Assembly: GCA_947034885.2 (NCBI GenBank)
Contig: OX344754.2
Coordinates: 22,462,501 to 22,526,500, forward strand
Origin: Thuidium tamariscinum
Taxonomy: Eukaryota > Streptophyta > Bryopsida > Hypnales > Thuidiaceae
DNA length: 64,000 bases
Direction: 5' to 3'
The notes below the pieces were generated by a model. The model made no database searches and had not been told where the DNA came from. It saw only the letters and a program-made list of their open reading frames with translations. This document shows, one piece after another, positions 1-64,000 of the stretch. The stretch's first letter is position 1; every line of letters begins with the position of its first letter. Position numbers and translations under genes: made by a program.

Positions 1-137
1 AAAAATCCCAATTTTTTTAATGACGTGGCACTCTCTCAACCACATAGGATTCCTGTTCACACGGCTGAGACTGCATTCCCGTAGTCCAGGATTCCACAGT
101 CTTCCAATAGGTTCAAAAATCCCCTAATGCTGTTTGG
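1..137. mobile_element. Partial copy of the MITE found inside terpene synthase pseudogene 5
   Basis: The first ~135 bases match the right half of the 284-bp element at 63579-63862: both carry AATGACGTGGCA, a CTGCATTCCCG block, and a right end reading like TTCAAAAATCCCCTAATG. The left half lies outside the window. The two copies are at opposite ends of the 64 kb, which suggests a dispersed family. No coding capacity. Confidence 0.6.
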
Positions 138-186
138 TGTCACACTTTGAGTGATGGAGTTGTCATGTGCTATAATTTTTGAGGCA

Positions 187-858
187 TTAACCCTTTGAAC
201 TTGAAATTTTTATTGAAGATGGCTAACTTGATAGTAATCAAGACCCTTATTTTTCAAAAGAAATTCAAAAATCATTTTATATTTAAATTCTAATTTAGCT
301 AATTTGTCACACTTTGTGATTTAGGGGTTTTTAGTATTGGGGGGGGGACTTAAAATTAATGATTTAGAGCTAAGATTTATACGGTCTATTTTTAAACTAG
401 GTAGGTATATTTCTATCAGAGGAAAATTTTAAAAACTATTATTCTCTTCCCTCTACATGGGTGCTAACAGGCCTCCCTTGCGCACAAATTTTTGAACAAT
501 CAAGATGGTTTTTAGATCATTATTTTGGTGAAATACATTCACTATAAAATCTTCCCAAATAAAAAAAAATTAGTTTAAAAAAATTGCTTTCCCTATTTTT
601 TACAAATTAAAATATGAAACTATAGTGAAAGTTACAATTTTCATGAAATTCTACACTTTTCTAGTTCTCCTACTTAGAGAAATTTTCTATGCTTTTCCTT
701 CCTAGGGTACCTTCTTTTTAAAGGCATATACATCAAACATATTTTTTACTTTTTAAAAAAAATTGATTTACTAATTATACAATACTCGCAAAGAAAAAAT
801 GAGTATTGTGCAAATACTACGCTTTTCAGTAGGTCTTTCTTGCAATGACCTGTGATAA
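187..858. repeat. Diverged foldback-type repeat, inverted relative to 33381-34112
   Basis: Reverse-complement similarity to 33381-34112 runs through most of this stretch, for example the block around CTAGTTCTCCTACTTAG and the GGTACCTTCTTTT block. The right end, CTTGCAATGACC at about 840-850, matches the terminal AGGGTCATTGCAAG of the other copy. A poly-G run is at 340-348. No gene seen. Confidence 0.5.
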
Positions 859-1370
859 GAGATTTCCATATATCAAGTCCAATTTTTAACAAAAGGTGTA
901 GATAAGGGAAATCTTTCATGTGCACTAAAATTCAAGACATTTGAAAACAAGGTAGAGGCATTCAAAACCAATCACTTAAGGTGTTCTAGACATGATGCGA
1001 TGAAGAATGAGGTGAAGAAAATACATAGCTAGTTGGGAAGATAGAAATGAGGGAGCCAACTAAAGATTTGGTAATTTTATAGCAAGCAAAGACTTTATTG
1101 AAAATTCACAATGGCAAAAGTTTATCTGGATGCATGTCCAACCTTAGAGTTTTTCTATTCTAAGTGTCAAGTGAAAGAGTACTTACTATTCATTGACATG
1201 TACAAAATGACATACATGTGGTAGTTTCCTATTAGACAACTCAATATAACCATACAAATTTAGAAGAACAGAAATGAGTCCTAGCCTTTTCCTCAAAAAT
1301 TCCACCCTACTTATTGCTAATGGGGCTCTCATTTGGAATAGGTGGTTGTACCTTACAATTCAAAAGTTAT
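859..1370. other. Intergenic AT-rich DNA
   Basis: No open frame or RNA gene recognised. Around 961-1010 there is a short stretch (CCAATCACTTAAGGTGTTCT and following) resembling the subterminal part of the AGGTAGAACCACC MITE family seen at 20929 and 27448, so this may be a very old copy. Confidence 0.4.
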
Positions 1371-2027
1371 AGCCTAATATGTTTATTTTTTTTGTAAATG
1401 GGCAATTTGGACAAATTGGACAAATTTGAAATTGGTTTTCTTCATTTATGAATATATAGAAAGCTTTGAATCATTCTATTTTGATCAATGAATCAAAAGT
1501 TGTAAATAATTCTTGTTTCTTTGTGGGCAATTATGGATTGTCTACTCTAAATTAAGCTTTGAAGTCCTTTATTTTATTCAATTTTTAATTTTTTTTGAAA
1601 AAATAAAAGCATAGGATTGAGATTGTTTTTTACAACATTACAACCATTGGGATTGGAATTTTTTAATTCTTTCTACTTACTATTTTTTTCTAATATGTTG
1701 TACAATTTCAAATAATTTGAAATTAATTAGGCAAGTATCCTATTTTGCCTCAACAATGAGCACCGCCATTTTGGACCCTTTCTCATATGACTGTCACCTT
1801 TGGAAGTGCAACTACCCTGATTTCTACAAGGTGAATACAATTATTTTTTAAGATTCAAATGCTAATATCTTAAAATTTATATAGTTAAAAACTTTGAAAT
1901 TTTTTCCATGTGTTCTCAAATTAGTTTACTACAAGATCCTATAGTTACAAATAGAGAGAGAGGTACTAGAAATGGTAGTTTTTTACCGTTTTTGGATTAA
2001 ACATAGTCAATGAACTTAAGGGGTTAA
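1371..2027. repeat. Member of the dispersed TTAACCCCTAAAG-ended repeat family, right part
   Basis: The interior (an AAGCTTTGAATCATTC block, TTTTGACTC-like phrases, a TAATATGTTGTACAATT block) recurs at 35391-36327, 45619-46549 and 55635-56560. The copy ends near 2027 with CTTAAGGGGTTAA, the complement of the TTAACCCCTAAAG start of the others. A 63-residue open frame overlapping its end has no recognisable protein features. Confidence 0.5.
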
Positions 2028-2260
2028 TATACTTTGTGTTGAAAAGTAATAAGTCAATGCTTTTAAAAAAAAATCAAAAACCACCATATTCATTTGCAAG
2101 GGGCTTTCAAACCCTTCTAGGGTTAAACAAGTCTATTGTATATAGCGCAAGTTTAGCCTTGACAATAATGTCTCTTTTTTTTAGCTTTTGTGTGAGTGCA
2201 ATAAATAATTTGTTGGCCGTTTTTTAGCATAAGATGTTAAAACACCTCCCATCCTCGTTT

Positions 2261-2652
2261 CCAGCCAGCCTCGAGTTTGAGGGAGGGCTCCCTTCATTGG
2301 GGCCCTTTAGGGCACTGATGGACCAGATGCAAGGGCGTGACATGATACGATTTTGGGGAGCGCGTTAAATAATACCATCAAAACCCTCAAGGAAAACGCT
2401 GAAATTTATTTTTTTATTTTTTTATTTTTTCAAATTTTGAATTCAGATTCAGAATCAAAGACCCCAAATTAGCAAGGGAGACCCTAAACAGACCAAAAAA
2501 CCCAACACGAATATAAACCCCAAACCCTTGTCAACCCTTAGTAAAATGAGATTTACTTATTTAGCCCAAGCAACTTGCCCTTCCATCTGGTCCGTCAGTG
2601 CCTTCAAGGGCCCCGATGAAAGGAGCCCTTCCTGAAACTCGAGGCTGCCTGG
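2261..2652. mobile_element. MITE-like element with ~80-bp imperfect terminal inverted repeats
   Basis: The left arm (CCTCGAGTTTGAGGGAGGGC, then GGGGCCCTTTAGGGCACTGA) is the imperfect reverse complement of the right arm (GGCACTGACGGACCAGATGG when inverted). The arms are GC-richer than the AT-rich core. The core carries TTTTGAATTCAGATTCAGAA followed by CCCCAAATTAGC, a version of the core also found at about 13490, 13740, 45060 and 50620. No coding capacity. No clean target duplication could be read. Confidence 0.6.
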
Positions 2653-3137
2653 TTGCTTGGCCTCCCATACAGCTTTGTGTACGTCCTACTACCATCTTGC
2701 GTGGTAGGGGGGTCCGTTTGCAAACAATGGTGAGCAGCTCTTGTTGTTGGGTTCTCGTCTCCCTCTCCCTCTGTCCTTCGTCTATTCGGAAACACGATTG
2801 CAGTCAAGAAACTTCACGCATCTTCTTCTGCCGAGCTCCTCTTACAACGAAGTTTGACTCCGTTCAAGATCTAGGGTTTGCAAGTGTGTTTTTTGCTCTT
2901 CTTGTACATTACAGTCTACCAATGTTGTGTTGTTACTGCATTAGTCTTTTTTTGCTTTCATTGAGTTCTAATATTTTTCAATTCATGGCTTAAGAAGTTG
3001 TCCAGATAAGAAGAAAAAAGCTCATACAGAGGAGAGCTACATGCAATTGAGGATTAACTTCTCTAAGGTCAGTTGGTGATGGGTTTCAATGATAATCCAC
3101 ACATTGTTTTCAAGTGAAAATAAGTGGTTGAATGTGC
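2653..3137. other. Unassigned pyrimidine-rich stretch resembling a plant 5' leader
   Basis: The + strand from about 2745 to 2880 is CT-rich (CTCCCTCTCCCTCTGTCC) and ends in TAGGGTTT at 2872-2879, a telo-box sequence common in leaders and promoters of plant translation and cell-cycle genes. A 131-residue open frame spans 2598-2993, but it starts inside the preceding MITE and shows no domain, so I do not call it a gene. It may be a captured or decayed promoter fragment. Confidence 0.3.
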
Positions 3138-3139
3138 TA

Positions 3140-3412
3140 AGGTAGGTACACCCAAAAGTGCCACGTTCCTAAAAGCGCCATCTACAGCATGCATACATTT
3201 CCAAAATCAGTCATGTTCACAGCCTGTAGATGGCGCTTTCAGAAACAGACTTTGACCGTTAATAACTTTTGCATACAGTATCCAAATCCTACGTTCTTTG
3301 ATTCATTGGAATGTGCTTTCACTTGCCAACAAGACTGTATGAAAATTTGAACAGCCTAATCACAGTAACTAGGCGCAGTATGAATAAGTGGCACTTTTAG
3401 GTGTATCCACCT
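3140..3412. mobile_element. TA-flanked MITE, family A (ends AGGTAGGTACACCC)
   Basis: Terminal inverted repeats begin AGGTAGGTACACCCAAAAGT on the left and mirror on the right (CACTTTTAGGTGTATCCACCT). The element is 273 bp and flanked by TA (3138-3139 and 3413-3414). Subterminal GCGCCATCTACAG and CTGTAGATGGCGCTTT blocks form a second inverted pair. Other copies: 7256-7532, 12111-12383, 22867-23004 (truncated) and 25958-26229. Confidence 0.85.
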
Positions 3413-3414
3413 TA

Positions 3415-4060
3415 CATGCAATTCACAAACAAGCTCCGGAACATTGAAGAAACAGAGGTTGAGAAGGAAAGCAAGTACAAGATAAGCACCTCTTTGTAGA
3501 TCGTGGCAGGTGAAACCACCCAATGGCATATTGAAATGCATATTTATCAACTTGAGTACATGAGTATGCAAAAGCTCAATCTGTCCCTGAACTTGAGCCT
3601 TAAATTTGAGCTAGTAGCCATATTACCATGTTCACAAATGTGACCACTCTTTAACCCTGAAACGTCTCAATCCTTTTTTGATTTTTTGCACATTTTTGCT
3701 TAAAGCTTTGTACAGATATATCATTTACTAGAATTTAATGAATTTGGTCATTAAGGAAGGTTGTCTTTTCTAGATTCAAGTGTTACATTTGATAAATGAG
3801 AAGTTAATTGGATGAAACAGTGCCTTGAAGCCCTATGTTCATTGTCCAGAATATGGACGTCGGAGCGCTTCAGGGTTAATGATTCTTGCACGTGCAACTA
3901 CAGCCCCAAGGCTTTGTCACTCATAGTCTCCAAAAATTTCCATTGTGATACAGAGCTTAGCATGCCAACTTTGAGAAACAATCACTGTCCCTGAGCAGAG
4001 GAACAGGCCATGCTCCTTGAGCACCATCTAGACGAGGCACAAGTTCTAAGAAAGAATAAG
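3415..4060. other. Intergenic DNA downstream of terpene synthase gene 1
   Basis: I see no gene. Open frames of 60-71 codons are unsupported. The end of this stretch passes into the inverted segmental copy S1, which carries gene 1 on the minus strand. Confidence 0.4.
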
Positions 4061-4201
4061 ATTCAATACATCTTCTATCCAATCAATGATAGAAAATCAC
4101 ATCATGGTTTCAAAGTGAAGTATTATTGAAACAAAAAATGAAAGGATAATCCAAAGACAAATTGATAGTTCATCATCACCACTAGTTTTTTTAGAGACAA
4201 T

Positions 4202-4462
4202 TGAGTTATTCGTAAAGTACACTAAACCGGGGTTTAATCTAATGAGTTTTGTAAAAAAGTCGGTTGAGTTAAAAAAGTCGAAATAAAAGTGGGTATGAAA
4301 CTTATTTTTCCATCAAAATGGTGCCTAAAAAAGTTTGGTCCCCACTTTTGAAGTCGTGTGACATAAGTATCTTGCAAAAAAGTTTGACTTTTCAACAATA
4401 GTTGCCTTCTCAACTTCAAAAAAAGTCATGCCCAAAGTGGGGGGGACTTTACAAATAACTCA
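4202..4462. mobile_element. 261-bp MITE with ATT/AAT target duplication, copy 1
   Basis: Termini are TGAGTTATTCGTAAAGT and its complement ACTTTACAAATAACTCA. AAT flanks both sides (4199-4201, 4463-4465). The orthologous place after gene 2 (near 25260) and gene 3 (near 32785) reads GGACRTTGTCT uninterrupted, so those are empty sites. It therefore entered the 3' flank of gene 1 after the paralogues separated. The only other copy, the same length and opposite orientation, is at 39952-40212. Confidence 0.9.
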
Positions 4463-4552
4463 AATGTCCTATTCTTTATAGAAATTCAAGGTAATGAAAG
4501 TATACAATGGTAGATGAAATTGACACCAACAACATGGGCAAGAAAAAAAAAA

Positions 4553-7500
4553 TTAGGAACTTGGAGCTTTGACATGTGGAAGGATTTTCCAACTTTTGGT
4601 CATATCTCTCAATTCTGGAAAAATTGAATTAGGATGCTGATAGCGCCTCTCCACAAAACTATAGTAAATATTTCCAGCAATAAGAGCTTTGATATCTTGC
4701 AAATGGTTTTGTAAAGTAGAGTTCCAAGCTTGAGATTCTAAATCCAAGATTGTATGAGCATATGTATTCACCAATCCTATGGCCATATGGATTGCTTGGA
4801 CAAAAGGCCTCCCTTCATGTTCCATTAGAATGGTAATCAAATTGCGAGGATTCTCTTCAAATAAGATCTCTTTGTGATATGAAAAGACATCATTTGCTAA
4901 TCCAAGATGGATAGAAGTTGCCATGGTTACATTTTCCAAGTATGGACTCATCTTCAATGTGCTTGGAATGTAGGAATTGTTGGCAAACTCTATAGTCAAC
5001 TGAGCAAAGTTCCCACCAAAATTTCCAGCACGCATAATAGTATATGATTGTAAGTCTTGGAAGCACAAGTTCCGGCCTTGAAGAATATCTGCATGGCTAG
5101 CAACACTTATGCGATTAGATTCCACAATGCCTGAGACATATTGATTGAACCATTCAGGGTTGGACAACTCCAACATGTCCCGTCCTGACTCCCACATCAT
5201 GGTCTCAATCAAGGGAGCAGGATTGCTTAGTTGCACTTGTTGACTGAATACTCCATTTATGTGGTTGAGATATTCTTGAATTTTTTCAGGGCTTTGACGG
5301 GTACATTGGCTAATGCCATACAGGTCTTGAAGAGACTCATTTGGAGTGTCGAAAAGAAGATCATCCAACAAGAAATGTAGTGCATAATTGATGGAAATTG
5401 CTACAAGACGATAGAGGTCAACTACGCTAGGGTACAAGTAGCTTGCTATACAAAGGCCTACATGACAATAGGAGTCCAAAGATTTGACATTATGATAGCG
5501 CTTGACATATTGTTGCAAGCATTTTTCAGCCTCATGAACATACTTGGATTGTTGCAAAGGTGGGAGCCCATCAATGATCATAGAAAGTAATGGTGGAAGT
5601 TGGTCATTAATAGTAGATGGATGCTTGGCTATTGAAATTTGATGCATGAGCTTGGGAGTGTTGATCCCTGAACAAAACAAGATATTTGGGTCTTTAGAAT
5701 TGATTCAAAATAAGAAGAGTGATTAATTACATATTCTTAAATGAAGGATAGATGTTTTTCAGTTTTATCATGTCTTGTTTCTATTATGAAATATTCTTGG
5801 CAAGACAATAGAAAATATGACATACACCTTGCTAGGCATCATGGAGGCCAAACTACTCCATCGCAAGATAATGGTCTACTTTGGTGATGAAGAAGTAGTT
5901 TATCTTTTGTTATATTTTTCATATCTAGAAAAAAAATTGGATGAATTTTGGATGAAAACAAGTCAACATGCTTGAATATGACTTCAAAGTGATTTACAAT
6001 TTTAAATTTTGATGAATGCAAAAATATATTACTTCATCAAGATGTAAATGATTTTCCATCTTCAATTGTTCTTTTCTCAAAAATGAAAGAAAAATGGCTA
6101 TGTACAACAATGTTAAAATTAAGATGGTCATAGTTGTTGAATGAATTTCCTTAAGGACCAAGAGATAATCTATGTATTTCAAGTTGTTAAGATATATTAT
6201 AGAGTGCAACTTGAAAGAATTTCTAAATGCCATGAATTTTTTTTTGAATTGCAAAGCATGATTTACAATACATATCTTTGCAATTAGATTTACTATTGCA
6301 TTTAAGAATGTTTATAATTAAGATTTTGAATCAAAAACTCAAATTTTTTGTTTCCAATGAATTATAAAATTGAACAATAATGATTTCTACATTACGCTTA
6401 TCTTTCAATTTTTAAGACTTTAATTTCACTTCTTTATATGAGTTGTATTTGGTTGGTCGTTTATTGAACTCAAAATGATTTACTTTTTGAAATGAAGCAT
6501 AATAGTACACTTTAAAATATAGAATATATACACAACAAGAAAATCATATGTTGCAATTGCTTTAGAAGTAACACAAAAATCTAGAAAGAATTAGATGGAT
6601 GAAAATTTCAAAGTGTTGTGCATATAGGACATATTTTTATCCATCCATTATTCACTCTATGTTTTTGAGGGAGTCATAAAATGACTTGTGTTTTTAGTTC
6701 CAAGTGTGTTTAGAACTCAAAACTTTGTGTTGAGTATAGATCCAACTCTTCAACTAAACTTTTGCCAATTTATTAGCAACATCATTTTCAATAATTTTGG
6801 GGTAAAATTAGAATGAAGCCTAAACATGATACCTTTTATTGTTCTTAGTAATACTCTTGAACTTCACCAAACATTATGTTTCAATTCCCGTATTTAGTCA
6901 TTTTTCAACACACTCCTACTCTAATTATTGCCTCCATTTCCATTAGAATTTGAAATTTTCTTTAACTTTTACCCATTCTTTATCATATTTCTAGTTTAAA
7001 AGCACTCAATCAATTTCTTTTTCCCTTTCTCACCAATTCACAATATGCTAACTACGAATTCTTGTGCGACTATTGGCTTTGAGGTGCAAGCATACATAGT
7101 TACATACAAAGATTGAAAGATGTCAAAGTATTTGAAAGTCCTAGTAAAGGACCCCCTCTCGTCTATATTGTACTCCATAGTGTACAATGCCCTCACAAAC
7201 TAATTGCATCCCCACTCACCCTTTTACAAAGAGGAGGTAAGCTTAGTGCACTCTAAGGTCCATGGGTACACCCAAAAGCACCACTTATTCATACTACGCC
7301 TAGTTATTGTGATTAGGCTGTTCAAATTTTCATACACTTTTGTTGGCAAGTGAAAGCATGTTCCAACACACCAAAGAATACAACATTTGGATACAACATG
7401 CAAAAGTTTCTAAAGGTCAAAGTTTGTTTCCAAAAGCACCATCTACAGTCTGCATACATCACTGATATTGGAAGTGTACACTGATTGTAGATGGCGCTTT

Positions 7501-8156
7501 TAGGAATGGTGCACTTTTGGGTGTACCTACCTTATTTAGTCTTGGAGGGCACTGAAAGTGAAACTATAGGATGCACGCATTGAAAAGGTGTGAGATATCT
7601 CAGCCTGTGTCAATACCAAATGGAAGTCGGCCCATTTATTTACACTCAAAATTATACTAATGGTGTACATTCAAGTTGTGAAATGTGCACTACTAGAATA
7701 ATTCTGCCCCTGGATGGGCTGGTTCAGGCTCCCATTTTGCTGGTCATCGGCTCAGTTACCTTACTTTGGATCATTCTGTCCCTTTCATTCTTTGTAGAAA
7801 TTTGGTCAAAATTTTGCTTGAAAATCAAGGGCAAGGGTTGGAGGCTTACCAGTAAAATTGCGCAAACTCCCAGCATCCTTCACATGGACTCTGCCATCAG
7901 ATGCATCAATACTGCAGGAGGAGAAAGACAAGGCTTGCTTCGAACATGAGGCTTGCTTTGAAGTTGAGCCTTGCTTCGAAGATGAGGCTTGCTTTGTAGC
8001 CGAGCTGCTGCCACCGTTTTCCAAGCCACTCGACCATTTGCAAGCAGCTTGTCCGAGTTTCCTTGAGGAGGAAAGGGAGACTGGGGACTTTACGCAAGTT
8101 CCCAGCAGTGGGAGACGAGGGGAAAAGGCACAAACCGTCTGCATGGAAATCATCAT
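4553..8156 (-). CDS. Terpene synthase gene 1 (microbial-type class I), two exons, intact
   Basis: Exon 1 is 8156-7850 (307 nt), exon 2 is 5667-4553 (1115 nt). The donor is CTG|GTAAGC and the acceptor TTGTTCAG|GG. Phase 1 plus 2 rebuilds a Gly codon and gives 473 residues. Class I terpene synthases ionise a prenyl diphosphate with Mg2+. The metal-binding motif DDLLFD is at residues 204-209 and NDVFSYHKE, an NSE triad (N361, S365, E369), follows. Arg315 lies 46 residues before the triad, where the pyrophosphate sensor is expected, and an Arg-Tyr pair is at 444-445. There is a single alpha domain, with no beta/gamma domains or DXDD motif. The first ~100 residues are rich in Ser, Lys and Gln with few acids early on, like a plastid or mitochondrial transit peptide. 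Start: the first ATG of an ATGATG pair conserved in genes 2, 3 and 5. Substrate and product cannot be read from sequence. The MTPSL assignment is from motif knowledge, not a search. Confidence 0.88.
5668..7849 (-). other. Intron of terpene synthase gene 1, contains a family A MITE
   Basis: 2182 nt, GT-AG. It has diverged little from the introns of genes 2 and 3 outside insertions. The block GATTATCTCTTGGTCCTTAA (complement here, near 6150) recurs in gene 2 and, more distantly, in gene 4 near 52150, so the intron is ancestral. A family A MITE sits at 7256-7532. Short open frames inside it are not genes. Confidence 0.8.
7256..7532. mobile_element. TA-flanked MITE, family A, in gene 1 intron
   Basis: TA flanks at 7254-7255 and 7533-7534. 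The right end reads CACTTTTGGGTGTACCTACCT; the left end has drifted (AGGTCCATGGGTACACCC). Gene 2 carries the same insertion (22867), while gene 3 has the uninterrupted target near 29149 (CCACATAGAGTGCACTAAGC). The insertion therefore predates the gene 1/gene 2 split and postdates the split from gene 3, unless it was excised from gene 3. Confidence 0.85.
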
Positions 8157-8470
8157 TCTAAACTGGACCTCCCCGGGAATGCCACAAACAAAGCCTCAAA
8201 ATAATGTGGGTTCACTTGTCTCTTGCTCACTTCACTTGACCCACAAAAGGACCACAAGACTATCAGGTGGCTTCTGCAACTCGGGTTCTTGCACCCATAT
8301 ACAGTATAGACCTTCAGGAGTTAACAGTCTCACTGGCTCATCAAAACAGACTAAGGAGCAACGAAGCAGGTCTCTGGTTTTCGAGGCCACACTCACTTAA
8401 GTTATAGTCGCAGAAAACCACCGGGGTGGGGGGACGTACTAATGAAAGCCAAGCACTCTCTGAAATATGA

Positions 8471-8582
8471 GATGCATTCCAGTGACTACCTTCACCTGCA
8501 TGCATTTCTCGTGCTCATTTTGGGGCAGAGAAATGAGCACGAGAAATGCATGAAAGTAAACTGAAGGTAGTCACTGGAATGC
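8471..8582. repeat. Long promoter hairpin upstream of gene 1
   Basis: GCATTCCAGTGACTACCTTC pairs with GAAGGTAGTCACTGGAATGC, and inside it GCATTTCTCGTGCTCATTT pairs with AAATGAGCACGAGAAATGC. It is a near-perfect stem of roughly 50 bp with a small loop. It begins about 315 bp upstream of the gene 1 ATG. The counterpart before gene 2 is at 21812-21924; gene 3 retains only fragments. Flanks show no clear target duplication. Confidence 0.85.
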
Positions 8583-8593
8583 CAAAAAATGAA

Positions 8594-8599
8594 CACGTG
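8594..8599. promoter_or_regulatory. G-box (CACGTG) upstream of gene 1
   Basis: A palindromic CACGTG lies next to the promoter hairpin. Gene 2 has equivalents at 21779-21784 and 21879-21884. CACGTG is the core bound by plant bHLH (MYC/PIF) and bZIP factors. A role here is inferred from position and conservation only. Confidence 0.4.
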
Positions 8600-8826
8600 A
8601 AATGCATGACAAAAAGAGCTTAGATTGTAGTCTGCTCTTGAGTGGATCACCTGTACTTGCCTGTATGGTTATTGGGACTGTCAATTCACTGACCAGCCAA
8701 ATAAACATCATCATGACATGGTACTGTGTGGCCTAAAAAGCACCAACTTTCGAGCAATCAGACCCTGCCACCTGGACTTAAAATAACCACAACAATAAAG
8801 TTACATTAAAGTTAAAATATAGAGAT

Positions 8827-9138
8827 ATATGCCAAATTTCATTAAAATGATGGTATTCCTTATGCCATTTTTCAGACCGCGTGGTCTGAACTGAAAATTG
8901 ACATCTAGGAATGGTATAAATTTCAAATATTTAGGACAAATGTAGATTTTCAAAATATATGACAAGTTTAGATTCCAAACTGCGTGGTCTGAAACATCTT
9001 GGACAAGTGCAGATTTTAGACATCTACAACACATGTAGATTTCAAAAATCTATGATTCTTTTAGATTTCAGACCGCGCGGTCTGAACTATCAAAAATGTC
9101 AAACTAATGGAATACCGCCATCTTTAACAAAATTCGCC
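8827..9138. mobile_element. Insertion carrying three GACCGCGYGGTC palindromes, upstream of gene 1
   Basis: Gene 2 (near 21530) lacks this ~310-bp block: there the upstream sequence runs straight through GAAATAGATATCTCCATA. Ends are imperfect inverted repeats (ATATATGCCAAATTTCATTA and its counterpart ending in CGCCATATAT). Inside are palindromes at 8871-8890 (TTCAGACCGCGTGGTCTGAA), 8973-8993 (degenerate) and 9067-9086 (TTCAGACCGCGCGGTCTGAA). They are about 100 bp apart. Confidence 0.65.
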
Positions 9139-9948
9139 ATATATGTATTTCAATCACAAAGTTTGGTCATACTTGTTACACCACCTCACTTTGAACTCTT
9201 CGAAGATCATATTTTCGTTATTCAATGACATGATTGGATGTTTTTTTAACAAGAAAGATGTGTATAGTTATGGATGTGTTCTACTTATCTATGCAATCAA
9301 ATTTAATCTCAAAAAAACAAAGAATGTCCTTTTTCACTTTTTGGCATCATTGCAAGTTTGGGTAGCTCACAAAGAACAAAAAAATCTTCATTATATTCTT
9401 TGAATTTTGTGTAAATGTAGAGACAAGGAGTAGCTTTGTCCTCCACCAAAGCATTTTACGTTTCTACCATGGTATGATTTGCCTACAAGGAGTTTTGGGT
9501 GTTTTTCTTTTGCCAATTATATTTTTCATATAGAGAGAGAGTTTGATGATTTGGGATGAAAGAGGGCTTCGAGATGACAAAAAAATGATTTACTAATTAC
9601 AAATTTGATGAATGTAGAAATACATCACTTCATCAAGATGTAAATAATTTCCATTGATTTCCAAAAGAAAGGTGGCTAAGGTAGAACCACACACAACCAA
9701 TCATTTAAGGTATTCTAGACATGATTTGGTGTAGTGTAAGGTAAAACAAATATTTTTAAAGGTGCAACGATATAAATGATGAGGATTGCAAAACTTTAGT
9801 AATATTATTGCATGAATTGAAATTACTATGAAAATTTTGAAAGTGCATTGTACCCATAGCCAATCTATAGAATCCTCTAATTTTGATCATACAAAACAAA
9901 TTTTTTTTACTCATTCCTTCTTACTTTCTCATACACTGAGGTAGTGAT

Positions 9949-10100
9949 CACTACAAGAAAATGGGGTATAAATGACTTGTCTACAATGACTCCACCAACA
10001 ACAATGAGTGCAAAATGACTACAAAATGATTGTTTTGTACTCATTGTTGTCGGTAGAGTCATTGTGGACAAGTCATTTATACCCCCATTTTCTTATAGTG
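9949..10100. mobile_element. 152-bp CACTA-type MITE, target duplication GAT
   Basis: The left end is CACTACAAGAAAATGGGG, the right end is CCCATTTTCTTATAGTG, and inverted repeats extend about 60 bp. GAT flanks both sides (9946-9948, 10101-10103), matching the 3-bp duplication of CACTA transposons. It has landed inside a copy of the family D MITE (compare 19858-20307), a nested insertion. No coding capacity. Confidence 0.9.
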
Positions 10101-10205
10101 GATATCCATTTTTTATCACAAACCCATACCCAACCTATAGAATACAGCTATTCCCAATTAAGGTTAGAACATATTTCCAACAAAAACATGGACTACATTT
10201 TTTCC

Positions 10206-11699
10206 ATTATGCATAGAAAGCTAATGTGGTCAAGACACTATTATGTTAGATAATATTAATTAATTAATTATTCAAAATAATTATTAAATATTTTTTAAAT
10301 TAAAAATATTTTTTTGGAATCAGTTTTCAGTTTTATAATATATTTTTAATTTTTTGGAAATTTTTTTAATTTATTTTTGAAAAAATTTGTCAAATCAGAC
10401 TAGTAGGGGTTGATTCACTATATAGGGAACAGTTTTGGAGAATGGCCCCAAAACAATCTTTGAGAGGCCTTAAAAATCATCTAATGAAAATTTTGTAGTT
10501 AATTTTTGATGATTTCAAGTACATGATCAAATCAATTTTGAAATGCAAATGGTGAAAATATAGAGGTACTAAACATTTGAAGTTTGTACTTAAACTTTAT
10601 TAATTTTGAGGGTAAAATTCCAAGGTAATTGCATTTGCAATTAGAGGAAAATGGATTTTTTTTCAAGCTTGTCCTATAGGATTTGTAGAATTTTGAATCT
10701 TCTTGGAATGAGATTTTGCATTAAAAATTTCTTTTGAAAATTGCATGTTAAATGATATTAGTTACACGCATGCCAAATTTCAAAAGTAGGTGAAGAATTT
10801 AGCAAAAGACTCCAAAAAAGCGTGACTTACTGATTTTTTTTTTGGGGGGGGGAAGGGATTTAATTCTTGATTCAAGCATCATATCAAATCTTCTTATATT
10901 TTCTCCAAGTGGGGTGAATGTCTCCATTTAGAGTCAAAATTTAATAAACATCCATTTATTTTTTTACTTCATTATAGCATATTCAAATTTTGATTGCCCT
11001 CTAAATAGACACTTTCAAGGTTAATCTTGTGTAGTAAACAATAAACCTTAATAATTTCTTAGAGGTAAATAAGGGGCAATGAAGAATTCTCCAAGTTCCA
11101 TTAGTGCAATTAAATTTGGAAAAATATGGACAAAAGCTTTCACCAAAGACAATACACAAGTTCAAAATCTCACCATCTCAAAAACTACCATCATCAAATT
11201 CCTACAAACATGGTACAGAACACAAATCATATATTTTAATAAAAGATCAAATCTTCAAACTCAAAGTTATTTACTTTACATGGTTCCATTTTGTGACTTT
11301 TTGTGAATGAATTTTACCAAAAAAAAATTCTATGTCTTCTTTGAGGATGATTTGTTGAATTCTTTGATTTGAAATTTGAAATTTCAATCAATTTCAATTG
11401 AAGAAAAAACATATCAAATTCAAAATATGCTCTTAAAATCTTAAGCTTTCTTCACTAGTGTATATAATAGTCTAATAAATCTAGATGCAAATAAAATACT
11501 TAATAATAGGATTGGGATAACAACTTCCCCCCAAAAACATCAAATGCACAACTTTAATACAAATAAACACATTGTTAAAATCTATAAAAACAATTTAACT
11601 ACAACCACTTTTAACATACTAGGTTGAAATGCTTGAGTTATCCAAAACCCTTGAGAATCACTCTTTCTTTGGTCCCCAATTTGTAACCATATCTTACAT
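10206..11699. other. Intergenic AT-rich DNA between S1 and the next repeat
   Basis: I see no gene. The open frames at 11079-11310 are low-complexity, overlap in two frames and have no homologue elsewhere in the window. A poly-G run is at 10843-10851. Confidence 0.4.
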
Positions 11700-12105
11700 T
11701 GTAAGTGAGATTGCATTTGAATTTTTCTTCAATTTTTACCATTTTTGGAATGACAACTAGTTATGATTGCATGCAACTAATCATATGGAGTGTCTACATT
11801 TTGAGTTGAGGTTTAGGTCCAATCCTTGCAAACTCAATGTCCACCTCAACTAGTGCAAAAGAATTTTTGTCCTCTCTTTCTACAAGTGTGGGATCTAAAC
11901 TTCAATCAAGATTTTAGAATAAAGATAATTCCATATACTTCAATTTCATGCAACAATACCTTGCTGTAATTACCTCTCAAAATAAACACAAGTTGATTAA
12001 AACTTTAAACTCAATTTAGAAATAGGAAAAAACTAGGGACCAAAGAAAAGGTGAATATCAAAACTGTCATAAAATCTCTACTAGGAACATGTGCAACAAT
12101 TTCAG
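11700..12105. repeat. Inverted copy of 25430-25840
   Basis: The reverse complement of this stretch follows the 3' flank of gene 2: blocks such as TACAAGTGTGGGATCTAAAC and CCTTGCTGTAATTACCTCTC appear in both. It is absent from the gene 3 flank, so it is a separate dispersed or captured repeat, not part of the core segment. Confidence 0.75.
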
Positions 12106-12110
12106 ACTTA

Positions 12111-12383
12111 AGGTAGGTACACCCAAAAGTGTCACTTATTCATACTGAGCCTAGTTCCTGCTATTAGCTAGTTCAAATTTTTATGTAGTCTTGCTGGCAA
12201 GTGAAAGCATGTTCCAACGCACTAAAGAACGTAGGATTTGGATACTATATGCAAAAGTTATTAACAGTCAAAGTTTGTTTATGAAAGCACCATCTACAAT
12301 CTGTGAACATGACTGATTTTGAAAATGTATGTGGACTGTAGATGGCGCTTTTAGGAACAGGGTGCTTTTGGGTGTACCCACCT
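12111..12383. mobile_element. TA-flanked MITE, family A
   Basis: 273 bp with ends AGGTAGGTACACCCAAAAGT and CTTTTGGGTGTACCCACCT, and TA on both sides (12109-12110, 12384-12385). The GCACCATCTACA and CTGTAGATGGCGCTTTTA internal pair is conserved. It is directly adjacent to the repeat at 11700-12105. Confidence 0.88.
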
Positions 12384-12725
12384 TACACAGAATCAATCCA
12401 TTCAATCCCAAACTGAAGAGTCCCATGTTCTAATTATGTGATAGTTTTTCTGGACAGACAAAGGACGGAGGGAGAGGTGGACAAGAACAGAGCTCCCGCC
12501 CCCGCCCTACAGGACTCTAGCAGGATGTGGAAAAAGCTTGATGGGGGTGTTTTGCATCTCGCATTTTCAGCATCTAGGGCCTTGGTTTTGTAAACCAAAG
12601 CTCATTCCAAACTCCCCTCCAAATGCTGAAATGTCTGCAGCTTGAGACATTTATTGATATGGAACCAATCCTGAGATGCTTTTATGTCATCAATGTCAGG
12701 AAATTTGCCTTACATTGGCAGGATG
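12384..12725. other. Intergenic DNA
   Basis: A short, slightly GC-richer stretch with no open frame of note. I see nothing I can name. Confidence 0.4.
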
Positions 12726-13380
12726 TTAACCCCTAAATTCCCAAGGCCTGTTTTGAGCTTCCTGAAATTTGCTCTAAGTTGAACAAAATGTGGACATTTT
12801 GATAAGTTGTATCAATTTTTTTGAATTGTAATTGTGCAAATTCAAACTAGACATGTTAGAGATTGCATAGGAAAAGATAACACAACAATAGCACTTATGG
12901 AGTGAAAGATTATATCATTTGACCATGAAGGTGTTAAAACTACAAAAATGATGTGAAGTCTTTCTATCTACTTTTCGCAAGCCAAATCCAAAATGTTGGT
13001 GACCAAAAAAAATATGAGGTGAAAGGGCTTGACATGCATAACTCCAATCAATTTATGGCTCCTCAAAATCTACTCTACAATTTTTGTAAATGAATTTTGA
13101 ATGTGATTTTCTCTCCAAGATCTAGTGTATTTGAGGCTCATTTTCAAGAGCTCTCAACACTACCAAAAGTCAAGATTGCAAGGGGTACATTTGTACAAAA
13201 TATTGAATAGAAAAATCACTATCATTCATTTTCCAGATTAGATTTTTGACACTCAAACTAGACTTCTAGAAGAACTTTCCAAAAATAAAAACTACTAAAA
13301 ATAGCAAGTTGGTTAAGCTTTATTTAACTTCAAAGTTTTGCAAACACCTGATTTTGGTGCCTTGGGCATTTAGGAATTAA
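12726..13380. mobile_element. ~655-bp terminal-inverted-repeat element, copy 1
   Basis: It begins TTAACCCCTAAATTCCCAAG and ends GGTGCCTTGGGCATTTAGGA, an inverted pair. The whole interior aligns in reverse orientation with 44305-44936 (shared blocks include AAACTAGACATGTTAGAGAT and GATCTAGTGTATTTGAG). No coding capacity; non-autonomous. Confidence 0.75.
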
Positions 13381-13399
13381 ATGGTACCAACGAAGGGCC

Positions 13400-13625
13400 G
13401 GGGTGAACTAACCCCCTCGCTCGGCCACTTGGGAAAACACTGGAATTTTTTATTTTCTGCAAATAATCTTTTTTGTAAATTCTGAATTCATATTTGCAAT
13501 CAAAGGCCCCAAATTTGCTAGGGGAATTCAAGATAAATTATTTAAGCACAAAATAGGAGGCTTTTTGTTTTACCTACTCCCCTAGAATTACTTAAAGTGG
13601 CCAAGCGAGGGGGGTAGTTCACCCA
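13400..13625. mobile_element. MITE with GGTGAACTA-type ends and a shared core
   Basis: The left arm GGTGAACTAACCCCCTCGCT mirrors the right arm AGCGAGGGGGGTAGTTCACC. The core contains GAATTCATATTTGCAATCAA followed by GGCCCCAAATTTGC, as in the elements at 2261, 13640, 44969 and 50478, although the arms differ between copies. Confidence 0.75.
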
Positions 13626-13635
13626 GACCCAACGA

Positions 13636-13835
13636 GTAGTAGGTCTAGGAGGGTGGATTTTGGGTTCTCCAGGATAAAAGTGAAAAAAAAGCCCCCTACT
13701 TTGTGCTGTGCCTAGGGTATGTTCTAGACCTTGTTCCATTAAATTGGGGACTCTGATTGCAAATATGAATTTAAAATTTGCAAAAAATAAAAAATTCTTG
13801 CATTTTCCCTTAGGTAAATCAACCCTGTTGGGCCC
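13636..13835. mobile_element. Related MITE in inverted orientation, adjacent to the previous one
   Basis: Its reverse complement aligns with 44969-45235: GGGCCCAACA, then TTACCTAAGGGAAAA, then the CATATTTGCAATCAGAG core, then CTAGGCACAGC and CACTTTTATCC. It sits back to back with the element at 13400-13625. The 124-residue minus-strand open frame across both is an artefact. Confidence 0.65.
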
Positions 13836-13886
13836 ATGTTGTTGGTACAATTCAACGTCTTGCCTTACATTGCCTCCACTGTAGTA

Positions 13887-14100
13887 CGGTAGAGGCACCC
13901 AATGGCGCACTTGCACCCAATGCCGTCCATTTCTAAATCAGTCATTCATTCTAGACAGAAATGTAGCAGGACTATAGATTGCTTATTGTTTTAGGTCAAA
14001 AGCTTATTGTACTGCCTACCTACATTTATAGCCTGAAATGATTGTGTGTTGTAGAAACGGACGACATTGGGTACATGTGCGCCATTGGGTGCCTCTCCCT
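13887..14100. mobile_element. TA-flanked MITE, family G (AGGCACCCAATGG ends), copy 1
   Basis: The left end GGTAGAGGCACCCAATGGC mirrors the right end GCCATTGGGTGCCTCTCCCT. TA flanks at 13885-13886 and 14101-14102. Length 214 bp. A second copy is at 48112-48312. The shared interior includes TCATTCATTCTAGA and GGTCAAAAG. Confidence 0.82.
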
Positions 14101-14102
14101 TA

Positions 14103-14236
14103 GGGCCGGTTTCCATTGGGGGCCTGGACGTCCAGGCAGGGGTCTCGTCCTTCCAGGTCTGCAGGCGGGGGTCGCAGGACCTGGAAGCTGGAGGGGACCT
14201 AGGAGTCCAGTCCAGGCCCTCAATGGAAACCGGCCC
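14103..14236. mobile_element. 134-bp GC-rich MITE, target duplication TTA
   Basis: Near-perfect palindromic arms: GGGCCGGTTTCCATTGGGGG pairs with CCCTCAATGGAAACCGGCCC. TTA flanks both sides (14100-14102, 14237-14239), as for PIF/Harbinger (Tourist-like) MITEs. It abuts family G without a gap: the TA ending that element is part of this TTA. It stands out as a GC-rich island. The frames read across it are not genes. Confidence 0.85.
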
Positions 14237-14239
14237 TTA

Positions 14240-15589
14240 TGGGTCTACTGGTCAGAAATGCCTTTCATTGCTACCCTTAAGTTTTTATTTTTGTCGATTT
14301 TGCACATCTCAACTTTAATATTTGAATGCTTATGTCAAATATCTGTCAACAAAAATGAAACTACAGGATGTTCTCAATCTGGAGTTATTCAGACAGTATT
14401 TTTGTTTGGTGCTTATTTCCTTCTTGTTGGGTCATCTCTTTTCCTATTTGTACCTTTCAGACACAATTTGTTGTGAAGAACTTCAGGATCAGAATCACAT
14501 GCACTTTCTTTGCCCTCTAAGATACTGGGATTGCCTTTGAAAATTTTTATTCAAAAAGTGTTGTGCATGTTTTCACTTTTCAGGGGAGTTTGCATCAGCG
14601 GATATGGTGCCCTATTATGTATAGAGCAATGTCAAAGGAGGATGGCATTTTGGAAAATAAAGGGTAGACAAGGATGGCGAAGCTAAACAAGGAGGACCTT
14701 TATTTCCCAAATCACCCAATGATAAGGAGAGTTGCCCAATGTAAACCACAAGGAAAATTGAACAATCTTGGATGAAGAAAAAAATGAATGAAAAATGCAT
14801 AATACTTGATTATGTGGGTAAAATTGCATAATTGGGCATTATGTCCTCATTGCAACATAAAAGTTAGTTGGGTACAAGCATGCTTTGGGGATCCCATAAA
14901 TAGTGTCACACAATCAATTTCACTAAGATTCATTTCTTCAATATAGATTAAAATACAATTCTTGTTGTAAAATATAATTTTAATTCAAACTTGCTTACTT
15001 CAAGTAGAATACAATATGAAACCATCCAAAAAAATCACCATCAATAGATTAATATTGTTAAATTGATTCTTGTAACTCATTTCAGGACTTTATCACAGTG
15101 TCCATTTTTCATTCACAAATCAAAAAGGAATCTCAAAACTTATTAGAAAGTGTATTCAAATCACTTTATTGGTTTATGATGTTTTAATAACCAATTGTAG
15201 TAATTTATAGCTTGATATGGGATGTTTAACTATTTTATTATTATTTTCCAAATCATCTTATATATTACAAGGAAGAGCTACGTCTAAAAGGAATTCAAAA
15301 CTGAAGATATTTTTTAATATTATATTTGAAATATAAAAAGTGAGTTGTAAAGTAGTAAATTGGCCAAAAACCATGGTAAAATTCTTACATATACATTTGT
15401 ATTCTCTATTGACATGAAATTAGTTGCTAAATCCTAATAAATATGAAAATTAAAAATTAAAGATTTAATAAGTTTTGACTCTTGAAAATAATTTGATTAT
15501 ATGTGTTGTAACAAGAACTAATGTTTTTAAAAAAACTAACCTCATTTTTACTTGTAAATTAGGCATTAAAGACGAGTCAACTACTTTTA
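14240..15589. other. Intergenic AT-rich DNA
   Basis: No gene recognised. Open frames of 61-72 codons near 14322 and 14615 lack any support. Confidence 0.4.
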
Positions 15590-16485
15590 GTTGATATTGG
15601 TACATTTTCATTGGTAACTAAAGTTTTTAAATGAATTTGGGTATGGACAAAAGGAAACAAGTGTGGAGGATGGGGAATTGAATGCATTGGGAGAAGAACT
15701 ACAACAATTTGTACTAACATGTGGTTTAGAGGTTGAAAAAACTAACAAAATAAGGGCTGAAAATACAAAAATCTTCCGATGAAAGAACCTTCAATTGCCA
15801 AAAAAGTTATTGTAGAAGCCCAAGTATTCATACCAATTTTACTAGTATGGTTAGATCTTTAGAATGCATCACAATTTGGTATTTTTTTCCATCTTTAGCT
15901 TCGGGCTAGAAAATGTTTTGCCCACCTCAAAAATCAACCATAGTCCTTATTAGCTTAATACACTAAAAGATGCATCTTAGTCCACCCCAAAGCTATGAGC
16001 TTTTGGTCTTATGATGTGCTTACAGTTGTTACTGCACTTCTTGAAAAAAGGACAAATATTTTCATTTCTTCACTTGTTGGGCATTGAAAACAACAAATTG
16101 TCCACACATCCACAAATTAATACATTAAAGATTGGTTGACCACTTTTTGATCAAGATTGTTACTTTTTTATTGGTAGTCAAAGTTTTAGAATGAATTTGG
16201 ATACAAACAAAAAAAACAAGTGTGGGGAATTAGTCACCAAGTAAAAATTATGACAATCTATATTAGAATGAGATGTAGGGGTTGAAAAACCTGACATATA
16301 TAAGCTGAGAATATAGAAGTCTTTCAACAAGGGAACCTTCAATTGCAACAAAAAAAATTAATAAAGGCCCAAGTATTATTCCCACTATGGAATGCATCAC
16401 GGTTTAGTATTTTTTTAATATATAGCTTTAGACTACAAAACATCTTGCCCACCCTAAAAAAATCAACCATGATCCTTAATGGATT
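15590..16485 (+). repeat. Diverged tandem duplication (unit ~0.35 kb, offset ~0.55 kb)
   Basis: About 15590-15975 recurs at 16140-16485: both contain CAAAGTTTT/TAAAGTTTTT, AACAAGTGTGG, GAACCTTCAATTGC, GAATGCATCAC and TTGCCCACC..AAAATCAACCAT in the same order. They have diverged by substitutions and small gaps. No open frame. Confidence 0.7.
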
Positions 16486-18200
16486 AAGGTGGTCATTTTT
16501 TCTTTGAAATTATATTAAGCATGCCATATTTTTTGTAACATGCAACATGGTGTGAATCAAGAGAAGTGCAATGAATTAAGAGTCAATATGCAACAATGTG
16601 GCAATTTAATTGGAATTGATCCAACTTTGTCCATTAAGATTCTTTTCTCCCATTTTTTAGTTTACATTTTTCTATTTGTTATCCAACATTTGCATTTGCA
16701 TAGTTATGATTACATTATCTACGTACTACGTATACAAATTCATTGTTTTATTTAATTAACAATAAGAGTAGCTATCTTCATTTTCTAAATTTCTTGAGAA
16801 GTTGAATTTAATTGAGTGCTTTTCATTAGGTATGCACAATCCCACCTCATTTCTCGTTGGATTTTTGGTATGTCATTCTCAGGCTTACTAGGAATATCCA
16901 ACTTTTTTTAAAACATAATTTTAGTGAATAGTAGTGCATATAGTCCTTGCAATTGGTCAAGTGCAAGAATGCCTACTTCAGTGTGAGTAGTTTGAATGAA
17001 TTACTCACAACATACACATCAATGTTCTAATTTTTTTAATTACCATATTATAAGGATAGATCTTGATCTATTTTGAATGTTGGTAGGCAAATCTAGAGAG
17101 TAAGTCAATAGTGATTACCTCATACCTTTTCCAACAAGTAACCCTAAAGGATATTTCATATTCACACATGATCAACTTCATTAGATTTCTACATTAAAAT
17201 ATATGTTTCAAAAATTTGGTATTTTTCAAATTTAGTGATGTATGTTTTAAATTTAATCTCATTTTCATAATCAGAAACATTGAATTTAATTTTATAAAAA
17301 AATTTGAAAAAATTTCTTTGTAAAAATCATAGTATTTAGGGTAGATGCATGTCTGGGTGGCTCACATATGATACTATAGAAGTTCACATACCGATGAGTA
17401 TTTGGTGCATGTTGGCACTTTGGAAGATTCAATGGATGTTCATCCATTGGCATGTTCATCCATTGAATTTTCATCATGATACCTACTAAAATATCCATGG
17501 AGGAATCTATTTTTTTTACCCTTGTATGGATTTTGTAAACAAAGGCTAAAATCAAACCCTTTAACCCCTAAAGCCCTGAATAACGTTTTTTGAGATTATA
17601 AATTTTTTAGGCAGCTCACTACGGATGGAGTTTTTTTTCTTCTTCTTTGAAATGTTGATACAATGTGTGCCCAAGGAGTAGCTTTAAGGCCCAATAATTT
17701 TCATAACTTTTGACTTCACGGTTAAAAAATTATGGCAGGATATGTTGTTTTTTTACTTGGTGGGCAGCCTGGGCAGCTGAAAAAACTAATTCAAAAAAAC
17801 TTTAAAAAAAAGTGGAATTTCAAATTGATTCTTTAGGTTTATACATGCATGGGAAGCTTTGAATCATTCCATTTGGATCAATGAGTCAAAAGTTATGAGG
17901 TTTTTTAGTTTGCGGGTAGGTATGGAGTCATTTGACTAAAAAATATTAGCTGAAAAATGAGCAAAAAATATTACCATCTCAAAAAATACATGATAAAGGC
18001 AGACCAACCCTTAAATGAGTAGTTTCTAAGCGTCTTACCTCAGTACATCTTCTTAGTGCAAGGCCTGCCATTTAACTATCCCCTAAAAAGATGTTATCAC
18101 TCCTGGCCAATTTCCTTCCCTCCTCCCTGAAAAATCACAAGCCATCAATTTTAAACTAAAAAAAATACTCTCCCTCAAATGCCGTCAATTTCTAAAAAAA
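16486..18200. other. Intergenic DNA with a partial TTAACCCCTAAAG-family repeat
   Basis: No gene seen. From 17561 the sequence TTAACCCCTAAAGCCC opens a relative of the repeats at 35391, 45619 and 55635, including the GAAGCTTTGAATCATTCC block near 17850. Its right end is not clear. Confidence 0.45.
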
Positions 18201-18239
18201 TCACATGCTGTCAATTTTTGGAAGATTTAATCTGAACTG

Positions 18240-18475
18240 TTCAAATACAAATTCATAATATGAATATAGATATTGTATGTATATTTTATATATATAGGAT
18301 ACCAAGTATGGACACAATAGACATACTATAAAATATAGATATGGTATGAATATTGTATAAATATGAATATATGAATGAAGATTGATACGGGAATAGATAT
18401 GGGTACGAATACTAGAAGGAATATAAATATGAGTATAGATACAGATATGGATACGAAAGGGGATATAGGGTACAA
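18240..18475. repeat. Degenerate AT-rich minisatellite-like tract
   Basis: Loose repeats of the form GATATGGGTACGAATA / GAGTATAGATACAGATATGG. The 92-residue Tyr/Ile-rich minus-strand open frame is simply this tract translated. Confidence 0.7.
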
Positions 18476-19725
18476 TCAATATCCGAAATTGATTGTCTTA
18501 TGAATTAATTTCTAAAATTATAAAGAGGGCCAGGTAAGAGGGGAGGCTTAAGGGATACCTAATTTCAATTAATCAATTAAACCCAGAGGTACTGTGAAAA
18601 TAATAAGAAATATTTAAAAAAAATTCTCTGTCTTTTGGGTGGAAGTGATGCCTTACTATCCCCTATCCACCTATTTACCATCCACTCAAAAGGCAGGGCA
18701 CACATCCATGTGCGGTCTGTGCACATTGTTGTGCATTTGGAGCTGCAGGGCTGATCAAACTTACAGTGCCCTCTCAAACCAAATTCATTGCTAGTCTAAG
18801 ATACGTCCTCCTTGTGAAAAAGGTTGATAAGTTAGAGGCAGCCATGAAGTTCCATCTCATTTGTTTCCAAAAAAGAAAAAGATTTTAAAGATTTAAAAAA
18901 GAAGAAAAAAGAAAGGGGATGATCAAGGGGCTAATAAGCAAATCCATTTGTGAGGACACTGTCCTGAACAGTCCAGAGCAGCTCCTTATTGGGACTTCAC
19001 TGGGTATTTTGGATTGTTCACTTGTGTGTGCTTACAAGGACCAATTCAAGGCTTTGTCTATCAGCCAGAAAAATAATTCTTCAAATCCTTGACAGGGGTA
19101 AGGAAGAAGGTTTGGAAACAACTCATTTAAGGGGAACTTGGCCTCTATAGACAAATTACTCCAAAAATTTTGGCCTTTTTCTCCTGAGAAGAGGGAAATA
19201 CAACAGTGCTAAGTGGAATCACAATTTTTGAAGCCAAAGCGAATTTGCCGTAAGTTTTGGAAGTGGCAGGTGTATAGGCCACTATTATAGTTCATAGAGT
19301 ACAGTAGAGATCAATTGAGGCATGTCAGAATAGGGAGCAAGTGAAAGTAGAAATCAATTAACAAAGTCTTTAGTATGTGCATAGAAGTTCGATAAAGCAT
19401 CCCTTACATATTCAATAATGATAGTAAATATCTCTTCACTACTTTCCATGCACGACCCTCCAGCTACCTTACGCTTATTAATTACTCATCTACATCTTCG
19501 AAGCATACTTTGTACTCACCCCTTCCAACTCATTTTCACTCAAAAAGCATGCATTGTAAACCATTTTTTTCCAATACATTCATGTTCTTCCAATTCAATT
19601 ACTCATTGCATTGTTTTGGCCACTTTTTTAGGGGTGGTTCTTACAGCCTCAACAGTTTTAGCACCTCCTCCTATGCATTAGGCAACTTTGACCATCATTC
19701 AATTCAATACACTTTGTTGCACATA

Positions 19726-20577
19726 CGGTAGAACCACCCATAAGCAACCAGCACCCCCAATCTATTCATAGACGTATTTTCAATCAAGGCTCTAGAGAGT
19801 GTTTCTTTTCTCCTTTTCAAAGTTGGAATTAAATTTCATGATACATGTCCCAAAGTAAGGTAGAGGTACTCATAGTCGATCACTTAAGTGAGTTTTAGGC
19901 AAATATATTGTAAGGAGTATGAGGCAAGTGAAAATTTTGCCAAGTAGGAAGATGCGAAATATAGAATTTACAAATTTTTAGAGCTTTATTCCCCAAATTG
20001 AAATTTTTATGATTTTTGGAAGCCAAAAAGTTATCTATACTAATAGACGATATCTAAACTCTTCCAATTCCAATCATAGACTAAGTACATTCTTGCTCAC
20101 TATTTCCTACATTCTCACTCACTATCGTTCCTACTTTCTTTCTCACTAATTTGGAACCTATGTCATGATCTTATTCAGCCCAACCTTAAAATGGTGGAAA
20201 AAATGCATTCTATGCTTCGATTGGAAATATGTTCTAACCTTGGTTGGAAATAGTTGTAGTCTATAGGTTGGGTACGGGTCTATGGTCAGGAATGGGTACC
20301 TCTACCTTAATGTGTGAGAAAGTAGGAAGGAATGAGTAAAAGAGTTTGTTTTTTGGGTGATCGAAATTAGAAGAGTCCATAGATTGGCTATGGGTCCAGT
20401 GCACTTTTTGCATTTCAAAATTCATAGTAATTTCAATTCATGCAAAAACATTACCAAAGTTTTACAATCCCCATGATCATTTCCATCATTGCACCTCTAA
20501 AAATATTTGCTTTACTTTGCACTATACCAAATCATTTCTAGAATACCTTAAATGATTGGTTGTGAGTGGTTCTACCA
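19726..20577. mobile_element. AGGTAGAACCACC-family MITE (family C) interrupted by a nested MITE
   Basis: The left end CGGTAGAACCACCCATAAGC and right end TTGTGAGTGGTTCTACCA are flanked by TA (19724-19725, 20578-20579). A family D element (19858-20307) lies inside it. Without the nested element it matches the 366-bp copy at 26531-26896, which occupies the equivalent place in S3. Confidence 0.8.
19858..20307. mobile_element. 450-bp TA-flanked MITE, family D, nested, with empty site in S3
   Basis: Ends are AGGTAGAGGTACTCAT and GGGTACCTCTACCT; TA at 19856-19857 and 20308-20309. The S3 counterpart reads GTCCCAAAGTAGTGTCGAGA near 26640 with no insertion, so TA is the duplicated target. Confidence 0.88.
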
Positions 20578-20928
20578 TAGCCACCTTTCTTTTGTTTTTG
20601 AGAAAGTGTCAACTAAAGATCAATGAAAATTAGTTACATCTTCATGAAGTGATGTGTTTCTACATTCATCAAATTTATAATTAGTAAATCGCTTTTTTGT
20701 CATTTCTAAGCCATCTTTCATCCAAAATTCATCAAACTCTCTCTCTCTACATATGAAAAATATAATAGGCAAAAGAAAAACACCCATAACTCCTTGTAGG
20801 CAAATCATAACATGGTAGAAACCTAAAGGTTTTGGTGGAGGACAAAGCTATTCCTTGTCTCCACATCCAAATTTTCTTTTTAAAGTATAATGAAGATTTT
20901 TTTTGTCTTTGTGAGCTACCCAAACTTA

Positions 20929-21326
20929 AGATAGAACCACTAATGACCAATCATTTAAGGTACTCTACACATGATCTAGTGTAGTGCAAGGCAAAACAAA
21001 TATTTTCAAAGGTGAAAAGATAAAAATAATGGGTATTGCAAAAAATTTGGTAATTTTATCACATGAATTGAAATTTCTATGAATTTTGGAAAGCAATAAG
21101 TGCGATAGACCCAATATCAATCTATAAAATCTTCTAATTTTGATCACACAAAAAAAATACTTTTTTACTCACTTCTTCCTACTTTCTTGTACAATACTTT
21201 GGAACATGTGCCATGAACTTTTAGTCTCTACTTTAAAAATGAGAATAAAATATATTTTTGCCATGGTTGGAAATACGTCTATCAATAGGTTGGCGGGGGG
21301 TGATTGGTTATAGGTGGTTCTACCAT
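20929..21326. mobile_element. TA-flanked MITE, family C, in S2 only
   Basis: It opens AGATAGAACCACTAATGACC and closes GGTTATAGGTGGTTCTACCA. The equivalent DNA of S3 (near 27240) and S1 (near 9350) reads straight through, CCCAAACTTGCAATGATG, so the insertion is specific to S2. The target differs from TA by one base (TG) in the empty copies. Confidence 0.82.
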
Positions 21327-21778
21327 TACAATGATGCCAAAAAGGACGTCTTTTTTTTGAGGATAAATTTGATTGCATAGATAAATAGAACACATGCAGA
21401 ACTGTGCATAGATATATAGAACACATGCAAAACATCCATGCCATTGAAAAACAGAAATACGATCTTGGAAGAGTTCAATGTGAGGTGGTGTAACAAGGAT
21501 GGCCAAACTTTGTGATTGATTGAAATAGATATCTCCATATTGTAACTTTATTGTGACTTTACTGTTGTGATCATTTTGAGTGCAGGTGGCTGGGTCTGAT
21601 TGCTCAAAAGGGACAAATTGGGCCACATTCAAGCTTGGTGTTATTTAGCTAGGCCACACTGTGCCATGTCATGATGTTTCTTTCACTGGTCAGTGAATTG
21701 ACAGTCCCAATAACCATACAGGCAAGTGGCGGTGATCCACTCGAGCAAACTGCAAAAGCTTCTTTTTGTCTAGCATTT

Positions 21779-21884
21779 CACGTGTTCATTTCTCTGTGTT
21801 GATTTTTTGGCATTCCAGTGACTCCCTTCAGTTTACCTTCATGCATTTCTCGTGCTCATTTCTCTGCCCCAAAATGAGCACGTG
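21779..21884. promoter_or_regulatory. Two G-boxes upstream of gene 2
   Basis: CACGTG occurs at 21779-21784 and 21879-21884, the second inside the hairpin arm. They lie ~370-480 bp upstream of the gene 2 ATG. Regulatory meaning is inference. Confidence 0.4.
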
Positions 21885-21924
21885 AAATGCATGAAGGTAA
21901 ACTGAAGGAAGTCACTGGAATGCA
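21812..21924. repeat. Long promoter hairpin upstream of gene 2
   Basis: GCATTCCAGTGACTCCCTTC pairs with GAAGGAAGTCACTGGAATGC and the adjoining AGTTTACCTTCATGCATTTC pairs with GAAATGCATGAAGGTAAACT. The mismatch position (CTCCC here, CTACC before gene 1) is matched on the opposite arm in both copies, so the two arms have changed together. Confidence 0.88.
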
Positions 21925-22254
21925 TCCCATATTTCAGAGAGTGCTTGGCTTGCATTAGTTGGTACGTTGTCATAGCAACAATCCCACCCCACCCTACCCC
22001 GGTGGTTTTCTGCGACTATAACTTCAGTGAGTGTGGCCTTGAAAACCAGAGACCTGCTTCGTTGCTCCTTAGTCTGCTTTGATGAGCCAGTGAGACTGTG
22101 AACTCCTGAAGGTCTGCAGGTGCAAGAACCCGAGTTGCAGAAGCCACCTGATGGTCTGCCGGTCCTTAGTGGGTCCAGTGAAGTGAGCAAGAGACAAGTG
22201 AGAACCCACATTTGAGGCTTTGTTTGTGGCATTCACGGGGAGGTCCAGTTTAGA

Positions 22255-25142
22255 ATGATGATTTCCACGCAGACGATTTCCCTTCGTCTCCCACTGCTGG
22301 GAACTTGCCTAAAGTCCCTGGTCTCTCTTTCCTCCGCGAGGAGACAAGCTGCTCGCAAATGGTCGAGTGGCTTGGAAAACGGTGGCAGCAGCTCGGCTAC
22401 GATGCAAGCCTCGTCTTCGAAGCAAGGCTCGACTTCAAAGCAAGCGTCGTCTTTCTCCTCCGGCAGTGACGATGCATCTGATGGTGGAGTCCATATAAAG
22501 GATGCTGGGAGTTTGAGGGACTTTACTGGTAAGCCTCCAACCATTCAATCAGCAAGCCCTTAAGCTTACATTCTGCTGGTGAGCCCTTGATTTTCAAGTA
22601 AAATTTTGACCAAATTTCTACAAAGAATGAAATGGACAGAATGATCCAAAGGTGCCTGAGCCTATGACCAGCAAAATGGAACCGGAGCCAGCCCATCCTG
22701 GGCAGAATTATTCTAGTAGTGCACATTTCAGAACTTGAATGTACACCATTAGTATAATTTTGAGTGTGAATAAATGGGTTGGCTCCCATTTTGTATTGCC
22801 ACAGGCTGAGATATGTCACACCTTGCATCCTATAGTTTAACTTTCAGTGCCCTCCAAGACCAAGTAAGGTAGGTACTAGGTACACCCAAAAGTGCACCGT
22901 TTCTAACAAAGCCATCTACAATCAATGTACATTTCCAAAATTAGTGATGTGTGCAGAGTGTAAATGGCGCTTCTGGAAACAAACTTTGACCCTTAATAAC
23001 TTTGAATCCATACTGGACACAAAGTTTTGAGTTCTAAACACTTTCGGAACTAAAAAAACAAGTCATTTTGTGACTCCCTCTAAAACATAGAGTGAATAAT
23101 GAATGGATAAAAATATGTCCTATATGCACAACACTTTGAATTTTTCATCCATCTAATTCTTTCTAGATTCTTGTGTTACTTCTAAAGCAATTGCAACATA
23201 TGATTTTCTTGTTGTGTATATACTCTATATTTCAAAGTGTACAATTATGCTTCATTTCAAAAAGTAAATCATTTTGAGTTCAATAAATGACCTACCAAAC
23301 ACAACTCATTTAAAGAAATGAAATTAAAGTCTTAAAAATTTGAAGGATAAGCGTCATGTAGAAATCATTATTGTTCAATTATCTACAATTCATTGAAAAC
23401 AAAAAATTTGAGTTTTTAATTCAAAATCTTAGTTATAAACATTCTTAAACGCAATAGTAAATCTAATTGCAAAGATATGTATTATAAATTGTGCTTTGCA
23501 ATTTAAAAAAAAATTCATGGCATTTAAAAATTCTTTCAAGTTGCACTCTATAATATATCTTCACAACTTGAAATACATAGATTATCTCTTGGTCCTTAAG
23601 GAAATTCATTCAACAACTATGACCATCTTTTTAACATTGGTGTACATAGCCATTTTTCTTTCATTTTTTATATGGAAATCATTTATATCTTGATGAAGTA
23701 ATATATTTTTGCATTCATCAAATTTTTAAACTGTAAATCACTTTGAAGTCATATTCAAGCATGTTGACTTGTTTTCATCCAAAATTCATCCAATTTTCTT
23801 TCTAGATATGAAAAATATACAACAAAAGGTAAACTACTTCTTCATCACCAAAGTAGACCATTATTTTGCAATGGAGTAGTTTGGCCTCCATAGTACCTAG
23901 CAAATTGTATGTCATATTTTCTATTGTCTTGTCAAGAATCCTTCTACTCAAAACAAGGGATGAAAAAATTGAAAAACATCTATCCTTCATTTAAGAATAT
24001 GCAATTAATCACTCTTCTTATTTTGAATCAATTCTAAAGACCCAAATATCTTGTTTTGTTCAGGGATCAACACTCCAAAGTTCATGCATCAAATTTCAAT
24101 AGCCAAATGTTCATCCACTATTAATGACCAACTTCCACCATTACTTTCTATGATCATTGATGGGCTCCCACCTTTGCAACAATCCAAGTATGTTCATGAG
24201 GCTGAAAAATGCTTGCAACAATATGTCAAGCGCTATCATAATGTCAAATCTTTGGACTCCTATTGTCATTTAGGCCTTCGTATAGCAAGCTACTTGTACC
24301 CTGGAGTAGTTGACCTCCATCGTCTTGTAGCAATTTCCATCAATTATGCACTACATTTCGTGTTGGATGATCTTCTTTTCGACACTCCAAACGAGTCTCT
24401 TCAAGACCAGTATGGCATTAGCCAATGTACCCGTCAAAGCCCCGAAAAAATTCAAGAATATCTCAACCACGTAAATGCACTATTCAGTCAACAAGTGCAA
24501 CCCAGCAATTCTGCTCCCTTGATTGAGACCATGATGTGGGAGTCAGGATGGGACATGTTGGAGTTGTCCAACCCTGAATGGTTCAATCAATATGTCTTGG
24601 GCATTGTAGAATCTAATCGCATAAGTGTTGCTAGCCATGCAGATATTCTTCAAGGCCGAAACTTGAACTTCCGAGACTTACAATCATATACTATTATGCG
24701 TGCTGGAAATTTTGGTGGAAACTTTGCTCAGTTGACTATAGAATTTGTCAATAATTCCTACATTCCAAGTACATTGAGGACAAGTCCGTACTTGGAAAAT
24801 GTAACCAAGGCAACTTCTATCCATCTTGGATTAGCAAATGATGTCTTTTCATACCACAAGGAGATCTTATTTGAAGAAAATCCTCGCAATTTGATTACCA
24901 TTTTGATGGAACGTGAAGGGAGGCCTTTTGTCCAAGCAATCCATACGGCGATAGGATTGGTGAATAAATATGCTCATACAATCTTGGATTTAGAATCTCA
25001 AGCTTGGAACTCTACCTTACGAAATCATTTGCAAGATATCAAAGCTCTCATTGCTGGAAATATCTACTATAGTTTTGTGGAGAGGCGCTATCGGCATCCT
25101 AATTCAATTTTTCCAGAATTGAGAGATATGACCAATAGCTAG
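22255..25142 (+). CDS. Terpene synthase gene 2 (class I), two exons, C-terminally shortened
   Basis: Exon 1 is 22255-22528 (274 nt), exon 2 is 24064-25142. The same phase-1 junction rebuilds Gly, giving 450 residues. The catalytic exon differs from gene 1 at about 27 of ~359 aligned residues by my count. DDLLFD is at 193-198, the NSE triad NDVFSYHKE starts at N350, the sensor Arg is 304 and the Arg-Tyr pair is at 433-434, so all catalytic motifs are kept. Gene 1 continues MTKSWKILPHV after the last shared residue; here the Trp codon is TAG (25140-25142), so about 12 residues are lost. That tail follows the Arg-Tyr pair, so the enzyme may still fold. The first exon is Ser-rich and transit-peptide-like, with fewer SKQ-type repeats than gene 1 (11 codons shorter). 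Function is known only to the class level. Confidence 0.85.
22529..24063 (+). other. Intron of gene 2, with truncated family A MITE
   Basis: 1535 nt, GTAAGC...TTCAG. The left half of a family A MITE is at 22867-23004; the other half and the following DNA seen in gene 1 (about 6730-7400) are missing, which accounts for most of the length difference from the gene 1 intron. Confidence 0.8.
22867..23004. mobile_element. Truncated family A MITE in gene 2 intron
   Basis: It begins AGGTAGGTACTAGGTACACC with a six-base duplication in the terminus, preceded by TA. Similarity stops after CCTTAATAACTTTG at 23004, where the sequence jumps to DNA equivalent to ~6730 in S1. This is a deletion after insertion. 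Confidence 0.8.
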
Positions 25143-25429
25143 AAAATCCTTCCACATGCTAAAGGTCTGGGTCCCTAATTTTTTTTCTTGCCATGATGTT
25201 GGTGTCAATTTCAGCTACCATTGTATACCTTTTTTAGCTTGAATTTCTATAAAGAATAGGACGTTGTCTTTAGAAATAGAGTAGTAGTGAATGATAAACT
25301 ATGAATTTGTTTTTGGATTATGCTTTAAATTTATGTTTCAATAATATTTTACTTTGAAAGTATGATGTGATTTTTGATCATTGATAGGATAAAAGATGTC
25401 TTGAATCTTTTTCTTTCCTAAAACTTGTC

Positions 25430-25840
25430 CCTAGTAGAGATTTTATGACATTTTTGAAATTCACCTTTTCCTTGGTCCCTAGTTTTTTCCTATTTCTAAA
25501 TTGAATTTGAAGTTTTAATCAACTTGTCTTTATTTTGAGAGGTAATTACAGCAAGGTATTGTTGCATGAAATTGAATTATATGGAATTGTCTTTATTCTA
25601 AAATCTTGATTGAAGTTTAGATCCCACACTTGTAGAAAGAAAGGACAAAAGTTCTTTTGCATCACTTTGAGGTGTTCATTGAGTTTTCTCCCTTCTTTTT
25701 GCAAGGATTGGACCTTAACCTCAACTCAAAAAGTAGACACTCCATATGATTAGTTGCGTGCAATGATAACTTGTTGTCATCCCCGAAATGGTAAAAATTG
25801 AAGAAAAATTCAAATACAATCGCATTTTTGTCACATTGTG
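25430..25840. repeat. Repeat shared with 11700-12105 (inverted)
   Basis: It lies directly after the 3' flank of gene 2. No gene: the open frames near 25662-25886 are unsupported. Confidence 0.7.
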
Positions 25841-25957
25841 CAGTCTGTGCATGTTGTTGTGCATTTGGAGCTGCAGGGTTGATCAAATTTACAGTGCCCT
25901 CTCAAACCAAAATTCATTGCTTGTCTAAGATACGTCATCCTTGTCAAAAGGTTGATA

Positions 25958-26229
25958 AAGTAGGTACACCCAAAATGGCACCTGACCTTAAAGCGCTCTG
26001 TACAATGTGCATACATTTTCAAAATCAGTCATGTACCCAGACTGTAGATGGTGCTTTCAGAAACACACTTTGACTGTTAATAACTTTTGCATACGGTATC
26101 CAAATCCACTATTCTTTGGTGCGTTGGAACATGCTTTCACTCACCAACAAGACTGTAAAAAATCTGAACAACATAATAACAGGAACTAGGCACAGTATGA
26201 AAAACTGGCGCTTTTGGGTGTACCTACCT
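25958..26229. mobile_element. TA-flanked MITE, family A, with empty site in S2
   Basis: 272 bp. Filled site: GGTTGATA, element, TAAGTTAGAGGCGGCC. Empty site in S2 near 18824: GGTTGATAAGTTAGAGGCAG. This proves a TA duplication and dates the insertion after the S2/S3 duplication. Confidence 0.93.
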
Positions 26230-26530
26230 TAAGTTAGAGGCGGCCATGAAGTTCCATCTCATTTGTTTCCAAAAAAAAGAAAAAAAGAAAGGGGATCAGA
26301 TTGAGGGGCTAATATTCAAATCCATTTGCGAGGACACTGGACTGAACAGTCCAGAGCAGTTTTTCTTATTGGGACTTCGTTGGGTATTTTGGGTTGTCCA
26401 CTTGAACGTGTGTGTGACTTACTTACAAGGGCCAATTCAAGGCTTCTGGAAGAAAACATCTTCAAATCCGTAAAAGGCCAAGTTACATTAAGCAACTTTT
26501 ACCATCATTCAATATACATTGTTGCATATA

Positions 26531-26896
26531 AGGTAGAACCACCCATAACCAACTAGCACCCCATAGCCAACCAAGGTTAGATTGTGTTTTTTTCTCCTTT
26601 TCAAAGTTGGAATAAAAGTTCATGATACATGTCCCAAAGTAGTGTCGAGAAAGTAGGAAGGAGTGAGTACAAAGGTAATTTTTTGTATGATCGAAATCAA
26701 AAGAGTCCATAGATTGGCTATGGGTCCGGCACACTTTTTACCTTTATAGTAATTTCAATTCATGTGATAAAATTACCAAAGTTTTGCAATCCCCATCATG
26801 TCTATCATTGTAGCTTTGAAAATATTTGCTTTGCCTTGCACTACACTAGATCATGTCTAGAATACCTTAAATGATTGGTTATGGGTGGTTCTACCT
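26531..26896. mobile_element. TA-flanked MITE, family C, uninterrupted copy
   Basis: 366 bp, ends AGGTAGAACCACCCATAACC and GGTTATGGGTGGTTCTACCT, TA at 26529-26530 and 26897-26898. It is the S3 counterpart of 19726-20577 and lacks the nested family D element. A remnant in S1 begins near 9677. Confidence 0.88.
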
Positions 26897-27447
26897 TAGC
26901 CACTTTTCTTTTGTTTTTGAAAAAATGCCATTTGAAGATCAATGAAAATTATTTACATCTGAATGAAGTGATGTATTTCTACATTCATCAAACTTTAAAT
27001 TAGTAAATCTCTTTTTTTGTCATCCTCAAGCCCTCTTTCATCCAAAATTCATCAAACTTTTTTTCTACATATGAAAAATATTGGCAAAAGAAAAACACCG
27101 ATAATTCTTTGTAGGCAAATCATAACATAGTATAAACGTAAAAGATTTTGGTAGAGGACAAAGCTATTCCTTGTCTCCACATCCAAAAAAGCTCAAAAAA
27201 TCTAATGAAATTTTTTTGGTGCTTTGTGAGCTACCCAAACTTGCAATGATGCCAAAAAGGACTTTCTTTGGTCTTTTGGGGATTAAAGTTGATTGCAAAG
27301 ATATATAAGACACATCCATAACTATGCATATCTTTTTTGTTAAAAACATCCTTGCCACTTAATAACAGAAATATGATCTTGGAAGAGTTCAATGTGAATG
27401 TGAGGTAATGTAACAAGGATGACCAAACTTTGTGATTGAAATAAATA

Positions 27448-27843
27448 AGATAGAACCACTTGTAACCGATCATTTAAGGTATTTTAGGCATGATCTAGTG
27501 TAGTATAAAGTAAAACAAATATTTTCAAAGGTATAAAAATGATGGGGATTGCAAAAAATTTGATAATTTTATCACATGAATTGAAATTACTATGAATTTT
27601 GGAAAGCATAAAGTGTGCTTGACCAAATGCCAATCTATGGAGTCTTCTAATTTTGATCACGCAAAAAACTACATTTTTACTCACTCTTTTCTACTTTTTT
27701 GCACACTACTTTGGAACATGTGCCATGAACTTTTAGTCCCAACTTTAAAAATGAGAAAAAAAAACTCATTCTAGCCTTAGTTGGAAATACGTCCATCATT
27801 AGGTTGGCTATGGGGGGCCAATTGGTTATAGGTGGTTCTACCT
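27448..27843. mobile_element. TA-flanked MITE, family C, in S3 only, with empty site in S2
   Basis: 396 bp, ends AGATAGAACCACTTGTAACC and GGTTATAGGTGGTTCTACCT. The flanks join as GAAATA..TA and TATCTCCATATTG. S2 reads GAAATAGATATCTCCATATT near 21530 with no insertion. Confidence 0.88.
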
Positions 27844-28829
27844 TATCTCCATATTGTAACTTTATTGTAACTTTACTATTGTGGTTATTTTAAGTCCAGG
27901 TGGCTGGGTCTGATTGCTCAAAAGTGACAAATTGGGCCACATTCAAGCTTGGTGTTTTTAGGCCACACTCTACGTCCATGTCATGATGTTTCTTTGTCAG
28001 GTCAGTAAATTGACAGTCCCAATAACCATACAGGCAAGTGGCGGCGATCCACTCCAGAGCAAATTGCAAAAGCTTCTTTTTGTTTACAGTCATTTCTCTG
28101 CCAAAAAATGAACACCAAGAAGAAATGCATGAACGTGAAGGTAGTCATTGGAATATGCACAGTATTTCAGAGATTGCTTCCACCAGTACGTCGTCATAGC
28201 AACAATCCCTGCCCACTGGCTTTCTGCGACTATAACTTAAGTGAGTGTGGCCTCAAAAATCAAAAGACCTGCTTTGTTGCTCCTTAGTCTGTTTCGACAG
28301 GCCAGACTGTTAACCTCTAAAGGAGCAAGTGTGCAAGAAACAGTGTTGCAGAAGCCACCTGATGCTGTTACAGTCCTTTGAGGGTCAAGTTAAGTGAGCA
28401 AGAGACAGCACACATTTAAGGCTTGTGCATTCCTGGTGAGGTCCAGTTTAGAATGATGATTTCAACGCAGACAATTTGCCCTCCTCTAGTCCTCTCCCAC
28501 TGCTGGGAACTTGCATAAAGCCCCCGGTCTCTCTTTCCCTCTCCAGGAGACTCAGACAAGCTGATTGCAAATGGTCGAGCGGCTTGCAAAACGGTAGCAG
28601 CAGCTCGGCTACGAAGCAAGCCTCATCTACGAAGCAAAGCATCGTCTTTCTCCTCCGGCAGTGACGATGCATCTGATGGTGGAGTCCATGTGAAGGATCC
28701 TGGGAGTTTGAGGGACTTTACTGGTGAGCCTCCAACCATTCAATCAGCAAGCCCTTGATTTTCAAGCAAAATTTTGATCAAACTTCTACAAAGAATGAAA
28801 TGGACAGAATGATCCAAAGTAAAGTAACT

Positions 28830-29041
28830 GAGCCTATGATATGATCAATAGAATGGGAGTCAGCCCATCCTGGGCAGAATTATTCTAGTAGTGCACATTT
28901 CAGAACTTGAATGTACACCATCAGTATAATTGAGTGAGCCTATGATATGATCAATAGAATGAGAGTCAGCCCATCCTGGGCAGAATTATTCTAGTAGTGC
29001 ATATTTAAGAACTTGAATGTACACCATCAGTATAATAGAGT
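28830..29041 (+). repeat. 106-bp tandem duplication in pseudogene 3 intron
   Basis: Two adjacent units starting GAGCCTATGATATGATCAAT (28830 and 28936), differing at only a few bases. Genes 1 and 2 have one unit at the equivalent place, so the duplication is private to this copy. Confidence 0.9.
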
Positions 29042-30678
29042 GTAAATAAATGGGTTGGCTCCCATTTTGTATTGCCCACACGCTTAGATACCTCACACCT
29101 TTTCAGTGTGTGCATCCTGTAGTTTCACTTTCAGTGCCCTCCTAGACCACATAGAGTGCACTAAGCTTACCTCCTCTTTGTAAAAGGATGAGTGGGGAAG
29201 TAATCAGTTTGTGAGGGCACTATACACTACCGAGTATAATACGGGGGAGGGGGTCCTTTACTGGGACTTTCAAATACTTATGAGATGTTTGTAACTTTGT
29301 ATAAATGCTTAAAACTCAAAGTCAATAGTCACGCAATGATTGGTAGTTAGCATATTGTGAATTGGTGAGAATAGGAAAAAGAAGTTAGTTGAGTGTTTTT
29401 ATACTAGTAATATGATAAAGAGTAGGTAAAAGTTCAAGAAAATTTCAAATTCTTATGTAAATGGAGGCAATAATTTGAGTAGGTGTGTATGTGTAAAAAT
29501 GACTAAATATGGGAATTGAAACATAGTGGTTGGTGAAGTTCAAGAGTATTACTAAGAGCAATAAAACGTATCATATTTAGGCTTCATTCTAATTTCACCC
29601 CCAAATGATTGAAAATGGTGTTGCCAATAAATTGGCAAAATTTAGATGAAAAGTTGGATCTATACTCAACACAAAGTTTTGAGTTCTAAAAACACTTGGA
29701 ACTAAACAACAAGTCATTTTATGACTCCCTCAAGGACATAAAGTGAATAATAGATGGATAGAAATATGTCCTATGCACACAACACCTTGAATTTTTCATC
29801 CATCTAATTCTTTCTACATTCTTGTGTTACTTCTGAAGCATTTGCAACATATGTGATTTTCTCGTTGTCTATATACTCTATATTTCAAAGTGTACAATCA
29901 TGCTTCATTTCAAAAAAAGTAAATCATTTTGAGTTCAATATATGACCAACCAAACACAACTTATATAAAGAAATGAAATTAAAGACTTAAAAATTTGAAG
30001 GCTATTTAAGCGTAATGTAAAAAATCATTACTGTTTAATCTACAATTCATAAAAAACAAATGTTTAGTTTTTGATTCAAAATCTTAGTTACTAACATTCT
30101 TAAATGCAATAGTAAATCTAATTGCAAAGATATGTATTATAAATCATGCATCCTTCATTTAAAAACATGCAATTAATCAGTCTTCTTGTTTTGAATCAAT
30201 TCTAAGGACCCAAATCCAAATATCTTGTTTTGTTCAGGGATCAACACTTCAAAGCTCATGGATCAAATTTCAATAGCCAAACGTTCATCCGCTATTAATG
30301 AACAACTTCCACCATTACTTTCTATGATCATTGATGGACTCCCACCTTTGCAACAATCTGAGTATATTCACTAGGTCGAAAAATGTTTGCAACAATATGT
30401 CAAGTGCTATTATAATGTCAAATCCTTAGACTCCTATTGTCATGTAGGCCTTTGTATAGCAAGCTACTTGTTCCCTAGAGTAGTTGACCTCCATCGTCTT
30501 GGAGTAATTTCCATCAATTATGCACTACATTTCTTGTTGAATGATCTTTTTTTCAACACTCTAAACCAGTCTCTTCAAGATCAATATGGCATTAGCCAAT
30601 GTACCTGTTAAAGCCTCAAAAAAATTCAAGAATATCTCAACCACCTAAATGCACTATTAAGTCAACAATTGCAACCAA

Positions 30679-31739
30679 GTGAATTCAAGAAACACTTAAA
30701 GCCATTTGGCACACCTAAGTTTTTGATTTGTTTTTGGCCATAACTTATGTGTTTTAGCTCCAAATGACTCAAAATTTATAGGGTAGCTACTCATAGCTAT
30801 TATGTATTTATATTGAATTTTGGAGATTTTTCAAAAATAATTTATTATTTTCAAATAGCCCCGAAAATTTCTCATAGTACTTGAATTAGGGTTTTTTGCA
30901 TTGTTTTTCTCCAAAAAAACAAATTTTGACCTAAAATTTGGAGAAGATGGTTTCTTAGTAAACTTATAGCTACTGTCCAAAGAAGTTCTAAAAATACTTA
31001 TTTTTATGTGTTGTAGAAGTCTACAGAAAGAGCTTTATTCAGCATTTTTTTCCAAAAGTACAAAATATTATTTTGGTGAGTTTTTTTGTCAAATCTCATC
31101 AACAAAAAGTCTTATCAAATGACCAATTTTGGTATTTTTCAAAAATGATACAATATTTTTTATAAAGTAAAATGTCACAAGTTGTATTTTCTTCACCGGA
31201 ATTCTATGTGGATTCTATGTCCAAAGTTCTGGTGAAGAAAATACAACTTGTGACATTTTAATTTGTAAGAAATTAAAAAATTGAAATAAAAAAAATTTTG
31301 AAATCTTTTTTTGGTGATGGGAGTGGACTAAAAAACTCACCAAAATAATGTTTTATACCTTTGGAAAAAAATGCAAAATGAAGCTCTCTCTATGGACTCC
31401 TACAACACATAAAAATAAGTATTTTTAGTATTCCTTTAGATAGTAGCTATAAGTCTACTAAGAGACCATCTTCTCCAATTTGAAGGTCAAAATTCGTTTT
31501 TTTGGAGAAAAACCATGCAAAAAACCCTAATTCAAGTATTATGAGAAATTTTCGGGGCTATTTGAAAATAATAAATTATTTTTGAAAAATCTCCAAATTT
31601 CAATATAAATACATAATAGCTATGAGTAGCTACCCTATAAATTTCGAGTCATTTGGAGCTAAAACACAAAATTTATAGTTCAGAAAACTAAGGTGTGACA
31701 AAACGCAACAAATAGTACAAGTGTTTTGTGAATTCACCC
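30679..31739. mobile_element. ~1.06-kb foldback element in pseudogene 3 exon 2
   Basis: Two ~500-bp arms are near-complements of each other around a small centre (near 31205). Left outer end GTGAATTCAAGAAACACTT, right outer end GTGTTTTGTGAATTCACCC. It splits the codons between GTGCAACC and TTCCCTTGATTGAG of genes 1/2. A clean target duplication was not readable. Relative at 42184-43275. Confidence 0.85.
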
Positions 31740-31869
31740 AACCCATCGATCATGTTCCCTTGATTGAGACCATGATGTGGGAGTCAGGACAAGACATGTT
31801 GGAGTTGTTCAACCTTGAATGGTTCAATCAATATGTCTCAGGCATTGTAGAACCTAATCGCAGAAGTGT

Positions 31870-32158
31870 CTCGGTGGATAAACTCCCAATGCAGTAGAAA
31901 ATGGTGTGAGATAAAAAATAGGTTCAATTTAATTTGGTGGAAGAAAAATTTATATTTCTTTTATATCTACTATACCATTGATAATATTCAATTTAGGATT
32001 TTATTTCTAAAATAGGGTGTTGTAAAATATCCTTTAGCAGGTTTTTTTCTAAAATAGGGAGTGAAAAAATACTTGAAAGAAAAAAAAAATACCCCTCCTA
32101 TTAAATACCTCGTTATCGCACGTGGTTTTAAATTGAAAAGGGGAGTTTACTCCCCAAG
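31870..32158. mobile_element. 289-bp MITE in pseudogene 3, 8-bp target duplication
   Basis: It starts CTCGGTGGATAAACTCCC, ends GGGAGTTTACTCCCCAAG (imperfect inverted repeats), and is flanked by AGAAGTGT and ATAAGTGT, where the intact genes have a single ATAAGTGT. An 8-bp duplication points to a hAT-type element. Confidence 0.8.
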
Positions 32159-32930
32159 ATAAGTGTTTCTAGCCATGCAGATATTCTTCAAGGCCTGAAC
32201 TTCCAAGACTTACAATCATATACTATTATGCGTGCTGGAAATTTTGGTGGGAACTTTGCTCACTTGACTATAGTGTTTGCCAACAATTCCTACATTCCAA
32301 GGACATTGAAGATGAGTCCACACTTGGAAAATGTAATTATGGCAACTTCTATCCATCTTGGATTAGCAAATGATGTCTTTTCATACCACAAGGAGATCTT
32401 ATTTGAACAGAATCCTCGCAATTTGATTACCATTCTAATGGAACATGAAGGGAAGCCTTTTGTCCAAGCAATCCATATGGCAATAGGATTGGTGAATAAA
32501 TATGCTCATGCAATCTTGGATTAAGAATCTAAAACTTGGAATTCTGGTTAACAAAATCATTTGCAAGATATCAAAGCTCTCATTGTTGGAAATATCTACT
32601 ATAGTTTTGTAGAGAGGCGCTATCGGCATCCTAATTCAATTTTTCCAGAATTGAGAGATATGACCAAAAGCTGGAAAATCCTTCCACATGTTGAAGGTCC
32701 AAGTCCCTTTTTTTTTCCTTGCTATGTTGTTGGTGTCAATTTCATTGTATACTTTCATTACCTTTAATTCCTATAAGGAATAGGACATTGTCTCTAAAAA
32801 AGAAGAATAGTAATGATGATGAACTATGAATTTGTCTTTGGATTATGCTTTGAATTTATGTTTCAATAATACTTCACTTTGAAACCATAATGTGATTTTC
32901 TATCATTGATTGGATAGAAGATTGTATTGT

Positions 32931-33380
32931 ATAGCGTGAGGCGGAATCTACTGAAAACCTAGTAGCTCTAAACCTTGCTTATTGTTATTGTGACACTATT
33001 GAAAGCAGATTCTAACTAGAAAACATGGTGGTTGTAATAGGGCTTATCTAGTTTAGTGCAATAGATCTAGGGGTGGATTTTAGAAGTGAATATTTTGATA
33101 TTAGAATGTAAGTGTTTTTTGGTTCTTGTATTGTATAGTGCCTTGCAATAAACGTTGTCAATTATTTCCTACAATCCACTCATAGTTAACTCCTTGCTTC
33201 TAAATTTTCTTTCTCCCTACCACTCAAACCAAAATTATAAAACCTTAAACAAAACAAAAAGTTCCTTTGAGTATTGAATGCTTTAGTGATGGTGTGGAAA
33301 AAAATTTCAAGTTGTAAGAAGAACAAATTTTTCCACATGGTCAAAGAATGCCACCAAAAAAAGAATTGTAGATCAAGTTT
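32931..33380. other. Intergenic DNA
   Basis: No gene found; the minus-strand open frame of 88 codons at 33186-33452 has no recognisable feature and runs into the next repeat. Confidence 0.4.
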
Positions 33381-34112
33381 AGGGTCATTGCAAGAAACAC
33401 CGACCAGTTTTTGTACACTTTTGCCATTGTAGTCATTTTTTTCCGGGAACACTGTAAAAATAGAAAAACAATTTCTTAAAAATCTTAAGAATATGTTTGG
33501 TGTATATTTCCTTCAAAAGAAGGTACCCTATGAAGGAAAAGTGTAGGAAAATTTTCTTAGTAGGTGAACTAGAAAAGTGTAAAATCTCATGAAAATAGGG
33601 ATTTTGACATTTTAATTTGTAAGAAATAGTAAAATAATTTTTTTTTGAAACTATGAATTTCCCATTTGAGGATAGTTGATGATGAAAAGATTTCACCAAA
33701 AAAATGTTCTAAAAACCATCTTCAACGTTAAAAAATTACGTGCAATGGGATTGTTGTTTGTACTCATGTGGAGGACGTAAAATAATAAATTTTCAAATTT
33801 CCTTTGGTAGATACATGATTCTCTAGTATTCAAATAGACTATGAAATTTTGAGCACTATATCATTAAATTTGGGTACTCCTAACATAGTAAAACCCCCAA
33901 AACTGCTAATTGTGACAAATTAGTTAAACTAAACTAAAAATATAACATATATTTTTAAACTCAAAAAATAAGGGATGTGATTAACACCAAGTTAGGAATC
34001 TCCAATAAAAATTTCAAAATTTTGGGATTCATGCTTCAAAAGTTATAGCAAGAAACAACATGTCACTTCAATCATGACAAAGAATAGGACCGGTGTTTTT
34101 TACAATGACCCT
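33381..34112. mobile_element. Foldback-like element with AGGGTCATTGCAAGAAACACC ends
   Basis: The outer ends AGGGTCATTGCAAGAAACAC and CGGTGTTTTTTACAATGACC pair. They resemble the outer ends of the elements at 42184 and 58783 (GGGTGAWTGCAAGAAACACT). An inverted, diverged relative is at 187-858. No coding capacity. Confidence 0.65.
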
Positions 34113-34470
34113 TTATGACAAAGAATTAGTCTATTTTTTACCAACCATCACCAATCCTATATTGATAGAGGATGGTGCTACAGTCTACCAATTGAAGGCA
34201 CTAAAGATATAGAGGAAACTGTGTTTGATTAAAAAACTTGAGTGGCTACCAAATACTTCAAATTTGAACCCTTTTGAGAATGTTTGGGCCAAGATGAAAG
34301 CAGGATTGCAAAAGCAACCTAGAGATTATAATTTTTATTGTAAACTATTTGAAAATGACTTGATCCTCAATGGCTGCAAAGCTTGATCAATATCAATGAT
34401 TCCCAATCAAATCCAACTTGTGATTGCTACAAAAGGATGATCAACTCAATGATAGCTTACTTCTAGCTTA

Positions 34471-34696
34471 CACTACAAGAGAAGGGGGTATTTTAAGTGA
34501 GTTTTTAAGTATAGTCCTAGATATGAGATTATAAGTAATGACCTTCAAGGTGATTTTCAGCAAAAATTTACTAAAAATACATGTGTTTTTAGTAAATTTT
34601 TGCTAAAAACCACCTTGAAGTTCATTACTTATATTAATCTTATGTCTAGGACTATATTTATAAGCTCACTTAAAACACCCCTTTTTTCTTGTAGTG
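34471..34696. mobile_element. 226-bp CACTA-type MITE, target duplication TTA
   Basis: The left end CACTACAAGAGAAGGGGGTA pairs with the right end CCCCTTTTTTCTTGTAGTG. The arms pair almost throughout (TTTAGTAAATTTTTGCTAAA centre). TTA flanks at 34468-34470 and 34697-34699. Confidence 0.92.
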
Positions 34697-34699
34697 TTA

Positions 34700-35390
34700 A
34701 AATTCTAATACTGTATGCAAAATTACTTTTTCAACCTTGATACTACTACCAAGGCTTCTCAACATGTCAAAGAAGGCTTAAGCCATTAGAAGAGATTTGG
34801 CTCTATAGAAGACTATAAGTTCGCGTATAGTAGAAAACTCTGGGAATGCACCACTATTGAAAATCTAATGTGGTTAAAAGATGGTCATATTAGATTTTTC
34901 TTTTTTTCTTTTTTTCAATTTTAGGATCAATTTTTTTATAAAAATTTATGAAAGTTGACAGCAATCAGTTGTTCTTTACTGCTATAGGAATAGGAAAAGG
35001 AACTAACCTAAAATGGCCCTCTATTCTCTAACTAATGAAAGTTATAAAGCAATTGAGCTTGAACCATATGTGCAATGATTGATCTTGTTATCAAAAACAA
35101 CTATAAAAAGGACATAAAGAAAAAATCAAGAACATTTTACTATAGGGCACTATACAATAGTGAGGAAGCAATAATTTTACAAAGTGTGTGATGTGCCATT
35201 GAAAGAATTTTTCTTAACATATAATACAACTAACAATTTTTGTCTTACAAGATTAACTTCAATTCCTATATAATCTGGTCAATCAAGTGAACCAAACCTC
35301 AATGTCAACAAACCAAAATTCTACTAGCAATGAACCATTTTGTTTATATTCATAGATTTAATTGACAAGTGATTGAAGACTATTGGAGCT
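34700..35390. other. Intergenic AT-rich DNA
   Basis: Nothing recognised on either strand. Confidence 0.4.
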
Positions 35391-36327
35391 TAACCCCTAA
35401 AGTCTTAAGGCATGTTTTTTGGCAATGTAGATCTTTTGGGCAACTCATTATGAATGGAATTTTTATTTTTATTTTAAAAAAATTTCACAAAATGTGTAGT
35501 CAATGAGTAACTTTAAGACAAAACAATTTTCATGACTTTTGACTAAATGGTTAAAAAGTTACTATATGATTTATAGTTTCTTTTTGGTAGCTAAGGCAAC
35601 TCAAGAAAAATCACTTTTTGAAAAACAAAATTTTGAAATTGGTTTCCTAAATTTATACTTATATAAAAAGCTTTGAATCACTCCATTTTGAACAATAAGA
35701 TGGAAGTTATAAGGAGTTTTAGCTAGTATGCAGGCAATTATGAATTCTCTACTCTAATACAAACTTTGAGGTTCTTTATTTAACTCAATTTCAATATTTT
35801 TGAAACAAGATAAATCATTGGATGTAGATTTTTTTATTACAAAACTACCACCATTGGAATTAAAATATTTCATTTCTATAAGTGAATTCTTTATAATTTT
35901 AGTACTTCCAACTAATCTTTATTTTTATTTTTTTCTCTTTACTAATCTTTTCCTATATATTGTACAATTCCAAATGATTTGAAATTTTTTAAAGATTTAG
36001 CCAACTTCAATTGAAGATTAAATCCAAAATAGCACTACTATTTTGGACATTTCTTCATACAAACAAGAGTTTGTAAAGTGCAATCACCTTGGATTTTTGT
36101 AGGGCCAATATCATGATTTTTGTCAGTTTAAATGCTGATATCTTGATATCTAAATGGTGAAAATTTCTGAAATTTTTTCCACATCTTTTAAAACTAAAAT
36201 ACTATAGGATTATATGATTACATATTTTTAAAAATGTTTATCATTCTACAATTTGGTACTTGTACTAGAATTGGTAGTTTAGGAGCATTTTTGGTGAAAA
36301 ACATGGTCAAATACCTTCACGAGTTAA
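35391..36327. repeat. TTAACCCCTAAAG-family repeat
   Basis: It opens with TAACCCCTAAAGTC, contains GACTTTTGACTAAATGG and AAAGCTTTGAATCAC blocks shared with 45619-46549 and 55635-56560, and fades near CTTCACGAGTTAAA. Confidence 0.55.
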
Positions 36328-36354
36328 ATTTTTTTTTTCAATTTGATTACATTG

Positions 36355-39300
36355 CACTACAAGAAAATGGAGTGAAATGTGATTGCATAGTCACTCACAA
36401 TCACGAGCATCCTCCTTGTGAGTCATGACCATGAGTCGAAAATGACCGTCCCTCTCTAATTGCACGTTGTGGACATTAGAGACTGTGACTGAGTTATTTC
36501 CTAGTCGTAGCCATGACTAGAGGATGAAAATGAGATGAAAATTATACTTTGTAAACAATTTTTCATCAACAATTCATATCTTTTACACTTAAAAAGATCA
36601 TAGTCATATTTTGTGACTTCACTTCAACTACTAAATGACTTTTTGTTCACTAAAGGAAAAAGATGGGATTTAAATGTTGCCTACATGGATTCTTTTGTGC
36701 TAACGTGTCCATGGCTTAGGTGCACGAGTCACAAGAAGTTGTATTGTGCGACTGTGGGTGACTTCTAACCAACTTCAAGGTGACTTCTTTAGAACTAGTG
36801 TGCACCTTCAACGAAGTTTCGTGTTTTAGTGACTTAGCAAATAGTCCTTTTTACACTAAAGCATAGAAAAGGTGCAGGAATATGATAGAAATTACTATGG
36901 CTTGACTATTTACACAATCATTAGGAAAAAAATGAGCGCTTAAAGGGCTTGTAAGTCTTTGATGCCTTGGATAAACTAAAGAAAATGTAGGCCAATTTTT
37001 TTCTTAAAAACCTATTTAGGGTAGTGCTAAAAAACTATGGAACAACAAAATGAAAGGATATAAAAATATTATATTTTTTGAAAAAAATTTGATATTAAAA
37101 AGATTACAATATTACAAAATTTTCAGATTTAACCCTTAATCTTTATAAGTACATGCATCGAAAAAGTGGATGTGCCCTGGTCAATCTTGATTCTAATTTT
37201 TTATATAACCATTTTTAGTATTTGACTTAAACTAAGAAAATGAAGTTTGATAAGTCTTCTTTCAACTTCAACTTGAAATTTTGAAAAAATTGAAAAATTA
37301 AAAAAGTTATTGCAAATGCAAGCTTCATTTGTTAAAATCCAAAGAATACAATATGTAGTATTTTTCAATCATTTATTTCCTCTTAAAAATGAATTTACAA
37401 ATTAAATGGCAAAGTTAAGTTTTCCATTCTAATCTTCATTAAAATTTCAAATTTCAAATTATTCTAATATAATTTATAATTGATATAATCTTTTAACCTT
37501 TAACTTAAAAAAATCATAATAATTTATACTTTTCATCAAAAAAAATGAGAAGAAAAATTATTAGGTAGAATATACAATGTTCTACTTCTAAAAAATATCA
37601 AAATTTTATAAATTTATGAAATAAAGATTTAAATTTGGTTTGATAGCCAAATTTGACTTCAAAGTCTTTTTCATGGTTGTTTTTACTTTAAGAAGTATCA
37701 TAATCAACTGGAAATTTTTCACCCTAATGTCCACTCCTATTTTTACCTCTTGAAAAAAAATTCAAATAATATAGATCATTTTTCTAATTTTACTTTTTTT
37801 TAAAAATTTGCAACAAAAATGATAACAATTAGAATTTTTCTCAAAATCATTTGAAATTTCTCATAGTGATATAAAATTCATAGTTTGAAGCAGCCTTTTT
37901 TTTCCAGCACTGTGTGGCCAGATTGCACCATTTCAAATAAATGTCTTTCTTTCGTGAGATAAAAATAATCTTTTTCTGCTAGAAATTTTCCAAATCTCTT
38001 TAAAATATGGATGAAGTTGCCAAATTTAAATGAAAAAGTGTCTGAATATGACAGAAAAGTATTTTTAAGTCCAAAAGATGGATGATTGTTGAAATACAAT
38101 GCTTCACCAAGTTTGAAGTGATCGCCATCTTGGCACTTTCTCAAGAAGTAAAAAAAAAGGGGTTGATTTCAAGTAATAAAAATATAAGGTTGATGTTTGA
38201 ACAAAATCTGATATGTTATTTTAGCTTAAGCATGATGTTGACCAAATGGAATAGAAAATATGAATTTTATTGGTATAAAATTCATATTTTTGTTTCAATT
38301 GATTTTGTGAAAAATTCTAATTGTTATGATTTTCTTACAAAAATAAAAAATAAAAACATAAAATAAAGTAATAAAAAACCAAAATACTTGCAATTTTTTC
38401 TAAAGGTACAAGTATATAAATGGAGATTACTATATAAAATTTTCAATTGAATATAAAAAATTTTGAACCGAAAACAACTATAATAAAGACCTCAAAGTCA
38501 AATTTGCCTATTAAAGCAAATTAAATTTTTTATTTAATACATTAATAAAAAAATCTACTATAAAATTCTACTTTCTACATATTCTATTTTTCTACAAATT
38601 GCTTGATGAAAACTACTTATTATTGTAATGTTTTTAAAGTTAAAAGTTAAGAAAAACTTAATATTGCAATTCAAATTAAAGATCCATCTTAAAAAATATA
38701 TATATGAATGAAAAAGACACTGTATTGTGTTTTATGGATTTCAACACATAGAACTTGTAATTGTAATAAATTTTCAATTTTTAGAATTTTTCAAAATTTT
38801 AAGTTGAAATAGAAAGAAAAATTTTCAAGCTTTATTTTCTTATTTTAAGTCAAATACCAATATGGTTATATTGAAAGTTAGAATCAAGGTTGACCAAAGC
38901 GCATCCATTTTTTTTATGCCTAAATTTTTAGGGATTAATGTGCAATCAATGTAACCACATAAAGATGTTGTTTTCAAAATTACTATTATTTTATAATTTT
39001 CATCATTATTTTAAAATTATTTAATACTCCATAGTTTTTACTAGTAAAATTTAAATTTTCTGAACTTCTTTTTAAAAAATTATTAATTTTTTTTTACTAT
39101 TTTAATAAGATTACTAGCCATAATTGATGACTAGTGACTATTGTTCTCCAAAGGGATTGGGAGCCTGGAAATTTCGTTGAAGGGAATTCCTCAAAGAAAA
39201 GCAACTCCTTTTGAAGGCTAAATTTTTTTCAAATGTGAAGTATATAACAAAATCCCTCAAGGCCAAATGACTTTTCATCAATGATCAAGGGTTTTAAATG

Positions 39301-40910
39301 AATTGTAACTAGTAAATGACATTTTTTGCACATTTATATGCTTAACATATAATTTTGGCCAAGAAATCATATACTTTCACTTCTTCTGTATACATAGAAT
39401 TTCATAAAGAAGTCTCTCTTTAGAGCCTAGGTGACACATGTAACTAAATCAACTTTCTTAATACCAAAGTTCTATTGATATTAATTCAACAGGATCAACA
39501 ATGACTTCTATGTGACATGTTTAGTCATATGGAAGTTGCATTACAGTAATGCATTGCTATTTCAACATGAAAATGACTCTGTCACATCTTCTGTGCTATT
39601 ATATTGAAAAAAAAAGGTTGGAAATGAAAACAAGAATGCTCACAAATTTTGATTTGAAGGCTAAAATCTAAAACTAAATTTTAGAGCTAAAAGTACAACA
39701 GATTTTCCAACTTATTTTAGTCCAAAGTTTCTTGAAAAAAGTTGATCTACATTCTACTACGTATAAATGAGGTTATACAATTTCTACATTTTAGATATCC
39801 CATATGGTTTGTCATGCCTCCCACCCACCTGCTTGTATAAAAGGCTTTCCATTTTCCCTCTTGGTATTTACATACCAACCGGCTTTAAAAGCCAAACAAC
39901 ACATTTGCCAAATATGGTGTATAATGTATGGTGTACTATATATGATATATTTGAGTTATTTGTAAAGTCCCCCCCACTTTGGACATGACTTTTTTTGAAG
40001 TTGAGAAGGCAACTATAGTTGAAGCGTCAAACTTTTTTGCAAGATACTTATGTCACACGACTTCAAAAGTGGGGACCAAACTTTTTTAGGCACCATTTTG
40101 ATGGAAAAATAAGTTTCATACCCACTTTTATTTCGACTTTTTTAACTCAACCGGATTTTTCACAAAACTCATGGGTTTAAACCCCGGTTTAGTGTACTTT
40201 ACAAATAACTCAATTGTATATGACATATTGTGTATGGCATAATTTGTATGGCACATTATGTATGGCATATGGCATTTGGTGTATTTTATATTTTGTTGTA
40301 TTTATATGTGATTGCAAAATGACTACTTTCCATGCAATTGTCATATATTCCTTTATGCACATATTGTTGTCACAATGTTAAAATTATAAAGAAAATCGCT
40401 TTCTACATTTATAAAAAAATTACGTGCATTTTAAATGTATGTGACTTCAAAATAACTTAAGAATGACTTGCCACAAGTCACACTGTCACTACAATGTGAC
40501 TCTATTGTGACTTACACATGACTACAAAATAACATCCTACGTGGTTATCCACATCAGATGTAATATGGATTTGTTGCAATTAGGTTGTGACTTGAAAATG
40601 ACCAGACATGTGGTGGTCCACGTCAGATGTATTATAGATCTGTCATGACTTCCAAATGATTGTTGATGTGGATGTGAAAGCACTTTCCACATCAGACTTT
40701 CTCATCCATTGCCCAACTAGAAAGAAAAAGATGGATGATAATACTCCTTCCTAGATTTTAAAATCATATAGATTTTAGCTCAATGAAAGTGACTCTCAGA
40801 TGATTGCAAAGGTCACAGTCACCTCATAGTGACATTGTCAAAAAATGACTTTTAGAAGTTGTGAAACAATCATTTTTTGTAGTCACTATGACCTCCAATT
40901 TTTTGTAGTG
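36355..40910. mobile_element. 4.56-kb non-autonomous CACTA element, target duplication TTG
   Basis: The left end CACTACAAGAAAATGGAGTG and right end CCAATTTTTTGTAGTG are inverted repeats, flanked by TTG at 36352-36354 and 40911-40913. Both subterminal regions are packed with GTGACTT/AAGTCAC-type short motifs (for example 36700-36840 and 40440-40880), the usual binding-site arrays of CACTA elements. The inside is AT-rich, and no frame above 100 codons resembles a transposase. A 261-bp MITE is nested at 39952-40212. Confidence 0.85.
39952..40212. mobile_element. 261-bp MITE with ATT target duplication, copy 2
   Basis: Same length and ends as 4202-4462 but inverted: TGAGTTATTTGTAAAGT to ACTTTACAAATAACTCA. 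ATT flanks both sides (39949-39951, 40213-40215). It is inserted into the CACTA element, hence younger than it. The two copies differ at few positions. Confidence 0.92.
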
Positions 40911-40913
40911 TTG

Positions 40914-42183
40914 ATATATAGGAAACATCTAGATGCATATCTTTTATGTCCAAAGACACCCCACTAAGTAAGAAAATTGAATTTTGTATGTGAAGGTCTA
41001 ATTTAGCACTTAAGTGCCAAAATTGAATTTCTATGTCAAATTTATAGGGATCTATTCTAGTTTAGACCACTCACAAGCTAACATGTGTTGCTATTTTTTC
41101 AAAAATGACTTCATTTCTACCAAATTTAACCCTTGAAAAGAGTGTAATCTTTGCTTAGTTTGATATGAAGTATTATACAACTAAACCCTATAACTTGATA
41201 TCTCTATGAACTATATTATTGATATATTATGTGGTGTTGCTACAACTAAAATAAAGTAGAAGTAAGTTTCAAAGTTTTTAATTCATAAGAATTTCAGAAT
41301 TAAATTTTTTTTTGCCATGGTTTAGAATGCCATGAAACAAAGTCCATACACTTTGTCTTACTAAGAGCTTTTTGACAAAACCAAGAATGTAACTAGGAGA
41401 TGCAGAGTTTTAGATATTTCACCATAAAAATCAAAATTTATTTAAGAAAAAAATTATATATGGACTAGTGTGCCTTGTGCCATAAAAGTGATTTTCTAAT
41501 TTTTGAGTTCATAAAAACTTTGAAATTCAATACTTTTCACATTGTCAATTCCAACGCCATGAAACAAAGCCCATGCACCTGTTCTTGTTGAGGGCTTTCC
41601 AATGATACCAAGGACACACCTAGGGGACACAAAGTTCAAGTGATCACAACATAACAAATAGAATAAAGAAAACAAACATAAGGTATGGATTGTTGTGGTG
41701 ACTATGAGTCCACATGACTTAGGCTAGTTGCTACAATGTGACAAATTTAGCCACTTGATTAGGAAGAAAATGGGGCTTGTAGAAAGGCCTCCCTTCTTTG
41801 ACAAACTAAATTTGACAATGAATAGTACTAGTGAGAATTATATATTTTTTAAATTAAAAAAAATTGCAGTCTTACATGGAGGAACATTGGCTATGTCAGA
41901 CCTAGGAGAATTAAATTCATTTTTTTCTCATTGTTTTGCAATTAAAAAAAAATCAAGAAATGAATTTAGCTATTGGTGTAGAAGTGGAGGCCTTCTAGAG
42001 GCTACATTTTCTCCTAATACTATAGTATCTACACCTAAATGAACCACTCCTCAAAATCACCCTCTATTTTGGAAGGAAAAATTAATAGGGAAGATATTCA
42101 AAAGGAAGATATTCAAAATGGTGTGGATTGCAAGGACAAGAGTCAAAGGCCATTTTGAATAGCGTGCAATTATATTTATAGTA
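40914..42183. other. Intergenic DNA with one unassigned open frame
   Basis: An open frame of 104 codons on + at 41728-42042 has no recognisable motif, no partner elsewhere in the window and biased low-complexity composition. I do not call it a gene. Confidence 0.35.
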
Positions 42184-43275
42184 GGGTGAATGCAAGAAAC
42201 ACTTGTACTATTTGTTGTGTTTCGTCACACTCTAGTTTTTTAATTTTATTTTAGCCATAATTTTTGTGTTTTAGCTTCAAATGACTCAAAATTTATAGGA
42301 AAGCTACTCATAGATATTATGTATCTATAATGAATTTTGGATATTTTTTAAAAATAATTTATTATTTTTAAATAGCCCCAAAAATTTCTCATAGTACTCA
42401 ATTTAGGGTTTTTTAGCACCATTTATCTCCAAAAAAACGAATTTCGACCTAAAATTTGGAGAGCATGGTCTCGTAGTAGACTTATACCTAATTTCCAGAG
42501 AAATTATAAAATACTTATTTTTAAGTGTTGTATAAGTCCACAAAGAGAGCTTCACTTTGCATTTTTTTTCCAAAGGTATCAAATATTATTTTGGTGAGTT
42601 TTTTGGTCAAATCTCATCACCAAAAAGTTTTTTCAAGTTTTGTATTTTCATATATTTTTCAAAAAAACAATATTATTTTTAACAAATTAAAATATCACAA
42701 GTTCTATTTTCTTCAGTGGAATTCTATGAGAATTCTATGTCCAAAGTTCCGGTGAAGAAAATAGAACTTGTAACATTTTAATTTATTAAAAATAGTATTA
42801 TTTTTTTGAAAAATATATAAAAATACAAAACTTGAAAAAACTTTTTGGTGATGAGATTTGACCAAAAAAATCACCAAAATAATATTTGATACATTTGGAA
42901 AAAATGCAAAGTGAAGCTCTCTTTGTGGACTTATACAACACTTAAAAATAAGTATTATAGAATTCCTTTGGAAATTAGGTATAAGTCTACTACAAGACCA
43001 TGCTTTCCAAATTTTAGGTCAAAATTCGTTTTTTTGGAGATAAATGGTGCTAAAAAAAACCCTAAATTGAGTACTATGAGAAAATTTTGGGGCTATTTAA
43101 AAATAATAAATTATTTTTGAAAAATATCCAAAATTCATTATAGATACATGATAGCTATAAGTAGCTTTTCTATAAATTTTGAGTCATTTGGAGCTAAAAC
43201 ACAAAAGTTATGGCTAAAATAAAAATAAAAAACTAGAGTGTTACAAAAGGCTTTAAGTGTTTCTTGCATTCACCC
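42184..43275. mobile_element. 1.09-kb foldback element, free-standing copy
   Basis: The outer ends GGGTGAATGCAAGAAACACT and AGTGTTTCTTGCATTCACCC pair perfectly. Arms of ~520 bp are close complements; the centre near 42720 holds GGAATTCTATGAGAATTCTA. Arms and centre match 30679-31739. Short open frames on both strands are translations of the arms, not genes. Confidence 0.92.
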
Positions 43276-44304
43276 AGTACTATAGATGTAGAAACCTTAC
43301 AAGTGGTCCATTTTGGATATTCTTTGTGTTGTTTTTTATTTGTAACTTCTTCATTGTGACATGTTTTGATACTACTAGTGTCATTTCTTCATGTACATCA
43401 AATGCATTTTAGTATCACCTACATGACACTTTAGCACCCTACATATTGCATCTATGAAATTTTTTAACTAGTGCACAATGAATCTAAAAATTATGGAACT
43501 TCTTGCATTTTGATACATAGTCCTTGATCAATGTGCAAAAGTTGTTGTTCATGACCTATGCCTTTCACATTGATTAAGAAGCTACACATGAACGGCAAAT
43601 TTCATTTCATTTTTCAAAGATACAATGGTCATATGTCTAATACAAGTTTCTTAAACTCACATTATAAGTCCTCTTCCAATGTATGACCTCCAAGTATGGT
43701 GGTTCTTTGAAACCAATTGTTCAACAATGCACACCTCATACTTGTAAAGGGAGGAAAGAATCTTTAACAAGTAATAATAATAAAAATTAACCTTTTCCAA
43801 CACATAACCTCCAAGAATGTGATATTGCTTTGGAACCAATTGTTCAACAATGCACACTTTATACTCTTAAAGGAAGCAAAGAATCCAAAACAAAAAATTA
43901 TATATATACACACATACACACATACAACTAATGTTCTTATAAATATTGATACATACATGTAAATGTAATGGATATGTATAATATACAAGGTATTTATATA
44001 AAAATAAACTAAAGATCCTATAAATAAGAAGATGTATATTTAATAGAATTCATCATAAAGCATTGTTAATAGTGGCATTCCTTGTGACTTGGCACCTTGA
44101 TGGCAATTGAAAAATGACAGTCAATTCAATTTTAGTAAGTTATTAGAGGGGAGAGGAGGTGGCCATGGCACCACCTCATCTAATAAGGCAACATCTCACA
44201 CACACCTTATTGGTGCAACGGTCATTTGGAGAGGGACTGGTAGCAATGTTCTAAGCCTATTAGTGGTCACTTAGTTCCTTTTGCAAACTCAAAATACAAT
44301 TTTT
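43276..44304. other. Intergenic DNA with microsatellite
   Basis: A TATATACACACATACACACA microsatellite lies near 43901-43925. Two partial direct repeats (AACCAATTGTTCAACAATGC at about 43710 and 43836) are 126 bp apart. A small inverted repeat (GGAGGTGGC..GCCACCTCC type) sits at 44140-44186. No gene. Confidence 0.5.
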
Positions 44305-44936
44305 TTAAACCCCTAAATGCCCAAGGCATAGAAATTTGGTGTTTGCAAAACCTTCATGTTAAATAAAATCTAACCTGGATTCTAATTCTAATAGTTTATA
44401 TTTTTAGAAACTTTTTTTTGAAGTCTAATTTAAGCATCAAAAATTTGATCTTAAAAATGATAAATTATGATTTTTCTATTAAATATTTTGTGCAAGGATG
44501 TCCACTACAATCTTGACTTTCTATAGTGTTGAAGGGGTCTTGGAAATGAGTCTCAAATACACTAGATCTTTGGAAAAAACACACATTAGAAATTTATTTA
44601 AGAAATTGTAGAGTAGATTTTGAGAAATTGTAAATTGATTGAAGTTACGCATGTTAACCTTGTGTTTGAAGGTGGCCAACTTTTTAGATTTGACATGTGA
44701 AAAAAATACCTAGAGACCTCAAATTACTTTTGCAAATTTAACACCCTCATAATTTAACAATATAATCTTTCAATCTGTAAGTGATAATGTTGTGTTTTCT
44801 TTTTCCAAATGATCTCTAACATATCTTGTTTGAATTTGTATAGTTACATTTTGAAAAAAGTTGATAAAGCTTGTCAAAATGATGACTTTATGTTCAATTC
44901 CTACAAGCTCAGAAAAAGCCTTGGGCATTTAGAGGC
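44305..44936. mobile_element. ~632-bp terminal-inverted-repeat element, copy 2
   Basis: Ends TTAAACCCCTAAATGCCCAA and CCTTGGGCATTTAGAGGC. Aligns in reverse orientation with 12726-13380. Confidence 0.75.
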
Positions 44937-44968
44937 AAAACTACTTTTCTGCTAGTGAAATAATACAA

Positions 44969-45235
44969 GACATTAAATCATACCATCAAAGGTAGGCCCA
45001 ACAAGTGGATTTACCTTAGGGAAAAATACAAGAATCTTTTTATTTTGCAAATGTTTTTTTACAAATTTTGAATTCATATTTGCAATTAGAGATCCCAAAT
45101 TCCCTTGGAAAAGTTTAGACCATATCCTAGACACAGCCCAAAAAAGTTTTTTTTTTGGTTCTATTTTTTCACTTTTACCCAGAGAATCCAAAATTTACCT
45201 TGATGGGCCCACCTTCAATGGTAGGATTTAATGTC
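44969..45235. mobile_element. MITE with shared core, GACATTAAATC ends
   Basis: The left arm GACATTAAATCATACCATC mirrors the right arm GGTAGGATTTAATGTC, and GGTAGGCCCA mirrors TGGGCCCACC. The core AATTCATATTTGCAATTAGA then TCCCAAATTCCC is that of 13400, 13636 and 50478. Confidence 0.75.
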
Positions 45236-45618
45236 CTACTAAACCAATCAACATGAGGAGTAACTTAGGTAACAGGGGTAGTCACGGCTCTTCCGAGAAC
45301 CAATTTTTTGTAAAGTTGGAGAAATCAGCGAGGCAAAAGTAGAGCCAATCATGAGCTGTTATGCGTGAAGGAGTTGTGACACCCCTTTATGTTGTTCACA
45401 GTGATTTTGCAAGAAATTCTAACTCACAAAGCTGGGTGGGAGGTCTGATACTTGCCCTAGGCTGAGGGCTTTAAGAAATTTTGTGAGAAATTTTTCAAAA
45501 ACGCCGTTTCTTCACCCGCAAAGGACATAACATGTAGTAGCCCATGGAAAGACTACCTTTCCCTTTGTGAAGTCCCCATCACCTAATTTCATCTGACATT
45601 TCTTGAAGTTTGCAACTT
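45236..45618. other. Intergenic DNA
   Basis: No gene or repeat recognised. Confidence 0.35.
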
Positions 45619-46549
45619 TAGCCCCTAAAGTTCCATGACTATGTATTCACCAAAAACGCTCGAAAACTGCCATTTCTAGTGCAACTACCAATTTTCTTGA
45701 AAAAAACAATTTTTGACACATGTAACCATAGGATCTTGTAGTATAATGTCTAAAAAACATGTGGTAAGAATTTCAAGAAATTCCACCATGTGGATCAAAA
45801 GATATAAGCATTCAAACTCACCAAAACCATTTTTTCAATCATGCAAAAAACTGGGCAGCTGCACTTCACAAGCTCACTTCCCAAGGAAAAAATGTTGAAA
45901 ATGGTGGTGCTTCTTTCAAATCAGTTTCCTAAACAAGATGGAGATATGCTCAAAAAATTTCACGTCATTTAGAATTGTACAACATATAGGAAAAAAATAG
46001 TAAATAAAAAGAAGTAGAGAATGATTCATAATACTAAATTGTTAAGAATTTAATTATAGAATTAAAAAATGCCAATCCCAATGGTTGTAATGTTGTAATA
46101 ATCAATCTACACCCTAGGGTTTTATTTTTTTCCAAAAATATTGAAAATTGAGTGAAATAAACAACTTTGAAGTTTTTTTAATAGTGGAGAATCCAATACT
46201 GCCCGCAAACAAAAAAACCTCATAACTTTTGACTCTTTGATTGAAATGGAATGATTCAAAACTTTCCACTTGTATATAAATGTAGAAAATCAGTTTAAAA
46301 ATTTTATTTTTGAAAAAAGTGATTTTTTCTGATCTGCCCGAACTGCCCAGTTACGAAAAAAAGTAAACATATTAGGCCATAACTTTTGACTCATATTTCC
46401 AAATGTCATGAAATTTGGTACACATGAAGATATTCCTCGCCCCCACCTTCTATTAAAATTTCAGCCCAAAATAATTAAATTTCCAATCACACGTACCTGC
46501 CCAAAATTTCTATACGACCAAAAAACGCATGTTGATCCTTTAGGGGTTA
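45619..46549. mobile_element. ~931-bp repeat with TAGCCCCTAAAG / CTTTAGGGGTTA ends
   Basis: Short inverted ends; the inside shares blocks in order with 55635-56560 (CATAGGATCTTGTAGT, AATTCCACCATGT, GGGCAGCTGCACTTCA, GTACAACATATAGG). Non-coding. Confidence 0.65.
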
Positions 46550-47085
46550 GTTACTGAATGGTGTGGGATATTCCACACCATTTCATCCGTTGGGAGGCAG
46601 TGTGACAAGGCTGCTACTGAATGTTATGGAGAAGAAATGGCACTCCGATTTCTCTAAATATTTCACGCCCACATTTCGCTCCTGGTGCACCACGTACTCA
46701 TTCTCATGGAATGTAGAGGACTTCGGAAGTGCTGTGACAACCCCTAATGTAAAGGTGGGGAAGGCAATATTTCAGAGATTGCTTGTGTTCTCTTGACAGA
46801 TAGAGATCGTTCCCACCCTGGCTGCTGACTTTCTGGCCTCATCAAACCTGCTTCGGTGAGTTCCTTTGTAGTGTGATGATCCAGTCCGTTTGCTGGAGTG
46901 CACACAAGGCAAATTAATTTTCTGTGAAGATACAGCCCCTTTGTTGATCATGGAGCAAGCATTGTCTTTCTTCTCCCATGCTAAAGATTCATCTGATGTT
47001 TTTTTTGTTTTGACACAAATGAAACTGAATTTTATTGCAAGGAATAATGCATCCAATGTTGAAGTCTTTGTGAAGATGCATTAGC
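46550..47085 (+). pseudogene. Terpene synthase relic: promoter region plus first exon only
   Basis: ATGGAGCAAGCATTGTCTTT at 46950 matches the first exon of gene 4 (ATGGCCCAAGCATTGTCTTC), followed by TTCTCCCATGCTAAAGATTC. Then ~45 bp of unrelated sequence, then GCATCCAATGTTGAAGTC, which resumes the gene 4 exon 1 match up to AAGATGC. The upstream side keeps promoter pieces: ATTTCAGAGATTGCTT (46770) as before gene 3, and CCTGCTTCGGTGAGTTCCTT as before genes 1-2. No donor or adjacent catalytic exon follows. The start codon position is that of the short-exon class (gene 4). Confidence 0.75.
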
Positions 47086-47405
47086 TTAGCCACAGTACAG
47101 AGTGATCAATGACCCTCACCCCAAAAGAGGCCTCACAGCCCTGTGAAAAGCCCCCAACTGACAAATAACCGGAGCCGATTGGATTGTTGATAAGAATAAC
47201 ATAGCCCCCCCTCCGTATCGTTGATCACGCTCTGAAAATCTCTGCGAATCATGCTGATTGTGGGCTGTTGATTGTACTTCGAAAATGTGGGAGGCTACCT
47301 AGAGTCATCGAAGGAGCAACGTAGATGAGAGAAATTAGAACTGCTCATTTGAAGATAGGGTTTGGTGCCCACGTCCCTACATGAGTTTATTTAGGTGTTG
47401 TTCGA
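47086..47405. other. Intergenic DNA after the first-exon relic
   Basis: Moderately balanced base composition, no frame or motif I can assign. Confidence 0.35.
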
Positions 47406-47830
47406 CTGTTGGCATCACCTGGGTCATCGAAGGAGAACATTGCATTTTGTAACCCTTCTGAAAAGCTTAATAGTGAATGGGTTAATGCCATGTGTACCCC
47501 CTTTGGCAATCTTCTTATGTTTTCGTTGAAAACTAACATTAAATGTAACTTAATCAAAAGGGGCAATAGCTGCCCTTTTTTTCTTCATGGAAGCCCCCAT
47601 AAATGCAAAGAATATCTTGAATTATGAATGCAATCTTTAGTGAACTAGTGCAACCAAACCAGACTTTATCAAGTCGAGTAAAATTTTGCTCAAAAAAAAG
47701 AAATGCAAATGTCACTAAGCTTAGCCATCCACACCTTATCTAAGGCCAGAACATAATAAGGTTGAGGTGCCAGTAACCGACCATTTGAGCAATTTCAGAG
47801 CAGATTGTGTACACTATGAGGTGTTGGAAT
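47406..47830 (+). repeat. Repeat containing a terpene synthase exon 2 fragment, copy 1
   Basis: It pairs with 56680-57028. Near 47605-47655 the sequence AAAGAATATCTTGAATTATG and following GCAATCTTTAGTGAACTAGT correspond to the KIQEYLNHVNALFSQQVQ part of the synthase, with frame errors. The preceding part (AAGCTTAATAGTGAATGGG, CCATGTGTACCCCC) is shared by both copies but not by the synthases. Confidence 0.55.
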
Positions 47831-48111
47831 TTTTTTCTATATAAGAAGGTACGGGATATGGGGGTAGAAAAAAAATTATAATTTAACTCCCAAAATTGAA
47901 AGTATTTTAAAATTTGAGAGTCAAGATGTACTTTTGACCAATAGCCAATGTTCTAGAGTCTACCAATTCTGATCATTCAAGAATCACTTTCCTGCCCACT
48001 ATTTTTTACTTTCTACACTCACTAACTTGGGACATGTGTCATTACCTTATTAGTCTCAACCTCAAAAGGAACCCAAAAAACGCAATTTAAGCTCTGGTTG
48101 AAAATCAATTA

Positions 48112-48312
48112 AGGGAGAGGCACCCAATGGCATCCCTGTACCCAATGCGGTCCGTTTTTAAGTCGGTCATTCATTCTAGAACAGAAATGTAGCGGAACTA
48201 TAGACTGCTTATTGTTTTAGGTCAAAAGAAATAAGCCATGTACTGCCTACCTACATTTATAGCCTAAAATGATTGTGTGCTATAGAAACGGACACCATTA
48301 GGTGCCTCCCCT
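48112..48312. mobile_element. TA-flanked MITE, family G, copy 2
   Basis: 201 bp, ends AGGGAGAGGCACCCAATGGC and TTAGGTGCCTCCCCT, TA at 48110-48111 and 48313-48314. Interior as in 13887-14100. Confidence 0.82.
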
Positions 48313-49300
48313 TAGTTCTGTCCTTGACTGAAAACACTGCACCCGTACAGGTTGGCAATTGGGTGTGGCAGGTAATTGGTGCCCCAGCCTTTCTGCTTGG
48401 AGGATTTGGAATCACACTGTTCTGTGTGGTGCAAATGTTAGTGGGAACTTTGTTCCACACTGCCAAGAGTTCGGCAATCCAGGATTAATGACATCAACAC
48501 CACATGCTTGTGTTCTCAGCAAAATTGCATTATTGGTGATTGTAAGTTCAGGCGGCTGGGGCCAGCTGTGAGAAAAGTGACAATTGAGTCCGGTTTCATT
48601 TTTAAAAAACAGAAGGCACATATGATCAAATATTAGCAACTCTGCCACTTTGTGTTTTGTGTGTCATAGCATTCAGTAGCCTGTTGTGACTCTGCTTTCT
48701 CTCTATATTGAAAAGTGTGGCATATTCTACATCCAACAACCTCTCCATCCTCCTCATGTCCACTTATTTCAGTAGTTACTAATAAAAAACTGTTGGGATA
48801 TCAAATATTCCACACCCTCCACTGCTGAGAGAAGGTATCGCCAGCCAATGCTACTGAATGTTATGGTTATTCCACAGTGCCGTGTTTTGGCAAACTAAAG
48901 CTCCTGGTCCTCTTTTGGGTGCGCAGCTGTTGACATCAGCACCACTTCTCCAGGTGCTCAGCAAAAACAGTTGGAATGATTGCAAGAGGTCAAGTGGCTC
49001 TGGGTCGTTGCTAGAGATGCAGCATTAGAAACTCTGTCTACCATCTGGTGTTTTAATACGCCACACTACCATGCTTTTGTTTTTGTTTTTGACAACACTG
49101 TCATGTTTTGACAAAATAGAAGATGCTGAGACCCTTTTTTGTGAGCAGCCAATGACATCAGCACTTCTCTGGGTGCTTAGGGAAACTGTAGGAGTAATTG
49201 CAAGTCCAGGTGGCGGCTACAAAAGTGACTCTCTTGCACGCTGTGCCACAATTTATGCAACTATTTAGCATCATGACAATGCACTTGGGGAGGGGTAACT
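48313..49300 (+). repeat. Three diverged tandem units resembling terpene synthase upstream DNA
   Basis: A unit built on TGACATCARCACC..GGTGCTCAGCAAAA..TGATTGCAAGTCCAGGYGGCT occurs near 48488-48570, 48930-49010 and 49150-49215. The AAGTCCAGGTGGCTGGG..AAAAGTGACAA part is the far-upstream sequence before genes 1-3 (for example 27893-27930). These look like promoter-side relics of further copies. Overlapping short open frames are not supported. Confidence 0.6.
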
Positions 49301-50477
49301 TAGTGTGAGTCTCTATAGTAGTGCAGCATGCATGCTTGACCAATTTTATCCCACTGTACAGTGGAAACACCCAAAACCGAAGTGTTGGTTCCCTAGACTT
49401 GTGGAACCGTCTTATAATTGCCCCCCAATTGAACCCTGCAAAAATCGGCACTCAACCAACCAGATTTTTCTATGTGTCCTTCAATTGTGTCAGCAAATTA
49501 CAATCACGCATGTGGCAAACACATTAAGGGAACTCTACTGACACATTTGGATGAATCTACAGTCCACTGCAAGGAATAGGTGCGGGAATGGGTGTTTTGC
49601 CCTTACTTTGAAAAATCACAAAAAAAATTCATTTCTACTTGCAAATAGAGCTTGTTAAGTGTAAAGTATGTACCATAAGCAACCAAGCATTAGATGAAAT
49701 TTGAGGGCATTAGGAGACTGTGAGTTGCCAGATTGCGGGAACACAGTTTCTGCCCTATGAACTCAAATCCTACATGAATACTTGACACTAGTAAGACCAA
49801 CATTATGGATACATATCTTGTTGACTTTGGAGAAGTCTAGACCCCTTCAAAAATTCATTGAAATTCATACTTTGTGAAAAAAATGCAATATCAATCGTTC
49901 TTGTTGTTGGTCACACTTGTTTGTATGTGAATTTTTTAAAATAAATTTAGCAATGGCACGATGGCAAGTTCCTAATTTTGACCATAATGGGTCGTTTTAC
50001 CTTATTGTACGACAAACCTTTGTTTGATATCCTTCTTACAAACTAGGATTCGCTTTACAATTAACTCAATTTAGTGACTATCTTCCACCTTCTCAATGTA
50101 TGAAAATACATTAGTTGACAAATAGCTTCTCCATAGTAATTAGAATAGCAAGTATCCTTGGTAATAAGGTAACAACAATTGATTTTGACTACTTCAATAT
50201 AAACTAACCACTACAAATTCTTTCCTAAAATGTATTCCCTTTATTCATGAGAGTCTATGATGGGTTATAGAAGCCCCTATTTTCAACACTTTGAAAATTC
50301 ATAGTCTTTTCATAAGGTGTTTAGAAACTGCATTCTAAGAGAATCTAGAATCCCCGCTTTTAACTACTAGGCAACAAGGTTCCTCAAAGCATTTATCAAA
50401 TATAATAGTGAGAAGCATGTTGAATTCCTTATTTGCGCAATTTTAGGTGTAGATAACCTAAGGCATGTTGACCTTGA
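49301..50477. other. Intergenic DNA
   Basis: Small open frames at 49305-49541 overlap in two frames and both strands; none is convincing. Confidence 0.35.
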
Positions 50478-50723
50478 GTTCGTGCCGTTGGGTGGATTGG
50501 CCCCCTCGGTCGGCCTTACCATGTTTTACCAGAGGTACAATCAAAACAAAAAGCCCCCTAGTTTGGGCCATGATCACCCCTACTTTCATCACTCCCTAGC
50601 TAATTTACGGTCTCTGATCGCAAATATGAATTCAAAATTTACAAAAAATAATTTGTGTGAAAAATAAAAAATTACAGTGTCTTACCCAAGTGGCCGAGCA
50701 AGGGGGTCAGTTCTCCCTGCCCA
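50478..50723. mobile_element. MITE with shared core, inverted orientation
   Basis: The left arm GGATTGGCCCCCTCGGTCGG mirrors the right arm CCGAGCAAGGGGGTCAGTTC. The core, in reverse, contains CTCTGATCGCAAATATGAAT as in 13636-13835. Confidence 0.7.
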
Positions 50724-50945
50724 GTTCGTGGTATTCAGAGTAGTAAATCAATGCTGCAAACAGTGCAAAGTATCCTTATTTCCGACTGTTTTTTTACCAC
50801 ACATAATGAGTGTAATACTGACCTAGGCTAAAGGTGGTCAGTGGAATGGATATTTTCAAAGTTTGCCCTACTGACTCCATAGTAGGAAGCAAAAGTCTCC
50901 TGTAACCCTGCTGGTTTTCTGCTGGTTTTCAGGGCCAGTGTGGCC

Positions 50946-50952
50946 TATAAAA
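50946..50952 (+). promoter_or_regulatory. TATA box of terpene synthase gene 4
   Basis: TATAAAA in the context GTGTGGCCTATAAAACGG, 119 bp upstream of the ATG. The same context in genes 1, 2 and 3 reads GTGTGGCCTCGAAAACC, GTGTGGCCTTGAAAACC and GTGTGGCCTCAAAAATC. The box is therefore present only in gene 4, while its surroundings are conserved. Confidence 0.7.
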
Positions 50953-51070
50953 CGGAGACTCCCTTTCATTTGTTTTCACGAGCCAGTCCAGCCTGTTACC
51001 AAGAGTGCACTTATTCCAGTTAGCCAATTTCTTCCTTCGTGAGGTTTCCAGCCCCTTCAGTTGGTTCGTC

Positions 51071-53708
51071 ATGGCCCAAGCATTGTCTTCCTTCTCTCGT
51101 GCTGATGTTGCATCTCATGTTCAAGTCCCTGCCAAGGATGCCGGCGTGCAGGCTTCCATTGGTAAGCCTCCAACCCATTGATCAGCCAGTCCTTGTTTTT
51201 ATTTGGACAAATGCTTAATACAGTAGTACCTCTCCAACTCAAGTAGGTCTGGGACCAGTCCAACAACATTGAATTTATTACCTAATGCAGGGTCAATTTT
51301 AGTCATAAGCTTTGTGTAATGTGGCTCAGTCCATGATCCATCTGATAACATTGATTTACAAAGGTTTGTAGGCTTACAGAGGGTCAAGGTAGGGAGGTTA
51401 AGTTATACTTTTTGAGGGGAACATGCCAAAAAGACATACAGTCCATGGAAATTGTCCTTTGTTAAAAATAAAAAAAAACATACAGTATTCTCGGTGCATT
51501 CCAGCAGTTTCATTTGCGATTGGTAGTGCTTGTTATTGCGTATCCAGAGGGCTGTGCCGTGCCCTCCCATTAGACTGCCGAAAGGGAGAAGCCTGAAGCA
51601 GTTGATTTGGGAGTGCACTGGGCAGAGCAGGGAGTTCTGCTCTTGGAATTTTTTCTGGGCAATTTGCTGATTTTTATTTACTAAACTCATGGATGATTTT
51701 CATTGATTTTTGTGGATTCCCTCAAATGCAGGCTTTGTGCTTGCAATAGCTTCAGATAGTTTCTACTTAACTTACTGCTGAACAGTTTATGCCTCAACAG
51801 TTTCAGTCCAGACTCACATAGCATGCATTTATGATGTGTACACATCAGAGCCCATGTAAGGGTAGTGTCCATTGGCAGTATAATTGTTAGCATATTGCAA
51901 ACTCATGAAAGTGTGAAAAATACTACTGTGGTATTCAATATTGACTTAAATTTAAGTAGAATGACCAGTTTTCGGTAGAGAATCTGAAAATTGAATATGG
52001 TAAGTGTTGTCAGTAGTAAAACCAACCTGAGTGTCTGATATGTTCTATGAATCATGTTTTGTAACTTTCAAGAAAGCCACCATTTAGTTGTTCCTCTCAG
52101 TTGCATTCTATAATACATCTTCACAATACTAGATATTTGAGTTACCTCTTGGTCCTTAAGTTGAGCACCTCTAACTATGCATCTCAAAAATATCTTATAT
52201 GTTTCTTTGTTTCATTGTTGTAATGTTGTCAACTAAATTCATCAACCTTCAAAATAGCAAATCACTTTGACGTCATATTTATAATGGTTGTTTTCATCCA
52301 AAATTCATTTGGACAATTTTTTGAGGTTTGACAAAACAATTGCAAAAAATGTTGTTCATAACCACCAAAGTAGATATTGTACAATAGTGCATTTTGTATT
52401 CCTAGGCGTCTAGTTGAAAACAACCATGAATAGATGTTCTATTAACTTGTCAAGAATCTTTCATAATAAAAAGAAGTGACAATAAAATCTTGGAATATTC
52501 ATCATTTACTAAAGAACATGAGATTAATCACTCCTTTTGTTTTGAGTCAATTCTAAAGATCCTAATTCATATTGGACTTGACTTGTTCAGAGACCAAGGT
52601 TGTGGAGTTCATGGATCCAATTTCACCAACCAAACATGTGTCCACAATTGATGATCAACTTCCTTCTTTGCTGTCAATGGCCATTGATGGCCTACCACCT
52701 TTGCAACAAGCCAAATATCTAGATGAGGCTGAAAAACGCTTATACCAACAATATGTTGAGCGCTATCCAAATGTCACTTCTATGAGGTCATATTGTCGTG
52801 CAGGACTTTCCATAGCAAGCTACTTGCATCCCGGAGTAATAAGCCTTGATCGTCTTGTAGCGATTTCCTTTAGTTATACGTTGTTGTTCATGGTGGATGA
52901 TCAATTTTTCGACACCCGAGACAAGTTTTGTCAAGACGAGTTTGGCATTACCCAAAGTGCATGTGGAAGCCTCCAAAACATTCAGAAATATCTTCACCAC
53001 TTGGATGGAGTTTTCAGTCAACAAGTGCAGCTAAGCAAATCTTCTCCGTTGATTGAGACCCTCATGTGGGAGTCCGGACGGGACATGTTGGAGTTGTCAA
53101 ATCGTGAATGGTTCAATCGTTATGTTGCAGCTGTTGTTGAACACCACCATTCTGGTATAGCTAGCCATGCAGATTTTGTCCAAGGCTTTAACCCATCCTT
53201 AAATGACTTGGAATCATATACTATTATGCGTGCTGCAAATGTTGGTGGGAAATTTGTTCAACTGGCGATAGAGTTTACCAAAGATTCATACATTCCAAGT
53301 GAACTGAGGGCAACTCCATACTTTGAAAAGGTAACCACAACGGCTTCCATCCATATTGGATTTGCAAATGATATTTGTTCATACCACAAGGAGAGCTTGA
53401 TAGAACAAAACCCTCGCAATTTGATTACTGTGCTGATGAAGCTTAAAGGGAAGCCTTTTGTCGAGACATTGTATATGGCAATAGAGTTGACGAACACATA
53501 TGCTCGTGCATTCATGGATTTGGAGGCTAAAGCTTGGAATTCTACTTTGCGAAATCACTTCCAAGATGTCAAAGATCTTGTGGGTGGAAGTCTTTACTTT
53601 GGTGTCATGGACGATCGCTATCGACAGGCTGATTCAATATTTCCTGAATTAAGAGATGTGACTACTAGTTGGAAAATCCATCCTCATACCAAAGGGATAG
53701 AGGTCTAA
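51071..53708 (+). CDS. Terpene synthase gene 4 (class I), two exons, intact, short first exon
   Basis: Exon 1 is 51071-51161 (91 nt), exon 2 is 52591-53708 (1118 nt). Donor TTG|GTAAGCCTCC, acceptor TTGTTCAG|AG. Phase 1 plus 2 rebuilds a Glu codon and gives 402 residues. The metal motif is DDQFFD at 133-138; the NSE triad NDICSYHKE has N290, S294, E298; Arg244 is 46 residues before it; the Arg-Tyr pair is at 373-374. The fold is a single alpha domain. It is a clearly diverged paralogue of genes 1-3 and retains WESGRDMLELS, NPRNLIT and IFPELRD. The N-terminus, MAQALSSFSRADVASHVQVP, aligns with the last third of the gene 1/2 first exon, and the Ser/Lys-rich extension is absent, so a cytosolic enzyme is likely. 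Start: the first ATG after a plausible TATA box, also used by the 46950 relic. Product unknown. Confidence 0.9.
51162..52590 (+). other. Intron of gene 4
   Basis: 1429 nt, GT-AG. The 3' third (from about 52095) aligns with introns of genes 1-3 (TCTATAATACATCTTCACAA, CTCTTGGTCCTTAAG). The 5' part, about 51200-52080, does not, so part of the intron has been replaced. Open frames on the minus strand here are not supported. Confidence 0.75.
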
Positions 53709-53810
53709 TTTGTTTTTATAACATGTTGTTGGTGGCACAATTTTTTCTGCCAATGTTGGGGTGATTTCATCACCTTTGAATTCTTGAGGGTGTAGGACAT
53801 TGTCTCAAAA

Positions 53811-53816
53811 AATAAA
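53811..53816 (+). terminator. Poly(A) signal AATAAA of gene 4
   Basis: AATAAA 103 bp after the stop codon, right after GGACATTGTCTCAAAA, a block conserved in the 3' flank of genes 1-3 (where an AATAAA is not present at this place). Confidence 0.55.
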
Positions 53817-55183
53817 GTACTAATGAATAATGAACGACAAAATTGTCTTTGGATCAGGCTTTGAATTCGGAATAATTCTTCACTTTGATGGGATGATTGA
53901 TTTCCTATCATTGATTGGAGAGGAGATGTACAGAATCACTAGCAAAATAAAGGCTCCCTTTGACATGTTGTTAGAGGCTACTTTTATGTGTTGGAACAAA
54001 ATGAATCCTTTTGTGACAAAAATAAAGAAAAGAAGAAATGGCATTTTATTCTTTCTTCATGTACATGGAGTATGTAAAAGTGGATTTCTCACCTCTTTTT
54101 TTCTTTAAACCAAATGGACAATTTCCATTATTAAAGGGATTTCTCACATATCTGGTCAGCGCTTCAACATTCATTTTGAGTTCTCAGTGTCCACTGTCCT
54201 GCACTCAATTTCTGTTGACATGGTTCCAACATGTGAGCTTACATAAAGAGATCAGTCTGATGGTTGTTATTTCTACTGGTATTCCAGTAAATCCACTTGT
54301 CTGCATACTACTAAAAATTTCACTAGAAACTGTGAACAAGAGTTTTTTGTTTTGTTTTTATGTTTAAAAAACCCAACAGAACTGTGAACAATATTTTTAT
54401 TTATTCATTTATGTTTAAAAAACCCAACAGAACTGTGAACAAGAATTACACAAGACTTGCAGTTGAGAGTCAGTGATTCAAAATCAGGTCATGCTCACTA
54501 ACCAGAGAACAGGAGAGGCAAGTCAAAGCATCATCCAAGCTCCAAAACAAATAACTTACACTAAATAGGGAAATTAGGTTGGCTTTACAATTAGGTTGTG
54601 TAACCTCAAGATAATTACTCTATAAGTTAATAAAGTCAACAAATACTTCTATAAATATTTTCATTTGTACATATGGAAATGTATGGTTTCCAACTACATC
54701 AATAACTTATTAAAAAACAATGCATTCTTGTACACTAACAATAAATATTTATACAATGAAGAATGTTGAGAAATTAGAGAGGGGCAATCTAATATCACTA
54801 TTTTGTATAGTCTTTCCACTAGTATTCAACTCAAAAGTTAAGAGCATCCCCACAACCTTATGGCTGTGCAACAGTATAAACATTGTGGACCATTGATCTT
54901 CTTTATGAGAGGGATCTTTTGGGGATTTTTTTAAAATTTTAATTTTAATTTTTTTTGGGGTGCATTGTGACATAGAGTCACAATGCACAATGCACCCAAA
55001 AGTGGCCATCACTGCCACAACCACAAACACCTGCATGTATTGGTATCAACCATGGAGCAAGCAATTTAGAATTCAAATAAAGTGTGTAAGTTATAGTCCA
55101 CTCTACCCTCCATTTCACATTATTTTCTCAACGACCAACAATCAAAATCAATATATGGAACCTTTGGAGTGGCACATCATGTA
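53817..55183. other. Intergenic DNA with a 51-bp tandem duplication
   Basis: Two direct units of ATGTTTAAAAAACCCAACAG at 54360 and 54411, continuing AACTGTGAACAA. The first 100 bp or so still resemble the 3' flank of genes 1-3. No gene recognised; open frames near 53830-54367 are unsupported. Confidence 0.5.
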
Positions 55184-55476
55184 AGGTAGGGGTTGTAATT
55201 GTGACCCTATTTCTAAAAACAATCTTAGTAGATTTTGCCTCTAACATGTACCAAAAGTGTACATTTTAGGAGGGGGTCGCTTTTAGAAACCACTGTATTT
55301 TCAACTTCAAAAATACATAACTAATTTTATGAAGGTCCAAAAAATATGAAACAACTTGGGTTAGATGTCGATTCCATTTTTTTACCACGAAAATTTACTA
55401 AATTTTTTCTTAAGAAATTTAGCTTCCCCAAAATGAAAATCAGCTTGTAAAGGGTCGCTTTTACAGCCCCTTACCT
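55184..55476. mobile_element. TA-flanked MITE, family F (AGGTAGGGGTTG ends)
   Basis: The left end AGGTAGGGGTTGTAATTGTG and right end GCTTTTACAGCCCCTTACCT pair, with GTGACCC and GGGTCGC continuing the arm. TA flanks at 55182-55183 and 55477-55478. 293 bp. Only copy in the window. Confidence 0.75.
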
Positions 55477-55544
55477 TAGTGTGCCTAATTTGGAGGTTCT
55501 TAGTCCCGAGGACCAAGGGAGTATTGTGTTGAGGAGTAGCTGGC

Positions 55545-55632
55545 TATGGCACTTGTATGCATGATTAATATTGGAAAACACAGCTCTGTTGTAATGCACA
55601 ACCATAAGTTACTCCTCTTTCTAATTAAAATT
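55545..55632 (+). repeat. Direct repeat of 57680-57765
   Basis: GATTAATATTGGAAAACACA through CACAACCATAAGTTACTMCT is nearly identical at both places, bracketing ~2 kb of inserted repeats. Confidence 0.8.
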
Positions 55633-55634
55633 TT

Positions 55635-56560
55635 TTAACCCCTAAAGGTTTTTGAGTATGCTTTCACCAAAACCGCTCCATACCTTTCATTTCTAGAACA
55701 ACTATCAAATTTTAGAAAAAAAATATTTTTAGAATAATTTTACCGTAGGATCTTAGAGTGCACTAGTTTGAGAGAATGTAGAAAAAATTTCAGAAAATTC
55801 CACCATGTAGATTGCAAGATAATAGTGTTTGAAGTTACAAAAATCCCTTTTCTTACCACTATGGAAATCCAGGCAGCTGCACTTCAAAGGGTCACATTTG
55901 TATGAAAAAATGTCCAAAATGGTTGTAACTCTTTGGATTCATTTTTCAAGTCAAGTTGGCTACATGCTTGAGAATTTTCAAATCATTTGGAGTTGTACAA
56001 CATGTACAAAAAGAAATAGTAAGTAGAAAGAAGTAGAGAATGATTCAAAATACTAAATTGTTAACAATTAATTTATTAAATTAAAAAATGTCAATCCTAA
56101 TGGTTGTAATGCTGTAATAGACAATATACATCCAATGTTTGTTTGTTTGTTTCAAAAATATTAAAAATTGAATTAAATAAAGGACTTCAAAGTTTATTTT
56201 AGGGTAGACATTCCATAACTTTCTACAAACTACTCATAAACTAAAACTCTTCATAACTTTCATCTCATTAATCTAAATGGCATGATTCAAAGCTTCCCAT
56301 GTTTATATAAATCTCAAGAACTAATTTCAAATTTTTATTTCTTAAAAAAATAAAATTTTGAAGAAGTTTTTTGAGTTGCCCAAGTTGCCCGCCAAATATA
56401 AAGAATCACATATCATGCAATAACTTTTTAACCATATAGTCAAAAGTTATGAAAATTGTTGGGCCTTCAAGATTCTCCTCGGGCGCATGTCTTGTGAAAA
56501 TTTTAAAAGGAAAAAAAGAAAAACTCCATCCATAGTGAGTTGTTCAATTTGGAGCTTGCG
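55635..56560. repeat. TTAACCCCTAAAG-family repeat
   Basis: It begins TTAACCCCTAAAGGTTTTTG and shares ordered blocks with 45619-46549. The right end is uncertain, near GTGAGTTGTTCAATTTG. Confidence 0.6.
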
Positions 56561-56679
56561 TCTTGTTTGAGTTCTTGAGTTATCTTATAGTTTGATTAGA
56601 ATATGTTTGCTCTTGTGCTTGGTGATAGTGTGATTGTTGATGTTTCTTGATAATTTCGTGGTTTTTAGCAAGGTTTTGA

Positions 56680-57028
56680 ATGGCACCACCCAAGTTATTG
56701 AAGGAGAATGTATTTTTCTTTGGCAATTTTGCAATTTGCAATTTTGCCTTTTGTAACCCTTTTGAAAAGCTTAATAGTGAATGGGGTAATGCCATGTGTA
56801 CACCCTCCTTTGGCAATCCCTTTATGTTTTTCTTGAAAACTAACATTAAATGTAATCAAAAGAAGCAATAGCGACCACTTTCTCTTCACGGTCACCCCCA
56901 CAAATGCAAAGAGTATCTTGAACTTATGAATGCAATTTTTAGTCAACAAGTACAACCAAGCTAGAATTTGTTAGGTTGAGTAAAATTTTGTTCTAAAAAA
57001 GAAATACAAGTGTAGATGAGCTTAGCTA
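56680..57028 (+). repeat. Repeat containing a terpene synthase exon 2 fragment, copy 2
   Basis: From about 56905, AAAGAGTATCTTGAACTTAT then GCAATTTTTAGTCAACAAGT and ACAACCAAGC translates as KEYLELMNAIFSQQVQPS, then a stop. Genes 1 and 2 have IQEYLNHxNxxFSQQVQxSN at the same place. Upstream, the shared non-synthase portion (AAAGCTTAATAGTGAATGGG) matches 47455 onward. Confidence 0.65.
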
Positions 57029-57634
57029 TGGTAGGATGCTCAAAAACTGTGTGTGTTCTTGCAATCGTTCAGTAGAAGGCTGTGAAATTGACTCTTGACA
57101 CTGGAGAAAAAAACTGTGGATTACTTTGGAGCATGATAGATTTCATTTTCACTTCTTCAGAGGATAGTTTTAGAGTTACAATGGGTTCATTTTTAATTAA
57201 GTGAATAGGTGTCTACTAATTTTATTCAAAATAAAAATTAGTTGTTGAACTACCTTCTTTCAAATGATAAAAAATCTGAAATAATGATGAATTCAATCAT
57301 TCATTTCAGTTTTAGAAAGAAACGCATTTAGAAACTATACCTATTACTTTTGACATGTTGCAATGCTAGTTTTTAAACAAAGCCTGGTTTTTTTCAAAAC
57401 TTCGCATGTGTGGGTTTCCAAGGGCCTACTGGTCACAATTAGGGCCCTATGGCAGATTGTGTTTGAAAATTCATAACTAATTCAATAATGCTTCAAAAAT
57501 TATGAAACAACTTGTGTTAGATTCATCATCTATTTTCCTTTGACCGAAAAATCAGTTAAAAATATTTCCATCAAAGGACATACATGAAAAAGGCATATCA
57601 GTTCTTAAATGAGCAGTTTTTGAGCATACTACCA
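57029..57634. mobile_element. 606-bp TA-flanked element, TGGTAGGATGC ends
   Basis: TGGTAGGATGCTCAAAAACTG-type left end pairs with CAGTTTTTGAGCATACTACC. TA at 57027-57028 and 57635-57636. The paralogous repeat at 47.72 kb passes from GCTTAGCCA to ATCTAAGGCC with no such insert. No coding capacity. Confidence 0.75.
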
Positions 57635-57765
57635 TATATGCATCTTGTCTTAGGTCAAAACTTAATAAGGTTGAGGCACTAGTATGTGTGATTAATATTG
57701 GAAAACACAGCTCTGTTGTAATGCACAACCATAAGTTACTACTCTTTCCAATTTAAATTTTAAAA

Positions 57766-58782
57766 CTGAGTATTTCAAGATTTTCATTCTGCAGTACTTG
57801 ATCACCCCAATTCCTAACATCCACATTCATTTTGGAGTATTAAAGTTACACTTAACTCAGCCATGGATGGAGCCTGCTTATAAAAAACAAGCTGTCTTAG
57901 GTGAATAATAATATTAGTTTTATTGCTAAAAAATATTAAAATATTAAATAGAGGGGAAATTTAAAAAAATTATTAAGATGAAATAAATATTGAATTCAAC
58001 AAACTTTGCCTAAGCAACCCTCCTTGGCCAGCTAGGGGTCCACTTAGGTCCTAGGCAGCCTCCCCCCTTTGACCAAACAAGGGTCTACCCCCTGCAAGCA
58101 AATATTTGTGTATATCATTGTGTTGCACTGTGAATAGGGTTATAGATAAGATTTGGAAATAAAGATCCAAACCCCACTATAGTCGATGCCATGGACTCTG
58201 TCCAAAAGGATAGAGCCAACAAAGTGTCCCCCTTCCATGCTTGTGCAATGTAGCATGCTGTATTTTTCAAAAGTGGGCTCCAAATTTTAGTTACTTGGGA
58301 GCATTTCCTATACTATGAATAAAGTGTAATAATCTTACGAGTTGCCTATTATTGCACCATTTAAAGAAGTTTGCATGAAATTTAAGAAAACAATTGACAT
58401 TTTTGTCTTACATAAATAATATTTAATTCTTAAGCAATACCAATCAAACATTCAAAATTTTAGTTTCAACAAACCAAAAATCTATATGTGGTGAATTATT
58501 TCTTTTAATATTCATGAATTTACATGATAATTGATTGAAAAAAAATTGAAGCTTGATTTCCTTCCAATTCGATTGCCAAGAGAGAGAACAATTCATCACC
58601 CCATTGGGGCACTTTCTAGTCATTTTTTAACAACATCCAAGTTTTGACACTTGTCAAGCAATAATTTATTGGTCTTATCCATTTCATAAATCAACTTGTC
58701 TTACAAGTATGTTTTCCTAGTTGGAATAGAAGGAGCTTTGCTTCAAAATGTGGGGTGAGTGAAAGAAGTCACAAATAGTAAA
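57766..58782. other. Intergenic DNA
   Basis: I see no gene, RNA or repeat that I can support here. Confidence 0.35.
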
Positions 58783-59500
58783 GGGTGATTGCAAGAAACA
58801 CTTGTACTATATCTTGTGTTTTTATGATTTTTTTAGGGAGTACTTTAAAATTAGAATTTTTTTTTAAGCTTGAAAAATATGACCAATGTATATACTTTTA
58901 AGGCAAAGTTACCTAGGGAATGAATTGCATAGAAAAATTCTCTAAGTCGGAGAACTTGAAAAGTGCCAAATCCTCCAAAAATACATATTTTGATGTTTTA
59001 ATTAGGGAAAAATAAAAAATAAAGTAAATTTAAAAAACCAAAACTCACCATTTGTAACAACTTTATGGAGATGGTCATTCATTAAAAAAAATCACTAAAT
59101 AATACTTTATATGTTTCCAAATGCAAGTAGAAAGAAGCTCACTTTGTAGACTTCCACATCACATAAAAATAATTTTCTTTCAAATTATTTCCTTAGAGAG
59201 CTATAAGGCTATTAGAAGACCATTTCATCCAAATTTTAGCCCCAATTTTTTTTTATGGGTATTAAATAGAACTAAAAACCTCCAAACTAGCTAGTGTGAC
59301 ATTCAATTAGGGTCTAATTTCGGATAGTAAATTATTTTTGAAATTTATGAAAAAATTAGAGAAGGTTTATAATAGTCATGACTACCTTCTCTACAAACCT
59401 TGAGTTGATTGGAGCCAAAACAAAAAATTTATGGCCAAAAAACATATTAGCATGCAACATGTGATGCAAAATAGTACAAGTGTTTTTTTGCAATCACTCC
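58783..59500. mobile_element. Foldback-type element, shorter relative
   Basis: The outer ends GGGTGATTGCAAGAAACACT and GTGTTTTTTTGCAATCACTCC pair. The interior is diverged from 42184-43275, with arms only partly complementary. Confidence 0.65.
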
Positions 59501-61420
59501 AAACTATTGGGCTGACTTGACTACTAAGATGAAGTTAGATCATTTTCAATGAAAAGCGACACAACTCTAAGTCTCCTAAATGAAAAACGACATGATTTGC
59601 TCTAGTAGAGGGATTTGATTGCTAATCTACTTGCACATTACTTTGAGCATCATTCTGTTTACTCTTGCCTGGAGCCATTGCTCAAACACACGTAAGGGAG
59701 AAACACCCATTCTTGAACATGTCCCTTGTAGTGGAGTGTAGACACATCCAATTGTATCAATAGAATTCTCTTAGTGTGTTCGCCACATGCTTAATTCTAA
59801 TTGGCTGATGTATTTCAAGGACACATATAAGTATATAATTGGCTCACTGTTGATTTCAGTAGGGTTTAGTTTTGGATGCACCTATTGCACAATTTTAGTG
59901 GTCTAGGGAGCCAATACTTTGAAAAATCAAAGAAATTATATACAACATCTGAAAAATCTAATTTTTTTTTTCAAATTCATGATTTTCACTCACTAATACT
60001 AGAAAAATATCAATTTTAGAAAAAGCTGCCTCCAATTATGCTAAATTCCTTATTTGGACGGTTTTGGGTGCTTCCACCATACTTTAATACACTTCTCTAG
60101 ATTCTATGGTCTGACACTGCAACATGATTCCCTTCTTGGAATGAACAGACTAGCACCGAAAAATTAAATTTTTTTGACTCATGTGCTCAACTATCCGGAT
60201 TTGCAATTCCCGGTGTTGATATTCCCTATGAATCTTGTTTTTCCTGGTGTTCCCTAGTGTTCAAACACAGGGAAAAACAAGATGCTCAGGGAATTTTAGC
60301 AAGGGGAACTGAATATTTGGTAGCTCTAGGCTACCAAAATCTACTATCCTTTCTGTTGCAATTGTGTTTCTTACATTATTCCACTGCCCTGGAAAATTTT
60401 GGCATGCATGATATTAGCAATAGCAAACCTTCCACTCAACCACTAGCAAAACTCTCTAAATTCAGAGATTGATCAATAATAAAATAAAAACCCGTCATTT
60501 CCTCGGAAAACCTCCTTCCTGTCGGCAATGCAAAAAGCCAGCAATTGTGGGTCCGTGCCCCATGCCACCATCCGAACATTAGTTTGGTTACAATCATGAT
60601 GTATGCAAGGTGGTCTTCAGCATGAAAACCAGTTGAATGTTATCCAGATCACAATCCCAAGCCAATTTGATCCATTTGTAAGAAGATCCTATGCCTATCT
60701 GGCCTTTTCACCCACGCCGATACTCCAAAAGGACCTCTGCGACATGTGCAATAGTGTCGGAAGACAAGACGAGGTTGTTTGGATTCTTCTACACTTCTGT
60801 TACATTTTGCACACTAGTTTGCCCAGAGCTTTGCTTTCGGAGTCCAACATCACACGTCCACACAAGAAAGAAAGATAGCAAAGGAGAAGCTGCCTTGAGT
60901 GTTGCTTAATTTCCTTTTGTTTACATTTATGTCAAAATGCTTTCGCCTCGATCAATATGGAGGTGGTCATTTTCTCTTGTGGTCCCTGTGGTATGAAGTG
61001 CTTAACTAGCTCAATAGCTAGCCTTGGAACACATGAACGTTTCTTGGGTCCTTTTTAAGAATCATGCTCCTTCATAACCAGGCATATACTCCCTGACTTA
61101 CATGGTCTTGACCATCGCAGTTTCGTAACTCAAGTCCTGCAAAGGGAGCATAAATCTTAGTCCTTGTATGTATTTGTCTCAGGTAGTTTGTTCAGTCCTT
61201 GTCATCTGTTGGCAAATAATTACGTTACGTACTTGCTTGCTTGGACCTTCCCTATGAAGGAATCCAATGTTTGCCGAAGACAAATAACAAACTATTTTAT
61301 CAGTATTCACTCGGTATTTGGTACAGATGCTCGTAACCCAAAAACATTTCAAGCTGTTCAAGACTAGACTAGAGAGGGGGGGGGGGGGGACATCCTCTGC
61401 ACAACTTGTGTTGCTTAACT
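59501..61420. other. Intergenic DNA, more balanced composition from ~60.5 kb
   Basis: An open frame of 91 codons at 60603-60878, overlapped by another at 60691-60909, lies in less AT-rich DNA, but I recognise no domain, splice partner or duplicate. A poly-G run follows at about 61375-61389. I leave this unannotated. Confidence 0.35.
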
Positions 61421-61427
61421 TATATAG
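61421..61427 (+). promoter_or_regulatory. TATA-like box before pseudogene 5
   Basis: TATATAG, about 220 bp before the ATG equivalent. The following CTGCTTCGTTGTTCTG matches CTGCTTCGTTGCTCCT in the leaders of genes 1 and 2. Confidence 0.45.
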
Positions 61428-62919
61428 TAGGGGATCAAGTACAAAAACTGCTTCGTTGTTCTGTTATTTTCATAAGTCAGTACATCCGTTAGCAGGAGAT
61501 CGAGCACAAGTTCAAGGCTTTGTTATATTCGCCGTCACTGAGACTCACCTCACTTCGTGATCTTCATGAGCCAGTCCGTTGGCACGGGAGCACCCATGGC
61601 AAGGCTCTGCCAAATTCCCGGTGAGGTCCCCCACTCCAGAATGATGATTTCTTCGCGAACGATTTAATTTGTATGAGTTCCTCTCGGATCCCACAGCCGG
61701 GAACTCTCATTAAGTCCTTGATCTCGCTTTCCCCCTGGAAGAGACGAGCAGGTCTCAAGTGGTCGATCGAGTGGCTTTCAAAAGGCCCGAGGTCACAACA
61801 CCTGGGCCACAAAGCAAGCGTCGCCTTTCTCCTCCAGTCCTGAGGATGCATCTGATGAAGAAGTCCCTGTGGAGGATGCTGTTGTGTGTGATTTTACTGG
61901 TAAGCCTCCAACCCTTGGATCAGCAAACCCTAGCTTGATTTTCAAGCAAAATTCTGCCCAAAATTCTACGCAAAATTTGATGGAAAGGATGATTCAAAAC
62001 AAAAACTTCTCAGTGCGCACATTCTGCAGTTTAACTCTCAATGTGCAGCTCATGTTGTTGCGCATCCAGCATTGTTTGCGAGGGCATTGTGCAGTACAGT
62101 ACAGTACAGGGGGTTTCCCATATTGGGACTTCTCCGGGTAATTTTGATCGTTCACTTGTGTGTGCTTGCAAGCAATCCATCAACTTAAGGCTTCAGTTGT
62201 TGATCAGGTGTCTGGTTTTAAGTTAATTTTGAAGACCCAAATGTTGAATTTGTCTTACTCAGGGATGAAGACCGTGGAGTCTATCGATCCAATTTCACTT
62301 GCTGAACTTGTATACATAGATGATGATCAAGAACTGCCGTTGCTCTCGATAATCATTGACGACCTCCCGCCTTTGCAACAATCCAAATTTGTACGCGAGG
62401 ATAAACAACGCTTGCACCAGGCTCTTTGTATGGGAAGGGAAAGGGGGAGGAGAGGAGTTTGTCGGGCGCTATCAAAACATCACTTCATTGGACTCCTATT
62501 GTCGTGCAGGGCTTTTTGCAGCAAGCTACATGTATTCTAGAGTAATCGACCTCATCATCTTGTAGCAATTTCCATTAATTATATATTACTATTCTTGTTA
62601 AATGATCTTAGCTTTTTTTGACACCATGATTATGAATTTTTTTCTTTCTTACCTCAATGCTTGTGGAAGTTCCAAAACATTTTGAGAATATTTTGACCAT
62701 TTGGATGCAATTTTTAGTCAACAAGAGCAAACAAACAATCCCATTCCCTTGATTGAAACCTTGATGTGGGAGTCTAGAAAAGACATGTTGGAGTTTCCCA
62801 ACCTAAATGGTTCAATAATTATGTTGTAGGTCTTTTCGAACACCACTATTATGGTGCTAATATCCATGAATATATTATTGAAGGCCATAAGTCATGCTTT
62901 CAAGACTTAAAATCATATC

Positions 62920-63460
62920 CGTGGAGTGCTACGACATTCACTTTGTGGACGGCGTACTGATTGAAATCCACATTTCTTTCTCATTATAAATTGGATGAAA
63001 GTCATCTTCATTTTTAAAAATATTTTATGAAGTTGTGGTCCTATACAAAGATTGAATTTGGTATTACTAGAGCACCTATTTTTTTTAAATTATAAATGTG
63101 GAAGTATGTCAAGTGGTTGACTTGGATTGACTCTAATTCAAACCTAGAATTGTAAAGAGTATAAAAATTCAAAAAAATCACCATATCAAGATAACTTCCT
63201 TTCCAACAAAATTTACTCAAAAAATGACAATATTTTGCTTGTTATTGAATTTACAATGAATTAAAAAAATTTCCTTTCAAAATTTATAGAAATATATTGG
63301 TGATAGAATTGGAAAATCTAACCATATGGATAGAATCTAAAAGTCAAAGTCTACAACTTTTATTTGTTTCTCAAGTCCAAAATATACTTTCCAATAGTTC
63401 TTTATCATAATCTTTCTGGAATCATCAATTTTGGAGATGAATCCAAATACTTAGGGGATA
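62920..63460. mobile_element. ~540-bp insertion in pseudogene 5
   Basis: Homology to genes 1-4 stops after GACTTAAAATCATAT and resumes at ATCTATGCTAGGAACATTGG. The inserted stretch, opening CCGTGGAGTGCTACGACA, has no match elsewhere in the window and no clear inverted ends. Confidence 0.55.
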
Positions 63461-63578
63461 TATAATTATCTATGCTAGGAACATTGGAGGGAAATTTAAT
63501 AAGTTGGCAATAGAGTTTACAAACGATTCCTACATTCCAAGTATATTGAAGACAAATCCATACTTAGAAAGTGTAACA

Positions 63579-63862
63579 TTAGGAGGGATTTGAGGGCTCC
63601 AAAGGGCCGTTTTGGGACTATTTCTAAAATTGGTCTGTGGAACGGCTGGCCGCTATTAGGCCAGCATTTCTCACCCAAAAAAAAAATTGGATCCTGAAAT
63701 ATGAAAAAAAGTCCAATTTTTTTTCCAAAAAAAACAAGAGTTAATGACGTGGCAGTCGCTCGACCAAGTAGGATTCTTATAGAACTGCATTCCCGCGACA
63801 GATTACACAATTTCGGGCTGTGGGAACTCGTGGGCTCCTAGAGCCCTCAAAATCTCTCCTAA
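63579..63862. mobile_element. 284-bp MITE in pseudogene 5
   Basis: The left end TTAGGAGGGATTTGAGGGCT pairs with the right end AGCCCTCAAAATCTCTCCTAA. It interrupts the sequence equivalent to GTAACCATGGCAACTTC of gene 1. A TTA/TAA target is possible but cannot be settled. A partial copy forms bases 1-137. Confidence 0.85.
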
Positions 63863-64000
63863 TGCCATGACAACTTCCATTCATCCGATGTCTTCTCACA
63901 CTAATAGTTTACCTCAATAGAAGAAAATCCTTGCAATTTAATCACCAAGTTGATGGAATGTAAAAAGAAACCTTTTGTTCAAACATTGCAAATGGCAATA

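Follow-up and report, generated by a model that had tools for sequence, protein, structure and literature searches.

Where does a terpene synthase begin when its long catalytic frame is entered through a 3' splice site? This question is raised by a group of microbial-type terpene synthase genes of Thuidium tamariscinum, located in a stretch of 64,000 nucleotides (C6:22462501-22526500, called the window hereafter) within a genome of which 363,211,507 bases on 19 contigs were searched. According to the initial annotation of the window, the catalytic exon is preceded by a separate exon resembling an organelle transit peptide. The point is of consequence, since the location of a terpene synthase decides which precursor pool is accessible to it. 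The reading favored here, with a probability of about 0.77, is that the spliced exon 1 of genes 1 and 2 would give a plastid-targeted synthase, the targeting segment being absent from gene 4.

The layout of the five loci of the window is collected in Table 1. In gene 1, an ATG-started frame ends in phase 1 at ...AATTTTACTG/GTAAGCCTCC (ACTG/GTAAGCC) and the catalytic frame is entered through TTGTTCAG/GGATCAAC at 5667; the joined exons form an open frame of 473 aa with its stop at 4553. The exon predicted by the initial annotation was recovered exactly (7850..8156), together with its phase-1 end and its in-frame junction. The corresponding joins yield open frames of 450 aa in gene 2, the catalytic part of which is 12 residues shorter than that of gene 1, and of 402 aa in gene 4. 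The earlier statement that the intact loci 1, 2 and 4 all join in frame is therefore correct for the three junctions but not for the integrity of gene 2, since its TAG codon at 25140-25142 replaces a Trp-Lys found at the same place in 19 of the 20 family catalytic exons; the catalytic part of this gene may be impaired. Both genes 1 and 2 have an in-frame stop 14 codons 5' of the ATG, without any intervening in-frame Met. Because an intron of 1.4-2.2 kb separates the catalytic exon from the N-terminal exon in genes 1, 2 and 4, domain-based annotation could miss the targeting part of loci of this type.

Table 1. Exons, introns and exon remnants of the five terpene synthase loci (window coordinates)
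Feature	Position	Strand	Remarks
Gene 1 exon 1	7850..8156	(-)	307 nt = 102 codons + 1 base; long transit-peptide-like N-terminus
Gene 1 phase-1 intron	5668..7849	(-)	2182 nt; bounds GTAAGCCTCC...TTGTTCAG
Gene 1 exon 2	4553..5667	(-)	PF19086 terpene synthase domain; DDLLFD and NDVFSYHKE motifs
Gene 2 exon 1	22255..22528	(+)	91 codons + 1 base; long class
Gene 2 phase-1 intron	22529..24063	(+)	1535 nt
Gene 2 exon 2	24064..25142	(+)	Stops at TAG 25140-25142; TGG (Trp) in other members
Gene 3 (pseudogene) exon 1	28453..28723	(+)	Long class, broken frame
Gene 3 exon 2 remnants	30238..32704	(+)	Contain stops; two inserts with inverted-repeat bounds
Gene 4 exon 1	51071..51161	(+)	30 codons + 1 base; short class, without transit-peptide-like segment
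Gene 4 phase-1 intron	51162..52590	(+)	1429 nt
Gene 4 exon 2	52591..53708	(+)	PF19086 terpene synthase domain; DDQFFD and NDICSYHKE motifs
Gene 5 (pseudogene) exon 1	61641..61899	(+)	Long class, broken frame, conserved donor
Gene 5 exon 2 remnants	62263..64000	(+)	Frame broken, inserts; extends past window end

Genes 3 and 5, though broken, still display a long exon 1 and its donor. The catalytic exon of gene 3 carries inserts at 30679-31737 and 31869-32159, bounded by 19-nt inverted repeats that are 89% and 79% complementary respectively, and the first of them contains additional internal arms of 380 nt (90% complementary). Two inserts are also present in the catalytic exon of gene 5, at ~62918-63450 and 63580-63880 as deduced from the gaps between matches; related inverted sequence is apparent by eye at both ends of the second one, where a repeat search at 16 nt found no inverted repeat. 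Upstream of exon 1, a hairpin-forming inverted repeat occupies 8474-8582 in gene 1 and 21810-21923 in gene 2, as seen from the gene 1 flank, which matches itself and the gene 2 flank in inverted orientation. A small inverted-repeat element with a ATGGCGGTATTCC-like start (~8870-9120) recurs by eye near family members, including upstream of two loci located elsewhere in the genome, L022 and L027. The scans of the window for Rfam families (gathering threshold) and for tRNAs gave zero matches.

The catalytic exons of genes 1, 2 and 4 match the Pfam family PF19086 with scores of 58.8, 57.1 and 66.0 bits respectively (cut-off 23.7), and no other Pfam family was found in them at E <= 0.001. The DDxxxD, NDxxSxxxE and RY motifs are present in each of the 20 near-full-length catalytic exons of the genome. 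PF19086 combined with DDxxxD and NDxxSxxxE is the signature of the MTPSL enzymes found in non-seed plants. Among sequences of solved structures, the best match of the gene 1 catalytic exon is PDB 8h6q, a presilphiperfolan-8-beta-ol synthase which is presumably fungal (E 2.6e-7). This microbial class I sesquiterpene synthase is distant, and its chain of 366 residues has no N-terminal extension like that of genes 1 and 2. An AlphaFold2 model based on a three-row alignment of catalytic exons reached a mean pLDDT of 33 and was rejected as a basis for structural claims. When prokaryote genomes were searched with the catalytic alignment, 77 stretches matched the pattern and none was confirmed as a relative. 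The chlorophyll a/b-binding family gave 49 matches in the moss genome. For one of these proteins, which matches chains of land-plant type in the PDB, the top row was a multi-domain chain, 9vfj_2, and the best single-domain chains were 7xqp_a and 8htu_U (350.6 and 349.9 bits, a lead of 1-2 bits only), both of which are taken to be moss proteins.

With the catalytic exon of gene 4 as query, at least 36 matches were obtained in the genome, 20 of them near full length; a second query from another subgroup returned at least 35 matches including the same 20, both counts being lower bounds. Eighteen of these 20 copies are free of internal stops, gene 2 and L017 having one each. Thirteen copies lie within 348 kb of C6, window included, and the seven others are dispersed on C1, C3, C4, C5 (twice), C9 and, at 20.68 Mb, C6. 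The acceptor occupies the same conserved position as in genes 1, 2 and 4 in 16 copies. The remaining four (L022, L024, L026 and L027) are apparently intronless, start at MEP or MES and form a single group in the family tree (support 100/100), which was built without the partial copies and fragments (L023, L025, L028-L035, genes 3 and 5). An in-frame N-terminal extension considered for L022 was rejected: by eye, it sits in an inserted repeat like the ~8870-9120 element. For L013 and L021, the start was placed at an inner Met homologous to the others, earlier in-frame Mets existing in both. In L021 (G000:C4:13208910-13209980 (-)), the catalytic exon opens with tandem QLEDPLPPVLS repeats that duplicate the conserved DQLPPLLS segment.

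An exon 1 was identified for 15 of the 16 acceptor-bearing loci, so that one intron is inferred in 15 loci and apparently zero in four. Eight of these exons are long (genes 1 and 2, L009, L013, L016, L017, L020, L021) and seven are short, with 27-30 residues (gene 4, L007, L008, L014, L015, L018, L019). The exon 1 of L011 was not found within 4.4 kb upstream; this locus is 91% identical to L013 from ~36 bp 5' of the acceptor onward, and further upstream the two do not match. The exon 1 of L013 itself matches only itself and the exon 1 of gene 5 in the genome. In 363 Mb, the donor 15-mer GGTAAGCCTCCAACC has eight occurrences, each at an exon-1 donor of this MTPSL-like family, the reversed-pattern control giving 0 forward and 1 reverse occurrence; the remaining exon-1 loci have variants of this donor. 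The short-class copies L018 and L019 encode identical proteins in opposite orientation (G000:C6:22335444-22336529 (-) and 22352592-22353677 (+)), a situation which, on these two grounds, suggests a recent inverted duplication inside the cluster.

The coding nature of exon 1 was assessed by the conservation of its register in plain DNA alignments of seven long loci, the atypical L013 being left out. Of the 5046 exon 1 bases aligned over 21 pairs, 4777 (94.7%) keep the register. The pairs are not independent, and the seven loci, which include two close pairs (genes 1/2 and L017/L020), represent about five independent lineages. For the same pairs, the figures are 1464/4214 (34.7%) over the initial 260 nt of the intron and 1410/3423 (41.2%) in the 200 nt of 5' flank, these controls being anchored at one end and exon 1 at both, which biases the comparison toward exon 1. 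A fairer control is provided by the broken genes 3 and 5, the exon 1 lengths of which are also 1 modulo 3: the register falls there to 42-46% and 57-64% respectively (four comparisons each). Gaps that are multiples of three amount to 105 out of 178 in exon 1, 115 out of 404 in the intron and 93 out of 298 in the flank. Between genes 1 and 2, exon 1 differs by three indels of 9, 6 and 18 nt, and a single indel out of 12 is a multiple of three in the alignable intron.

The dN/dS ratios (NG86) were rejected as proof of coding, being weak in most pairs, and the register test and the off-frame composition were used instead. Between genes 1 and 2, exon 1 has an omega of 0.40, with permutation fractions of 0.048 and 0.044. 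It ranges from 0.40 to 1.34 among the 28 long-long pairs and from 0.20 to 1.35 among the 15 short-short pairs, with a permutation fraction below 0.05 in 8 and 2 pairs respectively. Amino-acid constraint on exon 1 is weak. Taken together, these data designate exon 1 as a predicted coding segment that evolves fast. Residues that change rapidly in a frame that is nevertheless held match the expectation for a targeting peptide.

The composition of this segment points in the same direction. Only 3 acidic residues are found among the 360 residues that make up the first 45 positions of the eight long copies; the two off-frames contain 21/352 and 44/352, and exon 2 roughly 10-14%. The same 45 residues include 3-7 Lys/Arg and 13-27% Ser/Thr, and the first acidic residue is located at position 41 or beyond in seven of the eight copies. 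L013 is again atypical, with 2 acidic and 3 basic residues. Several long copies have in common the elements M-x-S-x-Q-T, P-R-x-P-Q-x-G, an Arg-rich stretch and S-S-G. Further on, exon 1 continues as a linker rich in Ser, Lys and Gln, in which genes 1 and 2 carry SKQAS-like units in tandem. A crude composition filter let through 6 of the 188 Met-starting frames of the window, only two of which belong to genes 1 and 2, as well as 24 of 1585 windows of 40 residues; since the four other frames are not these genes, composition was not accepted on its own as demonstrating a transit peptide. In combination with the register, composition distinguishes genes 1 and 2, which have a transit-peptide-like N-terminus before the domain, from gene 4, which has none. 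In its sequence, exon 1 of genes 1 and 2 is thus transit-peptide-like, as had been claimed, and six more loci of the long class were found in the genome, including L017, whose catalytic exon contains a stop, and L013, of unusual composition. The claim does not extend to the whole family, in view of the 7 of 15 loci with a short exon (gene 4 included), of L011, where exon 1 was not found, and of the four apparently intronless copies.

Other interpretations of exon 1 have to be weighed against plastid targeting. Were it a non-coding leader, or no exon at all, translation would start at a Met of the catalytic exon and the enzyme would be cytosolic. A shorter protein of this type may be made from the 7 of 16 two-exon loci, genes 1, 2 and 4 among them, in which residue 7 of exon 2 is Met, near the translation start (MEP/MES) of the four apparently intronless loci. 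However, a leader of this kind does not account for a register that exon 1 keeps, that its flanks do not keep and that has mostly disappeared from the broken loci, nor for acidic residues being avoided in the reading frame only. Moreover, at 6 of the 16 two-exon loci exon 2 lacks a Met within its first 25 residues, and no usable Met lies near the start of this exon in L008, L015 and L021, where the first one is residue 77, 39 and 55 respectively, with DDxxxD at 101, 101 and 127. L008 therefore needs an upstream coding exon, and a transcript starting just 5' of exon 2 could hardly provide a whole enzyme at any of these three loci. On this evidence, a non-coding exon 1 is very improbable. The Met at residue 7 also bears on the idea that each gene delivers two products, a plastid form from the exon-1 promoter and a cytosolic form arising from an intron promoter or from leaky initiation at this Met. 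Even if genes 1 and 2, L013 and L016 combine it with a long exon 1, 9 of the 16 two-exon loci have another residue there (V, I, K or L), so this Met is not generally maintained, and dual production appears unlikely.

If exon 1 is translated, its function may still differ from plastid import. A disordered linker devoid of targeting function would agree with the fast evolution of the segment, with the low-complexity SKQAS-like repeat of genes 1 and 2 and with its absence from the short class. It would leave unexplained the late first acidic residue of seven of the eight long copies and the P-R-x-P-Q-x-G, Arg-rich and S-S segments common to long copies on three contigs, which makes this function quite improbable. 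Acid-poor N-termini containing Arg and Lys are common to mitochondrial and plastid signals, so exon 1 could also address the protein to the mitochondrion, or to both organelles. Neither of these destinations is considered probable. The relatives PcISPS and LjISPS have putative chloroplast transit peptides, and isoprene emission by Polytrichum commune needs the plastid MEP pathway, according to PMC13098426.

The favored reading, plastid targeting of the products of genes 1 and 2, can be described as follows. A nuclear transcript would start upstream of exon 1, and removal of one phase-1 intron would join 91-102 N-terminal codons to the complete class I synthase domain of exon 2. In the resulting protein, the first ~45 residues would serve as a chloroplast transit peptide and be cleaved off, the Ser/Lys/Gln-rich linker would come next, and the enzyme would be delivered to the plastid, the site of MEP-pathway prenyl diphosphate synthesis and of its presumed substrate. 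Gene 4 and its short-exon relatives, deprived of the targeting segment, would more likely be cytosolic. Should the products of genes 1 and 2 reside in the plastid and that of gene 4 in the cytosol, this cluster of near relatives would constitute a natural test of the effect of relocation on terpene output, and would also reveal a route from a microbe-derived gene to a plastid enzyme.

The coexistence of three gene structures raises the question of their origin. The short exon 1 aligns with the tail of the long exon, the short start codon being opposite a codon inside this tail (ATC in L009), and upstream alignments of long and short loci share blocks such as CCAGTC as well as, in some loci, the TATA box. 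This arrangement fits a targeting segment lost by internal deletion or, conversely, gained by insertion. Either direction is compatible with the tree, in which the deep forks among the two-exon loci are open. The Met at residue 7 of exon 2 may be read as a decayed ancestral start. A tentative scenario, given somewhat less than even odds, is that an intronless microbe-derived gene captured a 5' unit composed of a promoter, a transit-peptide exon and a phase-1 intron, upon which the start moved upstream and the old one decayed. At a later stage, some paralogs of the 348-kb cluster would have lost the transit peptide through an internal deletion of exon 1; their start would thereby have shifted to the exon tail and their enzymes returned to the cytosol, so that three states would now coexist. 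Both directions, intronless to two-exon and long to short, are inferred, since the tree has no external root.

Comparable enzymes have been described in other non-seed plants. MTPSL-type isoprene synthases with putative chloroplast transit peptides are reported in two mosses in PMC13098426 (2026): PcISPS (PcMTPSL1) of P. commune, with a putative transit peptide at residues 1-113 of 440 aa, and LjISPS (LjMTPSL1) of Leucobryum juniperoideum. A plastid location is predicted there by WoLF PSORT, and fosmidomycin blocks isoprene emission in P. commune. As described there, these enzymes resemble genes 1 and 2 in their single PF19086-type domain, their DDxxxD motif and their transit-peptide-like N-terminus. 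The search of the P. commune transcriptome in the same study yielded one MTPSL candidate, in contrast with the at least 20 near-full copies of the present genome. According to PMC11579073, the majority of MTPSL genes contain at most one intron, and SuMTPSL2, an amorphadiene-forming enzyme of the moss Sanionia uncinata described in this paper, has a gene with exactly one intron and consists of a single alpha domain, like the genes studied here; the words transit, plastid and chloroplast are absent from its main text. Eight SmMTPSL genes examined in Selaginella moellendorffii have principally zero or one intron, and their deduced proteins, with 323-372 aa, correspond approximately to the catalytic domain alone, in contrast with the 473 and 450 aa of genes 1 and 2 (PMC7826640). 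In open-licence PMC text, consisting mostly of titles and abstracts, neither a separate transit-peptide exon nor long and short variants of exon 1 were found for the MTPSL family. A transit peptide and a single intron are therefore not new in kind, both being on record in these articles, and the newer part is the mosaic of long, short and intronless forms among sister genes of one genome.
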